Virus record (IMG/VR): IMGVR_UViG_3300032288_001184
Location: 1 to 37,804 of that record
Source of the DNA: a virus
Length of the DNA: 37,804 nucleotides
Reading direction: 5' to 3' (one strand)
Notes under the pieces: generated by a model
Told to the model about the DNA's origin: nothing
Seen by the model: only the letters and a program-made list of their open reading frames with translations
The model's database searches: none
Translations under genes and position numbers: made by a program
Part shown: positions 1-37,804 of the stretch, in pieces
Numbering within the stretch: the stretch's first letter is position 1
Layout of the letters: each line of letters begins with the position of its first letter

Positions 1-123
1 TGCTCGTACAAGTCCAACGACCAGTTGAGGCCGTACCACACCAAAATGTGACCGTTCTTTTGCAAACCATCGATGCCGTGACCCATTGATGCCGGGTGGC
101 CGATCATCAGAGAACAGTCGCCA
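1..123. repeat. Left copy of the 123-bp terminal direct repeat
   Basis: These bases are identical to 37682-37804 at the other end. The helicase reading frame continues in phase across the joint, so the repeat most likely reflects a circular (or circularly permuted) molecule cut open at an arbitrary point inside a gene, not a biological terminal repeat. Confidence 0.95.
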
Positions 124-1235
124 GTTTTCCAACGGTGCATCGCATTGGTCAGCGATGCTTCACTTTTGCACTCGGTCAGGTTGATCGGGTCAAGATGTTT
201 GAACTTCTCCATGATCCGCGCCGCATCGCTGCGATAGGCATAGGCGCACAGTACCGGCGACCCTTGGGCTTCGTCCAGAATCTCCTCAAGCGCATCGAGT
301 TTGAGATCGTGAATCGGCTCCCACAAAGGCATCCCGGCAATCGGATACATGGCCCCGTTGGAGAACTGCAAACACTTGTTGGTCAGCGATGCTTGGTTGA
401 AGGCTTCGACTTCCTTGCCGCTGTCAAGCACCAAGAAGAACTCGCGCTCCATCTTGTCGTACTTGGCCCGCAGGTCGTCAGGCATTTCGATCTCGACGTT
501 GTTGACCATGAGGTCAGGCAGCGGGTTGTAGTCCTCTGCGCTCATCTCAAGCGTGATGTCACCGATCAGCTTTTTGATTGTGTCTTCGGTGTCCTCATAC
601 GGCACTTCTTTGTACGGTCCGACCTTCTTGTAAAAGCGGGTGCGGAAAGCCGTTTTCGATGTGCCAAGGCGCTCACCCCTGTCCACCACGAGAAACTGGC
701 CGTGTAGGTCCTTGTAGCCATTGCTGGCAGGGGTTCCGGTAAGGCCCGTGGTCCAGTCAAACTTGTCAGCGATCTTGCGAAAGGCTTTGACTCGGTTGGT
801 GGCCGAGTTTTTCATCTTGCTGATCTCGTCCCACACGATCCCGTTGAACGGCATCGGGCGGTCCTTTTTGACAAAGTAGGTCTGAAGCGTTTCGGCCAGC
901 CAGCCAAGGTTTTCGTAGTTGATCATGTAAATGTCAGCGGGACGCAAGAGAGCGCGGGTGCGCTGATCCTTTGTGCCCGTGACCATACTGAACTTGATGT
1001 GCTTAGTGTGTTCCCACTTGACAGCTTCTTGACGCCACACCAGACGGATAACCCGGATCGGGGCGACGATGATCACGCCGCGCAGGAAGCCCGTGTTGAT
1101 CAGGTGCGCCAGCGTGGTCAAAGTGATGACGGTCTTACCCAGTCCCATGTCGAGCCACAGCATCGAGTTGGGGTGGGTGCATTGGAAGTTCACGGCCTTT
1201 TGCTGATAGCCGTGGAGCAGGTCAGGTGTCAACAT
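1..1235 (-). CDS. SNF2/DEAD-type superfamily 2 helicase (5' and middle part; rest at 37510-37681)
   Basis: Likely an ATP-dependent DNA translocase or helicase of the SNF2 family, used in phage replication or recombination. The start ATG at 1235 begins MLTPDLLHGYQQKA, a Q-motif-like opening. Motif I (DMGLGKT, about residues 29-35), motif II (WDEIS), motif III (GLTGTPAS) and, beyond the joint, motif VI (NARVRRQGQ) are all visible. Joined across the circular ends the protein is 468 aa, a normal length for compact phage SNF2 helicases. It overlaps the upstream methyltransferase by 14 bp, so the two are probably translationally coupled. It belongs to the leftward replication operon. Identification as an SF2 helicase is very secure; its exact role is inferred. 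Confidence 0.93.
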   Translation of the reverse strand, partial: MLTPDLLHGYQQKAVNFQCTHPNSMLWLDMGLGKTVITLTTLAHLINTGFLRGVIIVAPIRVIRLVWRQEAVKWEHTKHIKFSMVTGTKDQRTRALLRPADIYMINYENLGWLAETLQTYFVKKDRPMPFNGIVWDEISKMKNSATNRVKAFRKIADKFDWTTGLTGTPASNGYKDLHGQFLVVDRGERLGTSKTAFRTRFYKKVGPYKEVPYEDTEDTIKKLIGDITLEMSAEDYNPLPDLMVNNVEIEMPDDLRAKYDKMEREFFLVLDSGKEVEAFNQASLTNKCLQFSNGAMYPIAGMPLWEPIHDLKLDALEEILDEAQGSPVLCAYAYRSDAARIMEKFKHLDPINLTECKSEASLTNAMHRWKTGDCSLMIGHPASMGHGIDGLQKNGHILVWYGLNWSLDLYE

Positions 1236-1824
1236 TTAATGTCCCCCACTGAACGGCCATTGCATCGGCAATACCTTGAAAAGTCCTTGCTCTTTCTTTC
1301 TGCCTGTCTTTACCACCTTTGTTAAACCAGTTGCCGGGTATTTTTGTACTCTCTCTTTCTCCTTCTGGGATTACGTTTGTCGGAATCAGTTCCGGCAAAT
1401 TTTTTAACCATAGGCAAGTTTTCTTTTTGAAAGGGTGCCCGAATTCATACGGTTGAATGGTTTGAGAGTACTTAGGCAATTCAAACACACTTGACGGAAC
1501 TGGATTTTCAATTGCAATTCGTGGAATGTTTGCGTTAAGTAAAGTCAAAAAGAAAGTTTTTGCATCAAGCCCTTGCTCAAATCGTTTAGCGTTGAGAACT
1601 TTTCCCGCATACAACCATCGAGCACCAGCGTTTGACAAATATGTGCAAGGGGGATGAGCAATCATTAAGTCCCAATTGTGATCAATTACATCAAGGACAC
1701 TTCCTGTGTAATGATGTCCGGGTGAATCGGACGGTAACAAATCACACGACATTGCAAAATGACCCATTTTTGTAAATGCGTCACGCACTCTACCGCTGTA
1801 CTCACATGCGACAAGAACTCTCAT
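1222..1824 (-). CDS. C5-cytosine-type DNA methyltransferase-like protein
   Basis: 200 aa. A short SAM-dependent methyltransferase resembling DNA cytosine-5 enzymes. The N-terminal strand VLVACEYSG fits motif I, CDLLPSD fits motif II, HPPC at residues 57-60 fits the catalytic Pro-Cys motif IV, and IENP at 105-108 fits the ENV-type motif VI. It lacks the large target-recognition region of full-size Dcm enzymes, as many phage versions do. It probably modifies phage DNA against host restriction; the target sequence cannot be read. It overlaps the VRR-NUC gene by ATGA and the helicase by 14 bp. The gene is clearly AT-richer than its neighbours (positions 1501-1560 have 18 G/C of 60, against 33 of 60 at 901-960), which suggests recent acquisition. 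Confidence 0.8.
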   Translation of the reverse strand: MRVLVACEYSGRVRDAFTKMGHFAMSCDLLPSDSPGHHYTGSVLDVIDHNWDLMIAHPPCTYLSNAGARWLYAGKVLNAKRFEQGLDAKTFFLTLLNANIPRIAIENPVPSSVFELPKYSQTIQPYEFGHPFKKKTCLWLKNLPELIPTNVIPEGERESTKIPGNWFNKGGKDRQKERARTFQGIADAMAVQWGTLNVDT

Positions 1825-2108
1825 GCCGCCCCCATCACCATGAAGTCAACCATCACTTTGCCAGCGTCCACGTTGTCAATCACGAATACATTGACTTTGT
1901 GGTCACGCAATCTCAGGTGTTCTCGTTCTTGGGCGGCGGTGGGCTTTTGACCAGCGCGTTTGAATTCGCAAAACCACACACGGCCATCAGGCGCGATGAA
2001 CAAACGGTCAGGCACAGCAGCCCGTGCGGGGCTGGTGAACTTGTACGCAAGCACACCTTTTGATTTTGCATAGTCGCAGACCTTTAATTCAATTTGTTTT
2101 TCCAACAT
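1821..2108 (-). CDS. VRR-NUC domain nuclease
   Basis: 95 aa, almost entirely one VRR-NUC domain (PD-(D/E)XK nuclease superfamily, as in FAN1 and many phage Holliday-junction-type nucleases). The motif elements are the early Glu in KQIELKVCDYAKSKG, the PDRLF segment carrying the conserved Asp, and CEFKR supplying the E-x-K pair. The start at 2108 (MLEKQIE) is preferred because the domain begins there and a GGA sequence precedes it; an upstream ATG would add 12 non-conserved residues. It lies between a coiled-coil protein (20-bp overlap) and the methyltransferase (ATGA overlap). It probably resolves branched replication or recombination intermediates. Confidence 0.88.
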   Translation of the reverse strand: MLEKQIELKVCDYAKSKGVLAYKFTSPARAAVPDRLFIAPDGRVWFCEFKRAGQKPTAAQEREHLRLRDHKVNVFVIDNVDAGKVMVDFMVMGAA

Positions 2109-2259
2109 ATTTTTCCAATAACCGTTGATATGCGTCAAGTGCAACGCGCAATTCCTCTTTCAAGGTTTCAACTTCTTTTTCTTTGTCTTGCAGCTTTTCG
2201 TAACATTCTTTGGAAAAGCGGGCAAGGTTGTTGTATTCCCACAACTGAAAATCCGTCAT
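2089..2259 (-). CDS. Small coiled-coil protein of unknown function
   Basis: 56 aa. It begins MTDFQLWEYNNLARFSKE and continues as a charged heptad-like helix with KEKEVETLKEELRV in the middle, consistent with a dimeric coiled coil. Its ATG overlaps the polymerase stop codon as ATGA, and it overlaps the nuclease gene by 20 bp in another frame, so it is embedded in the translational coupling of the operon. The function is unknown. Its position between polymerase and nuclease suggests a replisome accessory. Confidence 0.7.
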   Translation of the reverse strand: MTDFQLWEYNNLARFSKECYEKLQDKEKEVETLKEELRVALDAYQRLLEKYVGKTN

Positions 2260-4112
2260 GCCAATCCGAGGCAGAGTTTTTCTACCTCCCTCACATAGTA
2301 GTCATAGTCAACTGGCAGCTTGCCAGCATCCTTAATGTCGTTGCAGGGCTGCACGCCCCAGCCGGACTCCACGCCAATCTTGCGCCAGATGCCGGGATTC
2401 TTTGCAAGCGGTGGCATCCACTTGAACAGTCGGCCACCGCCTTCAGCAATGTAGTAGCGCGTGACGTTTTGCAACTGTGATGTCACGCCATCTTTTTCAA
2501 TCGCCAAGTAGCTGGACCGTGGCACTTTGGCGCGAAGCATGAAGTCCATGATGTCGGGCCACTGCTCCAAGGTTTGACGAATCGGTGCGTTTTCAAGAAG
2601 AACCTTTTCCGCGACCTTGGCGATCACCAAGCCGCCAGCGTTTTGATGCCACTCCATGTCGTACTCATACGCACCCTTGCGCTTCACTGAGCCGTTCTCG
2701 TACTGAGCAATGTAGTTGTTGACATCGCGGATCATCATTGACTTGTAGATCGCTTCTTCAAGTTGCAATCCGGTGCGACCTTCCCATGCAAGTCGCATGT
2801 GATCAAGTTCAAGTTTTGCTTGCCCACGAGGTACGCGCACCGTCAGACCATCGGTGTTGACCTGCACAATTTGCAACCCGTCAATCTTCATCAATGACTC
2901 AGCAAGTTTGCACAGCAGCAGTTGCCCATTGAGCGTGATCGACATGGTGAACAGCGGGTCATAGAACACGCTGAATTGGTTGTTGCTGTCACCATACACG
3001 CCGTTAAGCGCCAGCTTCAGCATGGCCGACTCAGCCGACTTCTTGGGGTAGGTCTTGCGCTGCTCGTACAAGTTTTTGTAGATCACGCAAAACTCTTTAC
3101 CTAGATGCTGGGGGAAGAACCCGTTAGAAATCGCCAGATTCGGATAATAAGAAGCAACATCAAGATCAACGATAACGTTGTCAGCGTCAGACTCAACCAC
3201 ACGAGACTCAAGGCTTCCGTGAATCCCGCCAAGACCGAACACAAAGCAAAACCCATTAACAACTGCGGTGAGGTCATTGAAAACTCCTTTGGTTTCCGTG
3301 ATGCTTTGCTCTTTGAGCCAGTTGAGCACACGGTTAAATTCTGGATGATCGAATGTGATCCAAGGCAAGATCGCATCCTTGAGATGAATCACCGGGCGCT
3401 TGGTTTGGCGCGGCGTGCGACCCTTGGAGCCGTAGTCATAGCACGCGACACCGGCCTCCTCTAACTTCATTGTGAAAAACTCTTTGCCGATCTTGGTGTC
3501 GTTGTAGTTGATCCAATCTTTGCCGGGGTACAGGGCACACATCTTCTCGCGAAACGCGATCATGTCAGCCGTGTGTTTCAGGAAAGCCTTGGTCTGCGAC
3601 ACATCGTGCTTGTTGTATTTTTTGAGGATGCCGATTTGCTCGGCGTTGAGCGGTGTGCCCACGGGGAACGGCAAGTCCTCGATGTTGTCAGAGCGCATGT
3701 TGAACTCAAGCACCTTGAGACTCGTGGCGCGTGCTCTGTTGTCGAAGTGGTGAATCTTGAACAAATCAATTTGCTCAACGAATCGGTCGCTCGGGTTGAC
3801 TTGGTGCATCCAGCGGCTGTCGTCATCTTGCGAGTTGATGATCGACATGGCTTTTTGGTACAGCGTGTTCGCGTCACTTTTACCCATGCGGATCAAAGTG
3901 TGAATCACAGGGTAATCGAACCCCAAGCTGTTAAAGCCAACCATGCGCGAGTTGGTATTCTTGAGGTACTGGAGAAACTCAACGATCTCACGACTGTCGT
4001 TGCGTAGGTCGCTGATCTCGAACATCCAAGACACAGGTGCTTCTGCGTGTTCCACCGCCAGTGTGAACACGTTGGGATAGGTTTCGATGTCAAACACATA
4101 GTCATTACTCAT
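2256..4112 (-). CDS. Family B DNA polymerase with 3'-5' exonuclease
   Basis: 618 aa replicative polymerase. The N-terminal proofreading domain has ExoI (FDIET, D8/E10), ExoII (GFNSLGFD, N61 to D66) and ExoIII (YNKHD, Y166 to D170). The polymerase domain has motif A (DLDVASYYP, catalytic Asp about 318), motif B (KLALNGVYG, K366/N370/Y373) and motif C at 419-421 reading NTD instead of the usual DTD. No terminal-protein-priming insertion is obvious, and priming by the encoded primase is likely. The ATG at 4112 follows an AGGT ribosome-binding sequence. It sits downstream of a strong hairpin and the ssDNA-binding protein gene. The assignment rests on complete, ordered motifs. Confidence 0.94.
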   Translation of the reverse strand: MSNDYVFDIETYPNVFTLAVEHAEAPVSWMFEISDLRNDSREIVEFLQYLKNTNSRMVGFNSLGFDYPVIHTLIRMGKSDANTLYQKAMSIINSQDDDSRWMHQVNPSDRFVEQIDLFKIHHFDNRARATSLKVLEFNMRSDNIEDLPFPVGTPLNAEQIGILKKYNKHDVSQTKAFLKHTADMIAFREKMCALYPGKDWINYNDTKIGKEFFTMKLEEAGVACYDYGSKGRTPRQTKRPVIHLKDAILPWITFDHPEFNRVLNWLKEQSITETKGVFNDLTAVVNGFCFVFGLGGIHGSLESRVVESDADNVIVDLDVASYYPNLAISNGFFPQHLGKEFCVIYKNLYEQRKTYPKKSAESAMLKLALNGVYGDSNNQFSVFYDPLFTMSITLNGQLLLCKLAESLMKIDGLQIVQVNTDGLTVRVPRGQAKLELDHMRLAWEGRTGLQLEEAIYKSMMIRDVNNYIAQYENGSVKRKGAYEYDMEWHQNAGGLVIAKVAEKVLLENAPIRQTLEQWPDIMDFMLRAKVPRSSYLAIEKDGVTSQLQNVTRYYIAEGGGRLFKWMPPLAKNPGIWRKIGVESGWGVQPCNDIKDAGKLPVDYDYYVREVEKLCLGLA

Positions 4113-4206
4113 TACGGTTACCTGATTGGTGGGGTACTTGCTGCACTGTTGCTCATCGCCAAATGTGCTTGGACCGGATTGTCCGCAGTGTTCCCCCGTT
4201 TAAGGT

Positions 4207-4252
4207 GGGGCTGATGTCCGGCCCTCCGGGAACTCCCAGAGGCATCAGCCCC
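4207..4252 (-). terminator. Two-tier hairpin between SSB and polymerase genes
   Basis: A perfect 10-bp stem (GGGGCTGATG at 4207-4216 against CATCAGCCCC at 4243-4252) encloses a second inverted repeat at 4223-4242 (CCTCCGGGA...TCCCAGAGG). On the minus strand it follows the SSB stop codon by 5 nt and precedes the polymerase ATG by about 95 nt. No T-run follows it on the minus strand, so it may be an attenuator, an RNA-processing or mRNA-stability element, or a protein-binding RNA, not a simple terminator. Confidence 0.6.
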
Positions 4253-4257
4253 GAAAA

Positions 4258-4947
4258 TTAACCTTGCATGAAGGGTGGCAGGCCAGCAGGTGCACCGGGG
4301 AACGGTGCAGCAGGCATCATGGGTGCGGGTGCAGCAGCGAAGCCGGGCATGGCAGCAGGAGCGCCAGCCACAGCACCGAACAAACCAGAGGCGTCCACAT
4401 TGCCTTCACCAAATGGTGCATCGTCTTGGAAGAACTGCACAGCAATCAGATCGCAACGAATACCACGGCCATGTTTGTTGTCTTGCAACCAAGGCTTTAC
4501 TGCTGCGTTGACTCGGCAACCACCGTACATTTTGCGTGCAAGTTGTTGATAGGCCATCGAGTTGGCAGCGTCAACAGGTGAGCCGTCAGCTTGAATCATC
4601 TGAGGCTGTGAGTCACGACCAGCAGTGATGAACACATGACCAGCGTAGCCGTCATAGGGTTGAAAGGTTTTCTTGTTGACCTTTTCCTCACCGCGACCAT
4701 AGCAGCGGGTCTTGCGATCCTGTTGAATCATTTGCATCACGGTGTTGGCGTGCTCTTTCCACTGCTCAAGTGCAAGTGCGCCGTAGCGTTGCATGAACTG
4801 GGCAAAGCCAGCGTGATCCTGCGGCATGATGAACTCGCAGTTGTAGCTGACGCGCTCCTTACCAGTGGCTTCGTTGATTTGCTTCTGGGGTTCCGCAAGG
4901 TGTGGGAACGACAGACGCACATTTGACAAAAAAATGATTTCAGACAT
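4258..4947 (-). CDS. DUF2815-family single-stranded DNA-binding protein
   Basis: 229 aa. The pattern IIFLSNVRLSFPHLAEP at the N terminus, the central KMYGGCRVNAAVKPW segment and the GIRCDLIAVQFFQDD segment match the DUF2815 family, which functions as phage ssDNA-binding protein with an OB-like fold. The last 50 residues are rich in Ala, Pro, Gly and Met, a flexible tail like those SSBs use to recruit partners, but without the usual acidic tip. The neighbouring DUF2800 nuclease and polymerase form the usual DUF2800-DUF2815-polymerase block of phage replication modules. The ATG at 4947 is preceded by a GGAGTAAATGTA leader, the same leader sequence as the gene starting at 14415. Confidence 0.88.
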   Translation of the reverse strand: MSEIIFLSNVRLSFPHLAEPQKQINEATGKERVSYNCEFIMPQDHAGFAQFMQRYGALALEQWKEHANTVMQMIQQDRKTRCYGRGEEKVNKKTFQPYDGYAGHVFITAGRDSQPQMIQADGSPVDAANSMAYQQLARKMYGGCRVNAAVKPWLQDNKHGRGIRCDLIAVQFFQDDAPFGEGNVDASGLFGAVAGAPAAMPGFAAAPAPMMPAAPFPGAPAGLPPFMQG

Positions 4948-4962
4948 TACATTTACTCCAGT

Positions 4963-6261
4963 TTAAGAAAGCCATGAAGGCAGGGATTCGGCAGCGGGTG
5001 CTGCTTCTACTGCACTGAATAACGGTGCAGCATTGGTGATGACAGCGGGGCGGCTGTCAGATTCGGGAACCACGGTCAACTTGCCAGCCATCTTGACCAC
5101 ATATTCTTGCTCCATACGGTTCAACTGGCGCTCGGTCAGCGTGACCTTTGTGCCGTCTTTTTTCTCCCATGTCAGCTTCTCAGCTTTCGTGGGTGTGACG
5201 AGTTTGGTTTCGTAGACAGCGCCTTTGGGGATGCCCATCTTGACCAGCTTCTCGGCCATCTCAACTTCGGGCAGCGCCCATGCGCGTGAGCCACGACCGT
5301 TGACGAGTTTGAGTCCGGGAATAGATTGACCAGCCTGCAAGCGGCGCAGTGCTTCTGCTTCAACACCTTCGAGGAGTTGGCGCATCAGAGGTGCGGCTTC
5401 CATGATCTGACGAATCTGTGCATCGTCCATCGTGGTGGGGTCTTTATCGGCGCTTTGTTGCGCGACATCGAGTGGTTGCGTTACTGTTGGCTGGAACATG
5501 ATCCCGACCTCCTTCATTACATTACCTGCCAGCGCGGCGCAATTACCCTTCGCACGGCAGAACTTACATTGACTGTCACCCGGCACCAATGGTGCATTAG
5601 GGTCATCGCAGCGTTGGCCTTCGACAACCATTTTGCCAATCATATCGAGGATTGCTGACACGGGCATTTCATGCGATGTAATTGGCTTCATGCCTTTGAT
5701 CGCCAGCTTGGGCTGGATGACCGTCAAGCGAACCCTTTTCCAAGGGTACTGGCCGTTTACAGGCAGCTTGAGCATAGCCAAGCAACCCATCGCATAGAGT
5801 TCGAGTTGGTGGTTGCCCTCAACCTCAACAACACCCATGCCGTCCTTGTAGTCGATGACCTCAAGAACTTCAGTGCCGTGAATTTGAATGTCAACCGTGC
5901 CGCTCATGTCGGTGCGACCAAGCAGGTGCGCGGGGTCAACCCGTGTCTCTGCGATCACATGACACATGCCGTGCTGCTCGATGATGCGATCTTTCACATA
6001 ATCGGTGGCAACTTTGACTCGGGCGGCGCGATCAGCGTCAACCTTGAACGAACCATCGTCATCGCTCAAGACTTGACCAATCATCGACTCAGGTGAAACA
6101 CCTTCGCTGAGACAGTGCTCCAAGAGCGTGTGGGAATGCGTGCCGTCAATGGCCGCAGGACCGGATCGATCATCGGGGTACTTAGCCTCCTCGCGGATCG
6201 AGCCGGGACAAGCAGCCCAACGATGCCGCTTGCTAGGGCTTAGTTGGGAGTGTTTTATCAT
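4963..6261 (-). CDS. DUF2800 family RecB/Cas4-like exonuclease
   Basis: 432 aa. A PD-(D/E)XK nuclease of the DUF2800 family. The catalytic signature is D124 (GTVD), D137-x-K139 (VIDYKDG) and Q152...Y156 (QLELY), the arrangement seen in AddB and Cas4. Four cysteines, C18 (ACPGS) and C232/C235/C241 (CKFCRAKGNC), bracket the nuclease as in Fe-S-cluster nucleases. It probably processes DNA ends for recombination together with the adjacent ssDNA-binding protein. The start at 6261 is chosen because it makes an ATGA overlap with the upstream gene; an ATG at 6285 would add eight residues with no better ribosome-binding site. Confidence 0.88.
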   Translation of the reverse strand: MIKHSQLSPSKRHRWAACPGSIREEAKYPDDRSGPAAIDGTHSHTLLEHCLSEGVSPESMIGQVLSDDDGSFKVDADRAARVKVATDYVKDRIIEQHGMCHVIAETRVDPAHLLGRTDMSGTVDIQIHGTEVLEVIDYKDGMGVVEVEGNHQLELYAMGCLAMLKLPVNGQYPWKRVRLTVIQPKLAIKGMKPITSHEMPVSAILDMIGKMVVEGQRCDDPNAPLVPGDSQCKFCRAKGNCAALAGNVMKEVGIMFQPTVTQPLDVAQQSADKDPTTMDDAQIRQIMEAAPLMRQLLEGVEAEALRRLQAGQSIPGLKLVNGRGSRAWALPEVEMAEKLVKMGIPKGAVYETKLVTPTKAEKLTWEKKDGTKVTLTERQLNRMEQEYVVKMAGKLTVVPESDSRPAVITNAAPLFSAVEAAPAAESLPSWLS

Positions 6262-6449
6262 GGTTTGATACCCGATTGAGTGCATGAGTATTTAATGACC
6301 TTAGTGGTGCCAGATGCCATTTTTTTAGCAGCTTCACCAGCACTTACACAATGTTGCTCAGTGGCAAAAAGCGCAGTGGTCAAACTGTTGCTGTCATTGT
6401 TTGACATCATTCCAGTGTGAGCAAATATGATCAAAATCCATGTACTCAT
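6258..6449 (-). CDS. Small protein with N-terminal hydrophobic segment
   Basis: 63 aa. The N terminus MSTWILIIFAHTGMM is hydrophobic and may be a signal or membrane anchor. The rest is polar with two cysteines (QHCVSAG and KYSCTQ), compatible with a periplasmic disulfide. The start at 6449 follows AAGGAG by 8 nt, and the gene is ATGA-coupled on both sides. No family recognised beyond a general similarity to small exported phage proteins. The function is unknown. Confidence 0.72.
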   Translation of the reverse strand: MSTWILIIFAHTGMMSNNDSNSLTTALFATEQHCVSAGEAAKKMASGTTKVIKYSCTQSGIKP

Positions 6450-6619
6450 AGCGCATTCTCCTTGATCCACTTGTATTTGGCACGACCGCACGACTGCTCA
6501 AGAGTTGCGTGACCCAAGAACAAACGAGACACGCCGACCAACTTGTACGAGGTTTCACGAATATCGACACCAGCTTTACGCAGGCTCTTGCGAAGTGATT
6601 TGACTTTTTTGGCGTTCAC
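6446..6619 (-). CDS. Small basic protein, GTG start
   Basis: 57 aa, starting at GTG (6619) with AAGGTG just upstream. The Shine-Dalgarno sequence lies inside the last codons of the preceding gene, whose stop is only 3 bp away. The protein opens with NAKKVKSLRKSLRKAG and ends YKWIKENAL; it is strongly basic and probably binds nucleic acid. Its stop overlaps the next ATG as ATGA. The tight packing and good ribosome-binding site make it a credible gene although it is short. Function unknown. Confidence 0.68.
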   Translation of the reverse strand: MNAKKVKSLRKSLRKAGVDIRETSYKLVGVSRLFLGHATLEQSCGRAKYKWIKENAL

Positions 6620-6622
6620 GGT

Positions 6623-7048
6623 TTACACCTTCAAGGCTTCAATGCCGGTGAACAACTGGCCGTAGTGCTCGGGCTTCACATCGTTGATGTTGGCGTAGCC
6701 CAGTGCGGTCAGCACGCTTTGAATCTGTGCGCCCTTTTGTGGGCCGAGTGCTTTGTACGAAGCCATCACGTAATCGATCAAACCCTTCGGATCGCTGAAC
6801 GGAGCACCAGAGGGGGCCGCTGCTGGCGCTGCAACTGGGGGTTGAAAAGAAGGCGCAGCGGGCATCACGGGAGCGGCCACAGGTGCTGCAACTGGTGCGG
6901 GTGCTGGCGCTGCAACAGGCGCAGGTGCGACCACGGGTGCAGGTGCTTGTGCCACTGGTGCGGCTGGTGCTACATTGCTGGACTCAAGTTTGGCAGTAAG
7001 TGCAACGACTGCGGCGGTCAGTGCTTCAATTTTCGATTCGAGTGACAT
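6623..7048 (-). CDS. Ala/Pro-rich linker protein with conserved C-terminal domain
   Basis: 141 aa in three parts. Residues 1-25 form a short helix (SKIEALTAAVVALTAKLES) that could oligomerise. Residues 26-85 are a low-complexity run of Ala, Pro and Val (repeated PAPV/VAAP). Residues 86-141 form a compact domain with DPKGLIDYVMASYKALGP and LGYANINDVKPE. A flexible tether joining an oligomerising helix to a binding domain is the best reading. It lies second in the replication operon, overlapping the first gene by 23 bp, and has its own AAAGGA ribosome-binding site. No function assigned. Confidence 0.78.
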   Translation of the reverse strand: MSLESKIEALTAAVVALTAKLESSNVAPAAPVAQAPAPVVAPAPVAAPAPAPVAAPVAAPVMPAAPSFQPPVAAPAAAPSGAPFSDPKGLIDYVMASYKALGPQKGAQIQSVLTALGYANINDVKPEHYGQLFTGIEALKV

Positions 7049-7229
7049 ATAACGATTCCTTTGGAGTTACGGGGGGTTGAATTACAAGACGGTCGGTATT
7101 GAACGCTTGCACTATTTCCCGAAGGACATCAGACGGTTGCCCGTACTTTTCTGCCTTTCGGTGAAATGCTTTGTGATCGTGAGGCGTGAGCCTGACGTTC
7201 AGAAATTTGGTGAGAGGTTTGGTAGCCAT
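7026..7229 (-). CDS. Small putative DNA-binding (Arc/MetJ-like) protein
   Basis: 67 aa from the ATG at 7229. The N-terminal part (KFLNVRLTPHDHKAFHRKAEKYGQPSDVLREIVQAF) has a strand followed by two helices, the pattern of ribbon-helix-helix proteins, which act as dimeric repressors. It is the first gene of the leftward replication operon, so autoregulation is plausible. An extended-minus-10 promoter at 7259-7289 would put the transcript start about 23 nt upstream. Longer upstream extensions read through the divergent promoter and hairpin and are unlikely. No good Shine-Dalgarno sequence is present. The fold call is moderate. Confidence 0.62.
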   Translation of the reverse strand: MATKPLTKFLNVRLTPHDHKAFHRKAEKYGQPSDVLREIVQAFNTDRLVIQPPVTPKESLYVTRIEN

Positions 7230-7258
7230 GATCAAATAAATTTTGCTGCGTTGAACAA

Positions 7259-7289
7259 AGTGTAGCACAGTTGTGATACGATTGTGCAA
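7259..7289 (-). promoter_or_regulatory. Putative promoter of the leftward replication operon
   Basis: On the minus strand TTGCAC (7284-7289) and an extended -10, TGC-TACACT (7259-7267), face the gene starting at 7229. The 19-bp spacing is long, but the TG extension can compensate. The -10 region resembles the one at 15065-15073. Confidence 0.5.
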
Positions 7290-7317
7290 CGGATTCAAAA
7301 AATATTTTGAAAAAGAA

Positions 7318-7343
7318 AAACCCCGGTGGTTAGACCGGGGTTT
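7318..7343. terminator. Perfect 10-bp hairpin, terminator on the minus strand
   Basis: AAACCCCGGT (7318-7327) pairs with ACCGGGGTTT (7334-7343) around the loop GGTTAG. On the minus strand the stem is followed by TTTTTCTTTTT, the form of a Rho-independent terminator; it would stop antisense transcripts from the primase gene entering the replication operon. On the plus strand it forms a hairpin in the primase leader. Confidence 0.65.
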
Positions 7344-7391
7344 CAAAGGGATCAACATGAAGGTGACAACTGCATTGTCAGGAAACATTAT

Positions 7392-9875
7392 ATGAGCACA
7401 GGGCCACAAGTACAAGCACATCCAGCATCCATTGATGCGTACATCAGATTCGGTTGGTCACTCGTTCCCATTCCAGCAGGAACCAAGGGACCGCGCACAC
7501 CCGGTTGGAACCTCAAGCCCAACGCACTTAAATCACAAGCCGACTTGCCACCGGGCAACGGTATCGGTTTGGCCCACGCATACAGTGGAACGATGGCCCT
7601 TGACATCGATGACTGGGACACCACGGCCATGCTGCTTGGGCTGCAAGGCATCGACATTCAGGCGCTTTACAACGCCAATGATGCGGTGCACATTGACAGC
7701 GGTCGTGCGGGTCATGGCAAGCTGCTTTATGCGATGCCTTTGGGACTGGCGCTGCCATCGAAAAAGATCATTACCAATGGTGTGACCAGTTACGAATTGC
7801 GCTGCGCCACGGCCAACGGATTGACGGTGCAGGATGTACTGCCCCCATCAATTCACCCTGATACCAAGCAACCTTATTGCTGGGCAGGCAAGGGTCACTG
7901 GATGCGCTTACCAACGCTGCCGCAGCCATTACTCGATCTGTGGCAGGGCATGATCGAACAAGACAAGGTGCGATCCATCAGCACCGGTGATTCGATTGAC
8001 GCATCATGGGACGAGATTCGCAACGCTATCGAGTGCATCAACCCAAGCTGCTCACGCGAGGAATGGATCAGCGTAGGCATGGCCCTGCATTGGGCTGGCA
8101 CGCAGAGTGAGCAACTCGATCAGGCGTATCACTTGTGGCAAGAATGGAGCGCACAGAGCGAATCAAAATACCCCGGTGATCGTGAGATCGCGCATCAGTG
8201 GTTGTCGTTCAAAACCGACAAGGCCACCGCTGTTAAGTTGGGAACCCTTTTCCACATTGCACGCAAGTCAGGATGGACGCGCCCACTGCCCGATGCGACA
8301 TCATTGTTTGCCGCTGTTGACACCGCGCCCATCGCACCCAAAGACATCATGGCTGGCCTGCGTCCTGCGCCACCGGACATGGATATAAGTGTTTTCCCTA
8401 GTATCTTGCAAACCCGCGCACTTGAGATCAGCGACAGCGTGGGATGTGACCCACTGGTGCCTTTGTTCGCTGGTTTAAGCGCGGTTTGCGGGGTCATTGA
8501 TGCCCAGATGAGGCTTGAGTTGATGCCGGGCTTTAAAGTGCCGCCAGTGCTGTGGTTGATGACCTTGGGCGATCCCGCTGACAAGAAGTCACCCGGCTCA
8601 CGGCCCATGCTGGCCCCACTCAAAAACTTGGAAGCCGAAGACCGTCCACGCTACCAAAAGGAACTGCTCGATTGGGAGGGCAAAGAGGCAGCGTATGCGT
8701 CAGCCAAGAAGACATTCCTCGACTGGTCCGCATCACCTGATGCCATTCTTGGCGGTGACCAAGCACCAGTGGTTCCCGAGATGCCACCGCAGCCCGTACC
8801 AGTCAAAATCACGGTCAGCGACATCACCAGTCAGAAGCTGGTGCGCCATGCGTCTGAGCGTCCCCGTGGCTTGCTGTGTCACCTTGACGAGATGAACTCA
8901 TGGGTGCGTAAGTTGACCGATAAGACCAGCGGCGAGGATCGCTCTGCGTGGGTGGTGTCCTATGAGGCCGAGCGATATGAGATGGATCGTGTGGGCGCGG
9001 GGTCGATTCATGCTGAAAACTTGGCCGTGTCGATCTACGGGAACATCCAGCCCACGGTGTTCAGGCAAAGCATTGCCTCTCTCGCAGCGGATGGCCTGTT
9101 GCAACGATTTATACCAGCAATTTTGCGCGGCAACAAAACGCGCCTTGGTCATCCTATCCCCGAGTATTTGACAGCGGCTGCTGCATGGGAAAACACGCTG
9201 CGCTTGACCTTTGCGCTGCCACCTCAGACCTACAAGTTATCCCCAGAAGCATTCACAGCTTACCGTGAGTTCCAGTCATGGTACGAAGGGGCCAAGCAAG
9301 ACGAACGGCTGCTGCATTCGGGTGATGTGTTTATGACGGCCTTTGGCAAATTGGAAGGCACAGCGGGCCGATTGATTTTGCTGTTTCATGTCATCGAGAA
9401 CCCTTTCAACTTGATCGTGGCCGAGGATGTTGTCCACAGAGTGATTACCTTCATCAAGGGCTATTTGATCCCAGCATATCGCTATGCGTTTGGTGAGGTG
9501 GGTGGCACAAACACATTTGATGTGTGGGTCACGGACTACATCATTCACCACTGCGACAAACAAACGATCACGCTGTCAGAGATTAAGCGCGGTGGGCGCA
9601 GACAGTTCGATGGCATCAGCCCGTGGCAGCAGGATCAGTGGGTGCTTGGGGCCATGCAGATGTTGGAAACTGCCGGATGGGTGGTTCGCATGGATGACGG
9701 CAGTCGTGAGAACCAGCACCACGCACAGTGGGCCATCAATCCAGCCCTTGCGACACAGTTTGCCGAGCACCGTAAGCAGGTGATCGCGGCCAAGCAACGC
9801 CAGCTTGACGACATTTACAAACTCAGCACAAAAGGAAAGCCCCGTGTGTACGGGGCTGATGAGTTGGATGAATAA
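7392..9875 (+). CDS. Primase-polymerase / DUF3987 helicase fusion
   Basis: 827 aa from the ATG at 7392, which has AGGAAA upstream. The N-terminal part (about 10-200) is a bifunctional primase-polymerase domain with the metal-binding DID (D71, D73) and a GRAGHGK segment (H108). A PriCT-like helical domain follows at about 205-300 (SCSREEWISVGMALHWA). The rest is a DUF3987 region with a Walker-A-like GDPADKKSP and a Walker-B-like CHLDEMN. It probably primes and unwinds DNA for the family B polymerase. It is the only plus-strand gene in the left half of the genome, with its own hairpin-bearing leader and a bidirectional terminator immediately after its stop. Confidence 0.9.
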   Translation: MSTGPQVQAHPASIDAYIRFGWSLVPIPAGTKGPRTPGWNLKPNALKSQADLPPGNGIGLAHAYSGTMALDIDDWDTTAMLLGLQGIDIQALYNANDAVHIDSGRAGHGKLLYAMPLGLALPSKKIITNGVTSYELRCATANGLTVQDVLPPSIHPDTKQPYCWAGKGHWMRLPTLPQPLLDLWQGMIEQDKVRSISTGDSIDASWDEIRNAIECINPSCSREEWISVGMALHWAGTQSEQLDQAYHLWQEWSAQSESKYPGDREIAHQWLSFKTDKATAVKLGTLFHIARKSGWTRPLPDATSLFAAVDTAPIAPKDIMAGLRPAPPDMDISVFPSILQTRALEISDSVGCDPLVPLFAGLSAVCGVIDAQMRLELMPGFKVPPVLWLMTLGDPADKKSPGSRPMLAPLKNLEAEDRPRYQKELLDWEGKEAAYASAKKTFLDWSASPDAILGGDQAPVVPEMPPQPVPVKITVSDITSQKLVRHASERPRGLLCHLDEMNSWVRKLTDKTSGEDRSAWVVSYEAERYEMDRVGAGSIHAENLAVSIYGNIQPTVFRQSIASLAADGLLQRFIPAILRGNKTRLGHPIPEYLTAAAAWENTLRLTFALPPQTYKLSPEAFTAYREFQSWYEGAKQDERLLHSGDVFMTAFGKLEGTAGRLILLFHVIENPFNLIVAEDVVHRVITFIKGYLIPAYRYAFGEVGGTNTFDVWVTDYIIHHCDKQTITLSEIKRGGRRQFDGISPWQQDQWVLGAMQMLETAGWVVRMDDGSRENQHHAQWAINPALATQFAEHRKQVIAAKQRQLDDIYKLSTKGKPRVYGADELDE

Positions 9876-9898
9876 AGGGGGCACTGGCCCCCTTTTTT
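9875..9898. terminator. Bidirectional Rho-independent terminator
   Basis: AAGGGGGC and GCCCCCTT form an 8-bp stem with the loop ACTG, followed by six Ts on the plus strand. It overlaps the primase stop codon and the stop of the converging 23-codon ORF, and separates two convergent transcription units. Confidence 0.9.
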
Positions 9899-9968
9899 AT
9901 TTGAAGTAGACGGCGAATAAATAGCACACCATCGCAAAGCCCATGAGGTCTTCCATTAGTTCGATCAT
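9897..9968 (-). CDS. Tiny hydrophobic peptide (23 aa)
   Basis: The peptide MIELMEDLMGFAMVCYLFAV plus three more residues looks like a single membrane helix with an acidic N-terminal face. The ATG overlaps the stop codon of the upstream gene as ATGA and follows GGAGAAG, so it is well placed for translation. It is the last gene of the early operon, ending at the terminator. The function is unknown. Its short length leaves some doubt that it is a real gene. Confidence 0.5.
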   Translation of the reverse strand: MIELMEDLMGFAMVCYLFAVYFK

Positions 9969-10669
9969 GTGTTCTTCTCCTCTAGACCTTCGGTCGTCGC
10001 AAAATTCTTTGCTTTGAGTTTGGCTTCAATGGCATCCGCATAAACGTGCGTATCTTCCGAGACCAAAACACGACCTGTTGTTTTGCACCATATTTCACTT
10101 TTTTCCTCATCCGTCAGCCCAACCCATTCACGCTTTGGCTGTGCTGGCTGTGGGTGGGTGTAGAGAGGCTTCCAATATTTGCCAACAACTGAATATTGTT
10201 TTGCCGCCAAAGGAAACGCATTGCCGTATTCATCAAGCCACGCCACAGGCTCACCCTGCTCTTGCTTATCCATCACACATTCAATGCAACTGCAATATGA
10301 AGTGCCGCAGTTTTGTGGGCGTTTCTGCTCTTGCTTTGGCTTACCAACACAAGGACCAAACAAACCACACTTTTTACAGGTTCGCGGATATGCTTTGCCT
10401 TCAGCGCGTAAAGTTTCGTTACAGGTGCTGTCCTGCTCTTGCTTGGATTTGGTTCCCTCATTGATGAGGCTACCATCCTGCTCTTGCTTGGCTAGTGCTT
10501 CTTTAATCGACATAAGCGCTCTTGCTGCAATGCCAATAAATTTCCACGCTTGTCGTGCGCGCCACTCAGTCATGGCTTCATCACTTTCTTGCCCTGTGCC
10601 AGACATTCCAGCGAGTGTGATTTCTTCCAGCGCATCAAGCGCCAGCTTCATTACTTCTTGGTTTGTCAT
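9965..10669 (-). CDS. KQEQ-repeat phage protein
   Basis: 234 aa. The N-terminal helix begins MTNQEVMKLALDALEEI. Four KQEQ tetrapeptides then punctuate the middle (AKQEQDG, SKQEQDS, PKQEQKR, DKQEQGEPVAW), with cysteine-rich stretches between them (CKKCGLFGPC and CGTSYCSCIEC) that could bind zinc. The C-terminal part carries YTHPQPAQPKREWVGLTDEE. Modular proteins like this occur in many Burkholderiales phages and prophages, but their function is unknown. The start at 10669 follows AAGGAGTAAGAA. It is related to the gene at 10996-11706 and shares DNA-level repeats with it. Confidence 0.8.
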   Translation of the reverse strand: MTNQEVMKLALDALEEITLAGMSGTGQESDEAMTEWRARQAWKFIGIAARALMSIKEALAKQEQDGSLINEGTKSKQEQDSTCNETLRAEGKAYPRTCKKCGLFGPCVGKPKQEQKRPQNCGTSYCSCIECVMDKQEQGEPVAWLDEYGNAFPLAAKQYSVVGKYWKPLYTHPQPAQPKREWVGLTDEEKSEIWCKTTGRVLVSEDTHVYADAIEAKLKAKNFATTEGLEEKNT

Positions 10670-10672
10670 TTC

Positions 10673-10978
10673 TTACTCCTTAATGCCGTGGGCGGCTTTG
10701 ATTGCTCTGGCTATTGCTCGATCACAGTCGCGCCGTTGAGTTTCAACTGGAAACATCCAAGTAGAAAAACTGTTCGCAATGGTGTCAAGCTGCTCATCCG
10801 TCAGCGGCTTGAGATGCGTAGCAGAGCTATCGCGTTGTTGTGGTTGTACTGATTTTGAATAACCCAACATTGCTGATGTATTAATTAAGTTAATCAAAAC
10901 ATCTACATCTACGTTTTTTAAAGCGTGAGGCTCTGTTCTCACAATAATTGCGGCACATTCTTCTTTTGAAATAAGCAT
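10673..10978 (-). CDS. Hypothetical protein with LTDEQ module
   Basis: 101 aa. It opens MLISKEECAAIIVRTEPHAL. The C-terminal half contains LKPLTDEQLDTIANSF, the same kind of module as the GLTDEE segment of the neighbouring KQEQ-repeat proteins, and ends RAIARAIKAAHGIKE, a helix common at the ends of such proteins. Both neighbours lie within 20 bp, so it belongs to the operon. No function recognised. Confidence 0.72.
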   Translation of the reverse strand: MLISKEECAAIIVRTEPHALKNVDVDVLINLINTSAMLGYSKSVQPQQRDSSATHLKPLTDEQLDTIANSFSTWMFPVETQRRDCDRAIARAIKAAHGIKE

Positions 10979-10995
10979 TGTTTTCTTTCGTTAAA

Positions 10996-11706
10996 TTACT
11001 CAACCAATTTAAGCGCGTCACGCAGCGAAGCAAGATGTCTTGCCTTCACGCTAGATACCGCCCTGCTAGGAATATCCTTTGATTTACTGTCTGCACTCAA
11101 TGCGCCGCCTAATTTAAAGTCAGCGTGTTCCACTAAGCGTTTTGCACAATCCAAAACTTTCTTTGTTTGCTCATCCATCAGCCCAACCAATGTTCGTTGT
11201 TGTTGCGTGGTGTAGAGGCTTATCAACTGATTGATTTCTGCTTTTACCTCGCACCATGTAACTTCGTCCGCAGAAAACCCGCGCTTACTCCAATCTTTGA
11301 AACGGCGATACATCTGCGTAACGATCTCGTCGGCGCGACTGTCATCCCATGCCACAGGCTCACTCTGCTCTTGCTTTGGTTGGAGTGGTTGTGGGTTGAT
11401 TAACTCAGCATTTGGATCACGCATTGCATTTTCAGCCTCAATGCGTGTTGCAAACGGCCCCTTGATTGCACAAAACTCTTGCGGCGCTGTTTCTTCGTAC
11501 ACAAAATATCCGTTTTTCGCTTTGTTGTACCCAACCATTACGCATAAATCCGATTCAATCTCAGACTCACCATGCTCTTGCTTGGCTAGTGCTTCTTCTA
11601 GGGCTTTGATAACGTATTCAGCACCGCTATCATCGCACCATGGGCCATATTCATCTCGATAGTCTTGTATGACCTCAAGCGCCAGTTCTAGTGTTTCTTT
11701 ACTCAT
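10996..11706 (-). CDS. KQEQ-repeat phage protein, paralogue
   Basis: 236 aa. It starts MSKETLELALEVIQDYRDE, continues with EALAKQEHGE and later PKQEQSEPVAWDD, and carries an LVGLMDEQTKK module near residue 180. It shares its plan and short DNA repeats with the gene at 9965-10669: a helical start, KQEQ/EPVAW joints and a LTDE-like module. Its ATG overlaps the stop codon of the 32-aa gene upstream as ATGA. It probably arose by duplication and shuffling of modules. Function unknown. Confidence 0.78.
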   Translation of the reverse strand: MSKETLELALEVIQDYRDEYGPWCDDSGAEYVIKALEEALAKQEHGESEIESDLCVMVGYNKAKNGYFVYEETAPQEFCAIKGPFATRIEAENAMRDPNAELINPQPLQPKQEQSEPVAWDDSRADEIVTQMYRRFKDWSKRGFSADEVTWCEVKAEINQLISLYTTQQQRTLVGLMDEQTKKVLDCAKRLVEHADFKLGGALSADSKSKDIPSRAVSSVKARHLASLRDALKLVE

Positions 11707-11801
11707 AGAGGTGCATCCTCAAAGTTGTCAGGGTTAAACTTGGGCACACGGATGCCCTTGTCGAGTGGGTTGGGGAAAGGGGGAAAGGGCCAGTTAGTCA
11801 T
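11703..11801 (-). CDS. Proline-rich 32-aa peptide, coupled
   Basis: It starts MTNWPFPPFPNPLDKGIRVP. The ATG overlaps the upstream gene by 8 bp and the stop overlaps the downstream ATG as ATGA. The double coupling supports real translation even without a strong ribosome-binding site. The proline-rich start is unusual and no family is recognised. Confidence 0.5.
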   Translation of the reverse strand: MTNWPFPPFPNPLDKGIRVPKFNPDNFEDAPL

Positions 11802-11988
11802 AGGTCAACCCCAAGTCTCTGGCGTTCTGGGATTTGCGTTCCAGTGCTTCATTGGCACGCAATAAGTTGAATAGCGCATACATGTCGAGTAGGCGCATCA
11901 CCACGATACGGCGACCCTCGGTGTCGTCATAAATGGTTTCGTAGGTGCAGCGTTCGCGGACGTGCTTTTCAAAATCAGCTAGGGTCAT
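11794..11988 (-). CDS. Small acidic/basic hypothetical protein
   Basis: 64 aa from the ATG at 11988, chosen because it overlaps the upstream stop as ATGA and follows GGAGAAACT. It starts MTLADFEKHVRERCTYETIY and contains a probable helix DMYALFNLLRANEALERKS. No recognised family. It is part of the string of short coupled genes in the early operon, where host-takeover factors are usually found. Confidence 0.7.
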   Translation of the reverse strand: MTLADFEKHVRERCTYETIYDDTEGRRIVVMRLLDMYALFNLLRANEALERKSQNARDLGLTYD

Positions 11989-12167
11989 TGCAGTTTCTCC
12001 AATTTCCACTCGGTGTATCGGTATTCATACAAGTTCAGTAATCCGAAAAAGTGCGTGCCAACTTTTACACGCTCGATCTGACGATGCCATATTTCTGGCA
12101 TGTATTTGTCGGGTCTGTTGATGATTCGCGTGAACTCATCTTCAAAAGTTGTAAATGCTGGCGTCAT
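11985..12167 (-). CDS. Hypothetical 60-aa protein
   Basis: It starts MTPAFTTFEDEFTRIINRPD and is rich in aromatic residues in its second half (HFFGLLNLYEYRYTEW). Its ATG overlaps the upstream stop as ATGA, and its stop overlaps the downstream ATG the same way. No family recognised; probably a compact globular early protein. Confidence 0.65.
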   Translation of the reverse strand: MTPAFTTFEDEFTRIINRPDKYMPEIWHRQIERVKVGTHFFGLLNLYEYRYTEWKLEKLQ

Positions 12168-12388
12168 TGCATCTTCTCCTGAATGTCCGATGGGTCAACC
12201 ATCATCATGTTTTGAAAGTACACCGCGAAGCTGGCGCGTGTGTCATCGGGAAAGGGCATTAAGTTCACCCGGGTCATGGCTTCTTGCATGGCGCTGTTCC
12301 AGCCGCTCACGAATACAAACTTTGCGGCGTCTGTGGGGTTTAGCCCAAGGTCGCCATAGAGGCGGTCATAGTGTTCTAGTGCGTTCAT
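12164..12388 (-). CDS. Hypothetical 74-aa early protein
   Basis: It starts MNALEHYDRLYGDLGLNP and contains FVFVSGWNSAMQEAMTRV. The FxxGW..A segment resembles small phage proteins of unknown role in which a conserved Gly-Trp precedes a helix. AAAGGA lies about 10 nt upstream of the ATG, and the Shine-Dalgarno sequence sits inside the preceding duplicated leader. It is ATGA-coupled to the next gene. Confidence 0.7.
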   Translation of the reverse strand: MNALEHYDRLYGDLGLNPTDAAKFVFVSGWNSAMQEAMTRVNLMPFPDDTRASFAVYFQNMMMVDPSDIQEKMQ

Positions 12389-12477
12389 TTTTCACAGTCC
12401 TTTTGAAAGAGGGTCGATTGACATGACTCAATCGGTTTTAGTTTGCAGACGCAAATTGAAAGAGGGTCGCGAGACAT
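12385..12477 (-). CDS. Possible 30-aa cysteine-rich leader peptide
   Basis: An ORF of 30 codons (starting MSRDPLSICVCKLKPIESCQ, five Cys in all) spans the tandem duplication at 12403-12497 and ends with an ATGA overlap on the gene at 12388. The start has only a weak ribosome-binding site. It may be a leader peptide that couples translation, or a chance result of the duplication. Confidence 0.3.
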   Translation of the reverse strand: MSRDPLSICVCKLKPIESCQSTLFQKDCEK

Positions 12478-12497
12478 GACTCAATCGGTTTTTGTTT
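12403..12497. repeat. Tandem duplication of the 3' end of the HTH gene
   Basis: Positions 12403-12444 and 12456-12497 are near-identical, offset by 53 bp; both read TTGAAAGAGGGTCG, then a short variable stretch, then GACATGACTCAATCGGTTTT. The second copy covers the stop codon of the HTH gene. The first copy contains a 7-bp inverted repeat, CGATTGA/TCAATCG, that is broken in the second. Confidence 0.85.
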
Positions 12498-12741
12498 TCG
12501 ATGGGCGACCGCGCTTGCTTGCAACTTTGGGTGCACTGGGCGCGGGCAAAAAAGAATCGTGAAGCGCGGGGTTCATGGCTTCGACCATGCCCAGCACCTC
12601 GAGCAGTCGGGCGACAGCGGCGGTCGGTTTGCGGTCACCCGCTGCCCATTTGCGAAAAGTGAAAACGGGGACGCCCAGATAGGCGGCGGCTTGGGATTCG
12701 TCAAGGTTTAGGCGACTTTGTAGCGATTTAAATGGGTTCAT
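12481..12741 (-). CDS. HTH DNA-binding protein (Cro/antitoxin-like)
   Basis: 86 aa. Residues 14-50 (ESQAAAYLGVPVFTFRKWAAGDRKP...LLEVL) form a helix-turn-helix like those of XRE or HigA/MqsA-type regulators. A proline/alanine stretch and a basic tail (KRGRPSKTKTD) with an AT-hook-like GRP follow. It is a good candidate for a phage regulator and an alternative to the AP2-like protein as the factor that binds the ACCC-N3-GGGT palindromes. A minus-strand terminator lies just upstream, so it may have its own promoter. Confidence 0.8.
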   Translation of the reverse strand: MNPFKSLQSRLNLDESQAAAYLGVPVFTFRKWAAGDRKPTAAVARLLEVLGMVEAMNPALHDSFLPAPSAPKVASKRGRPSKTKTD

Positions 12742-12763
12742 AGGATCAGGCTTTCACAGGGTC

Positions 12764-12791
12764 AAAAAAGCCCCTAGCGCGGGACTAGGGG
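12764..12791 (-). terminator. Rho-independent terminator, minus strand
   Basis: CCCCTAG (12771-12777) pairs with CTAGGGG (12785-12791); on the minus strand the stem is followed by CTTTTTTG. It lies between the 20-aa peptide gene and the HTH gene, splitting the leftward early region into two units or allowing partial read-through. Confidence 0.85.
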
Positions 12792-12798
12792 TGCTGGG

Positions 12799-12861
12799 TT
12801 ACAGGTCTAAAAGGTGAGCGATTAGGGCGGCGATTATGAGGGCGGCTATCCCTGCAATCAT
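12799..12861 (-). CDS. Tiny hydrophobic peptide (20 aa)
   Basis: It begins MIAGIAALIIAALIAH and is almost entirely hydrophobic, long enough for one membrane helix. The ATG overlaps the upstream stop as ATGA and the stop lies just before the terminator. It mirrors the 23-aa peptide at 9897-9968 in size, coupling and operon-end position. It could be a membrane-active toxin-like peptide or a chance ORF. Confidence 0.42.
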   Translation of the reverse strand: MIAGIAALIIAALIAHLLDL

Positions 12862-13037
12862 CGCCGCGCCTCACTGCGCCCAATTTCAATTAAGCGGCGG
12901 CACTCGGTTACATCTTTGGGGTTTTCACTCGATAGCATGGCGCGGATGTGCTGCGCCTCTGCGCGTGCTTTGTCGGGGTTTTGGGCGCGTTCATACCTGC
13001 GACCCGTTTCGATATATTCGCTTTCTGTGTGGTTCAT
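12858..13037 (-). CDS. Small charged hypothetical protein
   Basis: 59 aa, starting MNHTESEYIETGRRYERAQN and ending LIEIGRSEARR. It is highly charged and predicted to be all helical. It is ATGA-coupled to both neighbours. No recognised family or function. Confidence 0.65.
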   Translation of the reverse strand: MNHTESEYIETGRRYERAQNPDKARAEAQHIRAMLSSENPKDVTECRRLIEIGRSEARR

Positions 13038-13483
13038 TTCATAGCCTCATTTAGGATGCACTGGGCGTTGTCAATGTCACCCGCTGCAAGCGCATCAAGG
13101 GCGGCGCGGATTTGCTTTTTTAACCCTGCGACAGTTTGCGCGGGCTTTTTAACTGGTGTATTTAAAAACTCGGGCACATAGTCGGGATTGACATCTTCCA
13201 CGCATTCAGGGATTGACGCATCAAGCATGGGTGCGGGTTTATGGTAATTGGGGCAACCGTGCTCAATGCCGTGGTGCATCAATCGGCTATTTAAGCCGTT
13301 GAACAGTGACACATAGTCAGCGGTACTCATGCCAATTTCAAAGGCAGGATAAGAGCGTTTTAAATTAACGCTGCTCAGTGCCTCGGGTTTATGCTTTTTA
13401 GGCTTTGCAAGTATGTCCCGCATCGCTTGAGCGTTTTCTGGTTTGACCTTATAGCGGGTGCTTGCATGTGTGAATTCGATCAT
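13034..13483 (-). CDS. Hypothetical 149-aa early protein
   Basis: It starts MIEFTHASTRYKVKPENAQA. A central region (EIGMSTADYVSLFNGLNSRL) and a His/Cys stretch (HHGIEHGCPNYHKP) are followed by a C-terminal helical hairpin (GLKKQIRAALDALAAGD) that resembles short TPR-like or oligomerising helices. GGAGAATG precedes the ATG. No family recognised. It is the longest gene in this early unit. Confidence 0.72.
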   Translation of the reverse strand: MIEFTHASTRYKVKPENAQAMRDILAKPKKHKPEALSSVNLKRSYPAFEIGMSTADYVSLFNGLNSRLMHHGIEHGCPNYHKPAPMLDASIPECVEDVNPDYVPEFLNTPVKKPAQTVAGLKKQIRAALDALAAGDIDNAQCILNEAMK

Positions 13484-13551
13484 TTTTCATTCTCCAAATT
13501 GGGGGTGCGGCGTTGTAAGAACTTGCAAGAATCAAGGCCGTGGGGTATCAC

Positions 13552-13698
13552 TTAAACAGCACCGAGGCGGCGCAGGGCTACAAAATGCAATTTGATCTGG
13601 GTTTGTGTCATGTATGCGGACGGCTGCGCGGCGCTGCGTTTGATCTCGGCAACGGTCAACAGACCCAGCAGGGCGGCAAGGTATTTTTGGCGGGTCAT
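13552..13698 (-). CDS. Hypothetical 48-aa protein
   Basis: It starts MTRQKYLAALLGLLTVAEIK and ends FVALRRLGAV. The N-terminal third is moderately hydrophobic and the C-terminal half basic. The ATG overlaps the upstream stop as ATGA. Function unknown; short but consistent with the coupled arrangement of the operon. Confidence 0.6.
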   Translation of the reverse strand: MTRQKYLAALLGLLTVAEIKRSAAQPSAYMTQTQIKLHFVALRRLGAV

Positions 13699-13961
13699 TG
13701 AGTCATTTCCTTAAACTGTTTTACGGTTAAATTGCGGGCGCGGAAGTTGTCGCCAGTTTGACAAAAACACGAATACACGGTTTCCCCGTGTTCATTGCTT
13801 CGCAAAGGCTCACCAACTAAAAAAGAACCCCTACCCATAGCGCGGGGCGGTACACATTCCAGCATGTTCCAATACATCGCCTCGGTGGTAGGAATCCACG
13901 TTTCGGGCGCGGCGTCCATTGCGTCCCAAAGGGCTTGCCATTCGAGTAATTCGGCGCTCAT
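13695..13961 (-). CDS. Hypothetical 88-aa protein
   Basis: It starts MSAELLEWQALWDAMDAAPE; the middle has MYWNMLECVPPRAMGRG and the end has CFCQTGDNFRARNLTVKQF. The PPRAMGRGSFLVGEP..SNEHGE..Y segment resembles small phage proteins with a compact beta fold, but no function is known. It is ATGA-coupled on both sides. Confidence 0.7.
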   Translation of the reverse strand: MSAELLEWQALWDAMDAAPETWIPTTEAMYWNMLECVPPRAMGRGSFLVGEPLRSNEHGETVYSCFCQTGDNFRARNLTVKQFKEMTQ

Positions 13962-14248
13962 GCTGTCACCTCGCTACGAAGTTCGTTAAGACGGGCGCAA
14001 AGTTCGCGCAGGTTGTACGACTGAAACACAATTCCCCCTCCATATTGTTTATTGTGGAATTTGCGCCCGCCTTGAGCACGCGAACGGGCAAGGGCAAGAT
14101 CGTATTTGCGGGATGTGTCAATCCACACTTCGGCGTCAAGTTCGACGTCTGTGTTCAATGCCAAAAAGTGCAACACATAACGGGGATTACCGTTTGTGTC
14201 GTTGCTCACTCGATCAAAGTGTTCGGGGGTTATGGTTCGATCAGTCAT
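13958..14248 (-). CDS. Hypothetical 96-aa early protein
   Basis: It starts MTDRTITPEHFDRVSNDTNG and contains RYVLHFLALN and YNLRELCARLNEL. The ATG at 14248 is preferred over a TTG two codons upstream because GGAGT is correctly spaced from it. Strands alternate with one C-terminal helix. No known family. It is the second gene after the consensus leftward promoter. Confidence 0.72.
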   Translation of the reverse strand: MTDRTITPEHFDRVSNDTNGNPRYVLHFLALNTDVELDAEVWIDTSRKYDLALARSRAQGGRKFHNKQYGGGIVFQSYNLRELCARLNELRSEVTA

Positions 14249-14274
14249 TTTCAATTACTCCTAAAAATTACGGG

Positions 14275-14415
14275 TTACAGGGAAAAGGCAAACACGGTTA
14301 AAAGGTACAGGGCGACAGCGAAGATCAGCGCCCCACCAATCACCGCCCATTCGCTAGGCTCGGTGGGTGTCACTGGGTCGGGGGTGTAGTGCTGGGCGTG
14401 GTTTGAATGTTTCAT
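14275..14415 (-). CDS. Single-pass membrane protein, first gene of early operon
   Basis: 46 aa. A polar N-terminal part (MKHSNHAQHYTPDPVTPTEP) is followed by one long hydrophobic helix, WAVIGGALIFAVALYLLTVF. GGAGTAAATGTA precedes the ATG, and the perfect promoter at 14448-14475 puts the transcript start about 26 nt upstream. As the first product of the repressed early promoter it may act at the host membrane early in infection. Function inferred from position only. Confidence 0.68.
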   Translation of the reverse strand: MKHSNHAQHYTPDPVTPTEPSEWAVIGGALIFAVALYLLTVFAFSL

Positions 14416-14447
14416 TACATTTACTCCGTTTGGTTGTTGATGTCTCT

Positions 14448-14475
14448 ATTATATACCCGCTGGGTTCATTGTCAA
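14448..14475 (-). promoter_or_regulatory. Consensus sigma-70 leftward early promoter
   Basis: On the minus strand TTGACA (14470-14475) and TATAAT (14448-14453) are perfect -35 and -10 boxes 16 bp apart. One ACCC-N3-GGGT palindrome fills the spacer and a second abuts the -35 box. The first downstream gene starts at 14415. Confidence 0.9.
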
Positions 14476-14522
14476 CCCCGTGGGTAAACTATTTTGTAGG
14501 GATAAACCCTAACCCGCTGGGT
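14455..14522. promoter_or_regulatory. Left operator cluster (three ACCC-N3-GGGT palindromes)
   Basis: The sites are 14455-14465 (ACCCGCTGGGT), 14475-14485 (ACCCCGTGGGT) and 14512-14522 (ACCCGCTGGGT). The first lies between the -35 and -10 boxes, the second overlaps the -35 box by one base, and the third covers the final codons and stop of the AP2-like gene. The arrangement predicts repression of the early promoter by steric block. Confidence 0.82.
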
Positions 14523-15036
14523 TTAATCGGTAATTCAGCACCGCAGCGTCTCTATCCTGAGCCGTTGCAAAATACCCGAGGTGAATCAGCGCACCATCTG
14601 CGCCGCGCACGCGCCCTCGATAGGGTTTGCGCTGCTTTGTGAGTCGCGGCAGCTTCTCGCCCGTTCGCAACCAGTGCAGCACCACGCCAGCGGCAACGGT
14701 GCGCCCATCCCACACCACACGCGCCCCGCATGGGATGCAAACAGAGTCATCGAACGATTGACCGTCCAATGAATAGCGCCGCCATATTTCGCGGCGCATC
14801 AGTCGCCCGCCACGCTCCACAAATTCGACAGTCACACGGTGAGGCTTTTTAATCAGCGGCTTGGGTTTGCGCCCTCGTTTGTTTTTACGAATTGGCAACA
14901 CCTGCGCCACGGGTTCAGGGATTCCCAAGATTTCGCGCAGCTTTGAATCTGGCATTGCGTCTATCAAGTCGAAGTCTATTTCAGCGAATCGCGGCAAATT
15001 GAACACCGCTTCAACTAAATCATCATGTGTTTGCAT
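14509..15036 (-). CDS. AP2-domain DNA-binding protein, relic of an HNH-AP2 homing endonuclease
   Basis: 175 aa from the ATG at 15036, with AAAGGAG upstream. Residues about 45-65 are basic with an AT-hook-like RGRKPKP. A segment near 90-125 (CIPCGARVVWDG and then VVLHWLRTGEKLP) resembles the start of HNH homing endonucleases, but the DHINGD...N core that should follow is absent. The protein goes straight into an AP2-like C-terminal domain (YRGRVRGADG...LGYFATAQDRDAAV). It should bind DNA without cutting. It lies between two clusters of ACCC-N3-GGGT palindromes, one of which overlaps its stop codon, so it is the first candidate for their ligand. The AP2 call is fairly firm; the regulator role is inferred. 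Confidence 0.72.
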   Translation of the reverse strand: MQTHDDLVEAVFNLPRFAEIDFDLIDAMPDSKLREILGIPEPVAQVLPIRKNKRGRKPKPLIKKPHRVTVEFVERGGRLMRREIWRRYSLDGQSFDDSVCIPCGARVVWDGRTVAAGVVLHWLRTGEKLPRLTKQRKPYRGRVRGADGALIHLGYFATAQDRDAAVLNYRLNPAG

Positions 15037-15064
15037 CTCTGCTCCTTTGTTCCCATGTTCCCAC

Positions 15065-15073
15065 ATTGTACCA
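15065..15073 (-). promoter_or_regulatory. Extended -10 promoter of the AP2-like gene
   Basis: On the minus strand this reads TGG-TACAAT, a five-of-six -10 box with a TGn extension. The implied transcript start near 15058 leaves a 22-nt leader containing AAAGGAG before the ATG at 15036. No -35 box with normal spacing is clear. Confidence 0.5.
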
Positions 15074-15236
15074 CACCTGCACCACTATTCCTTACAAAGA
15101 GATAAAAAGATTCTGAGATTCAAAAAATAAGTGGTTTAAAAAAAGTCGTATGAATATGGCTTCGCGCACGGGGAGTCCATACGTCACAGCACCGCGACAA
15201 TGTGGGAACACGGGAACAAAAAACCCCTTTTCCATG

Positions 15237-15349
15237 ACCCAGCGGGGGAACTCCACGGATTCTGAGACCCAGCGGGTGCAATGGTTCTTTGATGCGTGGT
15301 TTGTCCATCGGACGCAATGACCCAGCGGGTCACCAATGACCCACGGGGT
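15237..15349. promoter_or_regulatory. Right operator cluster (four palindromes)
   Basis: The sites are 15237-15247 (last base mismatched), 15267-15277, 15320-15330 and 15339-15349. The third and fourth share a longer context, CAATGACCCA...GGGTC, and lie 19 bp apart. Spacings of 30, 53 and 19 bp approximate whole helical turns in two of the three gaps. Confidence 0.78.
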
Positions 15350-15521
15350 CGGGCGTCTGTGTGCCCGTGATGCTCGGCGCAAAGTACCCAGCGCGGCGCG
15401 ATTACCCCGCGATTCCGGCAACCGGATTTATGGCCGAGGGGGCGGGTGGGGTCCCGCGACCCTCCGGTCCCGGCGACGGCGGTATCGCGAACAATTTTTT
15501 ATTTTTTCAAATTAACCCTAG

Positions 15522-15532
15522 ACCCAGTGGGT
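15522..15532. promoter_or_regulatory. Isolated operator upstream of the late operon
   Basis: ACCCAGTGGGT, 43 bp before the small terminase ATG. It is preceded by AACCCTAG, much as the site at 14512 is preceded by AACCCTA, so the extended element AACCCTA(G)-ACCC-N3-GGGT occurs at both ends of the control region. Confidence 0.7.
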
Positions 15533-15575
15533 CACATTAGCAATAATTCAAAACCTGTGGTAGATTCGGGGCACT

Positions 15576-16145
15576 ATGGAAACAAGGCAACCCTCATCCG
15601 TAGGCGCAGTTGTCACACCCGGCCAAGTTGACAAACTCGACAACCTCGAATTGCCCCAGTGGCTTTCTGTGCCTGACCCCAAACCGCCTGCCCCAACTCG
15701 GGCAATGCGTGAACTCGTCCATTCTCAATACGCCAGCATCTTTGAGCGCGTCATCGAGCAGATTTATCGTGGGCGCTCACTGGCCTCACTCCTTGAGGAC
15801 GATCACCGTGAAATCAGCTATGAGGATTTTTTGCGCTGGGTCAAGCGTGATCCGATGCGCCATGAGCGATTCAAAGAAGCGCAGGAGTCGCGGACCGAGT
15901 TCATCGCCGGTGAGATTCTTGAGATTGCCGATGCCGAGGACTCCATAGAAGATGTGCAGCGATCTCGTTTGAAGATCGACACGCGCAAGTGGCTCATGGG
16001 TGCTTGGAACAGGAAACGCTACGGTGAAACCAAGACACTTGAGATGGCTGGCTCGATCTCGATTACGAATGCCCTTGCGGCGGCTCGTGAACGCATGATC
16101 GAGGGTGAAGTGATTGACGTGACACCGAAAGAACTGGACAACTGA
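15576..16145 (+). CDS. Terminase small subunit
   Basis: 189 aa. The central part (FERVIEQIYRGRSLASLLEDD...SYEDFLRWVKRDP) is the DNA-binding helical region of small terminases, followed by ERFKEAQESR, a long helix and the KIDTRKWLMGAWNRKRYG signature common to this subunit. It recognises phage DNA and loads the large subunit for packaging. The stop overlaps the large-subunit start (TGATG). Only a weak ribosome-binding sequence precedes the ATG, so the first 20 or so residues are the least certain part. Confidence 0.9.
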   Translation: METRQPSSVGAVVTPGQVDKLDNLELPQWLSVPDPKPPAPTRAMRELVHSQYASIFERVIEQIYRGRSLASLLEDDHREISYEDFLRWVKRDPMRHERFKEAQESRTEFIAGEILEIADAEDSIEDVQRSRLKIDTRKWLMGAWNRKRYGETKTLEMAGSISITNALAAARERMIEGEVIDVTPKELDN

Positions 16146-17686
16146 TGCAGCGCCCCATTTATTCACCCGAAGAAGAACAACTGCTGATGACGCAGCTTTG
16201 GTCTCCGCAGATTGCGGATGACCCTGAGAACTTCGTCATGTTTTGCTTTCCGTGGGGCCAGCCCAACACGCCACTGGAGAAGTTCAAAGGACCTCGTAAG
16301 TGGCAACGCCGAGCACTGCGTCGAGTTGCCGAGTTCATCAAAAACAACCGTGGGCAACTCGATGCCGGTGAACTCATCGAAGCACTGCGCCGCGCTGTCA
16401 GTTCGGGTCGTGGTGTGGGTAAGTCCGCACTCGTGTCGTGGCTCATCCTGTGGATGCTCAGTACGCGCATCGGATCGAGCGTGGTCGTGTCGGCCAACAG
16501 CGAGACACAGTTGCGAACGGTCACATGGGGTGAGTTGACCAAGTGGGCCACGATGGCGATCAACTCGCACTGGTGGGAACCGTCAGCCACCAAGCTGTCG
16601 CCTGCATCGTGGTTGACCGATCTGGTCGAGCGTGATCTGAAGAAAGGCACGCGCTACTGGGGAGCCGAGGGCAAGCTGTGGAGCGAGGAGAACCCAGACG
16701 CCTACGCCGGTGTGCACAACATGGACGGCATGATGGTGATCTTTGACGAAGCGTCAGGTATCCCAGACTCGATCTGGTCAGTGGCTGCGGGCTTCTTTAC
16801 AGAGAACATCTTGGATCGCTACTGGTTCGCGTTCTCCAACGGCCGTCGCAACACTGGGTACTTTTACGAAGCCGTGGACGGCAACAAGCGCGACTTCTGG
16901 GAAAGCGAGAAGATCGATGCACGCACCGTCGAAGGCACGGACAAGTCGATCTATGAGCAGATCATCGCGGAATACGGCGAAGATTCAGACGAAGCCCGTG
17001 TCGAGGTGTATGGCGACTTTCCCAAGAGCGGCGATGATCAGTTCATCATGCCCTCAACGGTAGACGACGCCATGAAGCGGCCCAAGTACAAGGACATGAC
17101 CGCACCGGTGGTGCTCGGCGTTGACCCGGCCCGTGGGGGCATGGACAGCACAGTCATCGTGGCCCGCCAAGGGCGTGACATCTTGGCGATCCGACGGTTC
17201 AAAGGCGACGACACCATGACCACCGTGGGCCATGTGATTGACGCCATCGAGGAGTTCAAACCAACGCTGACCGCCATCGATGAGGGTGGTCTTGGGTACG
17301 GGATACTTGACAGGCTCACCGAGCAGCGGTACAAAGTGCGCGGGGTGAACTTTGGCTGGAAGGCCAAGAACCCTGTGATGTGGGGCAACAAACGGGCTGA
17401 AATGTGGGGTGCGATGCGCGAGTGGTTAAAGACCGCTTCGCTGCCGCAGGACAGACAACTGAAGGCTGATCTGGTCGGCCCGATGAAGAAGCCCAACTCC
17501 GCAGGTACGATATTTTTAGAGGGGAAAAAGGAAATGAAAGCCCGTGGTTTGGCGTCACCTGATGCCGCCGATGCACTGGCCGTGACTTTTGCTTTCCCTG
17601 TGGCACATCGCGAGTACAATGACCGAACAACCCTGCGACGGAATGCTCAAAACGGCGGCGTCGCAACTTCATGGATGGGAGCATAA
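16145..17686 (+). CDS. Terminase large subunit
   Basis: 513 aa packaging motor and nuclease. The N-terminal ATPase has Walker A GRGVGKS (88-94) and Walker B MMVIFDE (D201, E202). The C-terminal RNase-H-like nuclease has GVDPARGGMDS (D327), TAIDEGG (D379) and a late SPDAADALA acidic motif. It drives DNA into the procapsid through the portal. Headful packaging is likely for a P22-like phage but cannot be proved from the sequence alone. The next gene begins directly after its stop codon. Confidence 0.95.
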   Translation: MQRPIYSPEEEQLLMTQLWSPQIADDPENFVMFCFPWGQPNTPLEKFKGPRKWQRRALRRVAEFIKNNRGQLDAGELIEALRRAVSSGRGVGKSALVSWLILWMLSTRIGSSVVVSANSETQLRTVTWGELTKWATMAINSHWWEPSATKLSPASWLTDLVERDLKKGTRYWGAEGKLWSEENPDAYAGVHNMDGMMVIFDEASGIPDSIWSVAAGFFTENILDRYWFAFSNGRRNTGYFYEAVDGNKRDFWESEKIDARTVEGTDKSIYEQIIAEYGEDSDEARVEVYGDFPKSGDDQFIMPSTVDDAMKRPKYKDMTAPVVLGVDPARGGMDSTVIVARQGRDILAIRRFKGDDTMTTVGHVIDAIEEFKPTLTAIDEGGLGYGILDRLTEQRYKVRGVNFGWKAKNPVMWGNKRAEMWGAMREWLKTASLPQDRQLKADLVGPMKKPNSAGTIFLEGKKEMKARGLASPDAADALAVTFAFPVAHREYNDRTTLRRNAQNGGVATSWMGA

Positions 17687-17836
17687 ATGCCACTCGTTAA
17701 GTCAGCCAGCAAGAACGCATTCCGTGCGAATGTGAAAGCTGAAGTCAAGGCCGGAAAGCCTGTAAAACAAGCCGTTGCGATTGCATATTCAGTCAAGCGC
17801 GAAGCCCAAAAACCAGCCCCAAAAAGCAAAAAATGA
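17687..17836 (+). CDS. Small basic virion-region protein
   Basis: 49 aa. It starts MPLVKSASKNAFRANVKAEV and contains KPVKQAVAIAYSVKREA. This Lys/Ala-rich pattern with KQAVAIAYS occurs in many short phage proteins near terminase and portal genes (DUF6496-like). It probably binds nucleic acid. It begins right after the terL stop and overlaps the GroES-like gene as ATGA. Confidence 0.78.
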   Translation: MPLVKSASKNAFRANVKAEVKAGKPVKQAVAIAYSVKREAQKPAPKSKK

Positions 17837-18078
17837 CCCTCAAGGCCAACCAAAACTGCGTCATCATCGAACCGGATGTTGAGAAGCACGAATTGTTTAT
17901 CATCCCACCCGGCGATAAATGCGAAACTGGCACCGTTGTCGCAATTGGTCCAGATTGCAAAGATGTCACGGTTGGTGACCACGTTTACTTTGGCGTGGGT
18001 CAGGAATTTAAGTATGAAGGCAAAGAATACGTCGTCATGCGTGAACCCCACATATTAGGAGTTTTGGAACATGGCTGA
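17833..18078 (+). CDS. GroES-like co-chaperonin
   Basis: 81 aa. The core GTVVAIGP...VGDHVYFG...KYEGKEYVVMREPHILGVLE is the chaperonin-10 fold and its conserved C-terminal strand. The segment ELFIIPPGDKCE near residues 18-32 matches the GroEL-binding mobile loop, with LFII in place of the bacterial IVL. It is shorter than bacterial GroES (97 aa), mainly in the roof hairpin. It probably replaces host GroES on GroEL to fold the coat or another virion protein, as gp31 does for T4. It overlaps the portal gene by 8 bp. Confidence 0.85.
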   Translation: MTLKANQNCVIIEPDVEKHELFIIPPGDKCETGTVVAIGPDCKDVTVGDHVYFGVGQEFKYEGKEYVVMREPHILGVLEHG

Positions 18079-20272
18079 TCCAACAGGAATTACGGCTGCT
18101 GCGGCAGTCGCAGTAGGCGGCTCAACCAAGGACAAAAGCAACGCTGATGTTCTTGCCACCGCACGCACACGACTTGACATGGCAATCTCGGCATTGTCCG
18201 AGTCGCGTGAAGACGAACTTGACGATTTGCGGTTTTATGCGGCGTCGCCTGACAATCAATGGCAGTGGCCCGCCGATGTGCTGGCAACCCGTGGCGCGGT
18301 GCAAGGTCAAACGATCAACGCACGCCCGTGTCTGACCATCAACAAGCTGCCACAGCACGTCCATCAAGTCACAAACGAGCAACGTCAAAACCGCCCACAG
18401 CCAAAAGTCATCCCTGCTGATGACGCTGCGGACGAAGAAGTGGCAGAGGTTTACAACGGCGTGATTCGTCACATCGAATACATCTCTGATGCAGATGTGG
18501 CATACGACACAGCGTGTGAAAACCAAGTGGCCTACGGCGAAGGTTATGTGCGTATCCTGACCGAGTATTGCGACGAAAAATCATTCGATCAAGACATCAA
18601 AATTGGTCGCATTCGCAATAGTTTCAGCGTCTACATGGACCCACTGATTCAAGACCCCTGTGGTGCAGACGCCGAGTGGTGCTTTATCACCGAAGACCTG
18701 CCCCGTTCCGAGTACGAGCGTCTGTATCCCAACGCTGTACCCATCACCACCTTGCAAACGCTAGGCGTCGGTGATCAAGAAATCTCTCAATGGCTCAATG
18801 AAGACACTGTTCGCATTGCTGAATATTTCTTCAAGCAGTACACCAGTGAAAAGTTGAACCTGTACCCCGGCAACGTGACGGCATTTGACGGCACACCCGA
18901 GGACAAAGTGCTCAAAGCGCAATTTGGCGCACCTGTGAAAAGCCGCAAATCCGAGCGTTGCAAGGTCAAATGGCTCAAAATCAACGGTTACGAGGTGCTT
19001 GAAGAAGCCGATTGGGCCGGTGTTCACATCCCTGTGATTCGCTGCGTTGGCAACGAATTTGAGGTCGATGGCCGCTTGTATGTGTCTGGTTTGGTCCGAA
19101 ATGCCAAAGATGCCCAGCGCATGTACAACTACTGGGTGTCGCAAGAAGCTGAAATGCTGGCGCTAGCCCCCAAAGCACCGTTCATTGGCTACGGTGGTCA
19201 GTTTGAAGGCTATGAAATGCAGTGGAAGACTGCCAATACGACCAACTGGCCGTATTTGGAGGTCAATCCAGACGTTACAGACGGTCAAGGTGCAGTTCTC
19301 CCACTGCCACAGCGTGCACAGCCTCCAATGGCCTCCTCGGGCCTCCTGCAAGCCAAGGCTGGCGCGTCTGATGACATCAAATCATCGACCGGTCAGTACA
19401 ACGCTGCGCTGGGCATGACATCGAATGAGCGTTCAGGCAAGGCCATCTTGGCCCGTCAAAAAGAAAGCGACATCGGCACATACCACTATGTTGACAACTA
19501 CGCCCGCATGATCCGTTATGTTGGCCGTCAACTGGTTGACTTGATCCCCAAAATTTACGATACGCAGCGCGTGGCCCGCATCATTGGTGAAGATGGTGAA
19601 TCCACCACCGCCAAGATGAATCCACAGCAGCCCGAGGCGGTCAAGAAAATCGTTAACGAGCAAGGCATCGTGATCGACAAGATTTACAACCCATCCGTGG
19701 GCAAGTACGATGTTCAGGTCATCACTGGTCCCGGTTATGCCACCAAGCGTCAAGAGGCTTTGGAGGCAATGGCCCAGTTGCTGCAAGGCAACCCGCAGTT
19801 GTGGTCCGTGGCAGGCGACTTGTTCGTCAAGAACATGGACTGGCCGGGTGCTCAAGAGATGGCAAAGCGTTTTGCCAAGACCATCGATCCAAAAATCATT
19901 GGCGACGACGAAGACAATCCAGCGTTGGCCGCAGCCAAGCAGCAAATGGAAGCCATGAACCAAGAACTGCAACAAATGCACAGCATGTTGCAAAACGTGC
20001 AACAGTCGTTCGAGGCACGCGACATTGAGGTCAAAGAATACAAGGCTCAAGTGGACGCATACAATGCCGAAACGAACCGCATCAAAGCCGTTCAGGCGGG
20101 CATGTCACCCGAGCAGATTCAAGACATTGTGATGGGCACGCTTCATGCCGCTATGGACAGCGGCGATGTGGTTGCAGGCGCGTCCATGATGCGCGAGAAT
20201 CCGGCCATGCCTGAACCGGGTGAAGCACAGCCCGAGATGCCAGCACAACCAATGGGAGGTATGCCTCAATGA
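18071..20272 (+). CDS. P22-like portal protein
   Basis: 733 aa, close to the 725 aa of the P22 portal. The protein forms the dodecameric ring through which DNA enters and leaves and on which the tail assembles. Typical features are the N-terminal YAASPDNQW, the TINKLPQHVHQVTNEQRQNRP segment, a central wing and stem region, and a C-terminal helical barrel-like region rich in Gln and Ala (QMEAMNQELQQMHSMLQNVQ) ending in a Met/Pro-rich tail. It overlaps the GroES-like gene in front and the ferritin-like gene behind (ATGA), so the three are translationally coupled. Confidence 0.93.
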   Translation: MADPTGITAAAAVAVGGSTKDKSNADVLATARTRLDMAISALSESREDELDDLRFYAASPDNQWQWPADVLATRGAVQGQTINARPCLTINKLPQHVHQVTNEQRQNRPQPKVIPADDAADEEVAEVYNGVIRHIEYISDADVAYDTACENQVAYGEGYVRILTEYCDEKSFDQDIKIGRIRNSFSVYMDPLIQDPCGADAEWCFITEDLPRSEYERLYPNAVPITTLQTLGVGDQEISQWLNEDTVRIAEYFFKQYTSEKLNLYPGNVTAFDGTPEDKVLKAQFGAPVKSRKSERCKVKWLKINGYEVLEEADWAGVHIPVIRCVGNEFEVDGRLYVSGLVRNAKDAQRMYNYWVSQEAEMLALAPKAPFIGYGGQFEGYEMQWKTANTTNWPYLEVNPDVTDGQGAVLPLPQRAQPPMASSGLLQAKAGASDDIKSSTGQYNAALGMTSNERSGKAILARQKESDIGTYHYVDNYARMIRYVGRQLVDLIPKIYDTQRVARIIGEDGESTTAKMNPQQPEAVKKIVNEQGIVIDKIYNPSVGKYDVQVITGPGYATKRQEALEAMAQLLQGNPQLWSVAGDLFVKNMDWPGAQEMAKRFAKTIDPKIIGDDEDNPALAAAKQQMEAMNQELQQMHSMLQNVQQSFEARDIEVKEYKAQVDAYNAETNRIKAVQAGMSPEQIQDIVMGTLHAAMDSGDVVAGASMMRENPAMPEPGEAQPEMPAQPMGGMPQ

Positions 20273-20634
20273 GCACCGCAGCAGATTTTGTAGGAACACT
20301 GTTTCTTGCCCGCGATGTGGCGCATTCGGTGCATCTCAACACGCGCAGCTTTTCCAAGCATACCGCTTTGAACATCTTCTATGATCGAATTGTTGACGCA
20401 ACTGACGATTTTGCTGAAACATACCAAGGTCGATATGGTCTAATTGGCCCCATCAGCTTGATGTCTGCCAAAAAAACTGGCAACATCACGGAATTCTTGG
20501 AGGATTCGTTGGCAGATATTGAAAAAATGCGGTATGAAGTGTGCGACAAATCGGACACGGCGTTGCAGCAGTTGATCGATAACATTGTCGAGGTGTACCT
20601 TCGCACCCTTTACAAGCTAAAATTCTTGGCATAA
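20269..20634 (+). CDS. DUF5856-like ferritin/Dps-fold protein
   Basis: 121 aa, all helical. LARDVAHSVHLNTRSFSKHTAL followed by FYDRIVDATDDFAETYQGRYG places His, Asp and Glu at positions typical of the four-helix ferritin/Dps family. Similar proteins are annotated DUF5856 or Dps-like in phages. Whether it binds metal or DNA is unknown. It sits directly after the portal gene (ATGA overlap), where head-completion or early-ejected proteins are often encoded. Confidence 0.72.
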   Translation: MSTAADFVGTLFLARDVAHSVHLNTRSFSKHTALNIFYDRIVDATDDFAETYQGRYGLIGPISLMSAKKTGNITEFLEDSLADIEKMRYEVCDKSDTALQQLIDNIVEVYLRTLYKLKFLA

Positions 20635-20643
20635 GGAGCCAAT

Positions 20644-20946
20644 ATGGAACTTTTACGACCTCTATCTGATGCTGATTTTCCAGCAAAAACTGCCACTTAC
20701 ACAGGCACGGCTGGCTCCACTGCCACATGGAACCCCGGTCCCGAGGGTGTTGTGGTCTGGTCAGACCAACCATGCTATGTTGCAGTAGGCGTAGGCGTCA
20801 CTGCCACAACCAGCAGCACTCCCGTCCCACCTTTCACACCGATCCCGTTCTATCTTGAACCCGGCTCTGGTGGACCTTGGCGCGTCAGCGCGATCCAAGT
20901 CTCAACTGGTGGCACAATTTACTGCAAACCGATTAACATCCGATGA
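20644..20946 (+). CDS. Hypothetical beta-rich virion protein
   Basis: 100 aa, starting MELLRPLSDADFPAKTATYT. Repeated Thr/Gly-rich strands (GTAGSTATWNPGPEGVVVW and later GGTIYCKP) suggest a small beta sandwich of the kind used as phage decoration or tail-attachment protein. AAGGAGCC precedes the ATG. The stop overlaps the next gene (ATGA). No precise family recognised. Confidence 0.72.
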   Translation: MELLRPLSDADFPAKTATYTGTAGSTATWNPGPEGVVVWSDQPCYVAVGVGVTATTSSTPVPPFTPIPFYLEPGSGGPWRVSAIQVSTGGTIYCKPINIR

Positions 20947-21104
20947 GTTGGGGTGTCGCACTTCGTAATGGTGTTGCCATAGGTCTTGGCAGCATCGTAT
21001 CGCTCTTGTCGGGCTACGCTGATGCGACCGTGCAAGGAAATCTTTTAACCGAGTCAGGCGAAAACCTCGTGCAAGAGGACGGCGGCTTGCTTCTTTTGGA
21101 GTAA
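20943..21104 (+). CDS. 53-aa protein ending in a TESG/LLLE motif
   Basis: It starts MSWGVALRNGVAIGLGSIVS with a weakly hydrophobic helix, then NLLTESGENLVQEDGGLLLLE. The C-terminal LTESG...QEDG pattern is frequent in phage tail and head-tail proteins, and a related LITENGDYLIDE stretch occurs in the gp10-like protein of this genome. ATGA-coupled to the previous gene. Probably a small virion or assembly component. Confidence 0.68.
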   Translation: MSWGVALRNGVAIGLGSIVSLLSGYADATVQGNLLTESGENLVQEDGGLLLLE

Positions 21105-21107
21105 AAA

Positions 21108-21683
21108 ATGGCAGATAAAAAAATATCAGCACTGAGTTCAGCAAGCACCCCGTTAGCGGGCACAGAGGTCTTGCCGATTGTGCAAGGTGGCGCAACCGTT
21201 AAGGTTGCTGTTGCAGACCTGATGCCCGGCCTCAACACTGTAACCGTCCCCAAGGGTGGTACAGGTTTGACCAGTGTTACAGCAAACCAAATTCCATACG
21301 GTAACGGTACAGGCGCGTTGAACACATCATCCGGTTTGACATTTGATGGCACGAACCTCTTGTCAACCAACAACGTCAATGCTTATCGCGATGGTTGGAC
21401 TGCGGCAATTATTGCTGCTTTGACAAACACTGGCGGTTGTAGTGGTGGTGGTCCTTCTACCACTTTTAGCAGCGCAACTTACGGCGGTAACGCAGCACAA
21501 TTGTTTGCTAGTTCCTCAACTGGAACACCTGCTGGATTTCAAGCAATTGTTGACTCAACAGGCAACTTTCCAACAATTTCAGTTAACTGCGGCAATAGCG
21601 TCAGCGTGGCTTGGCAATCGTCAATCCCCTCATTCTGGGGCCGTGTTTATGTCCGTAGCGCAATGGCCGCGTCTTTCTATTAA
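21108..21683 (+). CDS. Tail-fibre-like beta-structured protein
   Basis: 191 aa. The N-terminal KISALSSASTPLAGTEVLPIVQGGATVKVAVADL is the common phage fibre module that often precedes a trimeric shaft, and VPKGGTGLTSVTANQIPYGNGTGALNTSSGLTFDG is a typical fibre repeat. The C-terminal Gly/Ser/Thr-rich part may form a small receptor-binding or tip domain. It lies in a host-recognition cassette between portal and scaffold. GGAG precedes the ATG. Confidence 0.78.
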   Translation: MADKKISALSSASTPLAGTEVLPIVQGGATVKVAVADLMPGLNTVTVPKGGTGLTSVTANQIPYGNGTGALNTSSGLTFDGTNLLSTNNVNAYRDGWTAAIIAALTNTGGCSGGGPSTTFSSATYGGNAAQLFASSSTGTPAGFQAIVDSTGNFPTISVNCGNSVSVAWQSSIPSFWGRVYVRSAMAASFY

Positions 21684-21693
21684 GGAGAAAATT

Positions 21694-22038
21694 ATGGCTT
21701 TCGAAATCGCAATTCCAGTTGGAAAACAACACGATGCAGGTATGGTCACATTGGGTATTGATTTGCCCGCCGCATACCTCAAAATTACAGCAATCGTGTG
21801 GCACTTCCAACCAGAACAAAATGAATCTGGTGACGCTGTAAAAGGCGAAGCGTCGTTCACTGTTGGTCTTTGGGCCAGCAAAGCTGCACGCGATACAGGT
21901 GCTGGTACTTTGGGTTCGCAAACTTATGTCTTGCGTAACCCTGACTTGACAAAAGATTTGTTGGCTCAATGCTACGCTGTTCTCAAGGATGAAGGTAAGT
22001 TTGCCACTCTTGAGTTTGCTGACGCGCAAGACGCTTAA
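21694..22038 (+). CDS. Hypothetical 114-aa virion-cassette protein
   Basis: It starts MAFEIAIPVGKQHDAGMVTL and contains YLKITAIVWHFQP and a strand-rich centre (ASFTVGLWASKAARDTG). The start at 21694 follows AAGGAG by 7 nt; longer in-frame extensions overlap the fibre gene. It probably adopts a beta-sandwich fold and may be a fibre partner or chaperone. A terminator-like hairpin follows it. Confidence 0.74.
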   Translation: MAFEIAIPVGKQHDAGMVTLGIDLPAAYLKITAIVWHFQPEQNESGDAVKGEASFTVGLWASKAARDTGAGTLGSQTYVLRNPDLTKDLLAQCYAVLKDEGKFATLEFADAQDA

Positions 22039-22041
22039 TCT

Positions 22042-22079
22042 GAAAGGCTTGCGGCAAGGGTCACTTTGCCGCACCTTTC
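22042..22079 (+). terminator. Hairpin between fibre cassette and tailspike gene
   Basis: GAAAGG (22042-22047) and GCGGCAA (22051-22057) pair with TTGCCGC (22066-22072) and CCTTTC (22074-22079), giving a 13-bp stem broken by a small internal loop. A weak T-run is absent, so attenuation or mRNA protection is as likely as termination. Confidence 0.6.
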
Positions 22080-22105
22080 AATAACTGTCACGACAAAGGT
22101 TAAAA

Positions 22106-24007
22106 ATGACAACGGTTTATCTTTCAGCTTTAGGTGGTGCTGGTTGGCAGTTCCTTGACGACAACGGAAATCCATTGTCGGGCGGTCTTCTGTACACCTA
22201 TGCTGCGGGTACAACTACACCTCAAGTGACATACACCTCAAGTGCCGGTGGTACTGCTTGTCCAAATCCAATCGTGTTGGATGCTGCTGGTCGTCCTCCA
22301 GCGGAAATTTGGTTGATTTCTGGTCTGTCCTACAAGTTCACGGTCAAAGACTCCACCGGTGTTTTGATTCGCACCTACGACGATATTGACGGTATCAATG
22401 ACTCTCAATTTGTGTATGACGCACTTGGCAACACAACTGATGTCGCCAAAGGTGATGCGCTTGTTGGGTTTCGCCAATCCGATAGCAGCGGTATTTTGAG
22501 CAATGCGGTAGGTCGCACAGTTCATCAAAAATTGCAAGAATTTGTATCTGTGCGAGATTTTGGTGCTGTTGGTGATGCCACATTTAACAGCACTACGAAA
22601 ACTTGGTCTGGTACTGACGATACGAATGCTTTTCAGGCAGCGTTTGATTCTGGTTTGGCAATCTATATTCCCCAAGGTCATTACTACGTCAGTGATACTT
22701 TAACCAGCAGCAATGCTCTTTCAATTCGTGGTGAAGGTTCTGATTTCAGTGTGATCGTGTCAGCATCGTCATCATGGACGATTCGCGGAAACTTCACAAT
22801 TGATTTTGAAGGTTTTGCCATTGAGGGTCACACTGCAATTCAGGCAAACTCCACAGCAAGCGGTTGGGACAGCTTTAACGCAGCATCGCATAATTGGCGT
22901 TTGAAAGACATTCGTTTTCAATATTTGCGAACTGCAATTTGGTTCAGCCAGTCGTGGATTGGTGAAGCACGCGACATTTACATCAATGATTGCGGAACAT
23001 CTACGGGCGATTGGTCATTGCTAATTTCAAACGCTACCAATGAGGTAATGTTTGACAACCTTCAAATTCGCGGCGATATGGGCGGTGTAGGCCCGGGCAC
23101 AAACGGATTGTGGAAAGGTAAAGGTGTTTATGTAACACCCGGCGTTTTTCCAAACGGTGATCCCGGCAGTGAAAACTACGATGTCAACTTCATCAATTTG
23201 GGCCTTGAGCACTTGGCCGATGAGGGTGCAAAGTTTGACAACATCGTAACCATTCACGGTGGTTATTGGGAAAACACACTTTACCCAGTATCTTCAAATA
23301 CGGTCACATTTAACAGTGGCGGTACGATGATTGGTGGTGTGATTAATTGTCCATTGAACATGGACAACGGTACAAATCCGTATTTTTTCAACACTCGATT
23401 TTTGTACGGTGGCAACACATTTGGTCACAAATTTAGCCCAACAACCTACTATCGTGGGTTTATTAATTTAAGTGAATTTGGTTCTGCTCTACCAATTTGT
23501 CAGGATGCTTTTCCGTATCCTGCGCGATTAGGCAGCGTGTCAAACTTTGCAAATGAATCAGTTGTTCCCGGAACAATTGATGATTACGAAGGTGGTCGAC
23601 ATACACTCGCGCTGGCATCGACTGGCTACTTCAATGCAAAATCTTTGACATTTACTGTGACAGACGCGTTTGCGTTCGGTGGTGCGATTGGATTGCCTTT
23701 TACGTTTTTACCATCAAACCGAAGCGATGTGTATGCGTGGGCAATTGTGAAATGTTCCACCAACGATCAGGTTGTTTTGAGTTTGGGTGGACATTCAAGT
23801 CAAGAACCCGGAAACACTATCTTTTCGTCCATAAATATTGGCGAGTGGTATTTGTTTAGCATTGGTCCTGTTAATCCATATGATGCAAACCTGTGGGTTC
23901 GTTTGTATGGGTCTAGTGGTGGTGCACCTACCATTGGTGCAGTTCTAACCATTGATAGCTGGGGTGTATCATTTGGTGGCCTTGATTACTCAGGGATCAC
24001 AAATTAA
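22106..24007 (+). CDS. Tailspike with P22-type head-binding and pectate-lyase-like domains
   Basis: 633 aa receptor-binding protein. Residues 1-100 (GGAGWQFLDDNGNPLSGGLL, TYAAGTTTPQ, LDAAGRPPAEIWL) form an anchoring domain like that of P22-type tailspikes. A linker leads to VHQKLQEFVSVRDFGAVGD (139-157), the classic start of a right-handed beta-helix (Pectate_lyase_3) that often hydrolyses host polysaccharide. The final 150 residues form a separate beta domain (FTVTDAFAFGG...IDSWGVSFGGLDYSG). It should determine host range. It lies unusually far from the tail-hub genes, between portal and scaffold. Confidence 0.9.
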   Translation: MTTVYLSALGGAGWQFLDDNGNPLSGGLLYTYAAGTTTPQVTYTSSAGGTACPNPIVLDAAGRPPAEIWLISGLSYKFTVKDSTGVLIRTYDDIDGINDSQFVYDALGNTTDVAKGDALVGFRQSDSSGILSNAVGRTVHQKLQEFVSVRDFGAVGDATFNSTTKTWSGTDDTNAFQAAFDSGLAIYIPQGHYYVSDTLTSSNALSIRGEGSDFSVIVSASSSWTIRGNFTIDFEGFAIEGHTAIQANSTASGWDSFNAASHNWRLKDIRFQYLRTAIWFSQSWIGEARDIYINDCGTSTGDWSLLISNATNEVMFDNLQIRGDMGGVGPGTNGLWKGKGVYVTPGVFPNGDPGSENYDVNFINLGLEHLADEGAKFDNIVTIHGGYWENTLYPVSSNTVTFNSGGTMIGGVINCPLNMDNGTNPYFFNTRFLYGGNTFGHKFSPTTYYRGFINLSEFGSALPICQDAFPYPARLGSVSNFANESVVPGTIDDYEGGRHTLALASTGYFNAKSLTFTVTDAFAFGGAIGLPFTFLPSNRSDVYAWAIVKCSTNDQVVLSLGGHSSQEPGNTIFSSINIGEWYLFSIGPVNPYDANLWVRLYGSSGGAPTIGAVLTIDSWGVSFGGLDYSGITN

Positions 24008-24067
24008 ACTTGAATTTCAAAACCGTACCGGCGAGGCTCACCGGGGAATCTAAGGATTCGGAAAACT

Positions 24068-24871
24068 ATGACTGATGAAGTCCAAAACCTAGCGGAAGTA
24101 GCACCCGCGCCAGCACCGGAAGTGACGGCCACTCCACCTGCTGTTGAGAATGCGCCGGAAGTCACTGCTGATGGTGAGCAAGGGGAACAACCAGCGTCGA
24201 AGGTATTCACGCAGGAAGAACTCGATGCAGCTATTGGTAAACGGCTTGCGAGAGAGCAACGTAAATGGGAACGAGAGCAGCAAGCACGCCTGAAGGAAAT
24301 TCAGACGTTGCAAACAACGCCTCAAGGTGCACCGTCGCGTGATCAATTTGACTCTGATGAAGCCTATGCTGACGCACTGGCAACCGTCAAAGCCGAACAA
24401 TTGCTCGTGCAACGCAAGCAGCAAGAGGAGTTCAGCAAAACTCTCGCAGCGTATGAGGAAAGTGAAGAAAAGGCACGGGACAAATACGATGACTTTGACC
24501 AAGTTACTCGCAACCCAAACCTGCCCATCACCAACGTCATGCTCGAGGCGATTCAGTCTTCGGACATTGGACCCGATGTAGCTTACTACCTTGGAACCAA
24601 TCCCAAAGAGGCCGAACGCATTGCCAGTTTGTCGCCCTATCTGCAAGCAAAAGAGATCGGGAAGATTGAAGTAAAAATCGCTTCTAATCCTCCTGTAAAG
24701 AAAACCTCGTCTGCGCCAGCGCCAATTAAGCCGGTGACTGCCCGTGGTGCTACACCTCCTGTGTATGACACAACTGATCCTCGTTCAACGAAGACCATGA
24801 GTGATTCGCAGTGGATTGAAGCCGAACGGCAACGCCAAATTAAGAAACGCCAAGCACAGATGGCCCGCTAA
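24068..24871 (+). CDS. Scaffold protein
   Basis: 267 aa. A disordered acidic N terminus (EVAPAPAPEVTATPP) is followed by FTQEELDAAIGKRLAREQRKWEREQQARLKE, a long charged coiled coil, and a basic C-terminal end (EAERQRQIKKRQAQMAR) expected to contact coat. This layout and the position immediately before the coat gene identify a P22-like scaffold. It co-assembles with coat to form the procapsid and then exits. AAGGATTC precedes the ATG. Confidence 0.88.
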   Translation: MTDEVQNLAEVAPAPAPEVTATPPAVENAPEVTADGEQGEQPASKVFTQEELDAAIGKRLAREQRKWEREQQARLKEIQTLQTTPQGAPSRDQFDSDEAYADALATVKAEQLLVQRKQQEEFSKTLAAYEESEEKARDKYDDFDQVTRNPNLPITNVMLEAIQSSDIGPDVAYYLGTNPKEAERIASLSPYLQAKEIGKIEVKIASNPPVKKTSSAPAPIKPVTARGATPPVYDTTDPRSTKTMSDSQWIEAERQRQIKKRQAQMAR

Positions 24872-24891
24872 TTTTTTAAAAAGGACTCATT

Positions 24892-26094
24892 GTGTCTAAC
24901 AGTATCTTAACCATTGACATGATCACCCGTAAGGCTCTCGAAATCCTCGAGAACAATCTGGTGCTCACCCGTAACGTAAACCGCCAGTACGACGACAGCT
25001 TCGCTGTTGAAGGTGCGAAGATCGGTTCAACTTTGCGTATCCGTTTGCCCGACCGTGCTTTGGTGACTGACGGTGCTGCCCTGCAAGTTCAGGACGACAA
25101 CGAACAGTACACCACTTTGACTGTTTCCAGCCAAAAGCACATTGGTGTGAACTTCACTTCTGCCGAATTGACCATGCAATTGGACGACTTCGCAGAGCGT
25201 GTGTTAAAGCCTCGTATCAGCCAGTTGGCCTCGTCTGTGGACGCTGACGTTGCAAATGCTTACAAGAGCATCTACAACTCTGTGGGCACACCCGGCACAA
25301 CTCCCGGCACTTCTTTGGTCTTATTGCAAGCCCAACAGAAACTGAACGAGAACGCAGCCACTATGTCTCCCCGTTACGCCACCGTCAACCCTGCCGCTAA
25401 CGCTGGTTTGGTCGAAGGCATGAAGGGTTTGTTCAACCCCACCGACACTATCAGCCGCCAATTCAAGAACGGCATGATGGGTGAAGGCGTGTTGGGCTTT
25501 GACGAAGTGAACATGTCTCAATCGATCAAGCAACACTTGACCGGTTCTTGGGGCACTACCATCACTGTGACTTCTACTGTGTCTACACAAGGTCAAGCCA
25601 CTTTGCCAATCAGCTTCACTGGTTCAAGCAAGACTTGGAACGTTGGTGACGTGTTCACCATCGCCAACGTGTACGCTGTCAACCCACAAACTCGTGAGTC
25701 AACCGGCTCGTTGCAACAGTTCACCGTGACTGCTGTGGCTTCTGGTTCGTCTACTGCGACTTTGAGCATCAGCCCTGCCCTCTATACCGCTGACCAAGCC
25801 TTGGCTACTGTGGACACTTTCCCACAAGCCAGTGCAGCAGTGACTATGGTTGGTTCTGCCGCCACTTCGTACCCACAAAACTTGGTGTACCACAAAGATG
25901 CGATCACATTTGCGACCGCTGACTTGTTGTTGCCTCAAGGCGTGGACATGGCTGCTCGTGCTGTGCATAACGGTATCAGCTTGCGTGTGGTTCGCCAGTA
26001 CGACATCAACAACGACCGCTTGCCTTGCCGTATCGACGTTTTGTACGGTTACAGCGCGATGCGTCCACAAATGGCCGCTCGTATCTGGGGCTAA
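24892..26094 (+). CDS. Major capsid (coat) protein, P22 gp5-like
   Basis: 400 aa from a GTG start, preceded by AAGGACTC. It begins SNSILTIDMITRKALEILEN and LVLTRNVNRQYDD, the N-arm pattern of P22-like coat proteins with the HK97 fold. The central part (TGSWGTTITVTSTVSTQGQATLPISF) probably forms the inserted I-domain-like beta structure, and the C-terminal MAARAVHNGISLRVVRQYDINNDRLPCRIDVLYG is the conserved core end. It forms the icosahedral shell. Codon use looks optimised (strong CTG/GGT/CGT bias), as expected for the most expressed gene. A UUCG terminator hairpin follows at once. Confidence 0.93.
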   Translation: MSNSILTIDMITRKALEILENNLVLTRNVNRQYDDSFAVEGAKIGSTLRIRLPDRALVTDGAALQVQDDNEQYTTLTVSSQKHIGVNFTSAELTMQLDDFAERVLKPRISQLASSVDADVANAYKSIYNSVGTPGTTPGTSLVLLQAQQKLNENAATMSPRYATVNPAANAGLVEGMKGLFNPTDTISRQFKNGMMGEGVLGFDEVNMSQSIKQHLTGSWGTTITVTSTVSTQGQATLPISFTGSSKTWNVGDVFTIANVYAVNPQTRESTGSLQQFTVTAVASGSSTATLSISPALYTADQALATVDTFPQASAAVTMVGSAATSYPQNLVYHKDAITFATADLLLPQGVDMAARAVHNGISLRVVRQYDINNDRLPCRIDVLYGYSAMRPQMAARIWG

Positions 26095-26097
26095 ATT

Positions 26098-26120
26098 GAA
26101 ATGGGGCTTCGGCCCCTTTC
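26098..26120 (+). terminator. UUCG terminator hairpin after coat gene
   Basis: GGGGC-TTCG-GCCCC with flanking GAAA/TTTC pairing, 4 bp after the coat stop codon. The T-run is short, so read-through to downstream virion genes is likely. Confidence 0.75.
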
Positions 26121-26150
26121 ATCGTTCAATCTTTTTTAAGGAAAATTATC

Positions 26151-26561
26151 ATGGCATTACCTAACGGCGCAGGCGGTTACCAAGTTGGTGACGGCAACCT
26201 GACTGAAGTTATTCTTGGCGTTCAACCAGCGGCTCAAACTGCCACTGCTACCGCTACTCTGACCACTGCTCAAATCACTGGCGGCATTTTGCTGGGTTCT
26301 CCCGGTTCTTCTGCTGCTGCTTACACTCTGCCCACAGGCACCAGCCTTGACTCAGCAGTGCCTAGCGCAAAAGTGAACAGTTCATTCGACTTCAGCGTGA
26401 CAAACGTTGATGGTTCTTCTTCTGGCGTTATCACAATGACGGCTGGTACAGGTTGGACCATCGTTGGTTTGGCTACCATTGCCGCTACCGCTGGTACTAC
26501 TGGTGCTTTCCGCGCCCGTAAGACCGGTGACGGCACTTGGACTTTGTACCGCTTGGCTTAA
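26151..26561 (+). CDS. Decoration-like virion protein
   Basis: 136 aa. It starts MALPNGAGGYQVGDGNLTEV and contains TATLTTAQITGGILLGSPGSS, SSGVITMTAGTGWTIVG and TGDGTWTLYRLA. The beta-rich, Gly/Thr/Ser-rich sequence and the position right after coat point to a capsid decoration protein. Its final DGTWTLYR resembles the DGTNWTIM end of the next gene and the DGSNWIMTQ end of the fibre protein. AAGGAAAA precedes the ATG. Confidence 0.78.
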   Translation: MALPNGAGGYQVGDGNLTEVILGVQPAAQTATATATLTTAQITGGILLGSPGSSAAAYTLPTGTSLDSAVPSAKVNSSFDFSVTNVDGSSSGVITMTAGTGWTIVGLATIAATAGTTGAFRARKTGDGTWTLYRLA

Positions 26562-26569
26562 ACCTGAAT

Positions 26570-26591
26570 GGGGACTTCGGTCCCCGTTTTT
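26570..26591 (+). terminator. UUCG terminator hairpin
   Basis: GGGGAC-TTCG-GTCCCC followed by GTTTTT. It lies 9 bp after the decoration-like gene, in the same arrangement as the hairpins at 26098 and 26971. Confidence 0.8.
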
Positions 26592-26603
26592 AAAGGAACC
26601 ATC

Positions 26604-26963
26604 ATGTCAAACAACAAACCCGTTGGTGTCGCATATTCTGATCCTGCGCTTACTGCGTTTTATCTGAATGCCCCCGTGACCAAAACTGCAAGTTTTACAC
26701 TGGCTGACGATGAGAACTACATCGTATGTAATGGCGCTTCTGCCAACGTCACTGTGACGTTGCCCACTGGCTCTGCTTACATCGGTCGTACTGTTACCAT
26801 CAAAAACCTTTCTGGCACATACACGGTGATCACAGGATCGTCCAATGTCCGACCATTGACTTCTGCTACTCTCGGTACAGCAATCCTTGCTGCGACCGCT
26901 GGTAAGTGGGCAACTCTGGTTTGCGAAGACGGTACGAACTGGACCATTATGGCTGCGGCCTAA
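26604..26963 (+). CDS. Virion beta-module protein, paralogous to fibre C terminus
   Basis: 119 aa from the ATG at 26604, which follows AAAGGAACC; an ATG 36 bp upstream lies inside the hairpin and has no site. Residues 28-116 form a module (TLPTGSAYIGRTVTIKNLS, then GTAILAATAG, then DGTNWTIM) that is clearly related to the last 90 residues of the fibre protein at 29506-31002. Probably a second decoration or fibre-like subunit on the capsid. It lies between two UUCG hairpins. Confidence 0.8.
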   Translation: MSNNKPVGVAYSDPALTAFYLNAPVTKTASFTLADDENYIVCNGASANVTVTLPTGSAYIGRTVTIKNLSGTYTVITGSSNVRPLTSATLGTAILAATAGKWATLVCEDGTNWTIMAAA

Positions 26964-26970
26964 CCAACCA

Positions 26971-26990
26971 AAGGGGCTTCGGCCCCTTTT
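26971..26990 (+). terminator. UUCG terminator hairpin
   Basis: AAGGGGC-TTCG-GCCCCTT followed by TT. It also holds the only Shine-Dalgarno-like sequence (AAGGGG) upstream of the ATG at 26997, so folding may limit translation of that gene. Confidence 0.8.
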
Positions 26991-26996
26991 CTAACT

Positions 26997-27245
26997 ATGC
27001 CAACTATTTATCTCAAACACCCCACTCACGGCACAAAAGTTGCAACTATGGAGCAAGAGGCCGTTTATGATGAAAAAAATGGCTGGGAACGGTACAATCT
27101 AGATACGCCTTCGTCAGTTGTCGAAGTAGCGGAGCCAGAAGCTGAAGCCGAGGCCCCCAAGCGTGCTCGACGCAGTAAAACAGAACAACCAGCAGACCCC
27201 GCAGTGCCCGACTTTTTAGCACCGCAAGCCGACCAAGGAGAGTGA
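26997..27245 (+). CDS. Small virion/assembly protein
   Basis: 82 aa. The N-terminal part (MPTIYLKHPTHGTKVATME, then AVYDEKNGWERYNL) forms a small fold common in short phage proteins located between coat and gp4 genes; the C-terminal half is acidic and disordered with a basic patch (PKRARRSK). Possibly a head-completion or capsid-stabilising factor. The function is not established. It ends 1 bp before the gp4-like gene. Confidence 0.75.
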   Translation: MPTIYLKHPTHGTKVATMEQEAVYDEKNGWERYNLDTPSSVVEVAEPEAEAEAPKRARRSKTEQPADPAVPDFLAPQADQGE

Positions 27246-27246
27246 C

Positions 27247-27984
27247 ATGGCAACGTATACCGCAGGCGATCAAATCAACCGAGCGTTGCGATTGCTGGGT
27301 GTGCTTGCAGAGGGCGAAACGCCCTCGGCCTCCGTGTCGCAAGATTGCTTGATGGCACTCGATCAAATGATCGAGTCTTGGAACACCGAGCGCCTTTCTG
27401 TCTTCTCCACACAAGATCAGGTCACGCTGTGGCCTGTTGGCTCGATTAACGCCACTTTGGGACCCACGGGCACACTGACCCCTCTGGACCCCCTTCAGAC
27501 CTTCTCACGCCCCATCCTGATCGATGATGCGACCTATTTCCGTGATCCCCAGACCAATGTGTCCTACGGGATCAAACTGATCAATCAGCAGCAATATGAC
27601 GGCATCGCAGTTAAAACTGTGACCTCGACATATCCGCAGATCATGTTCGTCAATATGACGTACCCCGATCTGGACATCTACATTTACCCCAAACCCACAC
27701 GCTCGTTGGAGTTCCACTTCATTAGCGTGGAGCCTTTGACTCAGCCTGCAAACTTGGCAACAAATATTTTGTTTCCACCGGGTTACTTGCGTGCATTCAC
27801 ATACAACCTTGCGTGTGAAATTGCGCCTGAGTTTGGCATTGAACCAAGTCAACAAGTGCAACGGATTGCTATGGCATCCAAGCGCAACCTCAAGCGCATC
27901 AACAACCCAGATGATGTGATGTCAATGCCTTATGCCATTGTCGCCACTCGTCAACGCTACAACATCTACGCCGGTAACTACTGA
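27247..27984 (+). CDS. gp4-like tail adaptor (packaged DNA stabilisation)
   Basis: 245 aa. It begins MATYTAGDQINRALRLLGVL, then AEGETPSASVSQDCLMALDQMIESWNTERLSVF, the conserved helical region of P22 gp4-type adaptors. The protein binds the portal ring after packaging and seals it for the tail hub. A later beta region (PDLDIYIYPKPTRSLEFHF) and a C-terminal helix (CEIAPEFGIEPSQQVQRIA) fit the same family. GGAG precedes the ATG; the stop overlaps the next gene (TGATG). Confidence 0.9.
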   Translation: MATYTAGDQINRALRLLGVLAEGETPSASVSQDCLMALDQMIESWNTERLSVFSTQDQVTLWPVGSINATLGPTGTLTPLDPLQTFSRPILIDDATYFRDPQTNVSYGIKLINQQQYDGIAVKTVTSTYPQIMFVNMTYPDLDIYIYPKPTRSLEFHFISVEPLTQPANLATNILFPPGYLRAFTYNLACEIAPEFGIEPSQQVQRIAMASKRNLKRINNPDDVMSMPYAIVATRQRYNIYAGNY

Positions 27985-29513
27985 TGAAGACGCCGATCCT
28001 TGGCTCAACCTATGTGGCCCGCAGCGTGAATGCTGCGGATGCTCGTATGGTCAACCTTTTCCCAGAAGCTGTTCCCGAAGCCGGAAAGGAACCTGCGTTT
28101 TTGCAACGCGCTCCCGGTTTGCGGTTTCTTGCGACTGTGGGTAATGGTCCCATCCGTGGCGAATGGTCTTTTGGTGGGTACGGGTATGTTGTGTCAGGCA
28201 TTGATCTATATCGGATCGACAGTTCTTACAACACCAAATTACTGGGTCGAGTAAGTGGTTCTGGTCCTGTCAGCATGGCTGATAACGGCACTCAGTTGTT
28301 CGTGGCATGTAACGGCCCCTCGTACATCTACAACTCAGCCAGCGAAGCATTTCAAAAAATCACTGACCCAGATTTTCCCGGTGCTGTAACCGTGGGATAT
28401 TTGGATGGCTATTTTGTGTTCAACGAGCCAAACAGCCAAAAGATTTGGGTGACCTCGCTGCTCGATGGTGCATCAATTGACCCACTCGATTTCGCCAGTG
28501 CCGAAGGTTCTCCCGATGGTGTGGTCAGCATCATCGTTGACCACCGCGAAGTGTGGGTTTATGGCACAAACAGCGTCGAGGTTTGGTACGACACCGGCGC
28601 AACCGATTTTCCATTGCAACGCATCCAAGGCGCGTTCAACGAGATCGGCTGTGTTGCCCCGTACTCGGTCGCAAAGATGGACAACGGCCTGTTCTGGCTC
28701 GGTCAGGACGCCCGTGGTCAAGGCATCGTGTACCGCGCAAACGGCTACACCGGCACACGTATTTCTACTCATGCTATTGAGTGGCAGATTCAACAATACG
28801 GCAACTTGTCGGATGCAATCGGCTACACATATCAGCAAGACGGTCACAGTTTTTATGTGTTAATTTTTCCAAGCGCCAACACGACTTGGGTTTACGATGC
28901 CGCAACTCAAATGTGGCATGAGCGTGCTGGCTGGGTGAACGGTGACTTCACTCGTCATCGCAGCAATTGTCAAATGTTCTTCAACAATGAGATCATTGTT
29001 GGCGATTACGAGAATGGCAACATTTACGCATTTGACCTTGATTACTACAAAGACAACGGGTCCATTCAAAAATGGTTACGCACATGGCGTGCGCTGCCCA
29101 CTGGTCAAAATAATCTGCGCCGCACGGCTCATCACAGCCTTCAAATCGACATGGAGTCGGGTGTTGGCTTGAACGGATTTTTGACCGATGAAAACGTGTA
29201 TCTTGTCACCGAGGATGAGGACAAGCTGATCACCGAGAACGGTGACTATTTGATCGATGAAAACATCGTCACTGCTACGCAAGGTGTTGACCCGCAGGTC
29301 ATGCTGCGTTGGTCTGACGATGGTGGTCACACATGGTCCAATGAACATTGGTCATCTGTTGGTCGAATCGGTCAATACTATCGCCGTGTCTTTTTCCGTC
29401 GCCTCGGCATGACGATGAAACTGCGCGACCGTGTGTATGAGTTGTCGATGACCGACCCAGTTAAGACGGCCATCATGGGTGCAGAACTCTTGATCACTGG
29501 CACAAATGCCTAA
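27984..29513 (+). CDS. gp10-like tail hub protein
   Basis: 509 aa. STYVARSVNAADARMVNLFPE and KEPAFLQRAPGLRFLATVG match the start of P22 gp10-type stabilisation proteins, followed by repeated beta-propeller-like strands (GYGYVVSGIDLYRID, GTQLFVACNG, YFVFNEPNSQKIWVTSL). It forms the hexameric hub below gp4 that carries tailspikes and needle. A segment with VTEDEDKLITENGDYLIDEN near residue 412-431 repeats a phage TENG motif. It overlaps the fibre gene by 8 bp. Confidence 0.9.
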   Translation: MKTPILGSTYVARSVNAADARMVNLFPEAVPEAGKEPAFLQRAPGLRFLATVGNGPIRGEWSFGGYGYVVSGIDLYRIDSSYNTKLLGRVSGSGPVSMADNGTQLFVACNGPSYIYNSASEAFQKITDPDFPGAVTVGYLDGYFVFNEPNSQKIWVTSLLDGASIDPLDFASAEGSPDGVVSIIVDHREVWVYGTNSVEVWYDTGATDFPLQRIQGAFNEIGCVAPYSVAKMDNGLFWLGQDARGQGIVYRANGYTGTRISTHAIEWQIQQYGNLSDAIGYTYQQDGHSFYVLIFPSANTTWVYDAATQMWHERAGWVNGDFTRHRSNCQMFFNNEIIVGDYENGNIYAFDLDYYKDNGSIQKWLRTWRALPTGQNNLRRTAHHSLQIDMESGVGLNGFLTDENVYLVTEDEDKLITENGDYLIDENIVTATQGVDPQVMLRWSDDGGHTWSNEHWSSVGRIGQYYRRVFFRRLGMTMKLRDRVYELSMTDPVKTAIMGAELLITGTNA

Positions 29514-31002
29514 TCCAAGCGCAACCCCTACCCCCATCACGCCACCGCGAGTGCCGTTCACGGACGCACGCACGGGGTTAATCTCGCGTGAGTGGTACAT
29601 GTATTTCATCAGTCTGTTCCGTGTTGCTACTGCGGTAGTAGACGATGGGGTTGGTCCAAGTCCTGAATCATTGATTGCTTCATACGATGCTGCTTTGCGT
29701 GCAGTTAATCAAGAGTTGCAGACACTGCCTCCCGCGATTGATTATTCGCAAGACATCATCAATCTCAGGAAAGAAAAGGACTTAAATCCTTCATCTGAAA
29801 CTGGTGAACTGCAAGCCGAAATCAATGACGTGCGACAGCTTGCATCGACCAACACATCGTGTGAAGTTGGTGAGTTGCAGTCGCAAATTGATAACGTGCG
29901 TCAAACTTCCGCAATCAACCCATCATGTGAAGTTGGTGAATTACAAGCGCAAATTGACAATGTGCGGCAAGAAGTGGAAGTAATTCCTCTACAACAAATT
30001 GGCACACTTGCAGCAGTGAACATTGACTCGGTTCCTTATTTGGGGTTTTCGACCCCACCTTCGTGGATTGGTTCTGCCGCTGGTCAGTTTTGGTATGACC
30101 CGACAACTGGGTCATTCAACGCGAAAATGGGCAACAACAACATCACTCAGCAAGTTGGTGAGGAATTGTTCATTTACGGCAAAGCGTCTGCCGCAATCAC
30201 AGAAGGTCAACTAATTTGCAAAACGGGCACAGTTGGCGCATCGGGTGTGATTACATTTGGTCCAAGCCCAACAGGATTAATTGTCAACGATGGCATCATT
30301 GGTGTAGCAACTGAAAATATTGCCCTCAATGCTTTTGGTCGCATCACATCGTTTGGTGTGGTTCATGGTATCAATACTACGGGTGCAAGTGTTGGTGAAA
30401 CTTGGGCCGATAACGATACCTTGTATTACAACCCTTCGTATGTCGGTGGATTGACGAATGTCAAACCAAGCGCACCCTATACAAAGTTTGAAGTCGGTAC
30501 TGTCATCAATGCTGGCTCGGGTGGTTCTGGTTCAATTCAAGTTGATTTAATTCATGGCTCTGTGCTTGGCGGCACAGACTCGAATGTGCAATTTGGCACG
30601 CTTGCCAATGGCAACATCATTCAATACAACTCAACTTTGGGGTATTGGACAAACGTGACATTGAGTGCCGCTGGCATCGTCACATACGCCGCCCCTGTCA
30701 CTTATACTGCCAACTTTAGCGTTGCCGCAACTGACACTTGGATCATCAACAACAAATCCGGGTCATCTTGCACGGCTACGCTGCCTGCGGCATCTTCGTA
30801 CACCGGGCGCATTTTGCGATTCCAAAATTATCAGGCTCAGACTTTGATCTCGGCCTCATCAAACGTGGTCCCTCTTGTCGGGGGCGCGGCTGGCACGGCA
30901 ATTCTTGCCGCTGTGGCTGGAGATACGGCAACTCTTGTGTCTGACGGCTCAAACTGGATAATGACGCAATACACCCCCAACAATGTCTTACTTTTGGAGT
31001 AA
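29506..31002 (+). CDS. Tail fibre/needle protein with 22-residue repeats
   Basis: 498 aa. The N terminus has PFTDARTGLISREWYMYFISLF, a conserved phage attachment motif. Residues 98-163 contain three tandem 22-residue repeats (GELQ-x-QI-DNVRQ core) predicted as coiled coil. The middle (SWIGSAAGQFWYDPTTG and GRITSFGVVHG) is a beta domain, and the final 90 residues duplicate the capsid module at 26604-26963. It ends VLLLE. Probably a trimeric fibre or needle hanging from the gp10-like hub; no P22 gp26 homologue is otherwise visible. Confidence 0.82.
   Translation: MPNPSATPTPITPPRVPFTDARTGLISREWYMYFISLFRVATAVVDDGVGPSPESLIASYDAALRAVNQELQTLPPAIDYSQDIINLRKEKDLNPSSETGELQAEINDVRQLASTNTSCEVGELQSQIDNVRQTSAINPSCEVGELQAQIDNVRQEVEVIPLQQIGTLAAVNIDSVPYLGFSTPPSWIGSAAGQFWYDPTTGSFNAKMGNNNITQQVGEELFIYGKASAAITEGQLICKTGTVGASGVITFGPSPTGLIVNDGIIGVATENIALNAFGRITSFGVVHGINTTGASVGETWADNDTLYYNPSYVGGLTNVKPSAPYTKFEVGTVINAGSGGSGSIQVDLIHGSVLGGTDSNVQFGTLANGNIIQYNSTLGYWTNVTLSAAGIVTYAAPVTYTANFSVAATDTWIINNKSGSSCTATLPAASSYTGRILRFQNYQAQTLISASSNVVPLVGGAAGTAILAAVAGDTATLVSDGSNWIMTQYTPNNVLLLE
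29797..29994 (+). repeat. Three tandem 66-bp repeats within the fibre gene
   Basis: Each unit encodes a 22-residue stretch with the core GELQ-x-x-I-x-x-VRQ. Units 1 and 2 end in SC, unit 3 diverges. The third base changes often while residues are kept, so the repeats are old and selected, not fresh duplications. Confidence 0.88.
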
Positions 31003-31005
31003 ACC

Positions 31006-31341
31006 ATGACAGTGACTGTTAAAACCCTTGTGCCTGCAAAGATCGTGGAGGCCGCGCAAACCACTCAGTACACCGCGACTGGGGTGACCACCATCATCGA
31101 TAAATTTACCGCTACGAATTACAGCGCCGCTGCTGCAACGATTTCGGTAAACCTTGTCACAAACTCGGGTTCCGCTGGCAACCTGAACTTGATCACCAAG
31201 ACAAAAACTTTACAGCCTTCCGAGGTCTATACTTTCCCCGAATTGGTTGGACAAGTGTTGAGTCCGGGCGACTTCATCTCTACAATCGCAGGTACTGCAA
31301 CATCCATCAACATGCGCGTAAGCGGACGTGAGGTGACCTAA
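31006..31341 (+). CDS. Beta-sandwich virion protein
   Basis: 111 aa. It starts MTVTVKTLVPAKIVEAAQTT, with IDKFTATNYSAAAATISVNLV and TLQPSEVYTFPELVGQVL, typical of small Ig-like or beta-sandwich proteins encoded beside phage fibres. GGAGTAAACC precedes the ATG. The stop overlaps the following gene (TAATG). Possibly decorates the tail or assists fibre attachment. Confidence 0.75.
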   Translation: MTVTVKTLVPAKIVEAAQTTQYTATGVTTIIDKFTATNYSAAAATISVNLVTNSGSAGNLNLITKTKTLQPSEVYTFPELVGQVLSPGDFISTIAGTATSINMRVSGREVT

Positions 31342-32423
31342 TGAGTTTATGGACCGATATTCGAGATACCGCTGAGTCAGCGGGAGTAGTCGCAGGCAAC
31401 TATGTGTTGCCCGGATCATCCTTGGTCACCTCAAAATTGGTCAGTCAAGGCTCCCAAGATCAATTAAATTCCGGCCTCGGTCAAATTGCTCAATTGGCTT
31501 CTGGTGGCGCGGGTGCATACGAGGGCAACCTTGCCAACTACGGCACTGCTTACGATAAAGCCTCGGCATTGGTGGGTGGTGGTGAAACCATGACTGGTCA
31601 ACAGGCCGTTGATGCGTTCAACGCTGGCAAAATTAGCCCTGCTGAATTTGAAGCGTTGGCAAGCGGCGCAGGTACGACAGGTCAAGGTCTATTGTCGGGT
31701 GCGGGTTTGGGTGCAACCATTTCCAAATTTGCCGTCCCTGCTGCGATTTTCGGTAGTTCGCTCATTGGCGCAAACGCCGCCAAGAGTGCCGCAGCTACAC
31801 AGGCTCAAGCTGCTGCCGAAGCCAATCGGGTCGCATACCAAATCTACCAAGAGCAAAAGGGCTTACAAGAGCCTTATCGCGCTGCCGGTCTTACTGGTCA
31901 AAACAAGCTGCTGGAACTCATGGGTTTAGGTGGAAATGCAAACGCTGCCGACTATGGTAAGTACGCCAAAGATTTCAGCATGTCGGATTTCACCGCTGAT
32001 CCCGGCTATGCGTTCCGTTTGTCAGAAGGTCAAAAAGCGTTGGAGCGCAGTGCCGCTGCTCGTGGTGGCTTGTTGTCCGGTGGTACAGGCAAAGCCCTGA
32101 CCCGCTTTGGTCAAGATTACGCATCGAATGAGTACACCAACGCATTCAATCGCTATCAGACAAACCGTGCGAATCAATTGGCTCCATTGGGCAGCTTGAT
32201 GACAAGTGGTCAAAACGCTGCCGCGAACACTGGTTCGGCTGCTGGTACTTACGGTGCAACCGCTGGTTCCAACATCACGGGTGCTGGTGCTGCTACGGCT
32301 GCGGGTCAGGTGGGAACAGCGAATGCGTTTAACACTGGGCTTGGTACATATTTGAACTATTCAGCCAATCAAGATTTGGCAAATGCGCTGCGTCGTTCAT
32401 CGTACAACACGCCCGCAGCATAA
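31341..32423 (+). CDS. Ejection (DNA-transfer) protein 1
   Basis: 360 aa, Gly/Ala-rich. Features are a hydrophobic glycine-rich segment (ISKFAVPAAIFGSSLIGANAA, near 135), a long Ala/Gln helix (SAAATQAQAAAEANRVAYQ), and a domain with DPGYAFRLSEGQKALERSAAA and GTGKALTRFGQDYASNEY, a sequence common to gp7-like DNA-transfer proteins. It is probably packed in the virion and ejected into the cell envelope. It is the first of three such genes, as in P22 (gp7, gp20, gp16). Confidence 0.82.
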   Translation: MSLWTDIRDTAESAGVVAGNYVLPGSSLVTSKLVSQGSQDQLNSGLGQIAQLASGGAGAYEGNLANYGTAYDKASALVGGGETMTGQQAVDAFNAGKISPAEFEALASGAGTTGQGLLSGAGLGATISKFAVPAAIFGSSLIGANAAKSAAATQAQAAAEANRVAYQIYQEQKGLQEPYRAAGLTGQNKLLELMGLGGNANAADYGKYAKDFSMSDFTADPGYAFRLSEGQKALERSAAARGGLLSGGTGKALTRFGQDYASNEYTNAFNRYQTNRANQLAPLGSLMTSGQNAAANTGSAAGTYGATAGSNITGAGAATAAGQVGTANAFNTGLGTYLNYSANQDLANALRRSSYNTPAA

Positions 32424-32432
32424 GGATTACAC

Positions 32433-33647
32433 ATGGCTCTCGATCCAAATATTGCTTTAGGTGTTCGTGGCATTGAAGTGCCGAATCCATTGAACCAACT
32501 GGCTCAAGTTTCGCAAATTCAAAATGCTCAAAACCAAAACTCGTTGGCTCAATACCAACTTGGTAAAGCGCAGCGTGAAGATGTAACTGCGAACGCCCTT
32601 GATGCGCTGTACGCAAAACACTTCGACACTCAAACTGGAACAGTAAACAAAAACGCATTGTTTGCTGATCTTGCTGCTCAAAAATTGGGCAGTCAAATTC
32701 CTAAGTTGCAAGCCTCGATGGCTGAGACCGAAGGAAAACTTGCGACTGCGAATAAAACCAAAGCTGAAGCTGCGATCAAACAAACCGAGTTGTTCAAAAA
32801 TGACTTGGTGAACGTAAATAATCCTCAAGATGCTGCTGTTTGGTTGGCTTCGCAATACAAAGACCCTGTGCTTGGTAGCGTGGTAAGTCGTGTTCCTTTG
32901 GAAAAAGCGCTTGCTCAAATTCCTCAAGACGCTCAAGGTTTCAATCAATGGAAACAGAAAAACGCTTTGGGCATGGACAAATACATCGAGCGAACCACTG
33001 TGACCGAAGCAGATCGTCAGCGCATCGCGCAAGAAGGTCAACGCATTGGCTTGGAAGGCCGTCGAGTGGCCGTCATGGAAGACGAAAACAAACGCGCTAA
33101 AGACCCAGTGTTCCAACAGCAAATGGCTGCGGCTAAAGCCACGGGCGAGGCAATCGCCAAAGGCAATGTGGCTGCACAACAAGCATTGCCCGGCGTGATC
33201 TCAAATGCTCAAGATGCTGTGAATTTGATTGATCAAATGGTCGGCAAGCAAGAAGTGCGCGATGCCAAAACAGGCAAAGTGATTCAAGCTGCTGGCGCAC
33301 CGCACCCCGGCTTTGAAAACACCGTGGGTGCAACTTGGAAACCCGGTTTCCGATTTATCCCCGGAACAGACGCTGCCGACTTTCAATCTCTGTTCGATCA
33401 AGTCAAGGGTGCTGCGTTTTTGGAAGCATTTAACGTGCTCAAGGGTGCTGGCGCGATTAGTGAAAAAGAAGGCGAAAAAGCAACCGCTGCTCGCACTCGC
33501 ATGTCCACCGCGCAAAGCGAAACTGAATTTGTCAAAGCTGCCCGTGAGTATCAAGATGTGATTCGCAGAGGTGTTGAAGTCATGCAGAAGAAAGCTGGTC
33601 CTGCTGGCGGCGGTTCTGTGGACACTAACAACCCATTGTTGAAATAA
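32433..33647 (+). CDS. Ejection protein 2 (internal virion protein)
   Basis: 404 aa, mostly helical, rich in Ala, Gln and Lys. It starts ALDPNIALGVRGIEVPNPLN. The middle is a long coiled coil (ADRQRIAQEGQRIGLEGRRVAV), and the C-terminal part (KGAAFLEAFNVLKGAGAISEKEG) is a conserved phage segment. The N-terminal QNAQNQNSLAQYQLGKAQ region resembles gp20-type ejection proteins. GGATTACAC precedes the ATG. Exact role inferred from position and composition. Confidence 0.8.
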   Translation: MALDPNIALGVRGIEVPNPLNQLAQVSQIQNAQNQNSLAQYQLGKAQREDVTANALDALYAKHFDTQTGTVNKNALFADLAAQKLGSQIPKLQASMAETEGKLATANKTKAEAAIKQTELFKNDLVNVNNPQDAAVWLASQYKDPVLGSVVSRVPLEKALAQIPQDAQGFNQWKQKNALGMDKYIERTTVTEADRQRIAQEGQRIGLEGRRVAVMEDENKRAKDPVFQQQMAAAKATGEAIAKGNVAAQQALPGVISNAQDAVNLIDQMVGKQEVRDAKTGKVIQAAGAPHPGFENTVGATWKPGFRFIPGTDAADFQSLFDQVKGAAFLEAFNVLKGAGAISEKEGEKATAARTRMSTAQSETEFVKAAREYQDVIRRGVEVMQKKAGPAGGGSVDTNNPLLK

Positions 33648-33656
33648 GGAGGCGTC

Positions 33657-35885
33657 ATGGCCGATTTAGCCGCGATCCTCACCGACCAAAACTTCGTCAA
33701 CGCCAATGCTGCGACGAAGCAAGCGATTTTTGACAAGTGGGCACCTCAAGACCCAAACTTTGCAAATGCCAATCCTGCGACTCAGCAGGCCATCATGCAA
33801 AAGTTTGGTATTGCCTCCGCGCAACCTCAGTTGCCCGAGTCGCTGCGTCCGTCACTCGCTCAAGCCACGCCACAACAAGTGCAGCAAGCCGATGTCGTGG
33901 CAGGTAATCGCAAAGAACTGAGTACGGGACAAAAGATTTACCAAGCCGTTCGTCCATACGCCGCTCCACTTGTTGAGGCAGGTGGCGCGATTGGTGGTGG
34001 TCTGCTTGGCGCAACCGCTGGCACATTTGGTGCTGGTCCCGTGGGCACAGCCGCTGGTGGTGTTGCTGGCGCTGGTTTGGGTTATGGCATCGCCAAAGAA
34101 GCCATTGAGGCTGCTGATGTGGCCGCAGGTATGAAAGCCCCACGCCAAGGCGCTGCACAAGTCGTAGAGCCTGTTCGTAACATTCTTGAGGGTGCGACCT
34201 TTGAGGCGGGTGGTCGCGTTGCTGGTCCCTTGATTGCCAAGGGCGTGGGTGCATTGGCCGACTTGAAAAACATTCCCAAAAACAAGGCTGCGGACATCGC
34301 ACGAAATGCTCTTGGCCCCGATCTGCCCGAAGTGCTTAATGCGCTCAAGGCGGCACAGGGTGAAGGTGTCAGCGCAGCACAAGCCACCGCAAACATCAAC
34401 AGCCCCACATGGCAAGCGTTGCTGGACCGTGTGTCCAAACGCGATCCACGGTTCCTTGCAGCCCTTGAAAAGTCTCAAGGTGAGGTATCTCTCAATGCGC
34501 TGGCTAAATTGGCCGGTGGCGCAACTGCTGCTGAAACCCGTGGCACTGTCGAGAACGCCAAAAACGCTCTCAATGCAATGACCGGTCCGCAGCGTGATGC
34601 TGCTTTGAACCGTGCAAACTTGGGCAAAGCCGTGGCTGACTACGAGGCACAGGCTGGTAAATTGAGCACAGAAGCCGCCGCTGAAGTGCAAAAGGTTCGC
34701 GATCTCATCAGCGCAGGCAAAGCTGCCGATGCGTGGGCACGACTCGACTTAATCAAACGCAACCTGCCAGTTGGCGCAACCAAGTACACCTATTTTGGGG
34801 AACTGGGTAAACAAGCCGACGAATGGGCAACACAAGCCGCCAATGCTTCACTCGATCTGGGTCAAGGCGCACGATTTGCCCAAGGCGCTGCCGATGCGTT
34901 GCGTTCTGTCGGCATCAAGCCACTGGAAGGTGAATCTTTGGTTCGTAGCGTTAAGGCTATTGGTAATAACCCTGAGTTTGCTGGCAACGACATTGTTCAG
35001 GGCGCACTCAAAAATGTCGCTGACGACATTACAAAATGGACCAGCAGCGGTGGTGTCATCGATGCCAAGGCGTTGGATGCCATTCGCAAGAATTCGGTCA
35101 ACGCTGCAATTCAACAGCTTCGCCCCGGCATGGATGCCACCGCCCAGCGCAATCTGGCCGCTGGTGTGCTTAACGACATCAAGCCTGTACTCATCGATGC
35201 CATCGAGGGTGCTGGGGGTGCGGGCTATCGTGAGTATCTGGCCGACTACACCAAGGGTATGCAGAAAATTGCCGAGCGCAAATTGTCTGGCGAAGCCTTG
35301 AAAATGTGGAAAACCAACAAAGACGAGTTTGTGCGTTTGGTTACCAATGAAGCCCCTGAGACCGTTGAAAAGTTTCTCGGCAAAGGTAACTACAACATTG
35401 CGTCCGAGTTGGCTGACAGCACCATGTCTACGCTTAAAACTGAAGCAGAAAAAGTTGTGCGTGATGCCAACATCAAGTCGCAAGTTTCAGGCGGTCAAGA
35501 TGCGTTGAAACAGTTGCTGTTGGAAAACATGTCCAAGCTGCGCGTGCCCTCATATCTGAGCGCCGTGGCTGCAACGACCAACAAGGCTTTGAACATCTTG
35601 GAAAACAAGATTGGCGCAAAGACCATGCAAGCGTTGACAGAAGCATCCAAAACTCCCGAAGGTGCTGCGGCACTGCTGGAAACTTTGCCTGCGACAGAAC
35701 GCAGTCGTGTGCTTGGGTTGATTACCGATCCAAGCAAATGGTCTTCTGGCGCAAAGGCCGCAGTAACAGGTGGTGTAACTGCTGGTGTCAATGCACTTGC
35801 TCCTGATCGATACAATACCAACGCATTTGCAAACCAGCCAGTGCGCGTAATTGAACTTAACAATATGGCTCCGGGAAAACCATGA
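33657..35885 (+). CDS. Ejection protein 3 (large internal virion protein)
   Basis: 742 aa. The N-terminal repeat-like DQNFVNANAATKQAIFDKW and DPNFANANPATQQAIMQKF are two tandem copies of a short helical unit. A glycine-rich hydrophobic stretch (GGAIGGGLLGATAGTFGAG) could insert in membranes, and the remainder is a long helical region with no lysozyme or protease motif. It fits gp16-type proteins that form part of the DNA-injection conduit. AAGGAGG precedes the ATG, and the stop overlaps the next gene (ATGA). Confidence 0.8.
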   Translation: MADLAAILTDQNFVNANAATKQAIFDKWAPQDPNFANANPATQQAIMQKFGIASAQPQLPESLRPSLAQATPQQVQQADVVAGNRKELSTGQKIYQAVRPYAAPLVEAGGAIGGGLLGATAGTFGAGPVGTAAGGVAGAGLGYGIAKEAIEAADVAAGMKAPRQGAAQVVEPVRNILEGATFEAGGRVAGPLIAKGVGALADLKNIPKNKAADIARNALGPDLPEVLNALKAAQGEGVSAAQATANINSPTWQALLDRVSKRDPRFLAALEKSQGEVSLNALAKLAGGATAAETRGTVENAKNALNAMTGPQRDAALNRANLGKAVADYEAQAGKLSTEAAAEVQKVRDLISAGKAADAWARLDLIKRNLPVGATKYTYFGELGKQADEWATQAANASLDLGQGARFAQGAADALRSVGIKPLEGESLVRSVKAIGNNPEFAGNDIVQGALKNVADDITKWTSSGGVIDAKALDAIRKNSVNAAIQQLRPGMDATAQRNLAAGVLNDIKPVLIDAIEGAGGAGYREYLADYTKGMQKIAERKLSGEALKMWKTNKDEFVRLVTNEAPETVEKFLGKGNYNIASELADSTMSTLKTEAEKVVRDANIKSQVSGGQDALKQLLLENMSKLRVPSYLSAVAATTNKALNILENKIGAKTMQALTEASKTPEGAAALLETLPATERSRVLGLITDPSKWSSGAKAAVTGGVTAGVNALAPDRYNTNAFANQPVRVIELNNMAPGKP

Positions 35886-36115
35886 ACGCACCTGAAATTG
35901 ATCCAGTGAAATACGGAGTCTTGTGGCAAAAAGTGCAGGACTATGAACGTCGCTTTGACCAAATGGAAACCAAGATGGACAAGATGGAAGACCAACTTGA
36001 ACATCTGGTTGCGCTTGCCAATCAGGGTCGCGGCGGGTTCTGGGCAGGCATGGCCTTTGTGTCATTTATTTCCAGTGCCATTGGGTTTGGACTTAGCTGG
36101 ATCAGAGGTCATTGA
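35882..36115 (+). CDS. Coiled-coil membrane protein of the lysis cassette
   Basis: 77 aa. A charged coiled coil (QDYERRFDQMETKMDKMEDQLEHL) precedes one membrane helix (GMAFVSFISSAIGFGLSW). This pattern matches XhlA-like or holin-associated proteins. Located between the ejection genes and the endolysin, with ATGA and TGATG overlaps, it probably helps membrane permeabilisation. It could also be an inner spanin-like protein, but no outer partner is seen. Confidence 0.75.
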   Translation: MNAPEIDPVKYGVLWQKVQDYERRFDQMETKMDKMEDQLEHLVALANQGRGGFWAGMAFVSFISSAIGFGLSWIRGH

Positions 36116-36495
36116 TGCCCAGTCTTGGTCCACGCTCTGTGATGCGGCTTAAAGGTGTTCACCCTGATTTGATCAAGGTGGTCCAACATGCCATTGAGAT
36201 CAGCGAAGTGGACTTCACGGTGCTTGAGGGTCTTCGGACTATTGAGCGTCAGCGAGAACTCGTCAAGGCTGGTGCAAGTCAAACGTTGAAATCGCGCCAC
36301 TTGACAGGTCATGCTGTCGATCTGGGCGCATGGGTTGACAACCAAGTCGATTGGTCTTGGCCGCTGTACTCCAAGATTGCCACTGCCATGAAAGCGGCTG
36401 CGGCAGAATGCAATGTTCCTATCGAGTGGGGCGGGGACTGGAAGCAATTTAAAGACGGCCCCCATTTTCAACTACCTTGGAAGAACTACCCATGA
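36115..36495 (+). CDS. M15-family peptidase endolysin
   Basis: 126 aa. SRHLTGHAVDLG carries zinc ligands H62 and D69, and DGPHFQLPW carries the third ligand H117; EWGGDW supplies the catalytic acidic residue. This is the VanY/L-alanyl-D-glutamate peptidase type used as endolysin by many phages (for example T5). There is no signal peptide, so the holin is needed for release. The ATG at 36115 overlaps the previous stop; a TTG just upstream is less likely. Confidence 0.9.
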   Translation: MPSLGPRSVMRLKGVHPDLIKVVQHAIEISEVDFTVLEGLRTIERQRELVKAGASQTLKSRHLTGHAVDLGAWVDNQVDWSWPLYSKIATAMKAAAAECNVPIEWGGDWKQFKDGPHFQLPWKNYP

Positions 36496-36683
36496 ATGAC
36501 GCAATCGTTTCCGCAATCGTTCGCCACCTGCTGACCTCTGTTGGTGGTGGTTTTTTGATGTCCTTTGGGATCACAGGCACAACGCTTGACGCAGTCGTTG
36601 GCGCTGTGTCCACATTGGCAGGTGTTGCTTGGTCGTTATATGACAAAAAGCAAAAACAAGCTGCCCAGCAGCCAGCAGAATAA
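36492..36683 (+). CDS. Holin, Pam3-gp28-like
   Basis: 63 aa. Two hydrophobic stretches (HLLTSVGGGFLMSFGITG and VVGAVSTLAGVAWSLY) separated by a short turn, ending in a basic/glutamine-rich tail (KKQKQAAQQPAE), match the Pam3-gp28 family of putative holins. The start at 36492 overlaps the endolysin stop (ATGA). It should permeabilise the inner membrane for endolysin. It is the last late gene and its end overlaps the converging gene by 48 bp. Confidence 0.85.
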   Translation: MNDAIVSAIVRHLLTSVGGGFLMSFGITGTTLDAVVGAVSTLAGVAWSLYDKKQKQAAQQPAE

Positions 36684-36833
36684 AACTGCCAACATGCATT
36701 TGGCCGCAGGGCGCAAATACTTGCGCCACTGTGAGCCATGACATCCATAGCAGCGCGGATAACTCCAGCCAACACGCGCCACACGATTAGGGCAGTCACG
36801 CCCCTGATTGCAATTCCCCTCACAACATTTCAT
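36636..36833 (-). CDS. Cys-rich small membrane protein
   Basis: 65 aa from the ATG at 36833. The Cys pattern CCEGNCNQGRDCPNR followed by YPRCYGCHG is typical of a widespread small phage family. A strong C-terminal membrane helix (CMLAVLFCWLLGSLFLLFVI) follows. It overlaps the upstream gene by 14 bp. The Cys motif could bind zinc at the cytoplasmic face. Function unknown. It overlaps the holin gene tail-to-tail by 48 bp. Confidence 0.7.
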   Translation of the reverse strand: MKCCEGNCNQGRDCPNRVARVGWSYPRCYGCHGSQWRKYLRPAAKCMLAVLFCWLLGSLFLLFVI

Positions 36834-37302
36834 GTTTAATCCTCGGTAAATTGGTTGCTTCCTTGTGACGCATCTTGGTGTCAATAAACTGAAGCGCCCG
36901 TTCCATGTCTTTGATGGTGATCACGTCCATCTGGGCATCATGCAGTTCCATCAATCGATTGAGCGCCTGAATCTCAGGACCAGTAGGCGTAAATCGTTTG
37001 TGTTCAACAGCGCGATACACGATTTTCAAAATAGCCTCACGGCCGTCAATCGCAACGTCTTTGTAGTCCTCACCAAAACCTAGTTGGTAAAGCGCCTCGG
37101 TGACATTGCTCATGGCGACCAAAAGGTCCAGATCATCGTGAGTCGCGTTGCCGCGCAGCAGTGCGACCATTGCTTCACTATTTTTGATCTTGAGATCAAT
37201 CAAATAGCTATCGTGAAAGGTCACCGGCTTGAGTGATTCAATGACATAGCCGACTGGGTTTACCAATGTCGGCTTTGGTCTGTACTTGCTGCGCTTTCTC
37301 AT
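36820..37302 (-). CDS. Hypothetical helical protein (MRKRSKYRPK family)
   Basis: 160 aa, opening MRKRSKYRPKPTLVNPVGYV, a start that recurs in many small phage proteins of proteobacteria. The rest is helical (KNSEAMVALLRGNATHDDLDLL, then EIQALNRLMELHDAQMDVIT). It is ATGA-coupled to the preceding gene. A role in replication or host takeover is possible but not shown by any motif. Confidence 0.78.
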   Translation of the reverse strand: MRKRSKYRPKPTLVNPVGYVIESLKPVTFHDSYLIDLKIKNSEAMVALLRGNATHDDLDLLVAMSNVTEALYQLGFGEDYKDVAIDGREAILKIVYRAVEHKRFTPTGPEIQALNRLMELHDAQMDVITIKDMERALQFIDTKMRHKEATNLPRIKHEML

Positions 37303-37508
37303 TTGAACTTCAACACATTGAATGCTGGTTCCTCGATGACCTTTTCCGGTGGTGGCGGGGTCATGCTTTCGCTAGGTGGTGCCCATCCGTATTTGCGCCA
37401 TGTGGCCTGCACATCAGCACCGCTGGTCCACACAAAGCGTGGATCGTTGACGCCAATGTAGGGCAGCGTGAGTTTTGTGCCGTGGGGTGGTATCCATTTG
37501 TTTTTCAT
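37299..37508 (-). CDS. Hypothetical 69-aa protein downstream of helicase
   Basis: It starts MKNKWIPPHGTKLTLPYIGV and contains DPRFVWTSGADVQATWRKYGW. The strong AAGGAG site lies inside the end of the helicase gene, whose stop is 1 bp away. No known domain. The Pro-rich end suggests a small binding protein. ATGA overlap with the next gene. Confidence 0.7.
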   Translation of the reverse strand: MKNKWIPPHGTKLTLPYIGVNDPRFVWTSGADVQATWRKYGWAPPSESMTPPPPEKVIEEPAFNVLKFK

Positions 37509-37509
37509 T

Positions 37510-37804
37510 TCAGACTCCTTTTTGTTGACGATATTGTTTGACTGCGTTGCGTAGCCCCGCCTGCGTGGTGGCTTTTTCATCAAGTGCCAATGCTTGCGCT
37601 TGATCCAGTGTGTCTTGCATCAAGATGCGATGACAGATCACAGGCACGCCCTGACCTTGGCGGCGCACACGGGCGTTGAACTGCTCGTACAAGTCCAACG
37701 ACCAGTTGAGGCCGTACCACACCAAAATGTGACCGTTCTTTTGCAAACCATCGATGCCGTGACCCATTGATGCCGGGTGGCCGATCATCAGAGAACAGTC
37801 GCCA
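37510..37804 (-). CDS. SNF2 helicase, 3' part (continues from 1235-1)
   Basis: This is the C-terminal part of the helicase that begins at 1235. Motif VI appears as QFNARVRRQGQ and the end as KQYRQQKGV. Positions 37682-37804 repeat 1-123, and codon phase is kept across the joint, so the complete gene is 1,407 nt on the circular molecule. An internal ATG at 37788 is not a real start. Confidence 0.93.
   Translation of the reverse strand, partial: GDCSLMIGHPASMGHGIDGLQKNGHILVWYGLNWSLDLYEQFNARVRRQGQGVPVICHRILMQDTLDQAQALALDEKATTQAGLRNAVKQYRQQKGV
37682..37804. repeat. Right copy of the 123-bp terminal repeat
   Basis: Identical to positions 1-123. It lies within the helicase coding sequence, which argues against a functional packaging repeat and for circular closure. 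Confidence 0.95.

Follow-up and report, generated by a model that had tools for sequence, protein, structure and literature searches.

Lambda CI-like repressors have an XRE-type fold and several operators, and one such protein can repress one promoter and activate another from a fixed position. In Bacillus phage phi29, several sites for protein p4 lie between the early promoters and the late promoter, including sites on the early -35 elements, and p4 has been measured to repress the early promoters and to activate the late promoter, whose -35 is poor (PMC3100819). The p4 protein of this A2c/A2b-A3 switch region has its own fold (N-hook), has been described as having no relatives, binds CTTTTT-15 bp-AAAATG and works with p6 (PMC3100819). 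The operator of MqsA is ACCT-N3-AGGT, and Asn97 and Arg101 of this protein are important for DNA binding (PMC5422877). No paper on dual regulators with helical phasing was retrieved in a search of the literature.

The record IMGVR_UViG_3300032288_001184 is a 37.8-kb genome of an uncultivated, lake-type phage, and its entire length of 37,804 bases, called the window below, was analysed. The window contains a P22-like head module (portal, scaffold, coat, head-closure and ejection proteins) and also encodes a DNA polymerase, a single-strand-binding protein, an exonuclease and a primase-helicase. Early genes run leftward and late genes rightward from a point of divergence at about 14.4-15.6 kb. 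The primase-helicase gene (7326-9875) is opposite in direction to the other early genes and convergent with the operon of a helix-turn-helix (HTH) protein, an orientation identical in all relatives checked. The nearest named relative is phage DSL-LC05 (OR003940), which is metagenome-assembled and assigned to the proposed family 'Luchaoviridae'; its publication makes no mention of promoters, palindromes or a repressor (PMC10611076). No match to Phage_integrase PF00589 was found anywhere in the window record, PHROG scans of the main ORFs of the window gave no integrase or other lysogeny gene, and the phage family is apparently lytic. A TerL search of GTDB genomes found a 3.2-kb MAG contig as the sole match. 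Relatives were collected by TerL and HTH searches of IMG/VR, which yielded about 180 loci, 99 of them with non-redundant control regions.

The region of divergence contains an array of ACCC-N3-GGGT palindromes. Judging from the sequence, it is probable that they are the operators of one phage-encoded regulator, an 86-aa XRE-fold protein, which would repress the early genes and activate the late ones. The sites of the window are the following.

14455-14465, minus strand: operator ACCCAGCGGGT (read on the minus strand), which occupies the early promoter's -35/-10 spacer
14475-14485, minus strand: operator ACCCACGGGGT, which overlaps the early -35 at its upstream edge
14512-14522, minus strand: operator ACCCAGCGGGT, 57 bp upstream of the site at 14455
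15237-15247, strand not given: imperfect operator ACCCAGCGGGG, with one mismatch
15267-15277, strand not given: operator ACCCAGCGGGT, middle cluster
15320-15330, strand not given: operator ACCCAGCGGGT, middle cluster
15339-15349, strand not given: operator ACCCACGGGGT, middle cluster
15522-15532, plus strand: proximal late operator ACCCAGTGGGT, centred 49 bp before the TerS ATG and keeping the conserved helical phase

An earlier note on this DNA had described at least eight sites (seven perfect and one with a single mismatch) in 14455-15532 and had proposed a count against shuffled sequence. The array is real and far beyond chance: 0.41 perfect matches are expected per window, and none of 100 shuffles reached seven. 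The motif had not been noticed in other control regions on reading, and no perfect site was found in the 37,804 bases outside 14455-15532. With one mismatch allowed, the whole window contains 18 matches (including the seven perfect ones) against 11.5 expected, near chance and with no excess elsewhere; spacers other than 3 between ACCC and GGGT give 0 or 1 match each. The array comprises two clusters, the left one (14455-14522, three sites) at the leftward promoter and the right one (15237-15532, five sites) before TerS; a 185-aa AP2-like ORF (14509-15066, minus strand) is for the most part located between the two. The extended element AACCCTAG, with AACCCTA(G) before ACCC, does occur at both ends of the array, as had been stated, but only few relatives have it; it is thus no defining part of the site and was rejected as a general feature.

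Conservation in related phages, the second comparison proposed in the note, proved to be strong. Most of the 99 non-redundant control regions have 3-11 sites at the same place, with the consensus ACCCANYGGGT, and six are found there in DSL-LC05. The 91 relatives' contigs with enough upstream DNA contain 519 perfect sites in the 1.3 kb before TerS (median of six sites) and 18 in the other 911 kb; the sites are about 220-fold denser in the control regions than elsewhere in these contigs. The core over 360 distinct sites is ACCC-A-N-(T/C)-GGGT, i.e., ACCCANTGGGT, often with C for T in one half. A second left site 58-60 bp away is the commonest arrangement among relatives. The proximal sites are the most symmetric class (73 of 81 symmetric, compared with 154 of 297 middle sites). 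The central base of the palindrome is biased in direction in relatives, from 47 to 440 bp before TerS: the middle cluster has ACT 80 times and AGT 11 times, and the late site has AAT 43 times and ATT four times. The sites are thus directional despite their symmetric arms, and the window's own middle sites have the opposite direction.

The left cluster coincides with a strong promoter.

14448-14475, minus strand: early (leftward) sigma70 promoter TTGACA-16-TATAAT, with 12 of 12 consensus bases

One operator is located inside the spacer of this promoter and another against its -35. A site between the hexamers or on the -35 of a promoter with at least 9 of 12 consensus bases was found in 72 of 81 regions, compared with 2.5% at random positions, and GGGT abuts the -10 directly in most early promoters of relatives. 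The -35/-10 spacer is a standard position for a repressor of sigma70 promoters. The location of the sites in or against the -35/-10 elements of good early promoters suggests that they are placed as those of a repressor would be. A collection-wide search with the embedded pattern TTGACA-N5-ACCCN3GGGT-N-TANAAT gave four contigs without TerS, which were set aside.

The note had offered a second interpretation of the array, iterons for replication; an initiator would then bind the sites at an origin. The many short repeats beside AT-rich DNA and a conserved non-coding core would agree with it, but it is very improbable. The sites are in or next to promoters and fill the early -35/-10 spacer in most relatives, their spacing is irregular, unlike the regularly spaced direct repeats of iterons, and they track the small XRE protein; a separate inverted repeat around the conserved core is a better origin candidate. 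Between the repeats in question (15046-15069 and 15197-15220; 24 nt, 96% complementary, TTTGTTCCCATGTTCCCACATTGT) lies a non-coding core of about 130 nt, which is conserved. Relatives keep this core (GTGCTTTT..AAAAAGTCGTA..CGCG..GGAG) and have other repeats on its flanks (TGTGACAA, TTACCG...). The core with its inverted repeat is a candidate origin of replication, to which a second protein, varying separately, would bind.

The right cluster precedes the first late gene and its promoter.

15558-15566, plus strand: late promoter, extended -10 TGGTAGATT lacking a good -35; the leader from the putative start is predicted to measure about 3 nt
15576-16145, plus strand: terminase small subunit (TerS), first late gene (phrog_1482, 1.4e-23)

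Nearly all relatives possess a -10 element (4/6, often TG-extended) upstream of TerS, near a CACTATGG start. The -10 matches the consensus at 4/6 in 93 of 96 late promoters, 65 have the TG extension, and the -35 is mostly 3/6. In nearly all relatives, the late promoter is immediately preceded by another conserved element, which consists of a G-rich stretch and then (T/C)C(A/G)CGAACAATTTTTTATTTTTTC (15435-15515 in the window) and possibly serves in packaging or as part of an origin.

The position of the proximal site relative to the late promoter varies in steps. The centre of the operator nearest to the TerS ATG is 47-51, 57-60 or 67-70 bp away from it in 77 of 81 regions. Measured to the start of the late -10, the distances of the proximal site are 31-36, 42-44 or 52-54 bp, with outliers of 75, 86, 86 and 92 bp; three of these four regions beyond 54 bp (75, 86 and 86) are in phase, and the site at -92 does not fit. 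The spacing in 80 of 81 regions (about 33, 43 or 53 bp, rarely 75 or 86) corresponds to whole helical turns, and the Rayleigh R at 10.5 bp is 0.863 (n=81), with a nominal p-value which is not trustworthy because the sequences are related. Degraded sites in three relatives are likewise in phase, and a dozen regions have no recognisable proximal site. At least 40 changes of spacing class are required on the TerS-TerL tree, as many as with shuffled labels, and even the window's own clade of five includes spacings of 49, 59 and 69. The chance that 40 independent draws over 27 distances hit only the 12 observed values is about 1e-14; the count of changes may be too high owing to recombination between TerS and the control region, which does not, however, create the phasing. 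Spacings between neighbouring sites within the right cluster show no helical phasing (R 0.06).

Strict helix-face spacing at a weak promoter fits an activator that touches the polymerase, and we infer from this geometry that the proximal site would serve to activate the late promoter; contact-dependent repression would phase identically. The HTH protein could instead be a repressor only, of an autoregulatory or immunity type, that holds both early and late promoters off while another factor activates the late genes. XRE-fold proteins are mostly repressors, the PHROG matches of the family members include transcriptional repressors, the middle array looks like multi-operator repression, and the middle sites show weak phasing with the late -10 (R 0.24), as looping might give. 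However, the proximal site is located upstream of the late core promoter and off it, unlike the early site, contact with the polymerase predicts just such a strict helix-face spacing to a weak extended -10 promoter, and the left sites are out of phase with the late -10 (R 0.08). Pure repression is thus considered unlikely.

The proposed binder of all the sites is encoded in the early block.

12481-12741, minus strand: 86-aa XRE/MqsA-C-terminal-like HTH protein

This protein is a homologue of the 'repressor protein C' of DSL-LC05 (WJZ48189.1). Its co-occurrence with the sites was followed in non-redundant early-operon loci selected by TerL regardless of the HTH gene, with the whole early operon present: it is found in all 32 operons with at least three sites, and both operons without it have no site. 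The array also covaries with residue 31. At least three sites are present in 75 of 80 non-redundant loci with Lys31 and in none of ten with His or Asn31 (Fisher 5e-10), a covariation which rests on few independent events, since the ten non-Lys31 loci form three clades. Those loci have other repeats at the same place, CAATGGGTT (T27/N31), ATTGGTGC (A27/H31) and TGGGTGC (F27/H31). In Lys31 relatives with another residue 27 (Ala in L165 and L166, Pro in L088), the sites are degraded, but recognisable.

The claim that one factor uses the sites as its operators at the early/late switch thus draws support from promoter geometry, conservation and the covariation with the HTH protein. Of the two binders named in the note, the HTH protein fits and the AP2-like ORF does not. 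The latter is located inside the array, but it is missing in most motif-bearing relatives and present in L038, which has no motif. The protein encoded at 20269-20634 (phrog_858), which is filed as a starvation-inducible regulator, was rejected as well, as it is 73-75% identical in L058 and L063, where the motif has changed. A host regulator would not covary with a phage recognition helix. Binding by a host factor or by one of these other phage proteins is accordingly very improbable.

The best PDB match of the family profile is MqsA (E 0.0018), and F27 and K31 align with MqsA N97 and R101, if the aligned VNAFSRY stretch has the numbering that we take it to have in the MqsA structure. The AF2 model of the HTH protein (mean pLDDT 86.5) has helices at 3-11, 15-22, 26-34, 41-56 and 58-62; this predicted structure shows the five-helix XRE-type HTH fold, with residues 27 and 31 in helix 26-34. 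The best structural matches (Z 6-8, TM 0.45-0.58) include HigA2, the C-terminal domain of MqsA and Aca proteins; the XRE fold is common, so no function follows from it. The Pfam MqsA_antitoxin match (20.5 bits) is below the curated cut-off of 30 and covers only positions 76-120 of the 131 of the profile. The likeness to MqsA of E. coli and P. putida extends to the type of the HTH domain, the operator geometry (4-bp arms, 3-bp spacer) and the aligned specificity residues, whereas the inner base of each arm differs (ACCC-N3-GGGT versus ACCT-N3-AGGT). The phage protein also begins with the HTH and lacks the N-terminal zinc domain, no match to the MqsR toxin was found among the ten early-block ORFs in Pfam and PHROGs scans, and the sites form a multi-site array with a proposed role in a phage switch.

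A further element precedes the regulator gene.

12771-12791, minus strand: intrinsic terminator, about 29 nt upstream of the HTH start codon

Comparable terminators, with stems that differ but are complementary, were found in 63 of 90 relatives and in 22 of 450 random stretches; none was found at this place in the non-Lys31 groups. Few relatives (3 of 90) have promoter-like sequences ahead of the HTH gene. With a terminator just before it, the gene is probably reached by polymerases that read through on the early transcript, and this likely mode of producing the regulator would delay the switch.

The proposed course of events is as follows. After infection, the host RNA polymerase would use the consensus early promoter (14475 to 14448, leftward). 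The regulator gene, on the same strand downstream in the early block behind the terminator, would be expressed by read-through, and its product would accumulate with some delay. A dimer of the regulator would then bind ACCCANTGGGT, and the occupied site between the -35 and -10 of the early promoter, together with the one against the -35, would block the polymerase, also curbing the regulator's own synthesis. At the other end of the array, the protein bound at the proximal site, upstream of the weak late core elements by a varying number of helical turns on a constant face, would contact the polymerase and turn on TerS and the late operon. The middle sites may raise local occupancy or set a threshold. 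It is most likely that the same switch, with a changeable 'lock and key', recurs in about a hundred related phages.

Such a switch would resemble that of phi29 p4: one early phage protein has predicted sites both at the early promoters and ahead of a late promoter that is weak. It differs in the XRE HTH protein, the compact 11-bp palindrome and the site usually placed inside the -35/-10 spacer, and late activation, measured for p4, is here deduced from helical phasing. As the protein of the window has the XRE fold, membership in the p4 family is not claimed. In comparison with lambda CI, the early and late promoters are 0.5-1 kb apart, no integrase was found, and the proximal sites are displaced in helical-turn steps. 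The array, the early promoter and the HTH protein are common to the window and DSL-LC05.

Some relatives have other components at this place. In MW202483 (L187), a more distant relative (TerL 66%), GTTTACNTAAAC palindromes and ACTACCAA repeats are located at about 5200-6150, and among its early genes a protein annotated as DnaA helix-turn-helix (DnaA-domain-IV-like) replaces the XRE protein. This array and its putative binder, although a single example, indicate that a regulator and its operators may be swapped together as one module. Different repeats are also seen in the same control region of L060, L066 and L067 (AAACATC..GATGTTT, GTGACCGATTGGTCAGTGAC, TTGTGACAA); L060 and L038 are without the HTH protein and have other or no repeats there. 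One can speculate, with some reserve, that the switch is an exchangeable lock-and-key module. Each lineage would change the specificity of the regulator jointly with the entire set of operators, in one place and in some cases by taking up an unrelated DNA-binding protein, like the immunity regions of temperate phages and perhaps avoiding cross-regulation in co-infection, and the late spacing would evolve only by whole helical turns.

The analysis assigns a mechanism, from sequence alone, to an undescribed control region and a barely annotated regulator of a large uncultivated phage family. The prediction is that residues 27 and 31 of the recognition helix would read the arms of the palindrome. 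The phase-keeping spacing changes, at least 40 in number, and the several co-changed regulator-operator pairs offer ready material for the study of activator geometry and of the DNA specificity of XRE/MqsA-type proteins.
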